A DNA stretch of 64,000 bases from assembly GCF_000384475.1 (NCBI RefSeq), contig NZ_ARWB01000001.1, positions 209,128 to 273,127 of the forward strand. The letters are read 5' to 3'. Positions 1 to 64,000 of the stretch are shown here, piece by piece (positions within the stretch are counted from its first letter, which is position 1; the number at the start of each line of letters is the position of its first letter). Below the pieces are notes generated by a model. It did no database searches and was not told the origin of the DNA. It was given only the letters and a program-made list of their open reading frames with translations. Source of the stretch: Methylopila sp. M107. GTDB taxonomy: Bacteria; Pseudomonadota; Alphaproteobacteria; Rhizobiales; Methylopilaceae. The position numbers and the translations under genes were made by a program.

Positions 1-35
1 GAGGGGGATCAGGGCTTTCCGGACAAGGCGGCGCC

Positions 36-90
36 CCCTCACCCGGCTCTTCGAGCCGACCTCTCCCCGCCGGGGAGAGGTGAAGAGCCG
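36..90. repeat. Intergenic palindromic repeat upstream of fliR
   Basis: Two nested inverted repeats are visible: an inner perfect 10-bp pair (59-68 with 72-81, ACCTCTCCCC / GGGGAGAGGT, 3-base loop) and an outer 8-bp pair (45-52 with 82-89, GGCTCTTC / GAAGAGCC). RNA or single-stranded DNA from it would fold into a two-part hairpin. Elements of this look are scattered between genes in many Hyphomicrobiales. It ends 31 bases before the fliR start, so it may act as a terminator or mRNA-processing site for the gene upstream of the window. Confidence 0.7.
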
Positions 91-120
91 CGCTGCGTCA
101 TTCAAGCGATTGCACTGCCG

Positions 121-882
121 ATGACCCTCCAGCTCCTCCCCAACGAGGTCGCGGCCTTCATCTTGATCCTCGCCCGGGTCGGGGCGCTGGTCATGCTGCT
201 GCCTGCGCTCGGCGAGGAGAACGTCTCGCCGCGCTTCCGGCTGACAATCGCCGTGATGCTGACCTTCGTGTTCTGGCCGTTCGCGCGGCCGCTCTACGAG
301 GTGAACGCGAACGACCCCCAGCGGCTCATCCTGCTTCTGGGCTCCGAAATCGCGGTGGGCCTCGCGCTCGGGCTCGTGGGGCGGTTCGTCATGTCGGCGC
401 TGTCGGTCGCGGGCAACGTCATCGCGAACCAGCTCGGCCTCGGCTTCGTCATGACGGTCGATCCGACGCAGGGCCAGCAGGGCGCGATCGTCGGCAACTT
501 CCTGACGCTGGTCGGCGTGACGCTGATCTTCGCGACGGACCTGCATCATCTGGCGATCGGCGCGATCGCGGCGAGCTACGACGCGTTCCGGCCGGGCGCC
601 TTTCCCGAGACCGGCGACGCCGCCCGCCTCGCCACCACGGCGATGGGGAACGCGTTCAAGATCGGCGTGCAGCTTTCGGCGCCGTTCCTGGTGTTCGGCC
701 TGATCTTCAATGTCGGGCTCGGCGTGCTGTCTCGGCTGATGCCGCAGCTGCAGGTGTTCTTCGTCGCGGCCCCGCTTTCGCTCCTTGCAGGCTTCGCGCT
801 GCTCGCGCTCGTGATCGGCGTGTTGATGGGCGTCTTCATCGACAGCGTCGCCGACACGCTCCGCCTGCTGACGGGGCGCTGA
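121..882 (+). CDS. fliR: Flagellar biosynthetic protein FliR
   Basis: FliR is one of the integral membrane proteins of the flagellar type III export gate (FliP/FliQ/FliR ring with FlhA and FlhB). The 253-residue product has the usual FliR length and about six hydrophobic segments. It has the family's N-terminal pattern (ILARVGALVMLLPALGE), a central GLVGRFVMSALSVAGNVIANQ region, and the C-terminal GVLSRLMPQLQVFFVAAPLS block that is diagnostic of the FliR/SpaR/EscT family. It starts at an ATG and is followed, after a 216-bp gap holding an inverted repeat, by flhB on the same strand, a standard flagellar gene pair. The rest of the flagellar cluster must lie to the left of the window. Confidence 0.95.
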   Translation: MTLQLLPNEVAAFILILARVGALVMLLPALGEENVSPRFRLTIAVMLTFVFWPFARPLYEVNANDPQRLILLLGSEIAVGLALGLVGRFVMSALSVAGNVIANQLGLGFVMTVDPTQGQQGAIVGNFLTLVGVTLIFATDLHHLAIGAIAASYDAFRPGAFPETGDAARLATTAMGNAFKIGVQLSAPFLVFGLIFNVGLGVLSRLMPQLQVFFVAAPLSLLAGFALLALVIGVLMGVFIDSVADTLRLLTGR

Positions 883-919
883 GAGATGGCGGCGCTCGAG
901 GCAGTGAAGGTGGCGCTTT

Positions 920-1060
920 TCCCCTCCCCTTTGCGGGGAGGGGTTAGGGGTGGGGGTCGTTCAGGACCGAACGCAGGTCGTACCGCCGCTCCACGCCGAA
1001 CGCTTCAGTTTCGTCCGGGACCACCCCCACCCCTAACCCCTCCCCGCAAGGGGGAGGGGG
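920..1060. repeat. Long GC-rich inverted repeat between fliR and flhB
   Basis: Two arms of about 38-40 bases (roughly 920-957 and 1022-1060) are near-perfect reverse complements, separated by about 65 bases. Each arm is itself a hairpin: CCCCTCCCC at 921-929 pairs with GGGGAGGGG at 935-943, and the mirror unit lies at 1035-1060. The unit reads as a cluster of C/T-rich and G/A-rich runs around a TTAGGGG core. It fills most of the 216-bp gap between two flagellar genes. An open frame across it (886-1095) has no protein character and I do not call it. Confidence 0.8.
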
Positions 1061-1098
1061 ACGCGTTTGACGCCCGTCGTCCCGGGGCCCGCTAAGCC

Positions 1099-2160
1099 AT
1101 GGCGGAGTCCGAAGGCGGCGAAAAGACAGAAGAACCGACGCTCAAGAAGCTCGACGACGCGCTGAAGCGCGGCGACGTTGCGAAGAGCCAGGAACTCAAC
1201 GTCTGGTTCGGCCTCGCGGCCGCGACGCTCGCGATCTCGATCTTCGGCGACGGCGTGGTGTCGAGCCTCGGCCGCATGCTGACGCGCTTCCTGCAGTCGC
1301 CCGAAACAATCGCGATCGACGCCGCCTCGCTCCGCACGATGACGGGCGGTCTCGGCATCGCGGTCGCGGGCGCGCTGGCGCTGCCCATGCTGGTGCTGAT
1401 GCTGGCCGCGATCGCGGGCAACATGGTGCAGCACCCGCCGCTCGTCACCACCGACCCGATCACGCCCAAGTTCTCCAAGATCTCGCCGGCCGCGGGCTTC
1501 AAGCGGCTGTTCTCGGTCGAGAGCCTGATCAACTTCCTCAAGGGCCTGATCAAGATCGCGATCGTCGGCGTGGTGATCTGGACGGTGGTCTGGCCCGAGC
1601 GCTCCAAGGTCGCCTCGCTGACCGCGACCGACGTCGCGGCGCTGCTTCCCGTCCTGAAGTCGCTGACGCTGAAGGTGCTGGTCGCGTCCGTCGCGGTGTT
1701 CGCCGTGATGGCGATCGGCGACTACCTCTGGCAGCGCCATCGCTGGCGCGAGCGGCTCAAGATGACGGTCCAGGAGGTCCGCGAGGAGCACAAGCAGCAG
1801 GAAGGCGACCCGCACATCAAGGCGCGCATCCGCGCCATCCGCCACGAACGTTCCAAGAAGCGCATGATGGCGGCCGTCCCGACCGCGACCGTGGTGGTGA
1901 TGAACCCGACCCATTACGCGGTCGCGCTGAAATACGACGCCGGCATGAACGCGCCGATGTGCGTGGCCAAGGGCGTCGACGCGCTGGCGCTCCGCATCAG
2001 GAAGCTCGCGGAAGAGAGCGGCGTGACCGTCATCGAGAACCCGCCGCTCGCCCGCTCGCTGCACGCGGCGCTCGACGTCGACCGGGAGATACCCGCCGAG
2101 CACTACAAGGCGGTGGCGGAAGTCATCGGCTTCGTCATGCGCAGGAAGGGGCGGAACTGA
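1099..2160 (+). CDS. flhB: Flagellar export switch protein FlhB
   Basis: FlhB is the membrane protein that switches the flagellar export apparatus from rod/hook to filament substrates. The 353-residue product begins with the typical EKTEEPTLKKLDDALKRGDV segment, has four hydrophobic segments in the first 210 residues, and then the cytoplasmic domain with the autocleavage site NPTH at residues 269-272. The ATG at 1099 has only a weak ribosome site, but the conserved N-terminus begins there. It lies directly downstream of fliR. The product looks complete, and nothing in the sequence suggests loss of function. Confidence 0.96.
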   Translation: MAESEGGEKTEEPTLKKLDDALKRGDVAKSQELNVWFGLAAATLAISIFGDGVVSSLGRMLTRFLQSPETIAIDAASLRTMTGGLGIAVAGALALPMLVLMLAAIAGNMVQHPPLVTTDPITPKFSKISPAAGFKRLFSVESLINFLKGLIKIAIVGVVIWTVVWPERSKVASLTATDVAALLPVLKSLTLKVLVASVAVFAVMAIGDYLWQRHRWRERLKMTVQEVREEHKQQEGDPHIKARIRAIRHERSKKRMMAAVPTATVVVMNPTHYAVALKYDAGMNAPMCVAKGVDALALRIRKLAEESGVTVIENPPLARSLHAALDVDREIPAEHYKAVAEVIGFVMRRKGRN

Positions 2161-2308
2161 CGAGGCCGCGCCTCGCGGCTGACCCGACGGCGCGCTTGTC
2201 GCATCCGTAGTCATACGGACCTGCTTTTTTGGTGGTTTCGCCCCAGAACGCCTCTGCATCCATAAGTGGCGGGCCATCGCGCGCGCCCGGACGAAGGGGG
2301 AGGCTGCT

Positions 2309-3073
2309 ATGGGCTTCAGAAGCTTCGCTTTAGGCGTCTTGCTGGCCGTCGCCTCGCTTGTCGGCGGCCTTACGACCGAAGCCTCGGCCCAATCCTTCCG
2401 CACCTGGGTCTCGGGCGTCGGCGACGACGTCAATCCATGTTCGCGAACCGCGCCGTGCAAGACATTCGCCGGAGCGATCAGCAAGACGGCCGACGGCGGC
2501 ATGATCGACGTGCTGGATCCGGGCGCCTTCGGCACCGTCACGATCACCAAGGGAATCACCATCCGCGGCTTGAACCAGCTCGCGGGCATCCTCGCGGCCG
2601 GGACGAACGGGGTGAACATCAACGCGCCCGGCAAGACGGTGAATCTGATCGGCCTTCAGATCGACGGCGTATCGACGGGCCTGATCGGCGTGAACATCAT
2701 TTCGGCCGCGCAGGTCCTGATCTCCGACTGCAACATCATCGGCTTCACGAGCGGCGCCGGAACCGGGGTCAAGCTGGCGAGCGCCGCCACCTCGCGCCTG
2801 ACGCTGAACGAGAGCATGATCTTCAACACGCTCATCGGCCTCGACGTCGCGCCGATCGGCGGCGCGAACAACGGCGTGCTGATGGAGCGCACGCTCATCG
2901 ACAGAACCCCGACCGCAGCCGTCCGGGCGAATGGCGGGAACGTCGCGGTGATCGTGCGCGGCTCGTCGGTCAGGGCGGCCATCCAGCTGACGAGCGGCGC
3001 CGAATTCCGATCCTACGGCGACAACGAGCTGCCATCCGGATTTAACCCGACGACGACGCTGCCGCTGCGTTGA
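2309..3073 (+). CDS. Secreted right-handed beta-helix protein, function unknown
   Basis: The 254-residue product starts with a clear signal peptide (GFRSFALGVLLAVASLVGG, likely cut after ASAQ near residue 28). The mature part begins RTWVSGVGDDVNPCSRTAPC and continues with short imperfect strands rich in I, V, N and G (TVTITKGITIRGLN, VLISDCNIIGFT), the pattern of right-handed parallel beta-helix proteins of the pectate-lyase fold. I see no convincing catalytic cluster, so an enzyme name would be a guess. A strong ribosome site (GGGGGAGG, 5 bases before ATG) fixes the start. Two cysteines near the mature N-terminus could form a disulfide. It stands alone between flhB and cckA. Similar proteins are common but uncharacterised in alphaproteobacteria. 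Confidence 0.8.
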   Translation: MGFRSFALGVLLAVASLVGGLTTEASAQSFRTWVSGVGDDVNPCSRTAPCKTFAGAISKTADGGMIDVLDPGAFGTVTITKGITIRGLNQLAGILAAGTNGVNINAPGKTVNLIGLQIDGVSTGLIGVNIISAAQVLISDCNIIGFTSGAGTGVKLASAATSRLTLNESMIFNTLIGLDVAPIGGANNGVLMERTLIDRTPTAAVRANGGNVAVIVRGSSVRAAIQLTSGAEFRSYGDNELPSGFNPTTTLPLR

Positions 3074-3264
3074 TCGCGCGCGGGCGGACGCGCCTGTCGG
3101 CGCCGCGCCGATCCTCGGCCGGCGCCGTTCTCCACGGCCGGCTGGGGCGGATTCGGCCCTGGCCGCGCCCGGCTCCTTGAAACTGTCGGGTTCGGCCCGC
3201 ATGGTCGACGCCTGTGTCCGGCGCGCGCCCCGAATCGCCGGCCTTAGCGCCTGTGCGAGTTGAG

Positions 3265-5835
3265 ATGAGCAGCGTCGCAGAACCTTCCACGCCGCCGGCC
3301 GAGCCCGCGATCGACCGGTCCGGGCGCACAGGCTCGATCGGGCTCGTCGTGCTGCTCGCGGCGGTCCTCGTCGGGGCCGGCCTCGCGATCTCCTTCCTCA
3401 AGGGCGAGGCGGCGCAGCCCTGGATCCTCGGGCTGCTCGCGACCCTCTCGGTCATCGGCGTCTTCGCGCTGTTCGCGGGCGCGGTCGGCGTCATCCAGCT
3501 GTCCGCGCGGGGCGCCCGCGACGACCTCGCGCGCGGCATCGTGGCGGGCGACGAAGACGGCGTGCTGGTCACCGACCAGGCGGGCCGCATCGTGTTCGCC
3601 AACGAGGCCTATCTCGACCTCACCCGCGCCGAGAACGCCGGCGCCGCACGCACGGTCGAGCGCGTGTTCGCCGGCAATTCCGACGTCGCGGAGGCGATCT
3701 ACCGCCTGTCGCAATCGGCCCGCGCCGGCAGGCGCGGCTTCGAGGAGGCGCGCGCGACGCTGCCCGACGGGCGCGGCGCCTGGTTCCGGATCGGGGTCCG
3801 TCCCGTCTCGCGCGCCGGGCAGGTCGAGACGGTCTGGACGCTGTCGGACGTCACCGGCGAGCGAGAGCGCCACGAGGGCGTGTTTCAGGAGCTGCAGCAC
3901 GCGGTCGATTTTCTGGACCATGCGCCGGCCGGCTTCTTCGCCGCGAGCGGCGACGGCGCGATCGTCTATATGAACGCGACGCTCGCCGGCTGGCTCGACC
4001 AGGACCTGACGCGGGTCGGTCCGGGCTCATTGCGGCTCGGCGACATCCTGGCCGGGGAGGGCGCGGCGCTGGTCGGCGCCGTTGCGCCCCGCCCCGGCGC
4101 GACCGCGACCGACATCATCGACGTCGACCTCAGGACCCGCAGCGGGCGCCCGGTTCCGGCGAGGCTGCTGCACGCGGTCTCGTGGGGTCCCGACGGCGAG
4201 CCCGGCGCCTCGCGCACGCTGGTGCTCGACCGCGGGCCCGGCGCCGACGTCTCCGAGCCGTTGCGCGCGGCGGAGGTGCGGTTCGCGCGGTTCTTCAACA
4301 ACACGCCGCTCGCGATCGCGACCGTCGACGCCAAGGGCGGCATCGGCCGCGCCAACGCGCCCTTCGCAAAACTGTTCGGCGACCGCATGAAGTCGGAAGG
4401 CGCCGACCGCTCCGTCTACGCCTGCCTCGCGGCCGACCGGGACCGGGCGGCGCTCGAGGCCGCGGTGTCCGCGGCCGCGAGAGGCGAGGGCGACATCGCG
4501 CCCGTGGAGGCGACGCTTCCGGGCGACAGCGGCCGTTCCGCGACGCTGTTCGTGACCCGCGTCGACGATCGCGACAGCGACGACGAGGCGGCTGTCGTCT
4601 ACGCGCTCGACACCACCGACCAGCGCGCGCTGGAGGCGAAGTTCGCGCAGAGCCAGAAGATGAACGCGGTCGGCCAGCTCGCCGGCGGCGTCGCGCACGA
4701 CTTCAACAACGTGCTGACCGCGATCATCGGCTATTCGGACCTGCTGCTCGCCAACCACCGGCCGACCGACCCGTCCTTCCAGGACATCATGCAGATCAAG
4801 CAGAACGCCAACCGGGCCGCGAGCCTCGTTCGGCAGCTGCTCGCCTTCTCGCGCCGCCAGACGCTGCGCCCGCAAGTGATCGCGCTCGGCGACGTGCTGG
4901 CGGATGTGAGGATGCTGCTGTCGCGGCTCGTCGGCGAGAAGGTCAAGCTCGAGGTGGTCCAGGGCCGCGACCTCTGGCTCGTGAAGGCCGACCTCAATCA
5001 GTTCGAGCAGGTCGTCATCAACCTCGTGGTGAACGCCCGCGACGCCATGATGGAGCACAATCCGGACGGCGGCTCGGTGACGATCCGCACCCGCAACGTG
5101 CCGGCCCCGGAGATCGCGGCGCTCGGCCATTCGGAGGTGCCGGCGGCCGACTTCGTGCTGATCGACGTCGAGGACACCGGACCCGGCATTCCCGACAAGA
5201 TCATCGACCAGATCTTCGAGCCGTTCTTCTCGACCAAGGAGGTCGGCAAAGGCACGGGCCTCGGGCTCTCCACCGTCTACGGCATCATCAAGCAGACCGA
5301 CGGCTATGTCTTCGCGCTGTCCGAACCCGGCAAGGGCGCGACCTTCCGCGTGCTGATCCCGCGCCATACGCCGTCCGCACAGGAGGGCGAGAGCGCGCCG
5401 GTCGGAATGCCTCCGGTCGGCGACCCGCCGCCGCCGGACCTGACGGGCTCGGGAACCGTGCTCCTCGTCGAGGACGAGGACGCCGTGCGCGCCTTCGGCG
5501 CCCGGGCGCTCGCCTCGCGGGGCTACACGGTGCTCGAGGCTCGCTCCGGCGTCGAGGCGCTTGAGGTGATGCAGGAGCACGGGGCCGAAGTCCAACTCGT
5601 CGTCTCGGACGTCGTGATGCCCGAAATGGACGGCCCCTCGCTGCTCCGCGAACTCCGCAAGACGCAGCCGAGCCTGAGGATCATCTTCGTGTCCGGCTAC
5701 GCCGAGGACGCCTTCAAGAAGAATCTTCCCGAAGGCGAGACCTTCTCGTTCCTGCCCAAGCCCTTCAGCCTGAAGCAGCTGGTGCAGGCCGTGAAGGAGA
5801 CGATGGGCGCGGCTCCTGGAGAGAAACCGAGGTGA
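3265..5835 (+). CDS. cckA: Hybrid histidine kinase CckA
   Basis: CckA is the membrane hybrid kinase/phosphatase that feeds phosphate through ChpT to the cell-cycle regulators CtrA and CpdR. The 856-residue product has two N-terminal membrane segments (about residues 25-80) and PAS-like regions. The histidine-kinase core follows, with the phospho-acceptor His478 in [19 protein letters not shown] and ATP-binding boxes [17 protein letters not shown] and [17 protein letters not shown]. The C-terminal receiver domain ([11 protein letters not shown]) has its acceptor Asp782 in [12 protein letters not shown] and the conserved Lys in KPF. I chose the ATG at 3265, although an in-frame GTG at 3214 would add 17 residues. 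The order cckA-recA-alaS is common in Hyphomicrobiales. In this order CckA governs division, motility and polarity genes, which fits the nearby flagellar genes. Confidence 0.92.
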
Positions 5836-5902
5836 GGCAGCGGCTTGGCGGCGCTTGTCAGCGCCGCCGCCTGCGCTCGCCAAGTCCGCGGGCGCGCGAA
5901 AC

Positions 5903-5917
5903 GTTCTCCTTGCGTTC
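5903..5917 (+). promoter_or_regulatory. LexA-binding SOS box of recA
   Basis: GTTC at 5903-5906 and GTTC at 5914-5917 are separated by exactly seven bases. This is the direct-repeat LexA site (GTTC-N7-GTTC) known from Rhizobiales and other alphaproteobacteria, and it is unlike the palindromic CTGT-N8-ACAG of enterics. It lies 73 bases upstream of the recA ATG, where it would overlap the promoter. DNA damage would relieve LexA repression here. Confidence 0.88.
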
Positions 5918-5989
5918 TTAGAACAAACACGGTACGACTTGGGCTCGTTGAAGCCCAGCCACGGCCCGTGCCATAAGGAGCGCCCCGCG

Positions 5990-7069
<1,080 letters not shown>

Positions 7070-7145
7070 CGCCCGCGGCCGTCGCCGCATAAGTCGCGGC
7101 GTCCGTTTCTGGACAGTCGATCCAGCCGCTGCGTAAGGTGTTTTC

Positions 7146-7204
7146 GCGCCTCGTGACGCCGCCCCGATGGAGCGGCGTCGACGAGGCGCCGGCCGTTTCC
7201 GGCC
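7146..7204 (+). other. Two consecutive strong hairpins between recA and alaS
   Basis: The first stem pairs 7146-7154 with 7181-7189 (GCGCCTCGT / ACGAGGCGC) and continues, after a small internal loop, as 7156-7162 with 7172-7178 (ACGCCGC / GCGGCGT). The second pairs 7191-7195 with 7200-7204 (GGCCG / CGGCC, 4-base loop). No T-run follows, so this is not a standard intrinsic terminator. It lies 41 bases before the alaS ATG and could be a recA 3' end, an alaS leader structure, or both. Confidence 0.55.
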
Positions 7205-7244
7205 GTCCAACCTTCCAGACACCCGGCGGACTGACTGAGTTAAG

Positions 7245-9902
7245 ATGAGCGGCGTCAACGAAATCCGGTCGACCTTCCTCGACTATTTCAAGCGGGAGGG
7301 TCACGAGGCCGTCGCCTCGGGGCCGCTGGTTCCGCGCAACGACCCGACACTGATGTTCACCAGCGCCGGCATGGTGCAGTTCAAGACGCTGTTCACGGGC
7401 GTCGAGAAGCGGGCCTACGCCACCGCGACCACGGCGCAGAAGTGCCTGCGGGCGGGCGGCAAGCACAACGATCTCGACAATGTCGGCTACACGGCCCGGC
7501 ACCACACCTTCTTCGAGATGCTCGGCAATTTCTCGTTCGGCGACTACTTCAAAGAGCGCGCGATCGAACTCGCCTGGGCGCTCGTCACCAAGCATTTCGA
7601 CCTGCCGAAGGACCGCCTCCTCGTCACCGTCTATATAGACGACGACGAAGCCCACGCGCTCTGGAAGAAGATCGCGGGACTTTCGGACGACAAGATCATC
7701 CGCATCGCCTCGTCGGACAATTTCTGGGCGGCGGGCGAGACCGGTCCGTGCGGTCCGTGCTCGGAAATCTTCTTCGACCAGGGCGAGAAACTGTTCGGCG
7801 GGCCGCCCGGCTCGGCCGACGAGGACGGCGACCGGTTCCTAGAGTTCTGGAACCTGGTCTTCATGCAGTACGATCAGGTCACGCCCGGCGCGCGCGAGCC
7901 GCTGCCCCGTCCGTCGATCGACACCGGCATGGGTCTCGAGCGGATCTCCGCGATCCTGCAGGGCGTGCCGTCGAACTACGACACCGACCTGTTCCGCGCC
8001 CTGATCGCGACCGCGGTGGATCTGACCGGCGTGCCGGCCGAGGGCGCGGCGCGCGCCAGCCACCGGGTGATCGCCGATCACCTCAGGGCTGCGAGCTTCC
8101 TCGTCGCGGAAGGCGTCCTGCCCGGAAACGAGGGGCGCGGCTATGTGCTGCGCCGCATCATGCGCCGCGCCATGCGCCATGCGCAGCTGATCGGCGCGAA
8201 GGATCCGTTGATGCATCGCCTCGTTCCCTCGCTCGTCCGCGAGATGGGCGGCGCCTACCCGGAGCTCGTGCGCGGCGAAAAGCTCATCGAGGAGACGCTC
8301 GAGCTCGAAGAGACCCGCTTCCGCACCACGCTCGCCCGGGGGCTCGGCCTGCTCGACGAGGCGTCGGCCGGGCTTGGCGACGGCGACGCGCTGCCGGGCG
8401 AGACGGCGTTCAAGCTCTACGACACGTTCGGGTTCCCGCTCGACCTGACGCAGGACGCGCTCCGCGCGCGCGGCGTTTCGGTGGACACGGACGGATTCAA
8501 CGCCGCGATGGAGCGGCAGAAGGCGGAAGCGCGCGCGGCCTGGAACGGGTCCGGCGAGGCCGCGACCGAGACGATCTGGTTCGGGGTCCGCGACCGGGTC
8601 GGCGCGACCGAATTCCTCGGCTACGCCGAAGAGCGGGCGAGCGGCGCGGTGCTCGCGATCGTCAAGGACGGCGTCGAGGTCGAGCGCCTCGCGACCGGGG
8701 AGACCGGCCTCGTCATCCTCAACCAGACGCCGTTCTACGGCGAGTCCGGCGGCCAGGTCGGCGACCGCGGCGTCATGGCGAACGCGGGCGCGGTGCTGGA
8801 CGTCGCCGACACCCAGAAGAAGCTCGGCGATCTGTTCGTCCATTCGGTCACTGTGCGCGAAGGCGCGGTCTCGGTCGGCGACGAGTTCGCGCTCACCGTC
8901 GACCACGCGCGACGCTCCGCCATCCGCGGCAACCATTCCGCCACCCATCTGCTGCACGAGGCGCTGCGCCTGACGCTCGGCGACCACATCGCGCAGAAGG
9001 GCTCGCTGGTCGCGCCCGACCGGCTGCGTTTCGACTTCAACCACCCGAAGCCGATCTCCGACGCGGACCTCGCGCAGGTCGAGCGGCGCGCCAATGCGGT
9101 CGTCTGGCAGAACGCAGCCGTCGTCACGCGCGTAATGCCGATCGCTGACGCGATGGAATCGGGCGCGCGCGCTCTGTTCGGCGAAAAATATGGCGACGAG
9201 GTCCGGGTGGTCTCGATGGGCCGTCCGGAGCCCGGCGCCGACAAGGCGTTTTCGGTCGAACTCTGCGGCGGCACCCATGTGGCGTCGACCGGCGAAGTCG
9301 GGCCGATCACCATCGTCAACGAGAGCGGCGTCGCGTCAGGCGTCCGCCGCATCGAGGCGCTGACCGGCGAAGCGGCGCGGCTCCACCTCGAAGGCCAGAA
9401 CGCCCGCGTCGCGGATCTCGCGGCGCTGCTGAAGTCGCCTGAGGCGGAGGTCGTTGCGCGCGTCGAGGCGCTGGTCGAGGACCGCAAGCGCCTGGAGCGC
9501 GAGCTCACGGAGGCGCGCAAGAAGCTCGCGATGAGCGACGGCGCGGCCGGAGCGGACGATTCCACGCGCGACGTCGGCGGCGTGAAGCTGTTCGCCCGCA
9601 CCGTCGAGGGCATCGAGATGAAGGACCTCAAGGGCCTCGTCGATGAAGCGAAAAAGTCGCTCGGCTCCGGCGTCGCGGCGATCGTCGGCGTGACGTCCGA
9701 GGGCAAGGCCGGCGTCGTGGTCGGGGTGACGCAGGACCTGACGCAGAAGTTCAACGCGGTCGAACTCGTGCGCGCGGCTTCAGCTGCGCTCGGCGGCTCC
9801 GGCGGCGGCGGCCGGCCCGACATGGCGCAGGCCGGCGGTCCCGACGGAGACAAGGCCGCGGAGGCGCTGGACGCCGTCGCGGCCCGGCTCGCGGCGGCCT
9901 GA
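7245..9902 (+). CDS. alaS: Alanyl-tRNA synthetase
   Basis: AlaS charges tRNA-Ala and edits mischarged Ser and Gly. The 885-residue product has the usual length. The N-terminal class II catalytic domain contains [14 protein letters not shown] and [18 protein letters not shown]. The editing domain carries the zinc site HSATHLLH and the CGGTHV motif. A coiled-coil stretch (about residues 725-765) leads to the Gly-rich C-terminal domain ([16 protein letters not shown]). The ATG at 7245 begins the conserved N-terminus ([18 protein letters not shown]). It follows recA on the same strand, as in many relatives. Confidence 0.98.
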
Positions 9903-9924
9903 AAAGGCCGCCGGCTTCTACGTC

Positions 9925-10137
9925 TCAGGAGCGGTCGGGACGTGCGGCCCGCCTGGGCGCGGGACCGACTTTGAGCAGCTCAGCAGGAGTTTTCAGAGCG
10001 GCCGGCGCAGGGGCGCGCGTGAGTTCGACCGCGGTGACCGGATTGGCGGCGGCGGGCGCGGGCTGCGCCGCGACGTAGGTCATCGACGCTGCGAGAAAAC
10101 CAAAGAAAAGAGCGGTCGGCTTGGCGACTTTGTCCAT
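9925..10137 (-). CDS. Small secreted or membrane-anchored protein, function unknown
   Basis: A 70-residue protein is preceded by a good ribosome site (AAGGAG, about 7 bases before the ATG whose first base is 10137). An upstream extension of the frame lacks such a site. Residues 1-24 (KPTALFFGFLAASMTYVAA core) look like a signal peptide. The rest is rich in Ala and Pro and ends in a basic tail (APRRAARPDRS). I do not recognise a family. The gene is convergent with alaS, 22 bases away. Its upstream region carries an extended palindrome (10268-10301), which suggests repressor control. It could be a short periplasmic peptide or a membrane-held stress protein. Confidence 0.6.
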   Translation of the reverse strand: MDKVAKPTALFFGFLAASMTYVAAQPAPAAANPVTAVELTRAPAPAALKTPAELLKVGPAPRRAARPDRS

Positions 10138-10267
10138 GGTCGATCTCCTTCTCGTTTGCGGCTCGCAAATCATAGCGAACCGGGAAGTCGACGAATAAAC
10201 CGACGAGCCCCGCGAGGCGTTCCACGTGACGCGCGTGGTTGCTTCAAAATGGCGCACTATAGTGAGA

Positions 10268-10301
10268 TGAATGGCTGTTCATGTGAATGAACATCTATTC
10301 A
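10268..10301. promoter_or_regulatory. 34-bp imperfect palindrome, likely repressor operator
   Basis: Two 15-base arms around a 4-base centre match at 13 of 15 positions. The core TGTTCAT-GTGA-ATGAACA (10276-10293) is perfect. A second small palindrome, CACTATAGTG, lies alongside at 10255-10264. The size and symmetry fit a TetR- or MarR-type operator. It lies 131 bases upstream of the small secreted protein gene (minus strand) and is AT-rich against its surroundings. The 374-bp gap 10138-10511 holds this site, the icd-side hairpin at 10454-10483, and otherwise nothing I can identify. No regulator gene adjoins it. Confidence 0.6.
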
Positions 10302-10453
10302 AATCTGAAAACAATCTTCCGTGGACTTGAGCCGGCAGTCCAGGTCGAGAACCCATTGACGGCTTGTCCGCCGCTGCGCGTGATCGCGCATTCCCGCTGG
10401 CGCTAAGCTTCCGATCAGGCTCGACAGCGCCCTGCGCGCCTCAGCGGCGTTTC

Positions 10454-10483
10454 CCGGGGGCGCCGTCGGGACGGCGCCCCCGG
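10454..10483. terminator. Strong hairpin downstream of icd
   Basis: A perfect 13-bp stem (CCGGGGGCGCCGT at 10454-10466 with ACGGCGCCCCCGG at 10471-10483) encloses a CGGG loop. It begins 29 bases past the icd stop on the minus strand. There is no T-run on either side, so it would act as a factor-assisted terminator or as an mRNA 3'-end stabiliser. Confidence 0.55.
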
Positions 10484-10511
10484 AATGGTTGGACGGGGGT
10501 GGTCGAAGCGG

Positions 10512-11723
10512 TCAGCCCATCGCCTTCTGCAGATTGGCGTCGACCTTGTCGAGGAAGCCCTCGGTGGTCAGCCACTTCTGGGTGTCGCCGACGAGGAGCG
10601 CCAGATCCTTGGTCATGAAGCCGCTTTCCACCGTGTCGACGCAGACCTTTTCGAGCGTCTCGGCGAAGGTCTTCAGTTCGGCGTTGTCGTCGAGCTTGGC
10701 GCGATGGCCGAGGCCGCGCGTCCAGGCGAAGATCGAGGCGATCGAATTGGTCGAGGTCGCCTTGCCCTTCTGATGCTCGCGATAGTGGCGCGTGACGGTG
10801 CCGTGGGCGGCTTCCGCCTCCATGATCCTGCCGTCCGGCGTCGTCAGCACCGAGGTCATCAGGCCGAGCGAGCCGAAGCCCTGCGCCACCGTGTCGGACT
10901 GCACGTCGCCGTCGTAGTTCTTGCAGGCCCAGACATAGCCGCCGGACCACTTCAGCGCGGACGCCACCATGTCGTCGATCAGGCGGTGCTCGTACCAGAT
11001 CTTCTTTTCCGCGAACTTGTCCTTGAACTCGGCCTCGTAGATCTCGGCGAAGATGTCCTTGAAGCGCCCGTCATAGGCCTTGAGGATGGTGTTCTTGGTC
11101 GAGAGATAGACCGGGAAGCCGCGGTTGAGGCCGTAGTTCAGCGAGGCGCGGGCGAAGTCGCGGATCGAGTCGTCGAGGTTGTACATCGCCATGGCGACGC
11201 CGGCGCCCGGCGCGTCGAACACCTCGTGCTCGATCGTCTTGCCGTCCTCGCCGACGAACTTGATGGTCAGCTTGCCCTTGCCCGGGAACCTGAAGTCGGT
11301 CGCGCGGTACTGGTCGCCGAAGGCGTGGCGGCCGACAACGATCGGCTGGGTCCAGCCCGGCACGAGGCGCGGCACGTTCTTGCAGATGATCGGCTCGCGG
11401 AAGATCACGCCGCCCAGAATGTTGCGGATCGTGCCGTTGGGCGAGCGCCACATCTTCTTGAGGCCGAACTCCTCGACGCGCTGCTCGTCCGGCGTGATCG
11501 TCGCGCATTTCACCCCGACGCCATGCTTCTTGATGGCTTCCGCCGCGTCGACCGTGACCTTGTCTTCGGTCGCGTCGCGATGCTCGACGCCGAGGTCGTA
11601 ATATTCGAGGTCGAGGTCGAGATAGGGGTGGATCAGCTTGTCCTTGATGGCCGTCCAGATGATGCGCGTCATCTCATCTCCGTCGAGCTCGACGACGGGA
11701 TTGGCGACCTTGATCTTCGACAT
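10512..11723 (-). CDS. icd: NADP-dependent isocitrate dehydrogenase
   Basis: This TCA-cycle enzyme oxidises isocitrate to 2-oxoglutarate with NADP. The 403-residue product is the eukaryote-like/alphaproteobacterial homodimeric type: it starts [20 protein letters not shown], with the substrate segment [19 protein letters not shown], the metal/NADP region [20 protein letters not shown], and TVARHY-type motif [10 protein letters not shown] near the C-terminus. It ends [15 protein letters not shown]...[16 protein letters not shown] at 11723 is preceded by a GAGG-rich leader. A small membrane-protein gene lies 116 bases upstream on the same strand. Confidence 0.97.
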
Positions 11724-11839
11724 AGGGGGCGGGTTCCTCTGCGGCTCTTCTGGCTGGATTGCGCAGTGCGGTTGTTAGCACGCGGCAACGTAGAGCGCCA
11801 AGGCTGGAGCTCGGTTTCCGAAGGTTCCGGCGTCCGCCT

Positions 11840-12124
11840 TCAGTGCTTCTGAAAGCGACCCAGCAGACCGTAAAGGCAACCCTTAAACGCGACGTAGAAT
11901 GCAAGGCTGAGATAGCCGAGCGCGGCCAGGTGCAGCATCTGCAGCGCGCCGCCCTGCATCAGGCCCCAGGCGCCGTTTTCGAGCACGAAGGCCAGATTGG
12001 CGTGGACCGTCGTGGCGAGATCGGCGGTGACGACGGCGAACAGGCCGCCGAACACGCCCATCATGAGGAAGGTGAACGGCCAGGGACCGTTGAAGACGAC
12101 GTCGAGCAGTCGGCGGGCGCCCAT
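11840..12124 (-). CDS. Small membrane protein upstream of icd, function unknown
   Basis: A 94-residue protein (from ATG at 12124; a GTG at 12139 would add five residues) with two or three hydrophobic segments: about 12-36 (WPFTFLMMGVFGGLFAVVTA), 41-65 and 66-88 (LAALGYLSLAFYVAFKGCLY). It ends in a basic tail. The codon use agrees with its neighbours and the membrane pattern is too regular to be chance, but I do not recognise the family. It is transcribed in the direction of icd and diverges from the MFS gene across 159 bases. Confidence 0.6.
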   Translation of the reverse strand: MGARRLLDVVFNGPWPFTFLMMGVFGGLFAVVTADLATTVHANLAFVLENGAWGLMQGGALQMLHLAALGYLSLAFYVAFKGCLYGLLGRFQKH

Positions 12125-12283
12125 TTCGCGTGTCCCCACGAGCCATCAGGCGGGATTACGCGAGCGCTCCCGCCGGCGTTACGGCGCACGGAGTTTATTG
12201 CAGCGCAGCATCTGGGCGAGGTAGGCCGGACGGACTATCTTGCAGGCTCGCATAGACCCAAAAATTCACACGCGAGTCCGCCC

Positions 12284-13498
12284 ATGTCCGACGCAGCTTT
12301 GCGCGCAAATCCCGCGCGAACCGAAGAGGGCGCCGGGCGGCTCGTCGTGCTGGCCTCCGCTGTCGCCTGCGGCGTCATCGTCGCGAACCTCTATTATGCT
12401 CAGCCGCTGGTCGACCTGATCGCGCGCGACCTCGGCATATCGGCGTCCGTCGGCAGCGCCGTGGTGGCGTTGACGCAGGTCGGCTACGCGATCGGGCTGA
12501 TCCTCGTCGCCCCGCTGGTCGATCTGTTCGAGAGCCGGCGGCTGCTCACCGTTACGCTCGCCTTCGCGGTCGCGGCGCTGCTGCTGGCCGCCTTCGCGCC
12601 GACCGGCGGCGTGTTCCTCGCCGCGGCGCTCTCGATCGGCGTCGCCTCGGTCGCGGCCCAAATGCTGCTGCCGCTCGTCGCCGGCATGGAGCCGGAGGCG
12701 ACGCGCGGGCGCGTCGTCGGGACCATCATGAGCGGCCTGCTGTTCGGCATCCTGCTGGCGCGTCCGGTCGCGGGCGTCATCGCGGACTGGTTCGGCTGGC
12801 GCGCCGTGTTCGGCCTGTCGGCGGCGCTCACCGTCGCGACGGCGCTTTCGCTCCGCGTGCTGATCCCGTCGCGACGTCCTGAAGGCGGCGTCGCCTATGG
12901 CGCGTTCCTCGGCTCGATGTGGGGGCTGCTCCGCGAGTACCCGCTGCTCCGGCGCCGGGCGCTTTACCAGGCGAGCCTGTTCGCGGCCTTTTCGATGTTC
13001 TGGACCGCCTCGCCGATGCGGCTTTCCGAGGCCTACGGCTGGTCGCACAGCCTGATCGGCCTGTTCGCGCTCGCCGGCGCCGGCGGCGCGCTGATCGCGC
13101 CGGTCGCAGGACGCTGGGCGGATGCGGGGCTGACCCGTCCGGGGACGCTGGCGGCGATCGCGAGCGTCGCGCTCGGCTTCGCGGTCGCCGGAAGCGACGG
13201 GCTCGCCGGCGCGGTCTGGATTGGCGTGGCGGCTCTGCTGTTCGGCGCGGTCGTGCTCGACATGGGCGTGCAGGCCAACATGATCTTCGGCCAGCGCACG
13301 ATCTACGGGCTGAACCCGGCGGCGCGCGGGCGGCTCAACGGGCTCTACGTCGCGACGCTGTTCCTCGGCGGCGCGTTCGGCTCGGCCATCACGAGCCCGC
13401 TGATGACGCATTTCGGCTGGGGCGCGACCGCCGCCGTCGGCGCGGCGCTGCCGCTCGTCGCGCTCGGCTTCGCCGCGATGGAGCGCGCGAGGGATTGA
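12284..13498 (+). CDS. MFS transporter (drug/sugar efflux type)
   Basis: A 404-residue major facilitator with twelve predicted membrane segments. The first is VLASAVACGVIVANLYYAQP and the second-third loop reads VDLFESRRLL. The NLYYAQP-LVDLIARDLGIS start is typical of the AraJ/YgaY-like proton-driven efflux permeases (DHA1 group). The frame stays open far upstream over the small membrane gene, but the ATG at 12284 begins the family N-terminus, so the upstream part is not coding. The substrate cannot be read from the sequence. It is convergent with the TetR gene (31 bases between stops), so any functional link to the methyltransferase unit is only positional. Confidence 0.88.
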   Translation: MSDAALRANPARTEEGAGRLVVLASAVACGVIVANLYYAQPLVDLIARDLGISASVGSAVVALTQVGYAIGLILVAPLVDLFESRRLLTVTLAFAVAALLLAAFAPTGGVFLAAALSIGVASVAAQMLLPLVAGMEPEATRGRVVGTIMSGLLFGILLARPVAGVIADWFGWRAVFGLSAALTVATALSLRVLIPSRRPEGGVAYGAFLGSMWGLLREYPLLRRRALYQASLFAAFSMFWTASPMRLSEAYGWSHSLIGLFALAGAGGALIAPVAGRWADAGLTRPGTLAAIASVALGFAVAGSDGLAGAVWIGVAALLFGAVVLDMGVQANMIFGQRTIYGLNPAARGRLNGLYVATLFLGGAFGSAITSPLMTHFGWGATAAVGAALPLVALGFAAMERARD

Positions 13499-13529
13499 GC
13501 GGCGGCGCCGCGTCGGGCCGCGCCGTTCG

Positions 13530-14324
13530 TCAAGCGTCGACGGTCGCCTCGTCCGATTTCGCGGGGAGCGTCGCGCCGAGCCAGAGCATGCTGCCCGCCC
13601 GACGGAGCACCGTCGAGATCGGCTCCGACGCGTCGCGGGGGTGTCTCGTGGTCAGGCACTGGTTGAGCCAGACCCCTTCGACCATGCTCGCCATCGCGCA
13701 GGCGAGGTCGGTCGCCGTCGCGCCCGGCCGGAACGTCAGGCCGAAATGGCCGACGGCGTCGCCGAGCAGCTTTTCGAGGCGGTCCACCCACTGGCGATGT
13801 TCATCGAGGCTGGGCGCGGCGATCTGCTGGCTCCACAGGCCGTAAGGAACGGCGCTGAGCCAGAGCGCCCACAGGAACGAATAGTCGTTGGTGGGATCGG
13901 CGCCATGGCGGGGGCCGCGGGCGGACTGGGCGGCGAACAGCGCGTCGACCCACGTGTCGGCGTCCGCAAAATCCGCGGGGTCGGGATAGGCGAGATCCCG
14001 CACGAGTTCGTTCGCGCCGAGCGCGAGCGCCATCGTTTCGGCCTGAAAGACCGCCTGGCTGCCGAACAGATTGGTGACGGAGCCGCGCGTCTTGCCGTCC
14101 CGCGCCGCGACCGCTCCCGCATCGAGCCGCGCGAACGGTCCGATGGCGAAGAGCTCGGCGTCGAGGCCTTGCGCTTCCGAATGGATCTGATCGAGCGCCG
14201 CGGCCACGCCGACCTCGACATAGCGCCGCTTGGCGTCCGCCTTGGCGAGCGTCGAACGCCCGCCTTTCCGCTGTCCCGAATCCATCGCCGCATCGTTACG
14301 TGCGGACCGTACGTATTCAAGCAT
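13530..14324 (-). CDS. TetR-family transcriptional regulator
   Basis: A 264-residue regulator with an N-terminal helix-turn-helix (GAVAARDGKTRGSVTNLFGSQ, about residues 69-89) and a variable ligand-binding C-terminal domain with the TetR-like end MASMVEGVWLNQCLTT. The recognition part is unusually far from the N-terminus because of an extra segment (LAKADAKRRYVEVGVAAALD). ATG 14324 has GGAG only 3 bases upstream. An internal ATG at 14285 has no ribosome site but would place the palindrome at 14297-14315 outside the coding region, so the start is uncertain. The gene is divergent from the membrane methyltransferase gene, and two similar palindromes lie between, which makes autorepression and control of the methyltransferase the natural reading. 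The ligand is unknown. Confidence 0.82.
   Translation of the reverse strand: MLEYVRSARNDAAMDSGQRKGGRSTLAKADAKRRYVEVGVAAALDQIHSEAQGLDAELFAIGPFARLDAGAVAARDGKTRGSVTNLFGSQAVFQAETMALALGANELVRDLAYPDPADFADADTWVDALFAAQSARGPRHGADPTNDYSFLWALWLSAVPYGLWSQQIAAPSLDEHRQWVDRLEKLLGDAVGHFGLTFRPGATATDLACAMASMVEGVWLNQCLTTRHPRDASEPISTVLRRAGSMLWLGATLPAKSDEATVDA
14297..14315. promoter_or_regulatory. Predicted TetR operator 1 (19-bp palindrome)
   Basis: TACGTGCGG-A-CCGTACGTA: the 9-base arms match at 8 of 9 positions around a central A. It shares 16 of 19 bases with a second site at 14357-14375. It overlaps the 5' end of the TetR gene in its long form, or lies 11 bases upstream of the short form. Palindrome length, pairing and position in a divergent TetR intergenic region support an operator. 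Confidence 0.75.
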
Positions 14325-14356
14325 TGACTCCAGCAGCGCTCGGCGCGAAGGTTGAT

Positions 14357-14375
14357 TACGTACGTACGGTACGTA
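14357..14375. promoter_or_regulatory. Predicted TetR operator 2 (19-bp palindrome)
   Basis: TACGTACGTACGGTACGTA lies 60 bp centre to centre from operator 1 and 20 bases before the methyltransferase ATG. It contains a perfect 7-1-7 inverted repeat (14361-14375). The shared consensus TACGTRCGKACSGTACGTA is far from the local base composition, which supports a real protein-binding site. Confidence 0.75.
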
Positions 14376-14395
14376 TCTAAAAATGGGGGCGTCGC

Positions 14396-15736
14396 ATGGC
14401 TTGCCGCGGTCCCGAGTCCGAAGCGGGCGCGATCGCTCGCCGCAGCCGCCTGGGTGGCCTGTCGCCCTTGAAGCGCTGGAGCGCGACGGTCGCAGCCACG
14501 GCGATCTCGATCTACATCCTCGACGTCGTCGCGACGCTTTCTGGCGTCGCTCTCGTGGCGTCGGGTTTGCTTCATCGCCTCGACCTGCTGGGCGTCTCGG
14601 TTTTTCTGGCGGCCAGCTATGTCGTCTGGGGCTTTGGACTGCGCGAGGCGCTCAAGGCCAACTGGAATCTGCTCGAAACGACTGGAACCAGCACCAACAT
14701 CGTCTCGAAGGCCGCCCATGATCTGGCGCTCCGTTACAGCGGCGGCGAAACCGTTCGGCGGCTCGCAAGCGGCGCAGGCTATGTCGTCGTCGAACTGGCC
14801 AAGGAGGCGCCCTATTACGCCGGCGCCTTTGGGGCGGCCGCGTTCAGCGAGACGATCTCGTCGCGGGAGGCGCTGATCTTTCTCTGCGGCGCCAACCTCG
14901 GCGCCGCTTGCTACGAACTTGGACTGGCCTGGGCGACGCGATCCTGCCTCGCCGGATCGACGTATGCGTCCTTCGAGCAGGACTGGTCGCCCGCGGATTA
15001 TCTCGCGCAGTACTACGCCGCGGTCGAGCCCGACGAGCGGCGCACCATCGCCTTCCTGGTCGACGCGGTGAGGTCGTCGCCGGCGACCGGCCCCGTGCTG
15101 TTCTTCGGGGTCGGGCCGACGCTGCATCATGTCTTCAGCGTCGCGCACCGGGCGTCCGAGATTCACCTCGGCGACTACCTCGGTCCGAACCTTCGCGAGA
15201 TCGAACGCTGGATCGACGAGCGGCCGGACGCGCACGACTGGCGACAGTTCGTACGCTACACCTTGCAATGCGAGGGCCTGGCGGCGCCGACGGAGCGCGA
15301 CGTGCTGCGTCGCGAGGCGCTGACGCGTGCGAAGATAACGGAATTGATGGAGGTCGACCTCCGGCGGCCGACGCCGCTCGGCGAGCGGCGCGGCCTGCGT
15401 TACGGCATGGTGATCAGCGCCTATTGCGCGGACTCGATCACTTCCGACCGCGAGACCTGGGAAATCTATATGGGCCGGATCGCGGAGCTCGTTTCGGATG
15501 GCGGCGTGCTGATCACCGCCGCCCTGCGCGGCGCGAGACATTACAGGATCGGCGAGAAGTCGTTTCCGAGCGCGAACGTTGACGAATTCGACGTCCGGGC
15601 CGTGCTCGAACGATTTTGCGACCCGCAGGACATCCGAATAGAAGCCTGCGACGTGCCGGGATGCGCTCGCCAGGGATATGGCGGCATCGTCCTGGCGAGA
15701 GCGCGGATCAGACGGGTCTTGTCCGAGGCGGCTTGA
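14396..15736 (+). CDS. Membrane-anchored methyltransferase of the NNMT/GntF type
   Basis: A 446-residue two-part protein. Residues 28-83 hold two hydrophobic segments (WSATVAATAISIYILDVVAT; LDLLGVSVFLAASYVVWGFG). Residues 139-187 hold one or two more (YYAGAFGAAAF; ALIFLCGANLGAACYELGLA). From about residue 200 a class I SAM-dependent methyltransferase domain follows, resembling nicotinamide/phenylethanolamine N-methyltransferases and the bacterial pre-guanitoxin enzyme GntF. It has DYLAQYY, the SAM loop VLFFGVGPTLHHV (234-246), an acidic motif II (IHLGDYLGPNLREIERW), HDWRQFVRYTLQCEG, and the family end SFPSANVDEFDVRAVL. The substrate is unknown, with small amines or pyridines being typical of the family. 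ATG 14396 has GGGGG 6 bases upstream. It is divergent from a TetR gene. The fusion of a membrane domain to this catalytic family is unusual to me. Confidence 0.75.
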   Translation: MACRGPESEAGAIARRSRLGGLSPLKRWSATVAATAISIYILDVVATLSGVALVASGLLHRLDLLGVSVFLAASYVVWGFGLREALKANWNLLETTGTSTNIVSKAAHDLALRYSGGETVRRLASGAGYVVVELAKEAPYYAGAFGAAAFSETISSREALIFLCGANLGAACYELGLAWATRSCLAGSTYASFEQDWSPADYLAQYYAAVEPDERRTIAFLVDAVRSSPATGPVLFFGVGPTLHHVFSVAHRASEIHLGDYLGPNLREIERWIDERPDAHDWRQFVRYTLQCEGLAAPTERDVLRREALTRAKITELMEVDLRRPTPLGERRGLRYGMVISAYCADSITSDRETWEIYMGRIAELVSDGGVLITAALRGARHYRIGEKSFPSANVDEFDVRAVLERFCDPQDIRIEACDVPGCARQGYGGIVLARARIRRVLSEAA

Positions 15737-15770
15737 GCCGGTCAGTCCCCGACTTGCAAGACCCGTCTGA
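15708..15770. terminator. Perfect 14-bp inverted repeat at the end of the methyltransferase gene
   Basis: TCAGACGGGTCTTG at 15708-15721 pairs perfectly with CAAGACCCGTCTGA at 15757-15770, with a 35-base loop. The left arm lies inside the last codons of the methyltransferase gene and the right arm lies 12 bases from the end of the convergent gene. It is well placed as a bidirectional terminator but lacks T-runs. Confidence 0.6.
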
Positions 15771-15782
15771 GGACCGCGCGAC

Positions 15783-16319
15783 TTAGTCGTCGGAGTCCGA
15801 TGAGCGGACCAGCACCGCCTTGACGTTGGAGACCAGCCGTCCGCCCTGCTTGTCACCGGCCACAATCAGGCGCGCCATGCCTTCGCTCTTGTCCAGCGCG
15901 TCGCCATCCTCGGTCTGATAGGCGATCAGCACCTGCTGCGCGCCGAAGTTCGGCAGAAGGTCGGCCACCGCGATGACCGACTCGTAGCAGTCGGTCGCGC
16001 GGACGGAGACGTACTTCCTGAGGATGTCGTTCCGCTGGCTGGGGTTGGTCTTGACCTCGGCGGCGTTGAGCAGGTCGATCAGCGGCACGCCCACATAGGT
16101 CTTGGTCACAAGTCCCGCGCTGCCCGAAAAATAGGTCACCGTGACGCGCGAGGACGGCAGCTTCTTCAGGTCCGCCAGCTTGAACGTCGCGGGCGTCTTA
16201 ACATGTCCCTTGAGGCGAAAGCCGTCCGAGAAGCCGCCCGGACAGGATTGCGCCTGCGCGGCGCCGGTCAGGAGAAGGGTTGCGAGCGCAATTGCGCCAG
16301 CTGCGCGACAGGGCGTCAT
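15783..16319 (-). CDS. Periplasmic molybdopterin-domain protein (sulfite-oxidase fold)
   Basis: A 178-residue protein starting at ATG 16319, with GGGAG 6 bases upstream; the frame is open 16 codons further but without support. Residues 1-23 form a signal peptide (AIALATLLLTGAAQAQ). The mature part resembles the oxidoreductase molybdopterin-binding domain (FRLKGHVKTPATFKLADLKKLP, VTYFSGSAGLVTKTYVGVPL, YESVIAVADLLPNFG). Its size is that of the stand-alone domain versions, which may or may not still bind a cofactor. It ends convergent with the methyltransferase gene and is divergent from trmJ across 237 bases, where I see no clear regulatory site. Confidence 0.7.
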   Translation of the reverse strand: MTPCRAAGAIALATLLLTGAAQAQSCPGGFSDGFRLKGHVKTPATFKLADLKKLPSSRVTVTYFSGSAGLVTKTYVGVPLIDLLNAAEVKTNPSQRNDILRKYVSVRATDCYESVIAVADLLPNFGAQQVLIAYQTEDGDALDKSEGMARLIVAGDKQGGRLVSNVKAVLVRSSDSDD

Positions 16320-16556
16320 GGTCAGCTCCCGGAGAGGATGGGGTGTCGCCGCCCCGCCGGGTCGCACAGACCGGGCGTGAGCAGGGCGAAGGGTGACGCC
16401 GCCGCGCTGTCGCCATAATCCGGTCGGCGCGCACAGGGTGTCAACTCGTCACAAGTCTTAAGGCCGCGCGTGGGCGGCCCGTCGTCGCTCGCCCTGGAGG
16501 TTCGCGCCGGCCTCGGTCCCGTGCTATCGGGCCGCCACGCCAAGCAGGGGGCCGCG

Positions 16557-17390
16557 ATGGCCGGAACCGACCGCACCAAGACCGACCTCGCCGCGAGCCT
16601 CACGCCCGGCCCGGTCATCATCCTTGTCGAGCCGCAGCTCGCCGAAAACGTCGGCTCGGTCGCGCGCGCCATGGCGAATTTCGCGCTGTCGGAGCTGCGC
16701 GTCGTGCGCGGCCGGGCGCAGGCGGACGGAGAGAAGGCGAGGATCGTCGCCGCCGGAGCGCACCATGTCATCGACGCCGCCCGACATTTCGACCGGGTCG
16801 AGGACGCGCTGGCGGACCTCACTTTGGTGATCGCCACCACGGCGCGCACGCGCGAGCAGGCGAAGCCCGTGGAGGCCCCGGCGACGGCGGCCGCGCGGAT
16901 CGTGGCGGAGACGGCGGACGGCGGCCGCGCCGGCGTCATGTTCGGGCGCGAGCGCACGGGCCTCGAGAACGACGAGATTTCGCTCGCCCACCGGGTCGTC
17001 ACCTTCCCGGTGAACCCGGCCTATGCCAGCCTCAACCTCGCGCAGGCGGTGCTGCTGGTTGGCTACGAATGGTTCAAGGCCGCGACCGGCGGCGCGCCGA
17101 ACTTCGAGCTGCCGGTCCGCTCGCCGCCCGCCACCCATGACGAGATCTTCGCGCTGTTCGCCCATCTCGAGGGCGAGCTCCGCGAGGGCGGCTTCTTCCG
17201 CTCTCCGGAGAAGAGCGCCTCGATGGTGCGCAATATCCGCAACATGATCCACCGCATGGACCCGAGCCTGCAGGACATTCGCACGCTGCACGGCATGGTC
17301 GCGGCGCTGGTCGGCGGCCGGCCAGGGCCCGAGGGCCGCGGGCGGACGGTGCTGAAACCGCTCGTCGAACCGGAGGGCGGCGACGCCTGA
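16557..17390 (+). CDS. trmJ: tRNA/rRNA 2'-O-methyltransferase, TrmJ type
   Basis: A SPOUT-class RNA methyltransferase of 277 residues. The N-terminal half has PVIILVEPQLAENVGSVARAM and the SAM-knot motifs MFGRERTGLENDEISLAH and FPVNPAYASLNLAQAVLLV, which match TrmJ (methylates ribose of nucleotide 32 in tRNAs). The C-terminal part (EIFALFAHLEGELREGGFF...RNMIHRMDPSLQDIRTLHG) fits the TrmJ dimer extension. The start at 16557 is preceded by AGGGG; a longer frame from 16470 lacks support. It lies 10 bases from the end of the convergent chemoreceptor gene. Exact nucleotide specificity is inferred from family. Confidence 0.88.
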   Translation: MAGTDRTKTDLAASLTPGPVIILVEPQLAENVGSVARAMANFALSELRVVRGRAQADGEKARIVAAGAHHVIDAARHFDRVEDALADLTLVIATTARTREQAKPVEAPATAAARIVAETADGGRAGVMFGRERTGLENDEISLAHRVVTFPVNPAYASLNLAQAVLLVGYEWFKAATGGAPNFELPVRSPPATHDEIFALFAHLEGELREGGFFRSPEKSASMVRNIRNMIHRMDPSLQDIRTLHGMVAALVGGRPGPEGRGRTVLKPLVEPEGGDA

Positions 17391-17400
17391 GGCGTTCGGC

Positions 17401-19071
17401 TCAGGCGGCGCGGACCTTGACGAGATACGAGCCGACCTGATCGCGCAGCGTTGCTGCCTGTCCCGCGAGCGCGTCGGCGGCCGAGAGGATCGCGCCCGCG
17501 ACTTCGCCGGTGCGCCGGGCCGAGGCCGCGACGGAGCCGACGTTCTCGGAGGCCTGTCGCGCGCCGACGGAGGCGTATTCGACGTTGCGCGCGATCTCGG
17601 TGGTGGCTTCTCGCTGCTGCGAGACCGAAACGGCGATCATGTTCGAGATCGAGGCGACTTCCGAGATCGTCTCGGTGATCGAGCGGATCGAGACAACGAC
17701 CTGGTCGGTCGCGGCCTGCACCGACTTGATCTTTTCGGCGATGTCGCCGGTGGCGCGGGTGGTCTGGTCGGCGAGGCCCTTCACTTCGGTCGCGACGACC
17801 GCGAAGCCGCGGCCCGCCTCGCCGGCGCGCGCCGCCTCGATGGTGGCGTTGAGCGCGAGCAGGTTGGTCTGGCCGGCGATGTCGTTGATCAGCTTGACGA
17901 CTTCGCTGATCTGCGCGGCGGTCGCGGCCAGATCGGTCACCAGCCGGCCCGCGGCCGCCGCCTGTTCGCTCGCGCGGTCTCCGATCTTCGCGGCGGAGGC
18001 CACGCGTTCGCTGATCTCGCTGATCGAGGCGGAAAGCTCCTCGGCTCCGGCGGCGGCCCCGCGGACGTTTTCGGCCGTCATAGAGGAGGCGTCGGCTGCG
18101 GCTGCGAATCTTGCGTCGGCGTCGGTCGCGGTTTCGCCCATCGAGGCCGCGTCCGTGCGCAGCATCTGCGCCGCGCCTGCGATCTGCTGCACCACTTCCA
18201 AGACTTCCGCCTCGAGGTCGCTCGCCATGCCGGCCAGCGCGTTCCGTCGCGCCGCCTCGGACTGGCCGGCGGACCGCTCCTTTTCGAGCCTCAGCTGCGC
18301 CATCGCCACAGCGTTCTCGCGGAACACGCCGACCGCCGTCGCCATCCGGCCGATCTCGTCGCGCCGGCCGGCGCCCGGGATCGCGAAGTCGAGGCGATCG
18401 GCTGCGAGTTCGCGCATGACCTCCGTCATACGGGAGATCGGGCGGATGACGCCGACCAGCGCGAGGCCGCAGACCGCGAGCACGGCCGCCGCCGCCGCCG
18501 CGCAGGACGCGACGAGGATCCAGAACACGCTCGTCTCCAGGGATTTCGCCTGGGTCTCGATGCGGGAGGCCTCGGCCTCCAGAGCGTCGGTGAAGGCCGC
18601 CATGTCGGTCTCGAGCGCGGAAAAGGCCTTATCGAACGCGGGAAGGCCGGCGATCGCGTCCTTTCGGTCGGCGAAGGCGCGCGCGACGAGATCCTGCGCG
18701 ACCGCGCCGTAGCTCGAGAGCGGCTGAGCCAGCGCATCGAGGCGAGCGCGCAGGCCGGGTTCGAGACCGAGCTTCGAATTGGCTTCGATCGCGCTGTGGA
18801 ACGTCGCCAGATGCTCCTTCATGTCCGCAAGCGACTGGTCGCGGGGCTCGCCGCGCTCGGCGGCGCTCAGCGCGACATAGACGTCCGCTCGCAGCGCGTC
18901 GTGCATCATGTCGGCCTGGCCCTGGTTGCTGAGCGCCAGCGTGATGCGCGTCGTGTCGCTCGCGCTCCGCGTCAGTTCCGCGTTGCTCCAGACGCCGATC
19001 CCCCCGAGGCCGATGACAGCCAACATCAGAAAGGCGGCTGCGATCACGAACCGCGAACGAAGGGACGACAT
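17401..19071 (-). CDS. Methyl-accepting chemotaxis protein
   Basis: A 556-residue transmembrane chemoreceptor. Membrane segments lie at about 9-29 and 182-206. The periplasmic helical sensor domain between them (about 150 residues) has no recognisable ligand motif. A HAMP linker follows ([19 protein letters not shown]), then the long signalling domain with the hairpin-tip motif [20 protein letters not shown] and [20 protein letters not shown], which is highly conserved. No C-terminal pentapeptide for CheR docking is visible. It is convergent with trmJ and divergent from purB. The receptor fits the flagellar genes at the left of the window. Confidence 0.93.
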
Positions 19072-19261
19072 GACGGCGAGGCTCCCGAGGATCGTTGAGG
19101 ATCAGATCGGACGATCATTTACGTCGAAACCCTTAAGCGCCACGTAACGCGCCGCGTCGCTGGGCACCCGATTTGAGCCTCACGTCCCTTCGCGGAAGGT
19201 GACGCGGCGGTGCGATGTGGTAAGGAGCCGACGCTTCCGAGACAGCCCCGAGACGTCAGCC

Positions 19262-20563
<1,302 letters not shown>

Positions 20564-20604
20564 GGCGCGGGCCGCGCCTTAGCCGCTTCGGCGATCAGGC
20601 GCGA

Positions 20605-21546
20605 TCAGCGGTCATCGCGCTTGCCGCCGCCGGCGCGGTCGAGGCCGACGCGGTCGCCGCGATCGTTCGATCCGGCGCCCGGCGTGCGTCCGCCGCCGTC
20701 CGGACCGCGGCCGCCTGTTACGCTCGAGCCGCCGCGGGAACCAATCTCCGGCCGCTCGGCGCGCTGGTTGATTTCCGGACCTCGCGCCGGTTCGGACCCA
20801 TGCCGCTCGCCGAGATCCCGCCTTTCATTCAGGTCGCGCCGTTCGCCCGGATCGCGCCGCTCTCCTAAATCCCGTCGCTCGCCGCGGTCGACGGCCGCCC
20901 GGCTGCCGCCGTCGCGGTCGGGGCCGCGATTGGCCGCGTCGGGCATGCGGCGCTCCATCGGCCGGAGGCGCGGATCACGGCCGGGCTCCGCTCGCTCGAT
21001 CCGGGCGCGCCGCTCTTCGACGCGCGGCGGCCGGCCGCCGCGGTCGACGCGCGGCGGTCCACGCCGCTCCTCCCACCGGCGCCACGAGCCGGACCGCCAG
21101 CCCGAAACGCCCGGGCGACGGCCGTACCAGCGGCCGCCCCAGTAATAGTAGCCTTCGCGGATGTAGTACGGCCGGCTCTCGTAATAGCCGCCGATCGACA
21201 GCCCGACGACGGCGTCGGGATCGTCGCGCTCAATGACGACGGGGCCGGCGGCGTAGTCGTCATCGTACTCCACCACGCGGGCGCTGGAGCGCCGGCCGCC
21301 GTCGTCGAGATAGCTGCGGGCGACGAAGCCGCTGTCCCCGCCCATGCTGATCTCGCACCACTCGCCCCGGCAATTGAGGATGTTGACGGTCTCGCCCGCG
21401 GGCAGACGGTCGATGACGCTGTACTGGCCGCCGGGTCCGGAGCGCACATTGACGTTGGTCGAGGCCGTCGCGGTCTGGGCGGAGGCCGCCGCGCATGACA
21501 GCAGCAACGCCCCCGAGGCGAGCGCCGGGATCAGTCGGAAGGACAT
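20605..21546 (-). CDS. Secreted SH3-domain protein with Arg/Glu/Asp repeat tail
   Basis: A 313-residue exported protein with a signal peptide (residues 1-23, LIPALASGALLLSCAAASAQ). A bacterial SH3 (SH3b) domain follows at about 27-82 (NVRSGPGGQYSVIDRLPAGE, NILNCRGEWCEISM, GFVARSYLD). Then comes a Tyr/Gly-rich region (YYESRPYYIREGYYYWGGRW), and a 150-residue low-complexity tail of Arg, Gly, Glu, Asp and Pro, including four tandem units of the form ERRD(L/P)(G/N). The SH3 part suggests binding to peptidoglycan or envelope ligands. The tail is charged and presumably disordered, and its role is unknown. Tail length is likely to vary between strains because of the repeats. Confidence 0.82.
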   Translation of the reverse strand: MSFRLIPALASGALLLSCAAASAQTATASTNVNVRSGPGGQYSVIDRLPAGETVNILNCRGEWCEISMGGDSGFVARSYLDDGGRRSSARVVEYDDDYAAGPVVIERDDPDAVVGLSIGGYYESRPYYIREGYYYWGGRWYGRRPGVSGWRSGSWRRWEERRGPPRVDRGGRPPRVEERRARIERAEPGRDPRLRPMERRMPDAANRGPDRDGGSRAAVDRGERRDLGERRDPGERRDLNERRDLGERHGSEPARGPEINQRAERPEIGSRGGSSVTGGRGPDGGGRTPGAGSNDRGDRVGLDRAGGGKRDDR

Positions 21547-21658
21547 CGTTCGAACTCCATCTGGCGGCGTGCGGCCGCCCGGCCCCTAGGTCATGAACGT
21601 AGCGCGGGCGCGTCCGTTCGCCATTGACACGCGTCCGCGCCAGTCATCCCGCGCGGCG

Positions 21659-22441
21659 TCAGCCGCCGTGGCCGGCTCCGGTCGCGGGGGCGTCGAACAC
21701 GTCGGCGAGCGCACGCTCGGCGCCCGCCGCTAAGAAGTTAAGGTCCGTTCCAAGCGCAATCATGGCGAAGCCGCGGCGAAGGTAGTCGGACGCGAAGGAT
21801 GCCGTGTTGGCGTAGATCGCAACCGGCTTGCCCGCGCGCCGGGCGGCGGTCAGCACGCGGTCGAGCGCCGCCACCACGCTTGGATGGCCCGGATCGACCG
21901 CGGCGCCGCCGGTCAGCGACACGCAGAGGTCGTTCGGTCCGATGAGCAGCCCGTCGATTCCGTCCGTCCCGACGATCTCGTCCACATGGCCGAGCCCGCG
22001 CTCGGTCTCGATCATGGCGAGCGCAAGCGTCAGGTCGTTCGCCTGCGCCAGATAGGCGTCGCGCTCCAGGCCGAGCAGGCCCTGGGCGCGGATCGGCCCC
22101 CAGCTGCGCCGCCCGAGCGGGGGAAACTTCACGGCGTCGACGAATGCGCGCGCGTCGGCGGCCGAATCGATCATCGGCGCGATGACGCCGGCCGCCCCGA
22201 CATCGAGCGCCCGCGCGCCGAAACCGAACCCGTTGAGCGGCAGCCGCACCATGGCCGGCCGCCCGGCCAGCGCCGCGGCCGCGATCGCGCCGACGACCGT
22301 ATCGAAATCCGCATAGCCGTGCTGGGCGTCGAGCGTGACCGAATGGAACCCCGCGCGGGCGACGGCCTCGACGGCCGGCGGATAGGGCAGGGCGAGCCAG
22401 GCCGTAAAGTGCGGTGGCCCGACCTCGAGCGCGCCGCCCAT
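21659..22441 (-). CDS. HpcH/HpaI-family aldolase
   Basis: A class II pyruvate-dependent aldolase of 260 residues. Visible motifs are the N-terminal AVEAVARAGFHSVTLDAQHG with the catalytic His, the Arg in MVRLPLNGFG, and the metal-binding ETERGLGHVDEIVGTDGIDGLLIGPNDL block. The family includes 2-keto-3-deoxy-L-rhamnonate aldolase, 4-hydroxy-2-oxo-heptanedioate aldolase and relatives, and the substrate cannot be told from sequence. No catabolic genes lie nearby, so it may be a stand-alone aldolase. It is followed upstream (minus strand) by the zeta subunit gene with a 50-base gap, so the two may be co-transcribed. Confidence 0.85.
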   Translation of the reverse strand: MGGALEVGPPHFTAWLALPYPPAVEAVARAGFHSVTLDAQHGYADFDTVVGAIAAAALAGRPAMVRLPLNGFGFGARALDVGAAGVIAPMIDSAADARAFVDAVKFPPLGRRSWGPIRAQGLLGLERDAYLAQANDLTLALAMIETERGLGHVDEIVGTDGIDGLLIGPNDLCVSLTGGAAVDPGHPSVVAALDRVLTAARRAGKPVAIYANTASFASDYLRRGFAMIALGTDLNFLAAGAERALADVFDAPATGAGHGG

Positions 22442-22491
22442 CGCGCCGGGCCTGAACGCGTCCCGCGAGGCGTCGCGAGTCGAGGGCAGGG

Positions 22492-22815
22492 TCAGCCCTC
22501 CGTGAGCAGCTGCTGCGCGGCGGCGGCCAACAATTCGTCCATGTGGCGACGGATCTGATGGTCGGACTGCTCCACGCCGCCGGCGTCGAAATCACGGCGG
22601 ATCTTGCGGAAGACGTCCTGATCGCCCTCTTCCTCGAAGTCGGCCATCACCACGGATTTGGCGTAGCGGTCAGCGTCCTCGCCGCTCTTGCCGAGCTTCT
22701 CGGCGGCCCATAGGCCGAGCAGACGGTTTCGGCGCGCGATCGCGCGGAACTTCATGTCCTCGTCGTGGACGAACATGGCCTCCATGGCCTGCTCGCGGCT
22801 GTCGAAGGTGGTCAT
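22492..22815 (-). CDS. ATP synthase inhibitory zeta subunit (DUF1476)
   Basis: A 107-residue protein starting at ATG 22815 (TTFDSREQAMEAMFVHDEDM). It matches the DUF1476 family. In Paracoccus denitrificans this family is the zeta subunit that blocks reverse rotation of the F1Fo-ATPase, inserting its N-terminal segment into the F1 catalytic interface, and the role is inferred here from that. Conserved segments seen are KFRAIARRNRLLGLWAAEKLGKSGEDADRYAKSVV and GDQDVFRKIRRDFD. The frame extends upstream for 63 more codons, but that part has no family character. The gene is separate from the ATP synthase operon, as is usual for it. Confidence 0.88.
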   Translation of the reverse strand: MTTFDSREQAMEAMFVHDEDMKFRAIARRNRLLGLWAAEKLGKSGEDADRYAKSVVMADFEEEGDQDVFRKIRRDFDAGGVEQSDHQIRRHMDELLAAAAQQLLTEG

Positions 22816-23085
22816 AGGGACTGCTCTGCTCCGCTCGTCCGCCGCTTCGCGCGGCTTCCTCGAATGAAACGCTGGAATTGTGGCAAAGCAAGGCGGATGA
22901 TGACAATCTCGACCTTGGATTGTCGAAGACTGCGACGCCGGGCGTCCCGCCCGGCTCCGCCGCGTTAAGGCCGAGCTAAGGTCAGTGTCCGCTCGTCTTG
23001 GCATTCGCCTGCGCCGCGCTTACATTCAGATGCGCCGCGAGCTGCGTCGTCGCCCGAGCTGCAGCCGACCTCAAAGGCCTTCTTG

Positions 23086-25002
<1,917 letters not shown>

Positions 25003-25028
25003 CGAAGGCTCGTCACGATCGATACGAA

Positions 25029-25060
25029 AGGCCGGGCGATGACGCCCGGCCTCTTTTTTT
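25029..25060 (+). terminator. Intrinsic terminator of ftsH
   Basis: A perfect 10-bp GC stem (AGGCCGGGCG at 25029-25038 with CGCCCGGCCT at 25043-25052, ATGA loop) is followed at once by C and seven T. This is the clearest Rho-independent terminator in the window, and it isolates ftsH from the arsenic genes. The following 240 bases contain a C-rich tract (25180-25215) and nothing else I can name before the ArsR operator. Confidence 0.92.
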
Positions 25061-25270
25061 ATCGACGCCGCCTCAGCGGCGCTCCTCGATCGGACGCCTC
25101 GCCAACTCGTAACTCCGGGCTGTCGACCGCGGGTCGGGCAGTTCGAGCCCGGGCGGCTCCGGCGCGTCGTCATCCGCACGCCCGCACCCCCGCACCCCAC
25201 CCCCCACCCCGCGCATCACCCGTGATCCAGTCGATGCCACGTTGTCGGGCGTCTGACCCATGGCTTGCAT

Positions 25271-25300
25271 TATTTCAATATTCATATGAATGTTGGAATA
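25271..25300. promoter_or_regulatory. ArsR operator overlapping the arsR start codon
   Basis: Two 15-base arms match at 13 of 15 positions, with the perfect core ATTCATATGAAT at 25280-25291. The site is strongly AT-rich against its surroundings. Its last base is the A of the arsR ATG. A -35-like TTGCAT lies at 25265-25270. Binding here would block the arsR promoter directly. There is no room for a normal ribosome site, so the arsR mRNA may be leaderless. Confidence 0.82.
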
Positions 25301-25653
25301 TGGATGAAGCGCAGGCCCTCGGCGTCTTCGGCGCGCTTTCGCAGGAGACGCGGTTGCGCATCTTGCGGCGGCTGGTGGTCGCGGGTCCGGAAGGTGTCGC
25401 CGCCGGGATCGTCGGGACCATGGTCGGCGCCTCCGCATCGAATGTCAGCTTCCACCTGAAGGAGCTCGAACGGGCCGGCCTCGTCCGCGCGCGGCGCGCC
25501 TCGCGCTCGATTTTTTACAGCGCCGATTACGACGCGCTTGGCGAGCTGATCCGCTTCCTGATGGAGGATTGCTGCTCTGGACGACCGGACGTCTGCGCGC
25601 CGGCGAAGAGCGCGGTCTGCGAGCGTCCCGCAACGGAGCCGTCGGATGCCTGA
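25300..25653 (+). CDS. arsR: Arsenic-responsive repressor ArsR
   Basis: A 117-residue winged-helix repressor of the ArsR/SmtB family (GALSQETRLRILRRLVVAGP; recognition helix SASNVSFHLKELERAGLV). It lacks the classical ELCVC box of plasmid ArsR. Instead it has Cys91-Cys92 with Cys99 (and Cys107) in the C-terminal tail. The adjacent-Cys pair plus a downstream Cys is the arrangement of the Acidithiobacillus ferrooxidans ArsR type, which binds As(III) there. The frame is open upstream for many codons, but the ATG at 25300 begins the family N-terminus. It is the first gene of arsR-aqpS-arsC-arsH and overlaps the next gene by 8 bases. Confidence 0.93.
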   Translation: MDEAQALGVFGALSQETRLRILRRLVVAGPEGVAAGIVGTMVGASASNVSFHLKELERAGLVRARRASRSIFYSADYDALGELIRFLMEDCCSGRPDVCAPAKSAVCERPATEPSDA

Positions 25654-26314
25654 TCTGGTTCGGCGTCTGGCGGCCGAGGCTGTGGGCTCGGCGTTTCTCG
25701 TGGCCGCCGTCGTCGGTTCCGGGATCATGGCGACGTCGCTGACGACCGACGTGGCGCTCGCGCTCTTGGCCAACACCGTCGCGACCGGCGCGATGCTGGT
25801 CGTCCTCGTCACGATATTTGGGCCGATCTCCGGCGCCCACTTCAACCCGGCAATTTCGCTCGTCTTCGCGGTTCGGGGCGATCTCTCCCGGCGCGATTTT
25901 CTCGGCTATGCGAGCGCCCAGATCGCTGGCGCCGTCGCCGGGACGGCTTTCGCGCATCTGATGTTCGGCCGCGATCTGTTCACGCTGTCCGAAACGGTGC
26001 GAACCGGCGGCGCGCAATGGTTTTCCGAGGGCGTCGCCGCGTTCGGACTGACGCTCGTCATACTGCTCGGTCTTCGCGGCGACCGCGGCGCGATCCCCTG
26101 GCTCGTCGGCCTTTATGTTACGGCGGGCTACTGGTTCACGGCCTCGACCTGCTTTGCGAACCCCGCCGTGGCGATCGCGCGAGCCCTCACCGACAGCTTC
26201 GCCGGCGTTCGGCCGATCGATCTGCCGGGCTTCGCAGCGGCCGAATTCGCCGGCGCACTCGTCGCGCTCCTGTTCTGTTCGCTGATGTTTCCCGCCGAGA
26301 AGGCCAAGGCATGA
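25646..26314 (+). CDS. aqpS: Arsenite-conducting aquaglyceroporin AqpS
   Basis: A six-helix MIP channel of 222 residues with both NPA loops: HFNPAISLVF (about residue 72) and FANPAVAIAR (about 174). After the second NPA the usual selectivity-filter Arg is replaced by Val (NPAV). This is the hallmark change of AqpS in Sinorhizobium meliloti, where it widens the pore and lets arsenite leave the cell down its gradient after arsenate reduction. The operon context (arsR before, arsC overlapping by 4 bases after) supports this. No arsB/acr3 pump gene is seen nearby, so the channel is the likely exit route. Confidence 0.92.
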   Translation: MPDLVRRLAAEAVGSAFLVAAVVGSGIMATSLTTDVALALLANTVATGAMLVVLVTIFGPISGAHFNPAISLVFAVRGDLSRRDFLGYASAQIAGAVAGTAFAHLMFGRDLFTLSETVRTGGAQWFSEGVAAFGLTLVILLGLRGDRGAIPWLVGLYVTAGYWFTASTCFANPAVAIARALTDSFAGVRPIDLPGFAAAEFAGALVALLFCSLMFPAEKAKA

Positions 26315-26718
26315 CGATCACGATCTTCCACAATCCCGCCTGCGGGACCTCGCGCAACGTGCTGGCCATGATCCAGGCGAGCGGGACGGAGCCGGAGGTC
26401 GTCGAGTATCTGAAGACGCCGCCGTCGCGCGAGCGGCTCGTCCAGCTGATTGCCGCGACTGGAGGCTCGGTCCGCGCGCTGTTGCGCGAAAAGGGGACGC
26501 CGTTCGCCGAGCTCGGCCTCGATGATCCGGCGCTTGGCGACGACGCGCTGATCGACGCGATGCTGGCGCACCCGATCCTGATCAACCGGCCGATCGTCGA
26601 GACCCCAAAGGGGACCGCGCTATGTCGGCCGTCGGAACGCGTGCTCGACCTGCTCGACGCGCCGCCGGAGATCTTCGCCAAGGAGGACGGCGAGCTGGTG
26701 AGGCCGACGCGGAAGTGA
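26311..26718 (+). CDS. arsC: Arsenate reductase, glutaredoxin-coupled
   Basis: ArsC reduces arsenate to arsenite using glutathione and glutaredoxin. The 135-residue product has the N-terminal motif [17 protein letters not shown] with catalytic Cys11, followed by downstream arginines in the right places ([25 protein letters not shown]). This is the Spx/ArsC thioredoxin fold class, not the low-molecular-weight phosphatase class. It overlaps aqpS by 4 bases (ATGA), which suggests translational coupling. The arsenite produced would leave through AqpS. Confidence 0.95.
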
Positions 26719-26720
26719 TC

Positions 26721-27431
26721 GTGAGCGCCGACCTGCCCAACCTCGATCCGACTTCGTTCGCGCGGCCCGACATCGCGGCGCTCGGGCGGGACCTGCCGTC
26801 CCACGCGCCACGGATACTGCTGCTCTACGGGTCGCTGCGCGAGCGCTCCTACAGCCGGTTGCTGACCTTCGAGGCGCGGCGGCTTTTGGAGGCGTTGGGA
26901 GCCGAGACGCGGATTTTCCACGCGAACGGCCTGCCGCTGCCGGATGACGCCGCCGCGGATCACCCGAAGGTCGTCGAACTGCGAGCGGCGATGCTCTGGT
27001 CCGAGGGGCAGGTCTGGACGAGCCCCGAACGGCACGGCGCGATGAGCGCGGTCCTGAAGGCGCAGATCGACTGGATTCCGCTGCCCGGCGGGGCGGTCCG
27101 GCCGACCCAGGGGCGCACCCTCGCCCTGATGCAGGTCTCGGGCGGCTCCCAATCCTTCAACGCCGTCAACCAGATGCGGGTGCTCGGCCGCTGGATGCGG
27201 ATGATCACGATCCCCAACCAGTCATCGGTGGCGAAGGCCTTTCAGGAATTCGACGACGAAGGCCGGATGAAGCCGTCCTCCTATTACGACCGTGTCGTCG
27301 ACGTGATGGAGGAGCTTGTGCGCTTCACGCTGCTGACCCGCGGCGTCGCCGACCATCTCACGGACCGCTACAGCGAACGGAAGGAAGCAGCGGCGGCGCT
27401 CGAAGCGCGCACGCGATTGGGCGCGATCTGA
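26721..27431 (+). CDS. arsH: ArsH NADPH-dependent FMN reductase (organoarsenical oxidase)
   Basis: A flavodoxin-like enzyme of 236 residues. It has the phosphate-binding loop [15 protein letters not shown], the GLPLPDD segment, [21 protein letters not shown] (FMN site), and [23 protein letters not shown], all typical of ArsH, which oxidises trivalent organoarsenicals. I chose the GTG at 26721, with GGAAG 5 bases upstream. A GTG at 26715 overlapping the arsC stop as GTGA is also possible, as is the longer open frame, but the latter is not supported. It is the last gene of the operon. A terminator is not visible in the 118 bases before glmM. Confidence 0.92.
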
Positions 27432-27549
27432 CGCGTTTACCTCCATTCGCAATCGCTCACCAAATTTGAACACGAACGGCCTATACTCGCCACGACTGAA
27501 GGCTGCGCTGCGCTTGCTGCGCGCGGCCGCAAACGGATTGGGGAGCGCG

Positions 27550-28896
27550 ATGACGCGCAAGCTTTTCGGCACCGACGGCATCAGGGGCCGATCGAATACG
27601 TTTCCGATCACGCCCGATCTTGCGCTCAAGGTCGGCATGGCGGCGGGCCTCGCGTTCAAGCGCGGCGACTATCGGCACCGCGTCGTCATCGGCAAGGACA
27701 CGCGGCTCTCGGGCTACATGATCGAGAGCGCGCTGCAGGCGGGCTTCACCTCCGTCGGCGTCGACGTGCTGCTGGTCGGCCCGATGCCGACTCCGGCGGT
27801 CGCCTACATCACGCGCTCGATGCGGGCCGATCTCGGGGTGATGATCTCGGCGTCTCACAACCCCTATGACGACAACGGCATCAAGCTGTTCGCGCCCGAC
27901 GGCTACAAGCTCTCAGACGCCGTCGAGCTCGAGATCGAGGCGCTGATCGAGGCCGACCTCACGCGGCGCTACGCCTCCTCGGCCGAGATCGGCCGCGCCA
28001 AGCGGGTGGACGACGCCCAGGCGCGCTACATCGAATTCGCCAAGCGCACCGTCGATCGCAACCTCTCGCTCGAAGGCCTGCGGATCGTCGTCGACTGCGC
28101 CAACGGCGCGGCCTACCGCGTCGCGCCGGAGGCGCTGTGGGAGCTCGGCGCCGAGGTCGTTTCGATCGGCGTCGAGCCGAACGGCTTCAACATCAACAAG
28201 GACGTCGGCTCGACCGCGCCGTCCGCGCTCGCCGCCAAGGTGCGCGAGCGGCGCGCCGACATCGGCATCGCGCTCGACGGCGACGCGGACCGCGTAATCA
28301 TCGTCGACGAGAAGGGCCAGGTCGTCGACGGCGACCAGCTGATGGCCGTGGTGGCGTCCTCCTGGGCGGAAGACGGGCGGCTCTCGGCGCCCGGCCTCGT
28401 CTCGACCGTGATGTCTAACCTCGGCTTCGAGCGCTATCTGACGACGCTCGGCCTCACCCTCGAGCGGACCGCCGTCGGCGACCGCTATGTGGTCGAGCGC
28501 ATGCGCGCGCAGGGCTACAATCTCGGCGGCGAGCCTTCCGGGCACATCGTCCTGTCCGACTACGCCACCACGGGCGACGGGCTGGTCGCGGCGCTCCAGC
28601 TGCTCGGCGTCGTGCAGAAGCTCAACAGGCCGGTCTCGGAGATCTGCCACCGCTTCGAGCCGCTGCCGCAGATCATGAAGAACGTGCGCTACAAGTCCGG
28701 CCGGCCGCTCGAGGACGAGACCGTGAAGTCCGCGATCGCGAACGCGACCGAGAGGCTCGGCGCCGAGGGCCGTCTCGTCATCCGCCCCTCCGGTACGGAG
28801 CCGGTCATTCGCGTCATGGCCGAGGGCGACGACCGCGATCTCGTCACCGATATCGTCGACGACGTCGCGGACGTCATCCGCCGCGTGGCGGCCTGA
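27550..28896 (+). CDS. glmM: Phosphoglucosamine mutase
   Basis: GlmM interconverts glucosamine-6-phosphate and glucosamine-1-phosphate for peptidoglycan and LPS synthesis. The 448-residue product starts [10 protein letters not shown]. It has the active-site phosphoserine loop [18 protein letters not shown], the metal loop [16 protein letters not shown], the sugar-binding [18 protein letters not shown] and the C-terminal phosphate loop [15 protein letters not shown]. The start at 27550 follows GGGAG. In many relatives it sits directly behind ftsH; here the ars operon lies between. Confidence 0.97.
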
Positions 28897-29026
28897 CCCG
28901 ATTTAGCAGCCGACAGTAAATTGGAGGCGTTGCGACGGCGTCCGGTCGTCGCTGCGCCGTGCATCATGTTGCGCGCCTGCAGCACTCAACGTCTCCGAGT
29001 AAACGCGGCGTGGTTAAAAGTTAAGG

Positions 29027-29041
29027 TTAAACACCCATTAA
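29027..29041 (+). promoter_or_regulatory. Predicted CtrA binding site upstream of the outer-membrane protein gene
   Basis: TTAA at 29027-29030 and TTAA at 29038-29041 are separated by exactly seven bases, the CtrA consensus spacing (TTAA-N7-TTAA). Two further TTAA half-sites lie at 29014 and 29021. The cluster is 86-113 bases upstream of the barrel protein start, in an AT-rich island. Chance occurrence of one site is low in this GC-rich DNA but not negligible. Confidence 0.5.
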
Positions 29042-29126
29042 GGATTGGCTGGCAGATTGGCCCTCGTGACGAGATAGAGGGCCGCGTCCGCGAGGTCGGC
29101 CCTCAAATTTGGGGACCGAGCCAATC

Positions 29127-29909
29127 ATGGCCAAGCTTTCGACCTACGCGCTTGCGGGCGCGCTCGCTTTCGCGCTCGCGCCGGTCGCGGGCTACGCCGC
29201 CGATCTTCCCGAGCCCCCGCTTCTCGAGCCCGTGGCGCCGGTCGAGTTCGGCTCGGCCTGGTACCTGCGCGGCGACATTGGCTACAAGGTCTATCGCGAC
29301 CCCAAGGCGAAGTATGACAACCCGGCCTACAAGAAGGCGGGCATCGCGAACTTCGGCGGCGAGGACATGGACGACGCCGTGGTCGTCGGCGGCGGCGTCG
29401 GCTACAAGTTCAACAACCACTTCCGCTCCGACCTGACGCTCGATTACGAGACCCCGTCCGACACCAAGGGACGGCTGCCCTGCATCGCGGGTCCGGGCTG
29501 TCTGAAGCCGAGCGACAACAAGACCCGGATCTCGGCCACCACGGTTCTGCTCAACGGCTATTTCGACATCGCCACCTTCGCCAACATCACCCCTTACGTC
29601 GGCGCCGGCCTCGGCTTCTCCTACGTCGAAATGGACAAGCTGAAATACACCGACTACCCGTCGAAGTGCGGTTGCACGAGCTCCGGTTCGTACAAGGGCG
29701 ACGACAAGTGGAACTTCGCCTACGCGCTCATGGCGGGCGTCGGCTACAGCGTGACCGACAACTTGGTCATCGACGCCAACTACCGCTTCCTCGACCTCGG
29801 CGAGGCGCAGTCGAAGAACATCAAGGCCGCGAAGGCGACCGGCAAGGTCAAGGTCGACGACATCCAGGCCCACGAGTTCCGCATCGGCTTCCGTTATCTG
29901 CTCGACTGA
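29127..29909 (+). CDS. Outer-membrane beta-barrel protein (Omp25/RopB-like)
   Basis: A 260-residue outer-membrane protein with a signal peptide (residues 1-22, YALAGALAFALAPVAGYA, cut before ADLPEPP). It is followed by alternating-hydrophobicity strands (FGSAWYLRGDIGYKVYRD; VVVGGGVGYKFNNHFRSDLT; ITPYVGAGLGFSYVEM; YSVTDNLVIDANYRFLDLGE) and a C-terminal strand HEFRIGFRYLLD ending close to the usual terminal aromatic residue. The small eight-stranded OmpA-like barrel family is abundant in Hyphomicrobiales envelopes. Two Cys pairs (CIAGPGC, KCGC) may lie in loops. The start at 29127 begins the signal peptide. A predicted CtrA site lies upstream and a clear terminator downstream. Confidence 0.85.
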   Translation: MAKLSTYALAGALAFALAPVAGYAADLPEPPLLEPVAPVEFGSAWYLRGDIGYKVYRDPKAKYDNPAYKKAGIANFGGEDMDDAVVVGGGVGYKFNNHFRSDLTLDYETPSDTKGRLPCIAGPGCLKPSDNKTRISATTVLLNGYFDIATFANITPYVGAGLGFSYVEMDKLKYTDYPSKCGCTSSGSYKGDDKWNFAYALMAGVGYSVTDNLVIDANYRFLDLGEAQSKNIKAAKATGKVKVDDIQAHEFRIGFRYLLD

Positions 29910-29937
29910 TCTTCAGTCGACTTACATCATCGCTTCC

Positions 29938-29974
29938 AGCGGCGGGGCCGGAAGGACCCCGCCGCTTTCGTTTT
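29938..29974 (+). terminator. Intrinsic terminator of the outer-membrane protein gene
   Basis: A 10-bp stem (AGCGGCGGGG at 29938-29947 with CCCCGCCGCT at 29957-29966), 9-base loop, followed by TTCGTTTT. It lies 29 bases after the stop codon. Confidence 0.85.
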
Positions 29975-30004
29975 GGTCGCCCGCCAGCTGCGGCCGCGAA
30001 GTTT

Positions 30005-30093
30005 GCGCTTGACGAATCTCCATCCACGGGAGTAGCGCTTTCGGCGGGCCACCTCTCCCCAACGAGAGGCGACCATCTGAAAGGATGGATGAC
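30005..30093 (+). promoter_or_regulatory. SerC leader RNA (predicted cis-regulatory structure)
   Basis: The serC leader can fold into consecutive stems: GCGCT 30005-30009 with AGCGC 30034-30038 (inner CTCC/GGAG), CCTCTC 30052-30057 with GAGAGG 30064-30069, and CCATC 30073-30077 with GATGG 30084-30088. The last stem encloses the AAAGG ribosome site of serC. A SerC leader motif has been described upstream of serC-serA operons in alphaproteobacteria, with its final stem covering the ribosome site. Position and layout agree with that description, although I judge this by eye and not with a covariance model. It would control translation in response to serine-pathway state. Confidence 0.7.
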
Positions 30094-31266
30094 ATGACGA
30101 ACGCTGCTCCGGCCACTCGGCCGCAAAATCCCAATTTCTCTTCCGGTCCGTGCTCCAAGCGCCCCGGCTGGTCCCTCCAGTCGTTGGAAGGCGCTGCGCT
30201 CGGCCGCTCGCACCGCTCCAAGATCGGCAAGGCGAAGCTCCAGGAAGCGATCGACCTCACGCGCGAAGTGCTCGAGGTCCCGGCCACGCATCGCATTGCG
30301 ATCGTTCCGGGCTCCGACACCGGCGCGGTCGAGATGGCGATGTGGTCGCTGCTCGGCCCCCGCGGCGTCGAGGTCCTCGCCTGGGAGAGCTTCGGCTCGG
30401 TCTGGGTCACCGACGCCGTCAAGCAGCTCCAGCTCCCCAACACCAAGGCGACCGTCGCGCCGTTCGGCAAGCTGCCGGATCTTTCGGCCGTCGACTTCGA
30501 CAACGACGTCGTCTTCACCTGGAACGGCACGACCTCGGGCGTGCGCGTGCCCAACGCGGACTTCATCCCGGCCGACCGCGGCGGGTTGACGATCTGCGAC
30601 GCGACCTCCGCCGCCTTCGCGATGGCGCTCGATTTCGACAAGCTCGATGTCGTGACCTTCTCCTGGCAGAAGATCATGGGCGGCGAGGCGGCCCATGGCG
30701 TCCTCATCATGGGGCCCCGCGCCGTCGAGCGGCTGGAGAGCCACACGCCGTCATGGCCGCTGCCGAAGCTGTTCCGCATGACGAAGAACGGCAAGATCGA
30801 CGAGGGTCTGTTCAAGGGCGAGACGATCAACACGCCCTCCATGCTCGCAGTCGAGGACTATCTCGACGCGCTGAAGTGGGGCCAGTCGATCGGCGGCCTG
30901 AACGCGCTGATCGGGCGTGCGACCGCGAACGCGACCGCGCTCGGCGACTATGTCCGCGCCTCGAAGTGGCTGGACTTCCTGGCGGAAGACCCCAGCACCA
31001 GCACCAATACGGGCGTCTGCCTCAAGATCGTCGACCCGGAGGTGCTCGCGCTTCCCGACGCGGAGCAGGCCGCAATCGCGAAGTCGATCGTCGACCGGCT
31101 GGAGAAGCTCGACGTCGCCTACGACATCGGCTCCTATCGCGACGCGCCTGCGGGCCTGCGAATCTGGTGCGGCGCGACGGTCGAGACCTCCGACGTTCTG
31201 GCGCTCACCGAATGGCTCGACTGGGCCTTCCGCGAAGCGCGCGCCGGCGTCGCCCGCGCGGCCTGA
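30094..31266 (+). CDS. serC: Phosphoserine aminotransferase
   Basis: SerC converts 3-phosphohydroxypyruvate and glutamate to phosphoserine (PLP enzyme). The 390-residue product is the long alphaproteobacterial/archaeal type: [19 protein letters not shown] at the start, [19 protein letters not shown], the PLP-lysine loop [19 protein letters not shown], and [20 protein letters not shown] 30094 fits the ribosome site AAAGGA better than the ATG at 30085, which overlaps it. It is the first gene of serC-sseB-serA, with a structured leader just upstream. Confidence 0.96.
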
Positions 31267-31331
31267 ACCCGCGCTTGCGGCGGACGACGTCGCCGTCCGC
31301 CGCTTATCCCGAATTTCGGAGTCGAGAGCGC

Positions 31332-32063
31332 ATGTTCATTCCCGAGAACGATCTCGAACGGGCTCTGGTCCGCGCCGCGGACGACAAATCCGCGCGGGCG
31401 CCGTTCCTGAAGACGCTGCTCGACGCGGAGCTCGCCTTCGCGCTGACCGACGCTGGGCAGGAAGGCTACCGGGTGCCCGAACTCGAGGAGGGCGGCGAGG
31501 TGTTCGTGCCGATCTTCACCTCCGAGAAGCGCGTGCAGCCGGCGTTCGGCGAAGAGAAGATGTTCGTCGTCAAGCAGACCCTGCGGCAGATCCTGCAGCA
31601 GGTGGAGGGCGCGCATTTTGTGCTCAATCCCGGTTCCGACTATGGCCGGGAGCTGTTCGACGAAGACATCAAGGCGATGCTTGCGGGCGATTTCGAGAAG
31701 GCGGCGGAAAGCGACGACGAGCGGCCGGAGAACGAATATGACCTGCCGACAGCCGTCGGCCGCCCCACCCCGACGCCGACCCATCTGATCACGCCGCTCA
31801 CGCGCATGTTCGCCGCGATGCGCGAAGTAAAGTCGGCTCATATCGCGCAGGCGATCTTTCCCGATCCGGACGGCACGAAGCGCCTTGTCATCGGCGTCTC
31901 GACCGACGGCGACCTCGACTTCGTGCTCGACCGCGTGACGCAGCTCCTCGACAGGGTGGCGAAGCCTTCCGACGTGATCGACTTCGTGCCCATCCCGGGC
32001 TCGCCGCTCGATGGATACTTCGAACGGGACGTCAACCCGTTCTACAAGAAGGCCGATAGTTAG
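31332..32063 (+). CDS. SseB-like protein (enhanced serine sensitivity family)
   Basis: A 243-residue soluble protein with the SseB layout. The N-terminal domain has NDLERALVRAADDKSARAPFLKTLLDAELA and PIFTSEKRVQPAFGE, then GAHFVLNPGSDYGRELF, and the C-terminal domain reads SAHIAQAIFPDPDGTKRLVIGVS...DFVPIPGSPLDGYFERDVNPFYK. SseB was named in Escherichia coli for altered serine sensitivity and its molecular role is not settled. Here the gene sits between serC and serA in the same direction, 65 bases after serC, which gives independent context for a serine link. ATG 31332 begins the family N-terminus. The frame is open far upstream across serC but is not coding there. Confidence 0.82.
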   Translation: MFIPENDLERALVRAADDKSARAPFLKTLLDAELAFALTDAGQEGYRVPELEEGGEVFVPIFTSEKRVQPAFGEEKMFVVKQTLRQILQQVEGAHFVLNPGSDYGRELFDEDIKAMLAGDFEKAAESDDERPENEYDLPTAVGRPTPTPTHLITPLTRMFAAMREVKSAHIAQAIFPDPDGTKRLVIGVSTDGDLDFVLDRVTQLLDRVAKPSDVIDFVPIPGSPLDGYFERDVNPFYKKADS

Positions 32064-32103
32064 TCGGCGCATCTGATGCAACTGAACTGGATGGGGCCGT
32101 CGC

Positions 32104-32141
32104 GGCTTGCGGCGGTCGCAGGAGACCTGCGTCCGCAAGCC
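32104..32141 (+). promoter_or_regulatory. Structured leader hairpin before serA
   Basis: A long hairpin: GGCTTGCGG (32104-32112) pairs perfectly with CCGCAAGCC (32133-32141), and inside it CGCAGG (32117-32122) pairs with CCTGCG (32126-32131) around an AGA loop. It lies 53 bases upstream of the serA ATG and 40 bases after the sseB stop. There is no T-run, so it is not a plain terminator. It could be an attenuator-like element, a processing site or a serA leader. Confidence 0.6.
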
Positions 32142-32194
32142 AATGGCGGGCGCGCCTTCGAACCGAAACGCATTCGATCCCAAAGGAGGCCGCC

Positions 32195-33784
32195 ATGGCC
32201 GCGCCCCGCGTTCTCGTATCCGACAAGCTTTCGACCGCCGCGATCGACATCTTCAAGAGCCGCGGCGTCGAGGTCGACTTCAGGCCGGAGCTCGGCAAGG
32301 ACAAGGAGGCGCTGGCCGCCGTCATCGGCGACTATGACGGCCTTGCGATCCGCTCCGCCACCAAGGTGACGCCGAAAATCCTGGAAAAGGCGACCCGGCT
32401 GAAGGTCGTCGGACGCGCCGGCATCGGGGTCGACAACGTCGATCTTCCGGCTGCGACCGCCAAGGGCGTGATCGTAATGAACACGCCGTTCGGCAATTCG
32501 ATCACGACCGCCGAACACGCCATCGCGATGATGTTCGCGGTCGCGCGCGAGATTCCCGCCGCCGACGTCTCCACGCAGGCCGGCAAGTGGGAGAAGAACC
32601 GCTTCATGGGCGTCGAGATCACGGCGAAGACGCTCGGACTGATCGGCTGCGGCAATATCGGCTCGGTGGTGGCGGACCGCGCGATCGGGCTCAAGATGCG
32701 CGTGATCGCCTACGACCCGTTCCTGTCGGAGGAGCGCGCCGCGACGCTTGGCGTCGAGAAGGTCGAGCTCGACGAGCTGTTCGCCCGCGCGGACTTCATT
32801 TCGCTGCACACGCCGCTGATGGAGAAGACCAAGAACATCATCGACGCGGAGGCCCTGAAGAAGGTGAAGAAAGGCGTGCGCATCATCAACTGCGCGCGCG
32901 GCGGGCTGGTGGACGAGAAGGCGCTGCGCGAGGCGCTCGACGCCGGCCAGGTGGCTGGCGCGGCCTTCGACGTGTTCGTCGAGGAGCCGGCGGAAGCCAA
33001 CCCGCTGTTCGGCCACCCGGCGGTTGTGTGCACGCCGCATCTCGGCGCCGCGACCACTGAAGCGCAGGAGAACGTCGCCCTTCAGGTCGCCGAGCAGATG
33101 TCCGACTACCTGATCCGCGGCGCGATCTCGAACGCCGTCAACGCGCCTTCGATCACGGCGGAAGAAGCGCCGCGCCTGAAACCTTTCGTGGCGCTCGCGG
33201 AGCGGCTGGGATCGTTCGCGGGACAGCTCACCGACACGGCGATCACGGCGATCCGCATCGAATATGAGGGCGAGGTCGCGCAGATGAACACGCGGGCGCT
33301 GACGTCGGCCGCCGTCACCGGCCTGCTGCGGCCGCTGCTGGCGGACGTCAACATGGTGTCGGCGCCCGTGATCGCGCGCGAGCGCGGCGTCGCGATCGAG
33401 GAGGTGCGGCGCGAGGCGGCCGAAACCTTCGAGAGCGTCATTCGCCTCACCGTGACGACGGATGGCTGGACGCGCCATGTCGCGGGCACGGTGTTCGCCG
33501 ACGGCAAGCCGCGCATCACCGACATCAAGGGCATCGAGATCGAGGCGGCGTTCGCGCCGTCGATGCTCTACGTCACCAATAACGACAAGCCGGGCTATAT
33601 CGGCGCGCTCGGCGCGACGCTCGGCGCCGCGGGCTGCAACATCGCAACCTTCAATCTGGGCCGCGCCGCGGAAGGCGGCGAGGCGATCGCGCTGGTCCAG
33701 ATCGACGGCGAGATCTCCGACAAGGTGGTGGCCGAGGTCGCGGCGCTGGAGCATGTCCGGCAGGCGAGGGCGCTAAGGTTCTGA
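32195..33784 (+). CDS. serA: D-3-phosphoglycerate dehydrogenase
   Basis: SerA commits 3-phosphoglycerate to serine synthesis. The 529-residue product is the long form. The NAD-binding core has KTLGLIGCGNIGSVVADRAIG and the catalytic His-Glu region (HTPLMEKTKNIIDAE, NCARGGLVDEKAL, TPHLGAATTEAQENVA). An intervening domain follows, then a C-terminal ACT domain (VTNNDKPGYIGALGATLGAAGCNIATFNLGR) that binds serine in this family and mediates feedback inhibition. AAAGGAGG at 32182-32189, five bases from the ATG, is one of the best ribosome sites in the window. Confidence 0.97.
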   Translation: MAAPRVLVSDKLSTAAIDIFKSRGVEVDFRPELGKDKEALAAVIGDYDGLAIRSATKVTPKILEKATRLKVVGRAGIGVDNVDLPAATAKGVIVMNTPFGNSITTAEHAIAMMFAVAREIPAADVSTQAGKWEKNRFMGVEITAKTLGLIGCGNIGSVVADRAIGLKMRVIAYDPFLSEERAATLGVEKVELDELFARADFISLHTPLMEKTKNIIDAEALKKVKKGVRIINCARGGLVDEKALREALDAGQVAGAAFDVFVEEPAEANPLFGHPAVVCTPHLGAATTEAQENVALQVAEQMSDYLIRGAISNAVNAPSITAEEAPRLKPFVALAERLGSFAGQLTDTAITAIRIEYEGEVAQMNTRALTSAAVTGLLRPLLADVNMVSAPVIARERGVAIEEVRREAAETFESVIRLTVTTDGWTRHVAGTVFADGKPRITDIKGIEIEAAFAPSMLYVTNNDKPGYIGALGATLGAAGCNIATFNLGRAAEGGEAIALVQIDGEISDKVVAEVAALEHVRQARALRF

Positions 33785-33916
33785 ACCCGAGGCGCCCGAG
33801 CGTCCATCGGCGAAGCCTGCCTCGCGTCCCCTGACGCGGTGGCGAAGCCGCGGCCCCGCGCCATATGAGACGCGGGAGCCGGCTGGGAGCGTCCCGGAAA
33901 GCGTATCGGTCAAGCC

Positions 33917-34837
33917 TTGCGGGTCGCGCTCGTCGTCAACAGATCGTCCGGCTCCCTCATGGGACGGCCGGACGCGGCCGGAGAGCTCGAGCGCAAGCTG
34001 CTGGACGCCGGCCTCGACGTCGGCGCGGTGCTCGACGGCGACGCCACCGACCTGATGGCGCGCATGGCCCATGCCCGAGACCTGCCGGTCGACGCAATCG
34101 TCACGGCCGGCGGCGACGGCACGATCGCGGCCGCGGCGGAGGTCCTGACCGGGACCCGCAAGGCGCTCGCGCCGCTGCCGCTCGGCACGATGAACCTGCT
34201 CGCCAAGGACCTCGGCATTCCGATCGACCTCGATCTCGCAATCGCCGCGCTCGCGCGCTCCGAGGCGGTCGCGATCGACGTCGGGGAGGTCAACGGCCGA
34301 AAATTCCTCTGCAACTCCATGCTCGGCGTGCCGGCCCGCCTCGCCGAACGGCGGGAACGCAACCGCCTCAACATGGGATTCATCGGCTGGTGGCGGCACA
34401 GTTTCGCGTCGTTGAAGGCGATGTACCGCTATCCGCCGATGCGCGTCGGCATGGCCTATGGCGATGGAACCCCGCATGTCGAACTGCGTTCGAAAGCTAT
34501 CGTGGTTGCGAACAACGCCTATGACGAAGGCTTCGGCCAGGTCCTCACGCGCTCGCGTCTCGACGGCGGCCAGCTCACGGTCTACGCGACCCGGCGCCTC
34601 AGCCTCTGGCCGCTGATCCGGCTCTCGACCCGTATGGCGCTCGGCGCCTGGACCCACGATCCCGATCTCGAGACCCATACGGTTCGCAAGCTTGCGGTCA
34701 CCAGCAGACGGAGGCTCATCCGGGTGATGAACGACGGGGAAACCATGCTGATCCGCCCGCCGCTTCGCTACAAGATCCTGCCCAAAGCGCTGATGGTGCT
34801 GAGGCCCCGCAAGGACGCGCCGGAGGCCGGCGCGTGA
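33917..34837 (+). CDS. Diacylglycerol/lipid kinase family protein
   Basis: A 306-residue protein of the DagK/YegS fold. It has the N-terminal VALVVNRSSGSL, the ATP-binding signature TAGGDGTIAAAAEVL, LPLGTMNLLAKDLGIP, and the C-terminal beta-sandwich with SKAIVVANNAYDEGFG. The family phosphorylates diacylglycerol or related lipids at the inner membrane; substrate is not fixed by sequence. The likely start is a TTG at 33917, immediately before the conserved strand. It follows serA on the same strand, 132 bases away, with no clear functional link. Confidence 0.85.
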   Translation: MRVALVVNRSSGSLMGRPDAAGELERKLLDAGLDVGAVLDGDATDLMARMAHARDLPVDAIVTAGGDGTIAAAAEVLTGTRKALAPLPLGTMNLLAKDLGIPIDLDLAIAALARSEAVAIDVGEVNGRKFLCNSMLGVPARLAERRERNRLNMGFIGWWRHSFASLKAMYRYPPMRVGMAYGDGTPHVELRSKAIVVANNAYDEGFGQVLTRSRLDGGQLTVYATRRLSLWPLIRLSTRMALGAWTHDPDLETHTVRKLAVTSRRRLIRVMNDGETMLIRPPLRYKILPKALMVLRPRKDAPEAGA

Positions 34838-34913
34838 GGGGAGGGGTAGGCGTCCCTCAGCGTCGAGCTTCCAGTTTGCCCATGGCTGGATCACCGGCGG
34901 CAGCTCTTCTTGA

Positions 34914-35069
34914 TCCTCCTCCGTGCGCAGCACGGGGGAGGGGAACCGCGAAGCGGTGGAGGGGGCGGGGCGTAGGGCGTCTCGCTTGTCCTCTAAACTT
35001 TTCCGGAAGCGTCGCCCCCTCCACCATGGCTCACGGCATGGTCCCCCTCCCCCGCTGCGCGGAGGAGGA
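34914..35069. repeat. Large intergenic inverted repeat
   Basis: Two arms of about 55 bases (34914-34967 and 35013-35069) are imperfect reverse complements, starting TCCTCCTCCG and ending GGTGGAGGGGGCG, with smaller palindromes in each (for example CCGTGCGCAGCACGG at 34921-34935). The 331-bp gap between the lipid kinase and the metallophosphoesterase consists mostly of this element and I see no gene in it. The look is that of dispersed intergenic elements in Hyphomicrobiales genomes. Confidence 0.78.
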
Positions 35070-35168
35070 ACCGGCGCGGCGCTTGTCGGGAGGCAGTCCC
35101 CAAAAGTGGGCGGGGCGTGGACGCCACGTCTATCTCCTGTCCCGATGCGCCTCGCGGCGAAGCGCGCC

Positions 35169-36047
35169 ATGACCCGTATCGTCCACCTCTCCGACCTCCA
35201 CTTCGACCGGGTCGACCCTGTCATCGTCGAAGCGCTCAAGGCCGAGATCAACGACGATCCGCCGGACCTCGTCGCCGTGTCGGGCGACCTCACCCAGCGC
35301 GCCCATCGCGTCGAGTACAAGCGCGCGGCCGAATTCCTGCAAAGCCTGAAGGCCCCCGTGCTCGCGGTGCCGGGCAATCACGACATCAGCTACATCCACC
35401 TGCTGCAGCGCTTCGCCGACCCGTTCCGGCGATGGCGGCGCTACGTCTCGCGCGAGCTGGAGCCGACCTGGCGCGACGACACGGTCGCGGTGCTCGGCCT
35501 CAACACCGCGAGGCGCGCGGCGCTCAGCCTCGACTGGTCGAACGGGCGGTTCGGCTTGAGGCAGCTCGTGCGGTTCCGGAAACGCTGCGAGGTGCTGCCC
35601 GGCCATCTGGTGCGGATCGTCGTGGCGCATCACGCGCTGCATCCGCCAGACGCGGAGCCCGACCTCGACGTCGTGGGCCGGGCCGACGTCGCGCTCGACG
35701 TCTTCAGAGAGCTCGGCGTGGTGGCCGTGCTCGCCGGCCATCACCATCGCGGCTACGTCACCGGCCACGCGCCGCTCGCCGAGAGGACCCGCGGCCTCCT
35801 GGTGGTGCAGGCCTCGACCGCGACTTCGACAAGGCTGCGCGGCGAGCCCAACGCCTATCATCGCATCGACGTCGATCGGAACGGCCACGTCGCGATCACT
35901 GTCCGGGCGTGGGATGGCCATGGATGGCGCGAGGTCGCGGCGAGGGAGCAGGGCGAGGCGCTACGACAGGCGCTCAAGCCGCCCTTCGTTCAGCCGCAGG
36001 TGGCCGAGTTAGCGGTCCGGAACAACGCGCCGGCGGGGCTGGGGTGA
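35169..36047 (+). CDS. Metallophosphoesterase (cyclic-nucleotide phosphodiesterase-like)
   Basis: A 292-residue calcineurin-like phosphoesterase with all metal motifs in order: HLSDLHFD (about 6-13), VSGDLTQRAH (44-53), VPGNHD, VVAHHALHPP and VLAGHHHRGYV. It belongs to the Icc/CpdA-like group, which includes 3',5'-cAMP phosphodiesterases, but substrate preference is uncertain. The ATG at 35169 begins the first motif region; an in-frame ATG at 35145 would add 8 residues. The C-terminal tail (about 40 residues) has no motif I know. It is convergent with the toxin-antitoxin pair, 74 bases apart. Confidence 0.88.
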   Translation: MTRIVHLSDLHFDRVDPVIVEALKAEINDDPPDLVAVSGDLTQRAHRVEYKRAAEFLQSLKAPVLAVPGNHDISYIHLLQRFADPFRRWRRYVSRELEPTWRDDTVAVLGLNTARRAALSLDWSNGRFGLRQLVRFRKRCEVLPGHLVRIVVAHHALHPPDAEPDLDVVGRADVALDVFRELGVVAVLAGHHHRGYVTGHAPLAERTRGLLVVQASTATSTRLRGEPNAYHRIDVDRNGHVAITVRAWDGHGWREVAAREQGEALRQALKPPFVQPQVAELAVRNNAPAGLG

Positions 36048-36121
36048 CCAAGCGACATCGGATACGCTACGCTGTCCGTCGACGCGGCCTACACCACCGC
36101 GCCGTCTGCGGGAATTGAGGA

Positions 36122-36406
36122 TCAGCCATCTTCGGGCGCGCGCGCTGCGTGGCGGATGGTGACCACGTCCACGGCGTTGGCCAGTTCGTCGATACGGTAG
36201 AAAATCAGATATGGAACTCGTGACGCGGGCAATCGGCGCAAGTGGCCGCCAAGGTCGCGGCCGGCATTCGGATGCTCGCGGATGAGTTGCAGCGCGGCCT
36301 TCAACTCGTTGCGCACCTGTAGCGCGCCGCCGGGGCTGCGTTCGCGGAGGTAGCGACCGATTTCCTGAATGTCCTCACGCGCTCGCGGCGAAAGGCGCAG
36401 CTTCAT
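36122..36406 (-). CDS. ParE/RelE-type toxin
   Basis: A 94-residue basic protein of the ParE/RelE superfamily: KLRLSPRAREDIQEIGRYLRER at the start, PNAGRDLGGHLRRLPASRVPYLIFYRID in the middle, VDVVTIRHAARAPEDG at the end. The strand pattern and the R..PYLIFYR core are typical of ParE toxins that target gyrase; RelE ribonuclease activity is the alternative. The gene overlaps the end of the upstream antitoxin gene by 4 bases (ATGA), as in many toxin-antitoxin operons. Confidence 0.85.
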   Translation of the reverse strand: MKLRLSPRAREDIQEIGRYLRERSPGGALQVRNELKAALQLIREHPNAGRDLGGHLRRLPASRVPYLIFYRIDELANAVDVVTIRHAARAPEDG

Positions 36407-36627
36407 TTCTCAAAACTGCGGAAGGCCTCCGCCACCTCTTCATCAGTGGCGAATTCGCTTCGCTCGATCTGCGCCAGGCCTTCGAGGACAAAGGGCAGAT
36501 GGTCCGTCGCGATCTCGTCCAACGCGGCGCCCCGGGCGACGGCGAGGATCGCCTGCGCCATGCTGTCCTGCTCTGCGGCCGGCATCTGCCGCATCGCTTC
36601 CATGGCACGTTCGAGAAGTTCGGTCAC
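36403..36627 (-). CDS. Antitoxin partner of the ParE-type toxin
   Basis: A 74-residue acidic protein (EQDSMAQAILAVARGAALDEI...SEFATDEEVAEAFRSFEK). The start is a GTG at 36627 with AGGAGG six bases upstream (36634-36639 on the plus strand reads CCTCCT). An ATG at 36669 has no ribosome site. The C-terminal part (DEEVAEAFRSF) resembles the toxin-wrapping tail of small ParD/CopG-like antitoxins, but I see no clear ribbon-helix-helix N-terminus, so autoregulation by this protein is uncertain. Gene order antitoxin-toxin with a 4-base overlap identifies the pair. Confidence 0.75.
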   Translation of the reverse strand: MTELLERAMEAMRQMPAAEQDSMAQAILAVARGAALDEIATDHLPFVLEGLAQIERSEFATDEEVAEAFRSFEK

Positions 36628-36771
36628 GGCGCGCCTCCTGCGGTCGTGGCCGTAGTCTGCAGCACTCATCGTCGAAGAAAAAGTGCCAGCGCAGCATTGG
36701 CTGAATTTGAGGTCCGGGCGGCGGGAGCGAACGCGAAACCAGTGGCGCTCCCGCGAGCCTTCGCGCGTCGC

Positions 36772-37122
36772 TCAGATGCGAGCGACGCAGACGCTGCCGA
36801 CGCCGCCCATGCCGATGGAGCGGGCCGCGCCCTTCGACAGGTCGAGGAACCGGCCCCGGATGAAGGGTCCGCGATCGTTGATGCGAACCACGACGCTCTT
36901 GCCGGTGGATTTGTTGCTAACCCGCAGCCGCGTGCCGAAGGGCAGCGAGCGGTGCGCGGCGGTCAGGGCGAGGGGGCGCATGCGCTCGCCGTTCGCGGTC
37001 TTGGAATGAAGCGCGTACCAGGAGGCGCGGCCGCACTGGGCCGAAGCGCTCTCGACGCCGAGAGTGGAGAGAAGGCCGACGGCCAGCAAACCGGCAAGCG
37101 CCGGCGTCTTCATGAAGGTCAT
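36772..37122 (-). CDS. RlpA-like secreted protein (double-psi beta-barrel)
   Basis: A 116-residue exported protein. Signal peptide is at about residues 1-28 ([19 protein letters not shown]). The mature part is one RlpA-like barrel: [61 protein letters not shown]. RlpA proteins cleave glycan strands or bind septal peptidoglycan. The SPOR domain of full-length RlpA is absent, so septal targeting is not assured. The catalytic His of RlpA (in AAHRSLPFG) and the Asp in NDRGPF are present. Start: ATG 37122; an in-frame ATG at 37113 is also possible. Confidence 0.82.
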
Positions 37123-37200
37123 GCGGGAAGTCCCCCGATCGTTGTCGATGGGGAACCGCTAGGGGCCGAATGTGCGCCTCAGGTGGTCGGAAAAAGGCCA

Positions 37201-37339
37201 TTGTGCGGCGCAGCAATTTTCCGGGAACCTTTTGCGACATGGTTCCGTTGCGTTTCTCCGCCTTGGATATTGAACGATTCCGACCATAGATTCAGCGCGC
37301 TAGCAGATAGCCGGTCTTGCTGCGGCGCACAATTTCCGG
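37201..37339. repeat. Pair of similar 23-bp sequences upstream of prfC
   Basis: TTGTGCGGCGCAGCAATTTT (37201-37220, continuing CCGG) and TTGCTGCGGCGCACAATTT (37317-37335, continuing CCGG) are closely related, sharing TGCGGCGCA, AATTT and CCGG; they are also imperfect inverted copies in their first 16 bases (15 of 16 match). They lie 116 bases apart in the 341-bp gap between the RlpA-like gene and prfC. That gap holds nothing else I can identify. They could be two binding sites for one regulator or remains of a duplicated element. Confidence 0.45.
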
Positions 37340-37463
37340 AGCCTTTCGGCTTACTGGTTGCGACCCTCGGTCGCTGCCTCGCAGGAGCACCTCCTTCGCG
37401 CGCGGCGGCCAGCGGTGCGCGGCGGCTTGCTGTCGCCCGCTTTTTCCAGCAAACCCTCGCGCC

Positions 37464-39074
37464 ATGACCGACGCCGCCCTCGCAACAGCCCAGCAGTCCC
37501 CGCTCGCCCGGGAAGTCGCGCGGCGCCGCACCTTCGCGATCATCTCTCATCCGGACGCCGGCAAGACCACGCTGACCGAGAAGCTGCTGATGTTCGGCGG
37601 CGCGATCCAGCTCGCCGGACAGGTGAAGGCCAAGGGCGAGCGCCGACGCACCCGCTCGGACTGGATGACCATTGAGCGCGAGCGCGGCATCTCGGTCGTG
37701 ACCTCCGTGATGACGTTCGAATATCGCGGCTGCGTCTTCAACCTGCTCGACACGCCCGGCCATGAGGACTTTTCGGAAGACACCTACCGGACGCTGACCG
37801 CGGTCGACTCGGCCGTGATGGTGATCGACGCCGCCAAGGGCATCGAGGACCGGACCCGAAAGCTGTTCGAGGTCTGCCGACTGCGCGACATCCCGATCGT
37901 GACCTTCGTCAACAAGATGGACCGTGAGAGCCGCGATCCGTTCGAAATTCTGGACGAGATCGAGAGCAAGCTCGCGCTCGAAGTCGCGCCGCTCACCTGG
38001 CCGATCGGCCGCGGCCGCGATTTCGCCGGCACGTTCGAGCTGAAGTCCGGCCGCATCCGGCTCGTCGACGGCTCCGACGACGGGGCGGGCGAGGGGCTCG
38101 AGGCGCTGGCGGGCCTTGTCTCGGAACACCGGCTCGCGGAAGTCACCGAGGAGATGGAACTCGCGCAAGGCGCGCTGAAGACGTTCGACATGGGCTCGTT
38201 CCGCGAAGGCCATCTGACGCCGGTGCTGTTCGGCTCTGCGCTCCGGAACTTCGGCGTGCGCGACCTGCTCGACGCGCTGGCCGATCTCGCGCCCGCCCCG
38301 CAGGGGCTCGACAGCGACAAACGGCCCGTGGAGCCCGAGGAGCCGCGCATGACGGCCTTCGTGTTCAAGGTCCAGGCCAACATGGACCCCAACCATCGCG
38401 ACCGCATCGCCTTCGTGCGGCTGATCTCCGGCAAGCTGACGCGCGGCATGAAGGTCAAGCAGACCCGCACCCAGAAGACGATCGGCCTGCACGCGCCCCA
38501 GTTCTTCTTCGCGCAGGACCGGGCGCTCGCGGAGGAAGCCTATGCGGGCGACGTGGTCGGCGTGCCGAACCATGGGGCGCTCCGGATCGGCGACACGCTG
38601 ACCGAGGGCGAGGACATCGCTTTTTTGGGCGTGCCGAGCTTCGCGCCGGAAATTCTGCGCCGCGTGCGGCTGGAAGACGCCATGAAGGCGAAGAAGCTGA
38701 AATCCGCGCTGCAGGAGCTGGCGGAGGAGGGCGTCGTGCAGGTGTTCCGCCCGTTCGACGGCTCTCCGGCGCTGGTCGGCGTCGTCGGCGGGCTGCAGCT
38801 CGACGTGCTGACGGGACGGCTCGCGGCGGAATATGGGCTCGAGGTCGGATTCGAGCAGAGTCAGTATTCGATCGCGCGCTGGATCACCGCGCCGAACAAG
38901 CAGGCGCTCGACGAGTTCCTGAACGCCAACCGGTCGAGCCTCGCCGAAGACCTCGACGGCGACCCGGTGATGCTGGCGGGCAGCGCCTTCCAGATGAGCC
39001 GGGCGAAGGAGCGCTGGGAGAAAATCGAGTTCACCGACGTGAAGGACGTCCGCAAGGCGGCCGAGTTGCGCTGA
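37464..39074 (+). CDS. prfC: Peptide chain release factor 3
   Basis: RF3 is the GTPase that removes RF1/RF2 from the ribosome after termination. The 536-residue product has the G1 loop ISHPDAGKTTLTEKL, switch I region RTRSDWMTIERERGISVVTS, G3 DTPGHEDFSEDT, G4 NKMDRES, then the beta-barrel domains and the C-terminal RF3 domain (DPVMLAGSAFQMSRAKERW). The GERRRTRSDWM stretch distinguishes it from EF-G. The ATG at 37464 begins the product, while the longer frame from 37317 covers the repeat region and is not supported. Confidence 0.96.
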   Translation: MTDAALATAQQSPLAREVARRRTFAIISHPDAGKTTLTEKLLMFGGAIQLAGQVKAKGERRRTRSDWMTIERERGISVVTSVMTFEYRGCVFNLLDTPGHEDFSEDTYRTLTAVDSAVMVIDAAKGIEDRTRKLFEVCRLRDIPIVTFVNKMDRESRDPFEILDEIESKLALEVAPLTWPIGRGRDFAGTFELKSGRIRLVDGSDDGAGEGLEALAGLVSEHRLAEVTEEMELAQGALKTFDMGSFREGHLTPVLFGSALRNFGVRDLLDALADLAPAPQGLDSDKRPVEPEEPRMTAFVFKVQANMDPNHRDRIAFVRLISGKLTRGMKVKQTRTQKTIGLHAPQFFFAQDRALAEEAYAGDVVGVPNHGALRIGDTLTEGEDIAFLGVPSFAPEILRRVRLEDAMKAKKLKSALQELAEEGVVQVFRPFDGSPALVGVVGGLQLDVLTGRLAAEYGLEVGFEQSQYSIARWITAPNKQALDEFLNANRSSLAEDLDGDPVMLAGSAFQMSRAKERWEKIEFTDVKDVRKAAELR

Positions 39075-39121
39075 AGGCTGCAGATTGCCCGGCTACTGAA
39101 CTTTTCGTCTAACGGCAGGTC

Positions 39122-39138
39122 GACGAGCTCTGCTCGTC
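39122..39138. terminator. Short perfect hairpin after prfC
   Basis: GACGAGC (39122-39128) pairs with GCTCGTC (39132-39138), TCT loop. It lies 48 bases past prfC and 25 bases past the end of the convergent phosphatase gene. There is no T-run. It may help end transcription on both sides. Confidence 0.4.
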
Positions 39139-39162
39139 ATATCGCTAAGCCACGCGTATTCT

Positions 39163-39498
39163 TTAGGGCAAAAAACGCGGCACCTCTATTTGCAGGCGCG
39201 CGACCAGATCCGGATCCATCAGTTCGTAGTCGTCGGGGATATTGAGGCACACCACCCGGGCGCGTAGCTGTCGTCGGAAGCGCTTCTGGAGTTTGTTGCG
39301 GTGTGCGCGCTCCATGACGAAGATAATGTCAGCCCATTCGACGAGTTCCGCCGACAGAGGAGTTGCCGACAGAGGAGTTTCAGCGTCGTGGTTCAACCCG
39401 GCCGACGCGACCTCAATGCTTGGCCAGGTTGAAAAAACCTGCTCGGCGGTCGGGCTGCGCAGGCGATTCTGGCTGCAGACGAAAAGTACGTTCTTCAT
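39163..39498 (-). CDS. Low-molecular-weight protein tyrosine phosphatase-like protein
   Basis: A 111-residue protein starting KNVLFVCSQNRLRSPTAEQVF, which holds the phosphatase loop C8-X5-R14-S. A candidate general-acid region lies in NIPDDYELMDPDL. It is shorter than classical LMW-PTPs and resembles the predicted tyrosine phosphatases of the COG4551 type. The physiological substrate is unknown. A 15-base tandem duplication (39350-39379) repeats TPLSA within the coding region and keeps the frame. No ribosome site is evident before the ATG at 39498. It stands alone between prfC and the deacetylase gene. Confidence 0.78.
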   Translation of the reverse strand: MKNVLFVCSQNRLRSPTAEQVFSTWPSIEVASAGLNHDAETPLSATPLSAELVEWADIIFVMERAHRNKLQKRFRRQLRARVVCLNIPDDYELMDPDLVARLQIEVPRFLP

Positions 39499-39685
39499 GT
39501 TGGCATTGTGAGCTTCAGGACATGGGCATACGCAATCGCGTTGCGGGACTGGTAGTCCGCCGAACGATCTGCATGCGGGTGGTCGCACGCCTTGAAACCG
39601 CGCTCCAGAGTGACAGCTTTTGGACGGAATAAATTTGTTAAAAGAATAGGCGGCGAGACCGCCCCAGGGAAGGACGCCGGACGCC

Positions 39686-40612
39686 GTGAGCACGCTGCTG
39701 ATCTCGCATCCCGCCTTCGCGAACCATCTGGTCCCGCCAGGACATCCCGAACGGCCGGAGCGCATGCGCGCGGTCGAGGAGGCGCTCGGCGCGGAAGCCT
39801 TCCAGCCGCTGGTCCGCGAAGAAGCGCCGCTGGTCGAGGCCGAGGTCGCCGCGCTCGCGCATCCGCGCGCCTTCGTCGAGGCGCTGGAAAGCGTCCGGCC
39901 GCGCGAGGGCATGGTGCGGATCGACGGCGACACCACGATGAGCCCCGGCACCTGGGAGGCGCTTTTGCGCGCGCTCGGGGCCGCGACCCACGGCGTCGAC
40001 GAGGTGGTGGCGGGCCGCCACAAGAACGCGTTCTGCGCCATGCGCCCGCCCGGACACCACGCCGAGGCGCAGGTCGCGATGGGTTTCTGCTTCTTCAACT
40101 TCGCCGTCGTGGCGGCCAAGCACGCGCAGAAGAAACACGGGCTGGAAAAGGTCGCGATCGTCGATTTCGACGTCCATCACGGCAACGGCACGCAGGCGCT
40201 GGTCTGGTCGGACCCGTCCGTGTTCTACGCCTCGACACACCAGATGCCGCTGTTTCCGGGCACCGGCGCGCGCTCGGAGACCGGCGTCGGCAACGTCGTC
40301 AACTGCCCAATGCGGGCCGGCGACGGAGGCCAAAAATTCCACGAGGCGTTCGAGCAGTCGATCCTGCCGTCGCTGAAGACTTTTTCGCCGGACCTCATCG
40401 TCATCTCGGCGGGCTTCGACGCCCATGAGCGCGACCCGCTCGGCGGGCTTGAGCTCAAGGCCGAGGACTACGCGTGGATGACGCGCGCGCTGCTCGACGT
40501 CGCCGAACAGCATTCCGGCGGGCGGGTGGTTTCTGTGCTCGAAGGCGGCTACGACCTCAAGGGCCTCGGCGACTCGACCGCCGCCCATGTGCGGGCCCTG
40601 ATGGGCTCCTGA
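39686..40612 (+). CDS. Histone deacetylase-family protein
   Basis: A zinc-dependent amidohydrolase of 308 residues. It has RPPGHHAEAQVAMGFC with the catalytic His pair, the metal ligands in VAIVDFDVHHGNGTQ, STHQMPLFPGTG, and ISAGFDAHERDPLGGLEL. Bacterial members include acetylpolyamine amidohydrolases and acetoin-utilisation proteins; substrate is uncertain. The start is a GTG at 39686. It is followed 24 bases later by xseB. In many Hyphomicrobiales the order is deacetylase-xseB-dxs, and here corA occupies the dxs position. Confidence 0.9.
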   Translation: MSTLLISHPAFANHLVPPGHPERPERMRAVEEALGAEAFQPLVREEAPLVEAEVAALAHPRAFVEALESVRPREGMVRIDGDTTMSPGTWEALLRALGAATHGVDEVVAGRHKNAFCAMRPPGHHAEAQVAMGFCFFNFAVVAAKHAQKKHGLEKVAIVDFDVHHGNGTQALVWSDPSVFYASTHQMPLFPGTGARSETGVGNVVNCPMRAGDGGQKFHEAFEQSILPSLKTFSPDLIVISAGFDAHERDPLGGLELKAEDYAWMTRALLDVAEQHSGGRVVSVLEGGYDLKGLGDSTAAHVRALMGS

Positions 40613-40636
40613 AACGCCAAGACCAGAGGCGACGAC

Positions 40637-40885
40637 TTGACTGAACCCGTCCCCGACGTTTCCGCGCTGTCCTTCGAAGCCGCGCTCGCCGATCTCGAAA
40701 AGATCGTGGCGCGCCTCGAACAAGGACAGGTCCCGCTCGAGGAATCGATCGCGATCTACCAGCGCGGAGAGGCGCTGAAGAAGCGCTGCGACGAACTGCT
40801 GAAACGCGCCGAGGCGAGGGTCGAGACCATCACGGTCGGGGCCGACGGCGCGCCTTCGGGCGTAAAGCCGCTCGATCCGCAATGA
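40637..40885 (+). CDS. xseB: Exodeoxyribonuclease VII small subunit
   Basis: XseB is the small helical subunit of exonuclease VII, which degrades single-stranded DNA ends. The 82-residue product has the family core [52 protein letters not shown] start at 40637 follows AGAGGC. The short C-terminal tail is variable. It is probably transcribed with the preceding deacetylase gene. Confidence 0.94.
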
Positions 40886-40898
40886 GCGCCGCCCGGCC

Positions 40899-41882
40899 AT
40901 GCTGATCGCCTATGCGGCCCGCGGGGGCGGGCTTCAGAGGGTCGAGACCGCGCCCGGCGCGCCGCTTCCCGACGACGTCGTTTGGATCGACCTGCTGAAG
41001 CCAACGCCCGAGGAGGACAGCTTCGTCGAGCGAACGATCGGCGCGAGCGTGCCGACACGCGAGGAGATGGTCGAGATCGAGCCTTCGAGCCGGCTCTATT
41101 CGGAGGGCGGCGCGCGCTACATGACGGCGTCGGTGCTCTGCGCGGTCGACAAGGCGACGCCGCGGCTCTCGGCGGTGACCTTCATCCTGTCGGAGCGGGC
41201 GCTGGTGACTGTGCGCTACGACGAGCCGAAGCCGTTCGAATGGTTCGCGGCCCGCACCTGCAAGGGGCCCTCTGCGACGCCGTTTTCGATCACGCCGGAA
41301 GGGCTGCTGATCGGGTTGTTCGACGCCGTGATAGATCGCGTCGCGGATATTCTCGAGCATGTCGGCGAGGAGGTGGACTCGCTGTCGCAGACGATCTTCC
41401 GCAGGGCCGGCGCGAACGCTTACCGCAAGCCCTATCAGGAACTCCTGAAGCGGATCGGGGCCAAGGGCGACATCAACTCCAAGGCCCGCGAAAGCCTCGT
41501 CACGCTGCAGCGTGTGCTGCTTTATTTCTCTGCGGAGATCGGCGGTTCGAAGCCGTCCAAGGAAAGCCTGAAGCAGATCAAGCCGATGCAGCGCGACGTC
41601 GCATCGCTTGTCGAGCACGCCAATTTTCTCAACGACAAGATCACCTTCCTGCTCGACGCAATGCTCGGCATGGTCAGCCTCGCCCAGAACGACATCGTGA
41701 AGCTGTTTTCGGTCATGGCGGTAGTGTTCATGCCGCCGACTCTGGTCGCATCGATCTACGGCATGAATTTCGACAACATGCCAGAACTGCACTGGCGGCA
41801 CGGTTATCCGTTCGCGCTTGGGTTGATGTTGATCTGCGCGGTGCTGCCCTACCTCATCTTCAAATGGCGGCGTTGGTTGTGA
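40899..41882 (+). CDS. corA: CorA-type magnesium/divalent cation transporter
   Basis: A 327-residue CorA-family channel. It has a soluble N-terminal funnel domain (VWIDLLKPTPEEDSFVERTI), a long helix, and two C-terminal membrane segments. The signature GMN motif (IYGMNFDNMPEL, about residue 287) lies between them. It probably forms a pentamer that takes up Mg2+ (Co2+/Ni2+ also possible). ATG 40899 is 13 bases after xseB, so the genes may be co-transcribed, though the functions are unrelated. Confidence 0.92.
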   Translation: MLIAYAARGGGLQRVETAPGAPLPDDVVWIDLLKPTPEEDSFVERTIGASVPTREEMVEIEPSSRLYSEGGARYMTASVLCAVDKATPRLSAVTFILSERALVTVRYDEPKPFEWFAARTCKGPSATPFSITPEGLLIGLFDAVIDRVADILEHVGEEVDSLSQTIFRRAGANAYRKPYQELLKRIGAKGDINSKARESLVTLQRVLLYFSAEIGGSKPSKESLKQIKPMQRDVASLVEHANFLNDKITFLLDAMLGMVSLAQNDIVKLFSVMAVVFMPPTLVASIYGMNFDNMPELHWRHGYPFALGLMLICAVLPYLIFKWRRWL

Positions 41883-41950
41883 CGCACGCTTACGTTTTTT
41901 TATGGAAACGCTCTTAGGTTGAGGGACTGAGTTCTCGCATACCTACCTTC

Positions 41951-44308
41951 ATGATGGATCGTTTCATGCCCGCGATCAGCGGCTTAGATCTCAATGGTCT
42001 CGGGCTTCTGACGGTCTTCTGTCTGCTTGCAGGAGCCGCAGCGCTGTCGCTGATCGAGCGCGCGAGCTCGGCCGCAAGGCCGGCTTCCAGGGCGATCGCC
42101 GCGGCGGCGGCGGTGCTGAGCCTCGGCGTCATGGCGTGGAGCGCTCACGTCGCTTTGCTCGCCGCCATCGATCCCGCGCTGTCGGCTGTCGTCGATCTCA
42201 GAATGTCCGCGATCGGGTTCGCCCTCGCGCTCGTGTTGGCGGGGATCGCCGAATCCATCTCGGGCGGATCGGGACGTCCGGTGCTCGCCGCGATCGCCGG
42301 CCTTGCGCTCGGGGCGGGAGTCGCAGCGGTCCATTATGTCGGGCTCGTCGGCTTGCGCGGGACGGGGCGTTTTGCGCTCGACCCCCTGATCTTGACGTTG
42401 GCGGGCGCCGCGACTGGCGCGCTCGCGGCGGCCGGTTTCGCACTTGCGAGCGTCGCCGCCGGAGCCCTTGCGCGCGCAGTGGCGTCGAGCGCTCTCGCGG
42501 GCTCGATGGTCGTCTTCTATGTCATCGCCAGCTACGCGCTGGACGTTGCGCCAGGCGCGCAGGCCCAGGTCTCCGGTTATGCGACCCTGATCAGCGTTCT
42601 GATCGAGATCGCGGCGATCATCTGCGGTTTGACCATCGCGGCCGGGGCGGGCGCGCTCATCCTGACGGGCGAACTGCGTTCGCCGCGCGCCGCCGCCCGC
42701 GACAGGACGTTCGCGGACCTGACGCGGGAAGGCATCGTGATCTGCGAGGGCGCGCGCATCGTCGACGCCAACGCGGCCGCCGCCCGGCTCGTCGGCCTCG
42801 ATCCCGCAATGCTGCGCGGACGCGCCTTTCGGGATTTCCTCGACGCGCCCGACCCCGACCGACTGCTGTCGGCGAGCCTCGCCAAGCCTCAGGAGGTCGG
42901 CCTCAAGACGACCGGCGGCGAGGGCGGCTATGTCGAGATTTCGAGCCGCGACCTTGCGATGGACGGCTCCTCGCGCCGCGTCGTGACGCTGCGAGACCTG
43001 TCGGAGCAGCGGCGCAACGAACACCAGATCCGGCATCTCGCCTATCACGACACGCTGACGGGACTGGCCAACCGCGCGGCGTTCAACGAGTCGCTCGTTT
43101 CGGCGTTGAAGAGGGGCGGGGAGGTCGCGCTGTTCTGCGTCGATCTCGACCGCTTCAAGGAAGTGAACGACGTCTTCGGCCACGCGGCCGGCGACGAACT
43201 GCTCCGCACGGTCGCGAACCGCCTGATGGCGGCGGCCCCGAACGCGATGACGTTCAGGCTGGGCGGCGACGAGTTCGTGGTGATCGGCACCGGCCCGGAC
43301 GCCGGAGACGCCGACAAGCTCGCGCTCAGGATCACCGAACGGCTCAACACCGAGACTGTCGTGCTCGGCCGCACGGTGCGCAGCGGCGCGAGCGTCGGCT
43401 ATGCGATCTATCCCCATCACGGCCAGAACGTCGACGCGCTGTTCGCGAACGCCGACGCCGCGCTCTACCGGGCCAAGGCCGACGGCCGCGGCCTCGCGCG
43501 CGGCTTCGAGCCCGACATGGACCTTGCCTTGCGCGAGAAGCGCGCGCTGCAGCACGACCTCGCCACCGCCATCTCGCGCAACGAGATGTTCCTGCACTGG
43601 ATGCCGCAGGCGCTGACGGAGACCGGCGAGATCGTCGGCTTCGAGGCGCTGATCCGCTGGAAGCACCCGACCAGGGGCGTCGTGCCGCCGGGCGTGTTCG
43701 TGCCCGTGGCCGAAGAGACCGCCGCCATCGTGCCAATCGGCGAATGGGTGCTGCGGACCGCCTGCAAGGCGGCGGTGCAGTGGGCGAAGCCCTGCAAGGT
43801 CGCGGTGAATCTGTCGCCGGTGCAGTTCCAGCATGGCGACATCGTGGAGCTCATCCACTCGATCCTGCTCGAGACCGGGCTGCCGGCGAGACGGCTGGAG
43901 GTGGAGATCACCGAAGGCGTGCTGCTCGACGACCTCAACGGCGCGTTGAACACCCTGCGCCGGATCAAGGCCCTCGGCGTCCAGATCGCCATGGACGACT
44001 TCGGAACCGGCTATTCGTCGTTGAGCTACCTGCAGTCCTTCCCGTTCGACCGGATCAAGATCGACGCGTCGTTCATCCGAACGCTCTCGACCAGCCCGCA
44101 GGCCAAGGCGATCGTGCGCGCGATCGTGGCGCTCGGCGACGCCGTCGGGATGCCGATCACCGCCGAGGGCGTCGAGACGCCTGAGCAGCGCAAGTTCCTG
44201 GCGGAGCTCCATTGCGAGGAGATCCAGGGCTATCTGGTCGGACGGCCGAGCCCGGTGGTCGCCTTCGAGTCGCCCTTCGCCAAGCAGCGCCTGCGCCAGG
44301 CGGGGTGA
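41951..44308 (+). CDS. Membrane GGDEF-EAL protein with degenerate MHYT sensor
   Basis: A 785-residue cyclic-di-GMP protein. About seven hydrophobic segments (15-240) form an N-terminal sensor that resembles MHYT domains (MAWSAHVALLA; AAVHYVGLVGL), but the Met and Tyr/Thr ligand positions are altered. A PAS-like region follows (DLTREGIVICEGARIVDANA). The GGDEF domain has an intact G438-GDEF442 signature (RLGGDEFVVIG). The EAL domain is intact too (E565-A-L in GFEALIRWKHP, AVNLSPVQFQHG, EITEGVLLDDL, DDFGTGYSSL, KIDASFIR, EGVETPEQ). Either activity is possible; such proteins are often net phosphodiesterases. It probably tunes motility or biofilm state. Confidence 0.9.
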   Translation: MMDRFMPAISGLDLNGLGLLTVFCLLAGAAALSLIERASSAARPASRAIAAAAAVLSLGVMAWSAHVALLAAIDPALSAVVDLRMSAIGFALALVLAGIAESISGGSGRPVLAAIAGLALGAGVAAVHYVGLVGLRGTGRFALDPLILTLAGAATGALAAAGFALASVAAGALARAVASSALAGSMVVFYVIASYALDVAPGAQAQVSGYATLISVLIEIAAIICGLTIAAGAGALILTGELRSPRAAARDRTFADLTREGIVICEGARIVDANAAAARLVGLDPAMLRGRAFRDFLDAPDPDRLLSASLAKPQEVGLKTTGGEGGYVEISSRDLAMDGSSRRVVTLRDLSEQRRNEHQIRHLAYHDTLTGLANRAAFNESLVSALKRGGEVALFCVDLDRFKEVNDVFGHAAGDELLRTVANRLMAAAPNAMTFRLGGDEFVVIGTGPDAGDADKLALRITERLNTETVVLGRTVRSGASVGYAIYPHHGQNVDALFANADAALYRAKADGRGLARGFEPDMDLALREKRALQHDLATAISRNEMFLHWMPQALTETGEIVGFEALIRWKHPTRGVVPPGVFVPVAEETAAIVPIGEWVLRTACKAAVQWAKPCKVAVNLSPVQFQHGDIVELIHSILLETGLPARRLEVEITEGVLLDDLNGALNTLRRIKALGVQIAMDDFGTGYSSLSYLQSFPFDRIKIDASFIRTLSTSPQAKAIVRAIVALGDAVGMPITAEGVETPEQRKFLAELHCEEIQGYLVGRPSPVVAFESPFAKQRLRQAG

Positions 44309-44368
44309 ATTCGGCGGCCCCGGCTGGTCCGGGCCGCGCTGCGGCGGATCGATCCGGACCGTCGAATC

Positions 44369-45289
44369 CTACACGTGCTGGCCGCCGTTGATGTGGATCT
44401 CCGAGCCCGTCACGTAGGACGAGCTTTCCGTGCACAGGAAGTAGATCGTCTTCGCCACCTCGTCGGGCGTGCCGAGGCGCCTGAGCGGGATTTGCGCCAC
44501 AAGCCTGTCCGTGCCGGGCGACAGGATCGCGGTGTCGATCTCGCCCGGAGCGATCGCGTTGACGCGCACGCCGAGCGGGCCGAAATCCGCCGCCATCTCG
44601 CGGGTCAGCGAGGCGAGCGCCGCCTTTGAGGTCGCGTAGGCGGCGCCCGCGAAGGGATGCACGCGCCCGCCCGCGATCGAGGTCACGTTCACGATCGATC
44701 CGCGCGCGGCCTCGAGTTCGCCCGCGAGCCCGCGGGCCAGCATGATGGGCGCGAAGAAGTTCACTTGGAACACGGTCTTCCAGTCGTCGAGCGCCGTGCC
44801 GAGCGCGTTCATGCGCGAGCGGGCAGGCCCCTTGGGGCTGATTCCGGCGTTGTTGACGAGCGCATGCAGCGCGCCGCCGTCGAGCCGGCTGCGGATCTCC
44901 TCGATCGCCTCGACCGTGTTCGCGACATCGGCGAGGTCGACCTGAACATGGTCTTCAGGCCCTGCGCCCCAGGGGCATTCTTCCGGAAAGGCGTGGCGCG
45001 AGCAGGTGATGACGCGCCAGCCGGCGGCGGAGAACCGTTTGACGGTCGCGTGCCCGATGCCGCGGCTCGCGCCGGTCAGCAGCAGCGTCTTGCGCGCCTC
45101 GTTGGAGCCGGCCCGCTTCGGCTGCGCCGACGGCGCGGGGACGGCGCGCGACGTCGGTCGCGTGGCGACGCCCGGCGCAGGCGTCGCTTCCGCCTCCGAG
45201 GCGGCGTCGCCGGGGCGAGCGCCCGTGAACGGGCAAACGCCGGGCGGCGTCGCGGGGTCGTCGGGCGTTTTGTCGTCGGGGGCGCTCAT
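44369..45289 (-). CDS. Short-chain dehydrogenase/reductase with disordered N-terminal extension
   Basis: A 306-residue SDR. The Rossmann core starts only near residue 65 (TLLLTGASRGIGHATVKRFSAAGW) after a Pro/Ala-rich low-complexity extension (DDPATPPGVCPFTGARPGDAA). The core has NNAGIS, the catalytic Ser in VNVTSIAGG and YxxxK (AAYATSKAAL), and the end GSEIHINGGQHV. The cofactor is probably NADP or NAD; substrate unknown. ATG 45289 has AGGAG 12 bases upstream; the long extension is unusual for an SDR. It lies 34 bases downstream of pdxH on the same strand, so co-transcription is likely. Confidence 0.86.
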   Translation of the reverse strand: MSAPDDKTPDDPATPPGVCPFTGARPGDAASEAEATPAPGVATRPTSRAVPAPSAQPKRAGSNEARKTLLLTGASRGIGHATVKRFSAAGWRVITCSRHAFPEECPWGAGPEDHVQVDLADVANTVEAIEEIRSRLDGGALHALVNNAGISPKGPARSRMNALGTALDDWKTVFQVNFFAPIMLARGLAGELEAARGSIVNVTSIAGGRVHPFAGAAYATSKAALASLTREMAADFGPLGVRVNAIAPGEIDTAILSPGTDRLVAQIPLRRLGTPDEVAKTIYFLCTESSSYVTGSEIHINGGQHV

Positions 45290-45323
45290 CGCGGGCTGCT
45301 CTCCTGACGTCGGGCGGCATAGG

Positions 45324-45953
45324 TCACGGGTAAAGCCTCGTACGGGTCCAGCCGCCGGTTCCCGACCGCTCGAACAGCGCGCGGTCATGAAGCCGGAACG
45401 CGCCGTCCTTCCAGAATTCTATAGAGATGGGGACGATGCGGAAGCCGGACCACCATGACGGCCGTGGCGGCTCCTGTCCCAGAAACTCGGTCTCGCGCGC
45501 CGCGACAGCCTGTTCGAGCTCCTCGCGCGAGCCGAGCGGCTGCGACTGCTTCGAGGCCCACGCGCCGATGCGGCTGAGCCTCGGCCGTGTCGCGTAGTAG
45601 CCGTCGGCCTCGTCGCGAGTGACCCGCTCGACGGTTCCGCGCACGCGGACCTGCCGGCGCAGCGACTTCCAGTGGAACAGCAGCGCCGCCTTCGGTGCGG
45701 CCTCGAGCTCGCGGGCCTTGGCGCTGCCGAGGTTCGTGTAGAACACGAAGCCCCGCCGGTCGTAGCCGTTCATCAGCACCATCCGGACGTCCGGCAGCCC
45801 GCCCGCGTCGACGGTCGCGAGCGCCATGCCGTTCGGATCGTTCGGCTCGCTTTCCGTCGCGTCAGCGAGCCAGGCCTCGAACACCGGAAACGGATCGTCG
45901 GTCAGGTGAAAGTCCTGTCCGGCGACGTCCTTGGCGGATGAGTCATCAGGCAT
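45324..45953 (-). CDS. pdxH: Pyridoxamine 5'-phosphate oxidase
   Basis: PdxH oxidises pyridoxine/pyridoxamine 5'-phosphate to PLP with FMN. The 209-residue product has PNGMALATVDAGGLPDVRMVLMNGYDRRGFVFYTNLGSAKARELEA, the FMN-binding LLFHWKSLRRQVRVRG, YYATRPRLSRIGAWASKQSQPL and the C-terminal WSGFRIVPISIEFWKDG...RTRLYP. The start at 45953 has GAGGAG six bases upstream. It is divergent from the surface lipoprotein gene. Confidence 0.96.
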   Translation of the reverse strand: MPDDSSAKDVAGQDFHLTDDPFPVFEAWLADATESEPNDPNGMALATVDAGGLPDVRMVLMNGYDRRGFVFYTNLGSAKARELEAAPKAALLFHWKSLRRQVRVRGTVERVTRDEADGYYATRPRLSRIGAWASKQSQPLGSREELEQAVAARETEFLGQEPPRPSWWSGFRIVPISIEFWKDGAFRLHDRALFERSGTGGWTRTRLYP

Positions 45954-45994
45954 TAACGGCTCCTCGCCTTTAATCGACCGGCGATCGAGGGAAT

Positions 45995-46633
45995 TTGTCG
46001 AGTTTGCGTATGCGTAGCCCGGGTCAGCATGTGGCGAGCCACGAGAGCACTACACGAGCGTCGGCCGCCTCGCGAGCGCGGCGATCGCGCATCTGTCTCG
46101 TCGCGGCGCTCGCGCTGACGACCGGCGCGTGCAGCGTCTCCTATCCGCTCTACGGCCCGAACGAAGACATCAAGACCGGCAGCATCAACGGTCCGGCGTC
46201 GGACATCACGCCGCAGCCGCCGACCGACGCCGTCGCGGCCACGCCGCTGGCGCCGCCTCCCGGCGCGACCGCGGCCGAGGTGAAGCTCGAGACCCATCGA
46301 TCCGTCGCCTACGCGGCGCCGAAACCGGACGCCGGCGACCCGCCCGCGATCACGCCGTCCGACTGGGCCTACGCCCGCGGCGCGCTCAGCCTCGCAATGG
46401 GCGCGGAGGCGCTGAACGCGTCGGTTCCGTGGGCGAACCCGGACACCGGCGCCTATGGATCGTTTTCGGCCTCGGCCACCGTCACGTTGGAGAACGGCGC
46501 GACCTGCCGGCCGTTCTCGGCGAGCCATTCCGGCGGCGGCCGCGAGCAGCGTCTCGAGGGCACCGCCTGCCGCACCGCCGCGGGCTATTGGGAAGCCGTC
46601 GCGATCAAGGCGAAGACCACGCGTGTGCTCTGA
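45995..46633 (+). CDS. RT0821/Lpp0805-family surface lipoprotein
   Basis: A lipoprotein of about 212 residues. A basic N-terminus leads into a hydrophobic stretch with a lipobox LTTGAC (lipidated Cys near residue 46), followed by a Pro-rich linker and a C-terminal domain of the 17-kDa surface antigen type (WANPDTGAYGSFSASATVTLENGATCRPFSASH, LEGTACRTAAGYWEAV). The start is unclear: TTG at 45995, TTG at 46004 or ATG at 46010 are all in frame; GAGGG at 45987 favours one of the TTGs. This gene is often found near the DnaJ and fabI genes in Hyphomicrobiales, as here. It is presumably an outer-membrane lipoprotein of unknown function. Confidence 0.75.
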   Translation: MSSLRMRSPGQHVASHESTTRASAASRARRSRICLVAALALTTGACSVSYPLYGPNEDIKTGSINGPASDITPQPPTDAVAATPLAPPPGATAAEVKLETHRSVAYAAPKPDAGDPPAITPSDWAYARGALSLAMGAEALNASVPWANPDTGAYGSFSASATVTLENGATCRPFSASHSGGGREQRLEGTACRTAAGYWEAVAIKAKTTRVL

Positions 46634-46754
46634 GACCTCGGCCGGGACGCCGCGTCTGTTGCGTTTGCGTGACATCCACCCACATTGAGGGGAACGGCCG
46701 AGCCGATTAAGTTCGATCGCGGCTTTCTCTCGAACGGATGGATGTCTTATCGCG

Positions 46755-47729
46755 ATGCGCGATCCCTACGACGTGCTCGGCGTGGCGCGCCAGGCGAGCG
46801 AGGCCGACGTCAAGAAGGCCTATCGCAAGCTCGCCAAGGCTTGGCACCCGGACCAGAAGCCGAACGATCCGAAGGCGAAGGAAAAGTTCGCCGAGATCGG
46901 CCAAGCCTACGAGATCCTGTCCGACAAGGGTAAGCGCGGCCAGTTCGACCGCGGCGAAATCGACGCCGAGGGCAAGCCGCGTTTCCAGGGTTTCTCCGGC
47001 GGCGGCAATCCGTTCGGGCAGGGGGCCGGGGCGGGCGGCCGCGGCGCGAAGTTCGACTTCGACTTCGGCGGCGGCGGACCGTTCGCAGGCGCCGGTACGC
47101 GCACGCGCGCCGGCGCGGGCCAGGAAGATTTCATCGACGAGATACTGGGCGCCTTCGGCGGCGGCCGTCGCCGGCGCCCCGAAACGCCCTTCGGAAGCGG
47201 CGAGCCGCCGAGGGGCGAGGACGTGCGCGCCGAGATCGTGGTGCCGTTCCGCGACTGGGCGCGCGGCGGCAAGCAGCGCATGCGTCTGCAGGCCGGCAAG
47301 GAGCTCGAGGTCGCGATTCCCGCAGGCATCGAGGAAGGCAAGACCATTCGGCTCAAGGGCCAGGGCATGCCGAGTTCGCTCGGCGGCGAGCCTGGCGACG
47401 CGCTGATCGTCGTGAAGGTCGGCAAGGACGCGAGCTTCCGCGCCGAGGGCCGGGACATCCGCGTGGAAGTGCCGATCACGCTCTACGAGGCGGTGCTCGG
47501 CGCCAAGGTGCGGGTTCCGACCCTCGACGGCGCGGTGGAACTGACGGTGCCGGCGGGCTCCGACGGCGGCCGCACGCTCCGCCTCCGCGGCAAGGGCGTT
47601 CAGGCGAAGGCGGGCGCGGGCGACCTCCTGGTTGAGCTGCGCATCAAGCTGCCGAAGGACGGCGACGCCCGCCTGACCGAATACGCCGAGGCGATGAAGG
47701 CGAACGCGCCGTACGACCCGCGGAGGTGA
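46755..47729 (+). CDS. DnaJ-family chaperone (CbpA-like)
   Basis: A 324-residue J-domain protein. The J domain (residues 1-70) has the HPD motif in WHPDQKPNDP. A Gly/Phe-rich linker follows (FSGGGNPFGQGAGAGG). There is no zinc-finger domain, which separates it from DnaJ proper. The two C-terminal client-binding domains are present (VRAEIVVPFRDWARGGKQRM, GDLLVELRIKLPKDGDARL). It probably works with DnaK as a CbpA-type co-chaperone. The ATG at 46755 begins the conserved J domain. Confidence 0.9.
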   Translation: MRDPYDVLGVARQASEADVKKAYRKLAKAWHPDQKPNDPKAKEKFAEIGQAYEILSDKGKRGQFDRGEIDAEGKPRFQGFSGGGNPFGQGAGAGGRGAKFDFDFGGGGPFAGAGTRTRAGAGQEDFIDEILGAFGGGRRRRPETPFGSGEPPRGEDVRAEIVVPFRDWARGGKQRMRLQAGKELEVAIPAGIEEGKTIRLKGQGMPSSLGGEPGDALIVVKVGKDASFRAEGRDIRVEVPITLYEAVLGAKVRVPTLDGAVELTVPAGSDGGRTLRLRGKGVQAKAGAGDLLVELRIKLPKDGDARLTEYAEAMKANAPYDPRR

Positions 47730-47826
47730 GCGCTGCGATCACCTCCGTGAATTGATCGGATCAGAAAGCTTCGTTTGAACGCGGGCTTCGGAGACGCTTT
47801 TCTGCGAGCGCTCCGGAGTTCCCGCC

Positions 47827-48459
47827 ATGCCCGATTTCTCCACCCTCATCGCCTTCGCGGCCGTCTCGCTCGGCATGGTGCTGACGCCGGGGCCGAACAT
47901 GATCTACCTCGTGTCGCGCTCGGTCGCGCAAGGCCATCGCGCCGGTCTCGTCTCGCTCGGCGGCGTGATCCTCGGCTTCTTCGTCTGGATGCTTTTGGCG
48001 GCCTTCGGCGTCACGGCCATGCTGCTCGTCGTGCCTTACGCCTATGACGCCCTGCGCCTCGCCGGCGCGCTCTATCTTGGCTGGCTCGCCTTCGAGGCGT
48101 TGAGGCCCGGCGGCGCCTCGCCCTTCACGGTCGGATCCTTTCCGCCCGACAGCGCTCCAAAGCTGTTCCTGATCGGCTTCGTCACCAACCTGCTCAATCC
48201 CAAGATCGCGCTGCTCTATCTCGCGCTGCTGCCGCAGTTCATCGATCCGGAGCGCGGCGAGGTGCTGACCCAGACGCTCGCGCTCGGCGGAACCCAGATC
48301 GTGGTGGCGACGGTCGGCGACGCAATGTTCGTGTTCGCGGCCGGCGCGATCTCGGGATTCCTCGCGCGCCGTCCGTTCTGGGCGACGGCGCAGCGCTGGC
48401 TGATGGGCTGCGTGTTCGGCGCGCTCGCGGTGCGGATGGCGCTCGACAGCCGACGGTGA
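47827..48459 (+). CDS. LysE/RhtB-family exporter
   Basis: A 210-residue membrane protein with six predicted segments and the family motifs LGMVLTPGPNMIYLVSRSVAQG, YLGWLAFEALRPG, and FVTNLLNPKIALLYLALLPQFID. Members export amino acids or related metabolites; substrate unknown. ATG 47827 begins the family N-terminus. It lies between the J-domain gene and fabI on the same strand, with no clear functional tie. Confidence 0.9.
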   Translation: MPDFSTLIAFAAVSLGMVLTPGPNMIYLVSRSVAQGHRAGLVSLGGVILGFFVWMLLAAFGVTAMLLVVPYAYDALRLAGALYLGWLAFEALRPGGASPFTVGSFPPDSAPKLFLIGFVTNLLNPKIALLYLALLPQFIDPERGEVLTQTLALGGTQIVVATVGDAMFVFAAGAISGFLARRPFWATAQRWLMGCVFGALAVRMALDSRR

Positions 48460-48701
48460 CGCCTCACGGCCGTTGCGCCTATGGCCCTGGCGCCACGGCG
48501 GGGAAGCTTCGTTCCGACTGCTGACGAGAGCGGCGACGGGGCGTCGCTGCTTTCCGCAACCGCTTCAACATGTTGCGCCGTCAGCTTGTGAAACGCGCTG
48601 TGATGGCGCCCTCCCGCCATCCGCTGGACGCGCGTCGGGCCCCCGTGCGATAGCCACGCCATCCGCGCGAGCGCGCGGATCGAGCATGAAAAAGGTGTTC
48701 C

Positions 48702-49514
48702 ATGACCGACGTTCGAGGCCTGATGGCCGGCAAGCGAGGGCTCGTGATGGGCGTCGCGAACAATCGGTCGATCGCCTATGGCATCGCGAAGGCGGCCGCC
48801 AACGCCGGGGCCAAGCTCGCCTTCACCTATCAGGGCGATGCGCTGAAGAAGCGCGTCGAGCCGCTCGCGGCCGAGCTCGGCGGCGAAGTCGTCGGCCATT
48901 GCGACGTGACCGACGCCGCCTCGATCGACGCTGTGTTCGAGAAGACCGGCGAGGTCTTGGGCGGGCTCGACTTCCTGGTCCACTGCGTCGCGTTTTCCGA
49001 CAAGGACCAGCTCGACGGCCGCTATCTCGAGACGACGGCCGAAAACTTCAACAAGACCATGTTCATCTCCTGCTATTCGCTCACCGCAGTCACGCAGCGG
49101 GCCGAGAAGCTGATGGAGAACGGCGGGTCGATCCTGACGCTGACCTACTACGGCGCGGAAAAGTGGATGCCGCACTACAACGTCATGGGCGTCGCCAAGG
49201 CCGCGCTGGAAGCCAGCGTCCGCTATCTCGCGGCCGACCTCGGCCAGAAAAACATCCGCGTCAACGCGATCTCGGCCGGCCCCATCAAGACGCTGGCGGC
49301 CTCGGGGATCGGCGACTTCCGCTACATCCTGAAGTGGAACGAGCTGAACTCGCCGCTCCGCCGTACGGTGACGATCGACGAGGTCGGCGATTCGGCCGTC
49401 TATTTCCTGTCCGATCTCGGACGGGGCGTGACCGGCGAGATCCACCATGTCGACGCCGGCTACCACATCGTCGGCATGAAGAACCCGGACGCGCCGGACA
49501 TTTCCGTGGTGTAA
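48702..49514 (+). CDS. fabI: Enoyl-[acyl-carrier-protein] reductase (NADH)
   Basis: FabI catalyses the last reduction of each fatty-acid elongation cycle. The 270-residue product has GVANNRSIAYGIAKAAANAGAKLAFTY at the cofactor site. The active-site Tyr and Lys lie in YYGAEKWMPHYNVMGVAKAAL. The C-terminal region reads ILKWNELNSPLRRTVTIDEVGDSAVYFLSDLGRGVTGEIHHVDAGYHIVGM. The ATG at 48702 has an AAGG sequence 6 bases upstream. The 242-bp gap before it contains no feature I can name. A phosphatase gene follows 60 bases downstream. Confidence 0.95.
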   Translation: MTDVRGLMAGKRGLVMGVANNRSIAYGIAKAAANAGAKLAFTYQGDALKKRVEPLAAELGGEVVGHCDVTDAASIDAVFEKTGEVLGGLDFLVHCVAFSDKDQLDGRYLETTAENFNKTMFISCYSLTAVTQRAEKLMENGGSILTLTYYGAEKWMPHYNVMGVAKAALEASVRYLAADLGQKNIRVNAISAGPIKTLAASGIGDFRYILKWNELNSPLRRTVTIDEVGDSAVYFLSDLGRGVTGEIHHVDAGYHIVGMKNPDAPDISVV

Positions 49515-49574
49515 GGGCTGCTGCGGTTGCGACGCACGCGGTCGTTTGATTCAGCGTCTTCATGAGGTCCGGGT

Positions 49575-50156
49575 TTGGCCCCGCCGCTGATCTTCGTCCG
49601 CCACGGCGAGACCGACTGGAACGTCGCGAACCGGCTGCAGGGGCAGACCGACATCCCGCTCAATGCGAAGGGCCGCGATCAGGCCGACGCCGTGGGCCGG
49701 GATCTCGCCAAGGCGTTTCCGGATCTTTCCGGCCACGCCTTCATTGCGAGCCCTCTCTCGCGCGCCGCGGAGACCATGCGGCGGGTTCGCGCCGGCTTGG
49801 GCCTCGACCCTGCCGCTTTCGGTTTCGACGACCGCTTAAGGGAGATGACCTTCGGTCGTTGGGAGGGGCTCACCTTCGACGAGATCCGCGCCCGGGAGCC
49901 GAAGGCGATGAAGGCGCGCGACGCCGACCGCTGGGGCCACAGGCCGCCGGATGGCGAGAGCTACGCGGACGTCGCGACGCGCGTCGCGGCGCTCTTGAGC
50001 GAACTCGCCGGTCCGACGGTGCTTGTCTCCCATGGCGGCGTCGCCCGCGTCGCGCTGGCGCTGATCGGCGGCGGCGACCGGGAGAAGCTTCCGCGCGTGC
50101 ACATCCAGCAGGGTAGGGCGATGGTGATCGAGAATGGCGGGTGGCGCTGGGCGTGA
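49575..50156 (+). CDS. Histidine phosphatase family protein (phosphoglycerate mutase-like)
   Basis: A 193-residue protein with the phosphohistidine motif LIFVRHGETDWNVANRLQGQ, ASPLSRAAETM, the acidic region MTFGRWEGLTFDEI, and the second catalytic His in VLVSHGGVARVAL. It belongs to the cofactor-dependent phosphoglycerate mutase/phosphatase fold; small members like this are usually phosphatases of sugar phosphates or similar. The TTG start at 49575 directly precedes the family N-terminus. The pair fabI plus this gene is a common neighbourhood in Hyphomicrobiales. Confidence 0.87.
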   Translation: MAPPLIFVRHGETDWNVANRLQGQTDIPLNAKGRDQADAVGRDLAKAFPDLSGHAFIASPLSRAAETMRRVRAGLGLDPAAFGFDDRLREMTFGRWEGLTFDEIRAREPKAMKARDADRWGHRPPDGESYADVATRVAALLSELAGPTVLVSHGGVARVALALIGGGDREKLPRVHIQQGRAMVIENGGWRWA

Positions 50157-50189
50157 TCGGTGGGTCGCGTCACGAATCTTAATTGACGC

Positions 50190-51083
50190 TCACGCCAGCT
50201 CCCTCTCCCTCACCCCCTCGAACAGCGGCCGCTTCTTCGCCAGGTCCTGGCCGACATGGTCCATGAAGGCGCGGATGCGGGCGCTGGAGCGCAGGTCCGG
50301 ATGGGTCAGGATCCACAGGCCCGGCGGCGTCTGGCCCGGCGGATCGTAGAGCCGCACGAGGCCCGGAAACCGGTTCGCGATGTAGCAGGGCAGGGGACCG
50401 ATGCCGATTCCGGCCGCGATCGCCTCGGCCATGCCGAGCACGGTGTTCAGCCGGTAGACCATCTTGTGCTCGCCGACGACGTCGCGGAGCCAGCGCTGCA
50501 GCTGGCCGAGCATGTCGCCGGGGCCGATCCACGGCAGGTGGTCGAGCGCCTCGATGCTGTCGACGGGCCGCATCGGCGCGAGGCCGTAGACCGCCCAGTA
50601 GATCGAGGCGAGCCGCCGGCCGACCAGCGTCTCGGGCGGCGAGGCGGTGACGCGCAGCGCGATGTCGGCGTCGCGCTTGGACAGGTTCAGCACCGCGTTG
50701 CCGACCACGACGTCGAGCGAGATCTCCGGATAGGCCCGGCGGAAGCTCGCGAACACGTCCGTCAGGCCGTGGATCAGCAGGCTGTCATTGGTGGTGACGC
50801 GCAGTTCCCCGGTCGGCGCGAGGTCTTGGCCCATGACGCGGCGCTCGAAGGCGATGATGTCGTCGCCCATCCGATCGGCGATCGCGGCCATCTCGTCGCC
50901 GGCCGGCGTCAGGCCGTAGCCGGCGCGTCCGCGTTCGAACAGGCGGGCGCCGAGCCGTTCTTCCAGCGCGCCGAGTCGGCGGAACACCGTCGATGCGTTG
51001 ACGCCCAGTATCTCGGCCGCGCCGGCCAGCGACCGCCGCTCTGCGATCGCCTTGACGAGGCGGAAGTCGTCCCATGCGAGCAT
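50190..51083 (-). CDS. LysR-family transcriptional regulator
   Basis: A 297-residue LysR protein. The N-terminal winged helix-turn-helix (DFRLVKAIAERRSLAGAAEILGVNASTVFRRLGALEERLGARLF) is followed by the effector-binding domain (TGELRVTTNDSLLIHGLTDVFASFRRAYPEISLDVVVGNAVLNLSKRDADIALRV). The ATG at 51083 starts the family N-terminus; an upstream in-frame ATG would add 14 residues. No divergent target gene is apparent. The neighbouring DUF2339 gene is on the same strand, 69 bases upstream. The effector is unknown. Confidence 0.9.
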   Translation of the reverse strand: MLAWDDFRLVKAIAERRSLAGAAEILGVNASTVFRRLGALEERLGARLFERGRAGYGLTPAGDEMAAIADRMGDDIIAFERRVMGQDLAPTGELRVTTNDSLLIHGLTDVFASFRRAYPEISLDVVVGNAVLNLSKRDADIALRVTASPPETLVGRRLASIYWAVYGLAPMRPVDSIEALDHLPWIGPGDMLGQLQRWLRDVVGEHKMVYRLNTVLGMAEAIAAGIGIGPLPCYIANRFPGLVRLYDPPGQTPPGLWILTHPDLRSSARIRAFMDHVGQDLAKKRPLFEGVRERELA

Positions 51084-51152
51084 GAATTGTACCGTGGCGG
51101 GCCGCACGTCATTGCGTGCGCGCAAACTCTCTAGCCGATCGAAGCCGAAAAG

Positions 51153-53846
51153 TCATGCGGGAGCCGACCGTGGCATTAACAGCCTCTGGTAGACCATGCC
51201 CACGCCGATCAGCACGCCGCCGAGGCCCATAAAGGAAAGCGCCCGGAAAACGCCGCCGAGGCCCGCCATATCGAACAGGAACACCTTCAGGACAACCGCC
51301 ACGATCACGATCGCCGAGCCGAGCCGCAGCATCTGCGAGCGGCGGACGACGCCGGCGGCGAGCAGAGCGAGGCCGAACACGAGCCAGGCGACCGAATAGG
51401 CGTACCATTCGCCGTCGCTCGCGAAGCCGCCCGAGAGAATCGGCCCCGCGAAATAGCGGCGGACCGTGAGCGTCACGAAGGCGAAGGCGAGCGCGAGAGC
51501 CGCCGCGCCGAGCGCCCGCGCAACCCAGACCGGGCGGCCTTCGCCCGCGAAGCGCGCCGCGAGGAAGGCCGCGACCGCGGGCACGAGATAGCCCGGGACG
51601 AGGTCGTTGACGACGAGGCCGCCCTCGACCGGCTCGCCGGTCACGAACGGGTTCGCCGCGATCAGGACGCCGAAGACTGCGGTCAACACGCCAAGGCCGC
51701 CCAGGATCAGCGAGCCCCACTTCAGCGCGGGGCTAGCGCGGCCGACTCCAAGCTTTCCGGCGATCGCCGCAAGACCGAACGCGACGGTCGCGTCGAGGCC
51801 CGCCTCGACGAGCTTCACGGTCCCGGCCGTCATGTCGCCGAAGTTTGCGAGGTGGCGCGCCTGCGTGAAGCCGAGCAGCAGCGCGAACAGCAGCGAAAGC
51901 CCTTCCAGCATGTTGGCGGGCCGGCGCTGGCCGGCCCTGTCGAACTGCCGTGAACCGATCCAGAACGCGAGCGCCGGCGCGCCATAGCCCCAGAGCAGCG
52001 CGTTGAAGATCGGCGTGGTCCCGAGGTCGTTGACGATGCGCGGGTCGATCACGATGCGCAGCAGCACGATCCCGCCGGCGACCATTGCGAGCCAGCCGAG
52101 CGTGCGGATCGGGCGCTGCACCGCAACGAAGCCGAGCGCCATCGCGAGGAAGGACAGCGCGATCGTCAGCGCGCCCTCGCGCATCGCCATGGCGAGCGCC
52201 AGGCCGAGCGCGGCCGAAGCGCCGGTCGCGTAGGCCGCCGTCGCCATCGGGCTCGAGAGGTTTCTAGGTTCGCGCCGCGCCGCGTCCTCGGTCAGGAAGG
52301 CGTAAGCCGCGGCGAGCAGAACGGTGAGCCCTGCAAAGCGCAGGTCCGGCGCGAAGGCCGAGACGCGCCAATAGGCGATCGCCATCAGCGAGAGCGGCGC
52401 GGCGACCGCCGCCGCCGCGAGCAGGCCGGTCCGCCAGGCGGGCGCCGCGGGTTTCAGTCTCGCGGCGAACGCGCCGCCGACGAGGTAGATCGCGCCGAGC
52501 GCGCCCGCAAAGCCGAGGAAGCTTTCGAGGCCGGCGCCGCGCGCCGTCTCGCCCGGGACCGGCAGACTGGTGACTTCGGTCACGGCGGTGAGCGCGCCGT
52601 CGTCGAACGACAGCGCGACCAGCGCCGCGAGACCTGCGCCGACCGCCGCGACCGGAGCGAGGCCCGGAGCGCAGACGCCCAGCAGCAGCATGAGGCTGAG
52701 GATCGCGCCTGTTCCGAACAGCGCGGCCGACCCAAAACCGTCGATCGCGGGGCAGACGACGGCGATCACGCCGAACAAGCCGATCAGCACGCTCGAGATC
52801 GGATCGAGCTCCGCGACCAGCGGGGACTTCAGGCCGCCGCCCGAATGGGTGAGCGCCCCGATGCCGATGAGCGCGGCCGAATAGATCAGCAGGACGCCGT
52901 CGTCAGCAGGCGCGACGCCGACGAAGGCGAGGCCGGCCCACAGGAATGCGGCGATGCCTGCCGCGATCGCGAGAATCGGCCAGTTGCGCATCCGCGCGAC
53001 CGCGAAGGCGGCGGCGGTCGGCGCGAGCAGGTAGATGTAGAGCGCCCAGGCGTTTGGCTCGTCGCTCGAGACCAGGAGCGGCGCGGCGTGTGCGCCGATC
53101 AGGCCGACCGCGCCGACGATCGGGCCATGCAGCGCCGCCGCGACCAGCGTCAGCACCGCGACGAGGCCCAGCGCCACGAAGGCCGCGGCCGGAGGCAGGA
53201 AGCCGTAGAGCGCATAGGCCGCATAGACCGTGCCGAAGGCGCTGGTCGCGCCGGCCGAGGTCAGCACCGCCGGGATGTCGATCGCGCGCCGCGGCGTTCC
53301 GCGGCGGGCCTCCGCGCGACGCATGCGTTCGGCGAGGATCAGGAGCGCGGCCGAGAACAACGCGGCGAGAGTCACGCGCGCGGCGGGTCCGAACCAGCCC
53401 TGCTCGATCGAGTAGCGGACGAGGAACACGCCGCCGAGCGCGAGCGCGATGCCGCCGACGATCACGCTCCAGCGCGCGCCGATGAGCTCTTCCAGCGAAC
53501 GGGTCGGCTTCGCGGCCGGCGGCGCCTTCGGCGGGGTCGCGGGCGAGCGCGCGGCGGCGGGCGGGATGGCGGATTTGGGCGCAGCGGGAGCAGGCTGCGC
53601 AGGCGCGGGCCGCGGAGACGAAACCGACGTCGGCTCGGGAGCTGCCGGCGGCGTGACGGGTTGCGCGGCGGCCGCGACAGGCGCGGGCCCCGTGGCCGCG
53701 CGGCGCGCGAGTTCGCGCTCGATCGTCAGCAGCCGCTTCTCGACGAGCTCGATCCTGCGCTTGCTCTGAAGCCCGAGCACGAGGCCCGCCACTCCCGCGA
53801 CCGGGATCGCCAGCAGCGCCAGCACGAATACGACCCAGAAATCCAC
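51153..53846 (-). CDS. DUF2339 multi-pass membrane protein
   Basis: An 897-residue membrane protein. Residue 1-25 is a membrane segment, then a coiled-coil-like stretch (IELVEKRLLTIERELARR), a Pro/Ala-rich linker (about 55-115), the conserved SLEELIGARWSVIVGGIALALGGVFLVRYSIE block, and some two dozen further hydrophobic segments to the C-terminus. This matches the DUF2339 family, large envelope proteins of unknown function. The linker sequence has high Ala and Pro content and is likely flexible. The gene is divergent from the P1 peptidase gene over 171 bases and is probably the first in a short unit with the LysR gene. Confidence 0.85.
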   Translation of the reverse strand: MDFWVVFVLALLAIPVAGVAGLVLGLQSKRRIELVEKRLLTIERELARRAATGPAPVAAAAQPVTPPAAPEPTSVSSPRPAPAQPAPAAPKSAIPPAAARSPATPPKAPPAAKPTRSLEELIGARWSVIVGGIALALGGVFLVRYSIEQGWFGPAARVTLAALFSAALLILAERMRRAEARRGTPRRAIDIPAVLTSAGATSAFGTVYAAYALYGFLPPAAAFVALGLVAVLTLVAAALHGPIVGAVGLIGAHAAPLLVSSDEPNAWALYIYLLAPTAAAFAVARMRNWPILAIAAGIAAFLWAGLAFVGVAPADDGVLLIYSAALIGIGALTHSGGGLKSPLVAELDPISSVLIGLFGVIAVVCPAIDGFGSAALFGTGAILSLMLLLGVCAPGLAPVAAVGAGLAALVALSFDDGALTAVTEVTSLPVPGETARGAGLESFLGFAGALGAIYLVGGAFAARLKPAAPAWRTGLLAAAAVAAPLSLMAIAYWRVSAFAPDLRFAGLTVLLAAAYAFLTEDAARREPRNLSSPMATAAYATGASAALGLALAMAMREGALTIALSFLAMALGFVAVQRPIRTLGWLAMVAGGIVLLRIVIDPRIVNDLGTTPIFNALLWGYGAPALAFWIGSRQFDRAGQRRPANMLEGLSLLFALLLGFTQARHLANFGDMTAGTVKLVEAGLDATVAFGLAAIAGKLGVGRASPALKWGSLILGGLGVLTAVFGVLIAANPFVTGEPVEGGLVVNDLVPGYLVPAVAAFLAARFAGEGRPVWVARALGAAALALAFAFVTLTVRRYFAGPILSGGFASDGEWYAYSVAWLVFGLALLAAGVVRRSQMLRLGSAIVIVAVVLKVFLFDMAGLGGVFRALSFMGLGGVLIGVGMVYQRLLMPRSAPA

Positions 53847-54017
53847 GCCATTCCCCCGATTTCGGCCGGCAGCTTAGTCCGCGACGCCATGTCGGCAAAT
53901 CGTCATCTTGGCGGGCCGGCCACGACACGCATCAGGGCTGTCGCGGCGGGACGCCTTCAGGTTCAGGACGCGATGCGCGTGACCCGTCTCGCCTTCGCGC
54001 CTATACCGAGGAGAGCC

Positions 54018-55037
54018 ATGTCCGTCTCGACCCTCCGTCCCGGCCCGCGAAACGCCCTGACCGACGTCGCGGACGTGCTGGTCGGCCATGCCGACGACAC
54101 GCGCCTCGCATCCGGCGTCACCGCCGTCATGTTCGAGCATCCGGCGGTCGCCTCGGTCGATGTCCGCGGCGGCGGGCCGGGCACGCGCGAGACCGAGCTG
54201 CTGGCGCCGGAGAAGACGGTCGAGCGCATCGACGCCGTCGTCTTTTCGGGCGGCTCCGCGTTCGGGCTCGAGGCCGCGGCCGGCGCGATGGCCCTTCTGG
54301 CCGAACGTGGCCGGGGTTTCGCGGTCGGGCCGGCGCGGGTGCCGATCGTTCCGGGCGCGATCCTGTTCGACCTGACCAATGGCGGCGACAAGGTCTGGGG
54401 TCGCTATCCGCCCTATCGCGAGCTCGGTTATCAGGCGGCGGCGATCGCCTGCCGCGAACTGAAGCTCGGCTCCGTCGGCGCCGGTCTCGGCGCCCGCACC
54501 GCGACGCTGAAGGGCGGCGTCGGCTCGGCCTCCAGCGTGCTGCCGGATCACGGCCCGACGGTCGGGGCGCTCGCGGTCGTCAACGCGCTCGGTTCGGCGA
54601 CGGTGGGCGACGGCCCGCGCTTCTGGGCGGCGCCGTTCGAGATCGACGCCGAGTTCGGCGGCCTCGGCTCGGAAGCGGAGATCGACCCTCGCGCCTGGTT
54701 CCCGCCGGCGAAGCGGATCGCGGGCGCCAACACGACGCTTGGCCTCGTCGCGACCGACGCCATCCTCAGCAAGCCGGAGGCGAAAGCCCTCGCCGTGATG
54801 GCGCAGGACGGGCTGGCGCGCGCGTTGGTCCCCTGCCACACGCCGCTCGACGGCGACGTCGTGTTCGCGGCCGCGACCGGCCATGTCGAACTGGGGCCCG
54901 ACCGGATCGCGGCGCTCTCGGCGCTCGGCCATGTCGCGGCCATGACGCTCGCCCGCGCCGTCGCGCGCGCCGTCTACGAGGCGACCGCGCTGCCGTTTGC
55001 GGGCGCTCAGGCCTGCTGGCGGGACCGGTACGGCTGA
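54018..55037 (+). CDS. P1/S58-family peptidase (DmpA-like)
   Basis: A 339-residue member of the self-processing aminopeptidase family S58 (DmpA, BapA). It starts RNALTDVADVLVGHADDTRLASGVTAV, has RGGGPGTRETELLAPEKTVERIDAVVFSGGSAFGLEAAAG, and the processing/nucleophile region HGPTVGALAVVNALGS, where Thr is the likely N-terminal nucleophile after autocleavage. The ATG at 54018 has GAGGAGA 3 to 6 bases upstream; the open frame extends far upstream across the opposite-strand gene but is not coding there. The substrate is unknown (beta- or D-aminopeptides in characterised members). Confidence 0.86.
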   Translation: MSVSTLRPGPRNALTDVADVLVGHADDTRLASGVTAVMFEHPAVASVDVRGGGPGTRETELLAPEKTVERIDAVVFSGGSAFGLEAAAGAMALLAERGRGFAVGPARVPIVPGAILFDLTNGGDKVWGRYPPYRELGYQAAAIACRELKLGSVGAGLGARTATLKGGVGSASSVLPDHGPTVGALAVVNALGSATVGDGPRFWAAPFEIDAEFGGLGSEAEIDPRAWFPPAKRIAGANTTLGLVATDAILSKPEAKALAVMAQDGLARALVPCHTPLDGDVVFAAATGHVELGPDRIAALSALGHVAAMTLARAVARAVYEATALPFAGAQACWRDRYG

Positions 55038-55144
55038 GCGCAAGCTCCGCCATCGCTGCGCCTCAGATCTGCGCGGATATCACGCCGTTCGCCACGATTC
55101 GGTAACCATCCCGTGGCTTCAATCGAGCTTCGGGCGGTTGGGCA

Positions 55145-56020
55145 ATGAACGAGAGGCAGATGGGCGTCGATCTGTTCGCAGGTCTTTCGGGAGCGCCGCT
55201 GCCGGCGCTCGGCCGCGCGCCGAAGATCCTCGTCTTCGACTCAGGGCTCGGCGGGCTGACGGTGCTCAGCGAAATCCTCGCGGCGCTGCCCAACGCCAAC
55301 TACGTCTATGCCGCCGACGACGCCGCCTTTCCCTATGGCGCGCTCGACGAGCAGAGGCTCGTCACCCGCGTGCTCGCCGTCATGGAGCGGCTGGTCGCGC
55401 GCGAGCGGCCGGACCTCGTCGTCATCGCCTGCAACACCGCGGCGACCGGCGCGCTGCCAAGCCTTCGGGCGCGTTTCGCATTGCCCTTCGTCGGCACCGT
55501 CCCCGCCATCAAGCCGGCCGTCAGGGCGTCGAGTTCGGGCCTCGTCAGCATCCTGGCGACGCCCGGCACCGTCCGGCGGGAGCACACGCGCGCGATGATC
55601 GAGGCGTTTGCGGGCGACACGCAGGTGACCCTGGTGGGCTCGCCGACGCTCGCCGGCTTTGCGGAGGCCGAGCTTCGCGGCGAGCCGGTGAACGACGAAG
55701 CGATCCGCGCCGAAATCGCGCCCTGCTTCGTCGAACAGGACGGCAGGCGGACCGACGCCGTGGCGCTCGCCTGCACGCATTTTCCATTGCTGACCATGCG
55801 CTTCGAATTGGTCGCGCCATGGCCTGTGGCGTGGATTGACCCCGCGCCCGCGATCGCCCGCAGGGTCCTGGCGCTCGTCGGCGAAGCCAACCGCTTTGGG
55901 GTCGCTTCGCCCGCGCGGGCGGTGTTCACCGCGCCGCGCGCGACGCCCGCCGTCCTGGCCGCCGCGCTCGCAAGACGCGGGTTAGCGTCGACAGAGCAGG
56001 ATGACTTTCCGCTAACCTGA
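55145..56020 (+). CDS. murI: Glutamate racemase
   Basis: MurI supplies D-glutamate for peptidoglycan. The 291-residue product has ILVFDSGLGGLTVLSEILAALP (catalytic Asp), the first catalytic Cys in VIACNTAATGALP, VGTVPAIKPA, and the second Cys in ALACTHFPLLTM. The 22-residue N-terminal extension before the conserved start could begin at ATG 55145 or an internal ATG (residue 6). It follows the P1 peptidase gene on the same strand, with 107 bases between. Confidence 0.93.
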   Translation: MNERQMGVDLFAGLSGAPLPALGRAPKILVFDSGLGGLTVLSEILAALPNANYVYAADDAAFPYGALDEQRLVTRVLAVMERLVARERPDLVVIACNTAATGALPSLRARFALPFVGTVPAIKPAVRASSSGLVSILATPGTVRREHTRAMIEAFAGDTQVTLVGSPTLAGFAEAELRGEPVNDEAIRAEIAPCFVEQDGRRTDAVALACTHFPLLTMRFELVAPWPVAWIDPAPAIARRVLALVGEANRFGVASPARAVFTAPRATPAVLAAALARRGLASTEQDDFPLT

Positions 56021-56133
56021 ATGCGAAAGTCGGGGGCGTTCCAGTCTTCACAACGTCACGATTCTGGATTCTACTTGTCCAATAGGGATTTTCACGTCGC
56101 CGGGGTGAAGTCGGGAATCGGAGAACTCGGAAG

Positions 56134-56670
56134 ATGCTGAGCCAGCGCTATCCGACCATCCTCGAGATCGAGGGCGTTCTCGCCGACGTGCCGCATGACG
56201 GCTATGTCGCCTCTCTCGCCGACGCCTTCTCCGACCCCGCCGTGATGTCGACGCTCGGCGGCGTGCGCACGAAGGACGCGGCGGAAAATTTCATCACGCG
56301 GACCCGTGCGCACTGGCGCGACGCCGGTTTCGGCCTCTGGTTCCTACGCGACATACGCGACGGGTCGTTCGCCGGCTGGGCCGGTCTGCGCCGCTGCGAG
56401 GCGGACGGCGAACGCACCGTCGAACTCGCTTATGCCCTCATGCCGAAGCTGCGCTGCAAGGGCCATGCGACCCGGATCGGCGCCGCGGCGCTGCAGCTCG
56501 GCTTCGACAATCTGGGGCTGTCCGAGGTCGTGGCGTTCACGACGCCGGAGAACACGCATTCGATCGAGGTCATCGACCGCCTGGCGTTCGAGCGCGACCG
56601 TGATTTCGAGCATGCCGGCCGCCCGCACGTGCTCTACCGCCGCACCGCGGCGATGCATCGGGCGAACTGA
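56134..56670 (+). CDS. GNAT-family acetyltransferase (RimJ/RimL-like)
   Basis: A 178-residue N-acetyltransferase. The acceptor part has VRTKDAAENFITRTRAHWRDAGFGLWFLRD. The acetyl-CoA site is probably MPKLRCKGHATRIGAAALQLGFDNLGLSEVVAF, and TTPENTHSIEVIDRLAFERDRDFEH completes the domain. Such proteins acetylate ribosomal N-termini or small amines; specificity unknown. ATG 56134 follows GGAG with the usual spacing. It is convergent with the quinone-reductase gene, 15 bases away. Confidence 0.86.
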   Translation: MLSQRYPTILEIEGVLADVPHDGYVASLADAFSDPAVMSTLGGVRTKDAAENFITRTRAHWRDAGFGLWFLRDIRDGSFAGWAGLRRCEADGERTVELAYALMPKLRCKGHATRIGAAALQLGFDNLGLSEVVAFTTPENTHSIEVIDRLAFERDRDFEHAGRPHVLYRRTAAMHRAN

Positions 56671-56685
56671 CGAGCGCCCGACCGC

Positions 56686-57492
56686 CTATCCGAGCGGCGA
56701 CTGAGGCGGATCGCCTGCGGCGAGAACGTGTATGCGCGTCCCGCTCGCATCGGCGCCGAGGCCGTCCCGAAGCACCTGCCGATCGTCGTAATGCCCGCCG
56801 TTCTGGCGCCGGAACGCAATCGGCTCGTCGGTGAACAGGCCGCGCAAGCGTGAGCGATAGGCGTCCGCGGCCTCGATCCACTGTGGCTCGGTCAGCCGGT
56901 CCGACTGGTAGACGACATGCGGCGGAAGCACCGCCATGCCGGGATAGAACAGCGTCCCGTGCTGGAGCGGCCAGAGCACGTCGTCGAGCGCGCCGTTGAC
57001 GCCGCGGTCGGAATAATGCGGCGCGCGGCCGCCTACGGTGATCGAGAGCAGCGCACGCCGGCCGAGCAGCGAACCTTCGCCGTAGCGGTCGCCCCAGCGC
57101 TCGCCCTCGTGCCGGCCGACGCCATAGGCGAAGCCGTAAGCGTAGACCCGCTCGATCCAGCCTTTCAGGATCGCGGGCGCCGAAAACCACCAGAGCGGAA
57201 ACTGGAAGATGACCGCGTCAGCCCAGATCAGCTTCTCCTGTTCGGCGACGACGTCCGCGCCCTGCGTGCCGTCCAGGAAGGCGCGCCTGGATTCGCCCGC
57301 ATAGCGCAGGCGCTCGGGGTCCGCGCGATCGGGGAAGTCGCCAGCGTCGGCCACGGCCTTCCAGCGCATGGCGTAGAGGTCGGACACCCGAACGTCGTGG
57401 CCGGCGCCGGCGAGAGTCTCGAGCGCGACGACCTTCAGAGAGCCGTTGAGCGATTGCGGCTCCGGGTGGGCGTAAATGATCAGGACGTTCAT
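56686..57492 (-). CDS. NAD(P)H-dependent quinone/flavodoxin-like oxidoreductase
   Basis: A 268-residue flavodoxin-fold enzyme of the NQO1/KefF group. It has the FMN phosphate loop VLIIYAHPEPQSLNGSL, WADAVIFQFPLWWFSAPAILKGWIERVY, and TVGGRAPHYSD. It probably reduces quinones or nitro compounds with two electrons. ATG 57492 has GGGAG six bases upstream. It is divergent from the LysR gene at 57612, and a LysR-type inverted repeat lies between, so the LysR protein is its probable regulator. Confidence 0.88.
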   Translation of the reverse strand: MNVLIIYAHPEPQSLNGSLKVVALETLAGAGHDVRVSDLYAMRWKAVADAGDFPDRADPERLRYAGESRRAFLDGTQGADVVAEQEKLIWADAVIFQFPLWWFSAPAILKGWIERVYAYGFAYGVGRHEGERWGDRYGEGSLLGRRALLSITVGGRAPHYSDRGVNGALDDVLWPLQHGTLFYPGMAVLPPHVVYQSDRLTEPQWIEAADAYRSRLRGLFTDEPIAFRRQNGGHYDDRQVLRDGLGADASGTRIHVLAAGDPPQSPLG

Positions 57493-57567
57493 GGGTTCTC
57501 TCCCGCGTCTCGAAAGGGCGGCCGGAAGCCGGCCCGGACGGTTCGGCATGGACGCTAGGCGACCGCC

Positions 57568-57586
57568 TGCGATCGTTGAAATCGCA
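57568..57586. promoter_or_regulatory. LysR-type binding site in the divergent intergenic region
   Basis: A perfect inverted repeat TGCGAT-N7-ATCGCA (57568-57586) lies midway between the reductase and LysR starts. It has the T-N11-A layout (T57573... A57581 within GAT-N7-ATC) expected of LysR boxes. It lies 76 bases before the reductase start, the usual position for an activator site. Confidence 0.65.
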
Positions 57587-57601
57587 TGTTTTCTCTGCTG
57601 C

Positions 57602-57618
57602 TATCCATCTGATGGATA
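57602..57618. promoter_or_regulatory. Perfect palindrome over the LysR start codon
   Basis: TATCCATC-T-GATGGATA is a perfect 8-1-8 palindrome whose right arm contains the LysR ATG (57612). It could be an autorepression site; the encoded MDI residues would follow from it. Chance is possible but unlikely for 16 matched bases. Confidence 0.55.
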
Positions 57619-58508
57619 TCAACCGCCTCGACCTGAACCTCCTCGTCGCGCTGGAGGCGCTGCTCGCCGAGCGCAATGTGACGCGCGCCGCGAAGCGTCT
57701 GCGCCTCAGCCAGCCGGCGCTGTCGGCGCAGCTCAACCGGTTGCGCGACCTGTTCGGCGATCCGCTCATGATCCCGGCCCAGCGCGGCGTCGTCCCGACC
57801 GCGAGGGCGCTCGAACTTGAGGCGCCGCTGCGCGCGGCCCTCGACGAGGTCAGGGACGTTCTGTCGGTGGGCGCCGGCTTCGATCCAGCCGTCGCCGACA
57901 TGACCGTCTCGCTCATGGGCGCCGACGCGGTCCAATATGCGCTGCTGATGCCGCTCGCCTTCCACCTCGCGATCGAGGCCCCGGGCGTCAGGATCGCGTG
58001 GCGGACGATCGACTTCGAGGCCCTGCCGAGGCTCGCCGAACGCGGCGATGTCGACGTCGCCTTCATGACGCCGGACCTCGCGCCCAAGCACATGCATGCA
58101 CGGACGCTGTTCGACGAGCATTACGTCGCGATCGCGCGGCGCGGACATCCGCGCGTCGCCGGCGCGCTGGACCTCGACGTATTCTGCGCGCTCGACCATG
58201 TCGTGGTCTCGCCCGCCGGCGGCGGGTTTTCGGGCGCGACCGACGTCGCGCTCGCGGCTCACGGACGGCGGCGACGCGTCGCGCTTTCGGTCCCGAATTT
58301 CCTGATGGCGCCGGAGGTGGTGGCGCGCTCGGACATGATCGCGCTCGCGCCGAGCCGGATCGTCGCGGACAAGACCGACCGGCTGCAGCTCTTCGCGCCG
58401 CCGATCCCGGTGCCAGGCTTCTCGATCGCGATGGTCTGGCACCAGCGCGCCCATGCGCACGCCGCGCAACGCTGGCTACGGGAGCGCATCGTCCGACAGG
58501 CGGGCTGA
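57612..58508 (+). CDS. LysR-family regulator (NodD-like subgroup)
   Basis: A 298-residue LysR protein with start DINRLDLNLLVALEALLAERNVTRAAKRLRLSQPALSAQLNRLRDLFGDPLMIP. The effector domain follows (VADMTVSLMGADAVQYALLMPLAFHLAIEAPGVRIAWRTI). The LNLLVALEALL start places it nearer the NodD/NahR/LinR group than the CbbR group. ATG 57612 lies in a palindrome; an ATG 12 codons upstream (57576) is less consistent with the family start. It is divergent from the quinone reductase gene, its probable target. The effector may be an aromatic compound, by family analogy only. Confidence 0.88.
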   Translation: MDINRLDLNLLVALEALLAERNVTRAAKRLRLSQPALSAQLNRLRDLFGDPLMIPAQRGVVPTARALELEAPLRAALDEVRDVLSVGAGFDPAVADMTVSLMGADAVQYALLMPLAFHLAIEAPGVRIAWRTIDFEALPRLAERGDVDVAFMTPDLAPKHMHARTLFDEHYVAIARRGHPRVAGALDLDVFCALDHVVVSPAGGGFSGATDVALAAHGRRRRVALSVPNFLMAPEVVARSDMIALAPSRIVADKTDRLQLFAPPIPVPGFSIAMVWHQRAHAHAAQRWLRERIVRQAG

Positions 58509-58554
58509 CGCGGAAATCGCGCCCCGGGTCAGCCCGAACCCGTCCCGGAGCGCT

Positions 58555-60798
58555 TTACGGATTGAACTCCAGCACCGCCGATTTCACGGCTTCCGCGTCG
58601 GGGCCCACCATGATGTCGATCGGCCCCGGCGTCATGATGCGCTGGCCGTCGACGTCCCAATAGGCGAAGTCGTCGGCCTTCACCTCGAGCTCCACCGTCT
58701 GCGTGGTGAAGGGCTCGATCTTGACGCGCTTGAAGCCGCGCAGCTGCTTCATCGACTGCGAGACGCGCGCGACCTTCACGCCGACATAGAGCTGCGCCAT
58801 GGCGGTCGCGGCCCGCATCGTGTCGTTCGCGATGTCGACGCTGACCTTCATCGTCTCGCCCGCACGCATGGTTGGGCGTTCGAGACGCGGCGCGCCGAAG
58901 GTGAAGCGGGTGTATGTCTTGCCGTAGCCGAACGCGTAGAGCGGGCGGATGGTGTCGTTGCCGTAGCCCATCCGGAACCCTTCGCGCGGCTCGAGATAGG
59001 GCCGGCCGGTCGGGCGGAAGTCGTACGAGATCGGCACCTGGCCGATCGAGCGCGGATAGGTCATCGGCAGCCGGCCCGTCGGCTCGACGTCGCCGAACAG
59101 CACGCGCGCGATCGCGGTTCCGGTCATGTTGCCGAGCTGCCACGCGTTGACGAGCGCGGGAGCGATGCGGTCGAGCTCGGTCAGGATCAGCGGACGGCCC
59201 GCCATCACGATGACGACGGTCGGCTTGCCGAGCGCAAGCACCGCGCGGGCGAGCTCCATCTGGCGGCCGGGGAGGTCGAGCGTCGAGCGCGCCTGCGCCT
59301 CGCCGGTGTCGCCGAACGCTTCGCCGAGCGCGAGGATGACGACCTCCGCGTCGCGCGCGGACTGCACGGCGGCGGCGATCTCCTCGTCGCGGCTGTCGTT
59401 CACCCGCCCGCCGGTCGTCGCGACCACGCGCGCGTTCGGAAGCCTCTTCTGAAGACCCTCCTTCAGCGTCACGACTTCCTTCAGCGAAACCTTGCCGCTC
59501 CATGCGCCGACGACGTCCTCCCTGTTGTCCGCGAGCGGCCCGATGACGGCGACGCTTCTGACGTCGGGCGAGAGCGGCAGCAGCTTGCCGCCCTCCTGCA
59601 GATCCTGCCCCTCGTTCTTGAGCAGCACGATCGATTTTTCCGCGAGATCGAGCGCCGCGTCGAGCGCCTCCTGGGTCGGCGGGGCGATCTGGGTGCGGTC
59701 GGGCGAGAGGCCGTGATAGGGCGCCTCGAACAGGCCGAGCTCCTCCTTCAGGCGCAGGATGCGGCGAACGGCGTCGTCGACGTCCTTCTCCTGGATCTTG
59801 CCCTCGCGCACGAGTTTCGGGATCGCGCGGAAGAAGTCGCCCGACTGCATGTCGAGGCCGGCGCCGGCAAGGAACGCCAGCCGGGCCGTTTCAATCCGGT
59901 CGCCGTCGCGGGCGAGGCCGTGCTCGACCAGCGCCTTCACGCCGTCGAAGTCGCTCATGACGACGCCGTCGAACTTCCACTCCTTGCGCAGGACGTCGGT
60001 CAGCAACCACTTGTTCGCGATCGTCGGCAGGCCGTCAGGCGCATTGAGGCCCGCCATGAAGCAGCGGGCGCCGGCGTCCTGGGCGGCCTTGAACGGCGGC
60101 AGGTAGTCCTGCCGCATGGCGCGCTGCGAGACGTCTGCGGCGGAATATTCACGCCCGCCGATCACGGCGCCGTTCGCGCCGATATGCTTGACGCAGGCGA
60201 CCATCGACGACTTGTCGGAAAGCTTTTCGCCCTGAAACCCCTTGATCCGGGCCTCCGCGATGCGGGAGGCGAGCCAGACGCTCTCGCCCGCGCCCTCGAC
60301 CACGCGGCCCCAACGCGCGTCGTGGGAGATGTCGAACATCGGCGCGAGCGTCATGTTGAGCCCGTCCGCCGTCGCCTCCTCGGAGGCGATGCGTTCTGAT
60401 TTGCGGATCGCCTCGAAATCCCAGCTCGCGGCCTGGCCGAGCGCGATCGGGAACATGGTGCGGTAGCCGTGCACGATGTCGTGCGCGAGCAGGATCGGGA
60501 TCTTGAGCCGGCTCTCCTCGACCGCAAGCCGCTGCAGCTCGCGCGCCTGTACCGGGTTGTGGACGTTGTAGGTGACGCCGACCGCGCCCGCCTTGATCTG
60601 GCTCTGGATGTCCCGGTACTGCGCCTCCTGCGGCGGAGACGTCGTGTTCATCGTCAGCTGCCCGGCCTTCTCCTCCAGCGTCATCTGGGAGATCAGGCCC
60701 TCGATGCGGGGCGAGCCCTTAGGCTCGGCCGAGACATCCTGGACCGAGGCCAGCAGGGCAAGCGCAAGCGCGAGCGACGCAACACGACGCGGGATCAA
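58555..60798 (-). CDS. bglX: Secreted family 3 beta-glucosidase (BglX-like)
   Basis: A 747-residue glycoside hydrolase of family 3. It has a signal peptide (residues 1-24), the N-terminal TIM-barrel (QMTLEEKAGQLTMNTT; ACVKHIGANGAVIGGREYS), the catalytic Asp in GVVMSDFDGVKALVEHG, the alpha/beta sandwich with VVILALGEAFGDTGEAQARSTLDLPGRQMEL, and a C-terminal fibronectin III-like domain (MRAGETMKVSVDIANDT). It probably releases glucose from beta-glucosides in the periplasm, like Escherichia coli BglX. The start is a TTG at 60798 with GGAGG five bases upstream. No partner transporter is seen nearby. Confidence 0.92.
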   Translation of the reverse strand: MIPRRVASLALALALLASVQDVSAEPKGSPRIEGLISQMTLEEKAGQLTMNTTSPPQEAQYRDIQSQIKAGAVGVTYNVHNPVQARELQRLAVEESRLKIPILLAHDIVHGYRTMFPIALGQAASWDFEAIRKSERIASEEATADGLNMTLAPMFDISHDARWGRVVEGAGESVWLASRIAEARIKGFQGEKLSDKSSMVACVKHIGANGAVIGGREYSAADVSQRAMRQDYLPPFKAAQDAGARCFMAGLNAPDGLPTIANKWLLTDVLRKEWKFDGVVMSDFDGVKALVEHGLARDGDRIETARLAFLAGAGLDMQSGDFFRAIPKLVREGKIQEKDVDDAVRRILRLKEELGLFEAPYHGLSPDRTQIAPPTQEALDAALDLAEKSIVLLKNEGQDLQEGGKLLPLSPDVRSVAVIGPLADNREDVVGAWSGKVSLKEVVTLKEGLQKRLPNARVVATTGGRVNDSRDEEIAAAVQSARDAEVVILALGEAFGDTGEAQARSTLDLPGRQMELARAVLALGKPTVVIVMAGRPLILTELDRIAPALVNAWQLGNMTGTAIARVLFGDVEPTGRLPMTYPRSIGQVPISYDFRPTGRPYLEPREGFRMGYGNDTIRPLYAFGYGKTYTRFTFGAPRLERPTMRAGETMKVSVDIANDTMRAATAMAQLYVGVKVARVSQSMKQLRGFKRVKIEPFTTQTVELEVKADDFAYWDVDGQRIMTPGPIDIMVGPDAEAVKSAVLEFNP

Positions 60799-60933
60799 GC
60801 AGGCCTCCGGACGAAACGAAATCAGCGATGGAGTACGAAGTCGGAGGGTCTAGCTACCACAGCTTTGTACGGCGCACAGCATTGCGCCTTGACCGGCCCG
60901 CGACAGCGTGGTCGCGAGGATTGAACCTACGCC

Positions 60934-61023
60934 GTCATGCCCGCCTTCGCGGGTATCCACGACTTGATCGTAGCGCTCCATGATCCCAGTAAGTCGTGGA
61001 CGCCCGGCTCAGTCCGGCATGAC
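60934..61023. repeat. Inverted-repeat element, 90 bp, between bglX and a dehydrogenase
   Basis: The element starts GTCATGCCCGCCTTCGCGGG and ends GGCATGAC. Left arm 60934-60965 and right arm 60991-61023 share GTCATGCC, a GGG/CCC run and ATCCACGACTT in inverted order. Elements with this signature (GTCATNCCCG...CGGGNATCCACG) are dispersed in many alphaproteobacterial genomes. It lies 38 bases before the next start codon, so transcripts of the dehydrogenase gene may carry part of it. The gap 60799-61061 (263 bp) shows nothing else. Confidence 0.75.
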
Positions 61024-61061
61024 GAGAGATTGAGACGATCTTGCTCTCAAAGGAGCACGAC

Positions 61062-61976
61062 ATGGTGAACCGCATCGCTTTTCTCGGAACCGGCCTGATG
61101 GGCGCTCCGATGGCCCGGCGCCTGCTCGGCGCAGGCTTCGAGGTCGCGGTCTGGAACCGCAGCCCCGAGAAGGCGGAAGCGCTGCGCGCCGACGGCGCGA
61201 GGCCTGCGGCGACGGCCGCGGAGGCGGTCGCCGGCGCGCGGTTCGTGATCATGATCCTGACCAACGGCCCGGCCGTCACCGACGTGCTGTTCGGCCCCGA
61301 AGGCGCGGCGGCGTCGATCGACAGCCAAGCGATCGTGATCGACATGAGCTCGATCCCGCCCGACCTCGCGCGCGACCACGCCATGCGGCTGGAGCGCCTC
61401 GACGTCCGCCACCTGGATGCGCCGGTCTCGGGCGGCACCAAGGGCGCCGCGGCGGGCGAGCTCGCCATCATGGTTGGAGGCCCCGAGGCGGATTTCACGG
61501 AGGCCGTTCCGGTCTTCAAGGCGATGGGACGGCCGACGCGGGTCGGGCCGGCGGGCTCTGGCCAGCTCGCCAAGCTCGCGAACCAGGTGATCGTCGGCGT
61601 CACCATCGGCGCCGTGGCCGAGGCGCTGCTGCTGGCCGCCGCCGGCGGCGCGGATCCGGCCGCGGTGCGCGACGCGATCCGGGGCGGTTTCGCGGAGAGC
61701 CGCATCCTGGAGGAGCACGGCCGCCGCATGATCGAGCGCGATTTTATACCCGGCGGGCGCGTGCGCACCCACATCAAGGACCTCGACACGGCGCTAGCTG
61801 CTGCTGTGGAGGCGGGCGTGACGCTGCCGCTGACCCAGAACGCGCGCGACCGCTTCGCCTTCGTGCGCGACGCCATGGGGGGAGGCGGCTACGACCACAC
61901 GGCGCTGCTGCTCCAGCTCGAGGAGGTCGCGGGCGGGGCGCGGATCGGGACGGGGCCGGATAGGCTGCCGGAGTGA
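61062..61976 (+). CDS. NAD(P)-dependent beta-hydroxyacid dehydrogenase (3-hydroxyisobutyrate dehydrogenase family)
   Basis: A 304-residue enzyme of the 3-hydroxyisobutyrate/tartronate-semialdehyde reductase family. The dinucleotide loop is IAFLGTGLMGAPMARRLLGAG. The substrate loop is DAPVSGGTKGAAAGELAIMVGG. The catalytic Lys lies in GSGQLAKLANQVIVG, and DLDTALAAAVEAGVTLPLTQ closes the C-terminal domain. Exact substrate is uncertain (glyoxylate or succinic semialdehyde reductase also possible). The ATG at 61062 has AAAGGAG seven bases upstream; a TTG seven codons earlier overlaps that site and is rejected. Confidence 0.9.
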   Translation: MVNRIAFLGTGLMGAPMARRLLGAGFEVAVWNRSPEKAEALRADGARPAATAAEAVAGARFVIMILTNGPAVTDVLFGPEGAAASIDSQAIVIDMSSIPPDLARDHAMRLERLDVRHLDAPVSGGTKGAAAGELAIMVGGPEADFTEAVPVFKAMGRPTRVGPAGSGQLAKLANQVIVGVTIGAVAEALLLAAAGGADPAAVRDAIRGGFAESRILEEHGRRMIERDFIPGGRVRTHIKDLDTALAAAVEAGVTLPLTQNARDRFAFVRDAMGGGGYDHTALLLQLEEVAGGARIGTGPDRLPE

Positions 61977-62190
61977 CGCGGCGAACGGCTTGATTTTTTC
62001 GCGCTCCGGCTGTATCCGACGCGCCTTCGCAAATCCTGGAAGGGGAGGCGTGCTTGCTAAGCTGTTGTCGTCATCCCCTGTCCGTCAGCGACATCTGAAG
62101 CGTCGGCGCGGAAACCGCGCCCGCACCTCACGATCGCTCGCTCGGCTTTGATCGCGCCGGCTGACCGCCGCGTCCCAGGACCTGCCCAAG

Positions 62191-63357
62191 ATGCCCATGT
62201 TCGATCTGGCGACCGCGCTTGCGCGGCGGCGGCCGCGTCCGGCCGTCGCGCCGCGCGTCGATCGCTTCGCGCCTGAAATCCGAGCGGCCGTCGCGCGCCT
62301 CGCCGCGCGCGACGCGCGGCTCAACGACCTCGCCGCGACCTTCCCGGCGCTGCTCCACCGGCTCGCCGTCGCGCCACGCGCGGCGGGGGCCGAACGGGCG
62401 TTCGCGACCGTGTGCGCGGGCGGCTCCCTGAAGGCCGCGGCGCTTGCGGCGGGTCTGCCGTTCTGGACCCGCAGGCTGCCGCCGGAAGCCTTCGGGCCGA
62501 CCGCGCCGGATCTGCCGGGCGGGCCGATCTTCGCGCTTCGCGTCGCAAACGTTCTGCCGGCGACGCCTCGGGCGGCCGCGGCATGGCTTGCGGCGGTCGG
62601 CGAAGCCGCGCGCTGGGGCGATCCCGCCGCCGCGCTCTGGGCCGCGCGCGAATGCGCAGATCCGGCGGGGCTCACTCCGGAGGAGGCGCGCCTCGTCGCG
62701 CTCCACGCCTTCTTCGCGAACCGGCCCGAGACCCGGGGCGGGACGCTCGCGGGCGGGCGCTGGGCGCCGGCGATCGGACGGGAGGCCGCGATCGAGAAGG
62801 GACGCGACTGGCTCGGGCGCGTCCGCGCCTACCTGACGCTCGGGGACCAGCCGGTCGACCCCTGGCTCGAGGACGGCGCGGCCGACGGCTACGACTTCGT
62901 CGCCGTCGCGACCGTCGAGGCGCTCGCCGAAGAGGCGAAGGCGATGAGCAACTGCGTGGAGTCCTATGTCTGGGACATCGCGCAGGACTACGAGCGCCTG
63001 TTCTCGGTGCGCCGCGACGGCGTCCGGGTTGCGACGCTCGCGGTCGCCTTCCTCGACGAGGCGCCGTTCCCGCAGCTCTGCCAGCTGAAGGGACCGACGA
63101 ACGTGGCGGCTCCGCCGGAGGTCTGGTACGCGGCGAGACGCTGGGTCGCGGAGCAGACGACCGCGAGGCGCGAGTCGAAGGACGGCGTCGACGGCCCCGA
63201 TCGGGACCGCTGGATCGAGATCTGGCGGCCCTGGTGGCTCGCGCGGCGCCGCCTCCCGCCGGAGCTGCCGCTGCGCGCATGCGGCGCGGCGCTCGGGGGC
63301 CTCCACGGGCATCGGCCGTATCGCAGGCGTCGCCGTAGACGGCGGGTGCGTGCGTGA
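62191..63357 (+). CDS. PcfJ-like domain protein, function unknown
   Basis: A 388-residue protein, Ala- and Arg-rich. The N-terminal two-thirds look helical (repeats of PAAALWAARECADP, ALHAFFANRPE) with no known motif. From about residue 245 it resembles the PcfJ domain: AMSNCVESYVWDIAQDYERLFSVRRDGVRVATLAV, then PQLCQLKGPTNVAAPPEVWYAARRWV. The usual HC pair of PcfJ is replaced by Asn-Cys. It ends in an Arg-rich tail ([12 protein letters not shown]). PcfJ was named on a conjugative plasmid; its molecular function is unknown. No mobility genes lie nearby, so here it looks chromosomal. ATG 62191; an ATG two codons later is also possible. Confidence 0.6.
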   Translation: MPMFDLATALARRRPRPAVAPRVDRFAPEIRAAVARLAARDARLNDLAATFPALLHRLAVAPRAAGAERAFATVCAGGSLKAAALAAGLPFWTRRLPPEAFGPTAPDLPGGPIFALRVANVLPATPRAAAAWLAAVGEAARWGDPAAALWAARECADPAGLTPEEARLVALHAFFANRPETRGGTLAGGRWAPAIGREAAIEKGRDWLGRVRAYLTLGDQPVDPWLEDGAADGYDFVAVATVEALAEEAKAMSNCVESYVWDIAQDYERLFSVRRDGVRVATLAVAFLDEAPFPQLCQLKGPTNVAAPPEVWYAARRWVAEQTTARRESKDGVDGPDRDRWIEIWRPWWLARRRLPPELPLRACGAALGGLHGHRPYRRRRRRRRVRA

Positions 63358-63362
63358 AATGA

Positions 63363-63389
63363 GCCCCGCGGCCGTCGAGGTCGCGGGGC
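63363..63389 (+). terminator. Hairpin after the PcfJ-like gene
   Basis: GCCCCGCG (63363-63370) pairs with CGCGGGGC (63382-63389) around an 11-base loop. It lies just past the stop codon. Only a mixed CCTGTTCG follows, so it may be a weak or factor-assisted terminator. Confidence 0.5.
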
Positions 63390-63434
63390 CCTGTTCGCCC
63401 GGTCGTCTTGCGCGCATGCGCTGCTCGGCCTTAA

Positions 63435-64000
<566 letters not shown>

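Follow-up and report, generated by a model that had tools for sequence, protein, structure and literature searches.

A predicted membrane protein fused to an NNMT-type methyltransferase domain, beside a TetR-like regulator, in Methylopila sp. M107

The window analysed here, a 64,000-nucleotide stretch of the Methylopila sp. M107 genome, carries at 14396..15736 (+) a gene that, as read from its sequence, joins an NNMT-type enzyme to a membrane protein that is itself rare. Our best explanation, which we hold tentatively and with slightly less than even confidence, is that its product is an inducible, inner-membrane-anchored, SAM-dependent methyltransferase for lipophilic small molecules, repressed by the TetR-like protein encoded next to it. 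If this reading is true, it adds a membrane-tethered member to a methyltransferase family usually known as soluble small-molecule enzymes. The repressor and its two candidate operators would further give a genetic handle on the inducer, and hence on the substrate, and the fusion may reveal the function of an unnamed membrane protein family.

A sequence-only reading of this DNA had proposed a TetR-controlled, membrane-tethered methyltransferase of the NNMT/GntF type. What it had observed is confirmed as a whole: the open reading frame of 446 residues at 14396 is present and intact, all three of the methyltransferase motifs that it quoted are found in the product, and the methyltransferase domain, membrane segments and palindromes are there. 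Its interpretation stood as regards the enzyme family, the membrane half and a regulator with operator-like palindromes, but not as regards GntF function or nicotinamide. According to the ORF list and codon-position GC, a single uninterrupted frame encodes all 446 amino acids. Third-position GC is coding-like (0.72-0.92) along the whole gene, with no break where the halves meet, which rules out a frame-shift artefact as the source of the fusion. Residues 191-406 (14966..15613, +) were recognised as an NNMT/PNMT/TEMT methyltransferase domain by Pfam (PF01234), NCBIfam and PDB matches. For residues 1-190 (14396..14965, +) searches gave no match in Pfam (E up to 10), NCBIfam or the PDB; this membrane module is homologous to stand-alone proteins of two other genomes. 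The fusion gene is present in one copy in the genome (one contig, 4.45 Mb).

Profile searches for PF01234 (E up to 0.001) found the domain in 6 of 387 genomes of the order, 3 of 240 of the class and 3 of 299 of the phylum, the widest rank covered; these samples overlap, and each includes the window's own genome. In the five other genomes of the order the matching open frames are 277-303 aa long, and hence too short to hold a fused membrane half. Weaker candidates were discarded. Outside the order, matches in G403 (252-aa open frame) and G732 (329 aa) pass the PF01234 cutoff only with their pieces summed, and that in G588 (284 aa) is below it. The frame of G846 (589 aa) is also below the cutoff; it is generic methyltransferase-like, its first part is overlapped by the ORF of another gene, and we see no comparable fusion in it. 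None of these four matches has the architecture of the window gene. No second fusion of this architecture was seen in the order, class and phylum samples, no relative of the whole fusion protein was found in genome contigs, and no membrane-fused PF01234 member appears in the titles and abstract openings of the literature matches listed. To the extent that tblastn can show it, a phage or plasmid origin was rejected, there being no match in phages (E 1e-2) or plasmids (E 1e-3). Scans of viral contigs gave nothing useful, and the best PHROGs match had an E value of 0.11. A match in a Streptomyces plasmid turned out to be a homologue of L018, a PF01234 protein of the order, and not of the fusion protein. 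The occurrence of the fusion in one genome would suit a chance or decaying junction without function. We consider this quite improbable, given that the frame is intact, the composition is coding throughout, and the SAM residues, the regulator and the palindromes have all been kept.

The methyltransferase half scores 111.9 bits against PF01234 (cutoff 25). Its relatives in the PDB are NNMT, PNMT and INMT, the best chain being 5xvq_A (E 8.6e-19), for which the chain number minus 20 was taken as the NNMT number, in agreement with the residues named in papers. The alignment shows that NNMT Y20, Y24, Y25, G63, G65, P66, T67, D85, N90, D142, D167 and Y204 are retained; apart from G65, P66 and T67, most of these have SAM or substrate roles in the family. 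Other positions have changed (S64 to Val, Y69 to His, L164 to Tyr, A168 to Ser, D197 to Ala and S201 to Ala), and D61 aligns to a gap. By this alignment, most of the SAM site is kept, as is the catalytic acid (NNMT D167), and the nicotinamide contact is lost. The counterpart of D197 is Ala 376 of the fusion protein, which is hence not an NNMT orthologue. One study reports D197 and Y20 of NNMT as indispensable for methylating nicotinamide (PMC8956669). Nicotinamide, which the sequence-only reading had named among the compounds to assay, is therefore an unlikely substrate, and we rejected it as the likely one. For INMT, a further study reports E167 as essential to methylation; NNMT has Asp at this position and PNMT has Glu (PMC10844679).

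Among NCBIfam models, the best match is that of GntF (NF041360), with 90.2 bits for the whole protein and 92.4 bits for the domain on its own, both above the cutoff of 60. This score is what speaks for a role like that of GntF, as a guanidine N-methyltransferase in the making of a natural product, which we nevertheless hold to be extremely unlikely. The match spans model positions 25-239 of 273, a membrane module is fused to the domain, and the flanking genes scanned (icd, trmJ, genes for an MFS transporter and an Oxidored_molyb protein, and a small unassigned ORF) do not make up a gnt cluster, with no gnt gene recognised among them. Of the proposed NNMT/GntF type, the family of the C-terminal half is thus borne out by PF01234 and the PDB, but GntF-type function is not, since no gnt gene was recognised among the neighbours scanned and the architecture differs. 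Membership of the SCO2525 family (NF040568) was likewise rejected, the fusion protein scoring 49.2 bits against a cutoff of 240.

Membrane anchoring of the fusion protein is well supported by its predicted features. Hydropathy and comparison of three homologues (the window protein and two stand-alone proteins) point to candidate helices TM1 (residues 32-55, 14489..14560, +), which contains the conserved D43, TM2 (residues 64-82, 14585..14641, +), and a marginal TM4 (residues 158-180, 14867..14935, +) with conserved N167 and E174. Candidate TM3 (residues 126-150, 14771..14845, +), with conserved E133, K136 and E137, lies below the hydropathy threshold in the window protein. The positive loop between TM2 and TM3 (residues 83-125, 14642..14770, +) is predicted to be cytoplasmic and contains conserved NWxLLETTG and SKAA motifs. 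In the window protein the N-terminal segments above the threshold are 37-55, 64-82 and 160-178; the 126-150 region is below it there and in L003, and L002 alone has an overlapping peak that exceeds it. An approximate insertion-energy scale puts the first two segments close to zero or under it and rates 160-178 as unfavourable (+1.76). The hydropathy threshold is not strict, being exceeded by two stretches in the methyltransferase half as well, and by itself proves little. With segment borders placed by hand, counts of K+R in the N-tail, loops 1 to 3 and C-linker are 6, 1, 6, 1 and 1 in the window protein, 4, 1, 7, 1 and 7 in the homologue of G008, and 4, 0, 7, 0 and 4 in that of G021. This conserved positive-inside pattern favours an N-in/C-in arrangement, and hence a cytoplasmic enzyme domain. 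The predicted topology suggests four helices, two of which (TM3 and TM4) are marginal, with the enzyme on the cytoplasmic side. The earlier claim of about four N-terminal membrane segments therefore holds for the membrane nature of the region and for a topology fitting four, but the fourth segment (126-150) remains under the hydropathy threshold in the window protein. An AlphaFold model of the N-terminal half, built from two sequences, is all helical, with long helices at 24-58, 64-96, 118-150 and 156-193; its low confidence (mean pLDDT 51.9) gives it little weight.

Among 61 genomes (the window's own and 60 relatives), the module was found as a stand-alone protein in Chenggangzhangella methanolivorans CHL1 (G008; open frame of 241 aa, protein at L008:4809-5456) and in G021 (open frame of 275 aa), with core identities to the N-terminal half of 53% and 57%, respectively. 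C. methanolivorans (Hyphomicrobiales, Methylopilaceae) is grouped in the same genus as the window genome, and G021 belongs to another family, in which it is the only one of four genomes to have the module. Across 397 genomes of the order the module is present in three, namely these two and the window's own. Across 337 genomes of the class, the window's own was joined by one match (G442/L010, E 2.4e-4) that we took as chance, as it lies in an ORF that is MFS-like by eye. A profile search of genome contigs with the module recovered only the Chenggangzhangella copy and missed that of G021. The Chenggangzhangella copy, although from the same genus, is slightly less similar to the window module than that of G021, and the neighbours of these stand-alone genes differ, which hints that the gene is mobile or often lost. 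In G021, the module gene adjoins a PLD-domain gene (L015 7611-9979), and a gene that is TerC-like by eye lies nearby.

A PF01234 match was sought in the G008 and G021 genomes and none was found. The module therefore has a role there without the methyltransferase, and a function as anchor only may be the wrong description. The charged residues D43, E133, K136, E137 and E174 are invariant across the three homologues and lie inside candidate helices, as does the conserved N167; a mere anchor role does not explain such charges. They fit a module that is a transporter or sensor, its fusion linking methylation of a compound to taking it up or sensing it, as does the occurrence of the module alone in genomes with no methyltransferase-family match. 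Nonetheless, the invariance rests on three sequences only, and a transporter of four short helices would be a small one, barring oligomerisation; we consider this explanation unlikely. Similarly doubtful in our view is the broader proposal of a novel membrane protein family, with conserved charges in its helices, whose substrate is a lipophilic metabolite or toxin and which, once fused in one lineage, would channel that substrate to the methyltransferase.

Upstream of the fusion gene and divergent from it lies a gene for a TetR-like regulator (13530..14285, -; 251 aa from an internal ATG). Its ORF extends to 14324, a start that would place the first palindrome inside the gene, so we prefer a start at 14285, where there is an in-frame ATG. 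The regulator scores 23.4 and 23.6 bits against TetR_C_6 (cutoff 27), and a helix-turn-helix can be read by eye; searches gave no TetR_N match and no PDB match. The divergent TetR gene of the sequence-only reading is hence real as a local regulator gene, but is TetR-like only by a match under the cutoff and by that helix-turn-helix. No homologue of the regulator was found in plasmids or, besides the own genome, in nine relatives. The two related palindromes that had been proposed are present, at 19 bp each: O1, TACGTGCGGACCGTACGTA (14297..14315), and O2, TACGTACGTACGGTACGTA (14357..14375), identified by repeat and pattern searches. They sit in a pair of 21-nt repeats, 86% identical and 60 bp apart, and with the regulator starting at 14285 both fall inside the 110-bp intergenic gap. 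Allowing up to three mismatches, a degenerate pattern gives six matches in the window, all in this gap, that correspond to three places (two of them overlapping) on both strands; 0.25 were expected and 0 of 100 shuffles reached six, but since the pattern was written from O1 and O2, independent evidence comes from just the second site and the count across the genome. Genome-wide, the pattern occurs without mismatch only at O1 and O2. With up to two mismatches one further place appears (1959827), which is comparable to what the reversed-pattern control gives (one forward, three reverse). A sigma-70-type promoter was sought in 13400-15900 and none was found. Regulation of the fusion gene by the neighbouring TetR-like protein is plausible.

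The regulator and the fusion gene belong to an accessory block of ~3.0 kb (13499..16510, right edge approximate and placed by eye) that lies between an MFS gene and trmJ. The block also encodes an Oxidored_molyb (PF00174) protein (15783..16319, -; 39.9 bits, cutoff 24) with a signal peptide by eye, and contains no efflux gene. We compared the locus in 8 of 12 other genomes of the genus. The MFS gene and trmJ are neighbours in all eight, their matched ends lying no more than about 150 bp apart in seven and about 1.5 kb apart in one, and the block is missing in every case; the MFS gene is thus not part of it. In these eight stretches tblastn (E up to 1e-6) matched neither the regulator, nor either half of the fusion, nor the 15783 gene. 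GC content is 0.672 in the block versus 0.727 in the MFS gene and 0.718 in trmJ. Such patchiness favours acquisition of the block here over its loss elsewhere, although the locus data alone would fit both. One genus-mate (L041, G006:C4:241000-250500) has a different stretch of ~1.5 kb between MFS and trmJ, so this site may be an insertion hotspot. Beyond the block, a gene for a methyl-accepting chemotaxis protein by eye (17401-19071, -) parts trmJ from purB in the window; trmJ and purB are adjacent in the six of the eight genus-mate stretches that reach purB, and the chemotaxis gene is unmatched in all eight. The trmJ ORF (16470-17390, +) probably starts ~84 bases too far upstream, as most genus-mates are homologous to it only from about residue 29 onwards.

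The mechanism that we favour, an inducible membrane-anchored methyltransferase, would run as follows. The fused four-helix module would hold an enzyme of the NNMT/INMT/PNMT family to the inner membrane, on its cytoplasmic side. The TetR-like repressor would bind the two operators between the divergent genes, until the substrate or a similar lipophilic ligand dislodges it. Amphiphilic molecules partitioning into the membrane would then be N- or S/Se-methylated by the enzyme and so become harmless or able to exit the cell. From the DNA binding and induction to the activity, substrate class and detoxification role, these are steps that we infer. The account is weakened by the weak hydrophobicity of TM3 and TM4, the low pLDDT, the occurrence of the module alone elsewhere, the TetR match below cutoff, the lack of a sigma-70-type promoter in the region searched and that of an efflux gene in the block. 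Along with transport coupling, the main rival has a membrane aminolipid (for example ornithine lipid, phosphatidylethanolamine or an amino-hopanoid) as the substrate, methylated on its head group, the tether serving a lipid substrate and not detoxification. The family, to which the relatives NNMT and PNMT belong, usually methylates amines, the membrane module would bring the active site to the surface of the lipids, and a PLD-domain gene adjoins the stand-alone module gene of G021. That neighbour is seen in one genome only, however, and those in Chenggangzhangella (L008) differ; known family members act on small soluble molecules, and a dedicated repressor and an accessory location better suit an inducible response. 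We therefore judge a lipid substrate to be improbable.

Compared with the animal small-amine and chalcogen methyltransferases NNMT, INMT and PNMT, the fusion protein has in common the homologous domain, the pocket tyrosines, the GxGPT loop and the catalytic acid, and differs in its N-terminal membrane module and at D61, Y69, L164, D197 and S201. It resembles GntF, the N-methyltransferase of the guanitoxin pathway, in scoring above the NF041360 cutoff, but has a membrane module and lies in a regulator-linked accessory unit with no gnt gene among the neighbours scanned. To the SCO2525-family methyltransferases the homology is distant (49 bits). The SCO2525-like relative L018 is 25% identical to the fusion protein, and the loop that holds NNMT D167 contains an acid here too; L018 and L046, both PF01234 proteins of the order, come nearer to the NF040568 cutoff of 240 (187 and 202 bits) yet stay under it. 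The stand-alone proteins of Chenggangzhangella and G021 are homologous to the core of the module, but have no methyltransferase domain and other neighbours. Finally, PEMT, ICMT and MddA are integral-membrane methyltransferases for lipophilic or volatile substrates. In these enzymes the catalytic site lies within the membrane protein, whereas in the fusion protein a domain of the soluble type is attached to a membrane module.
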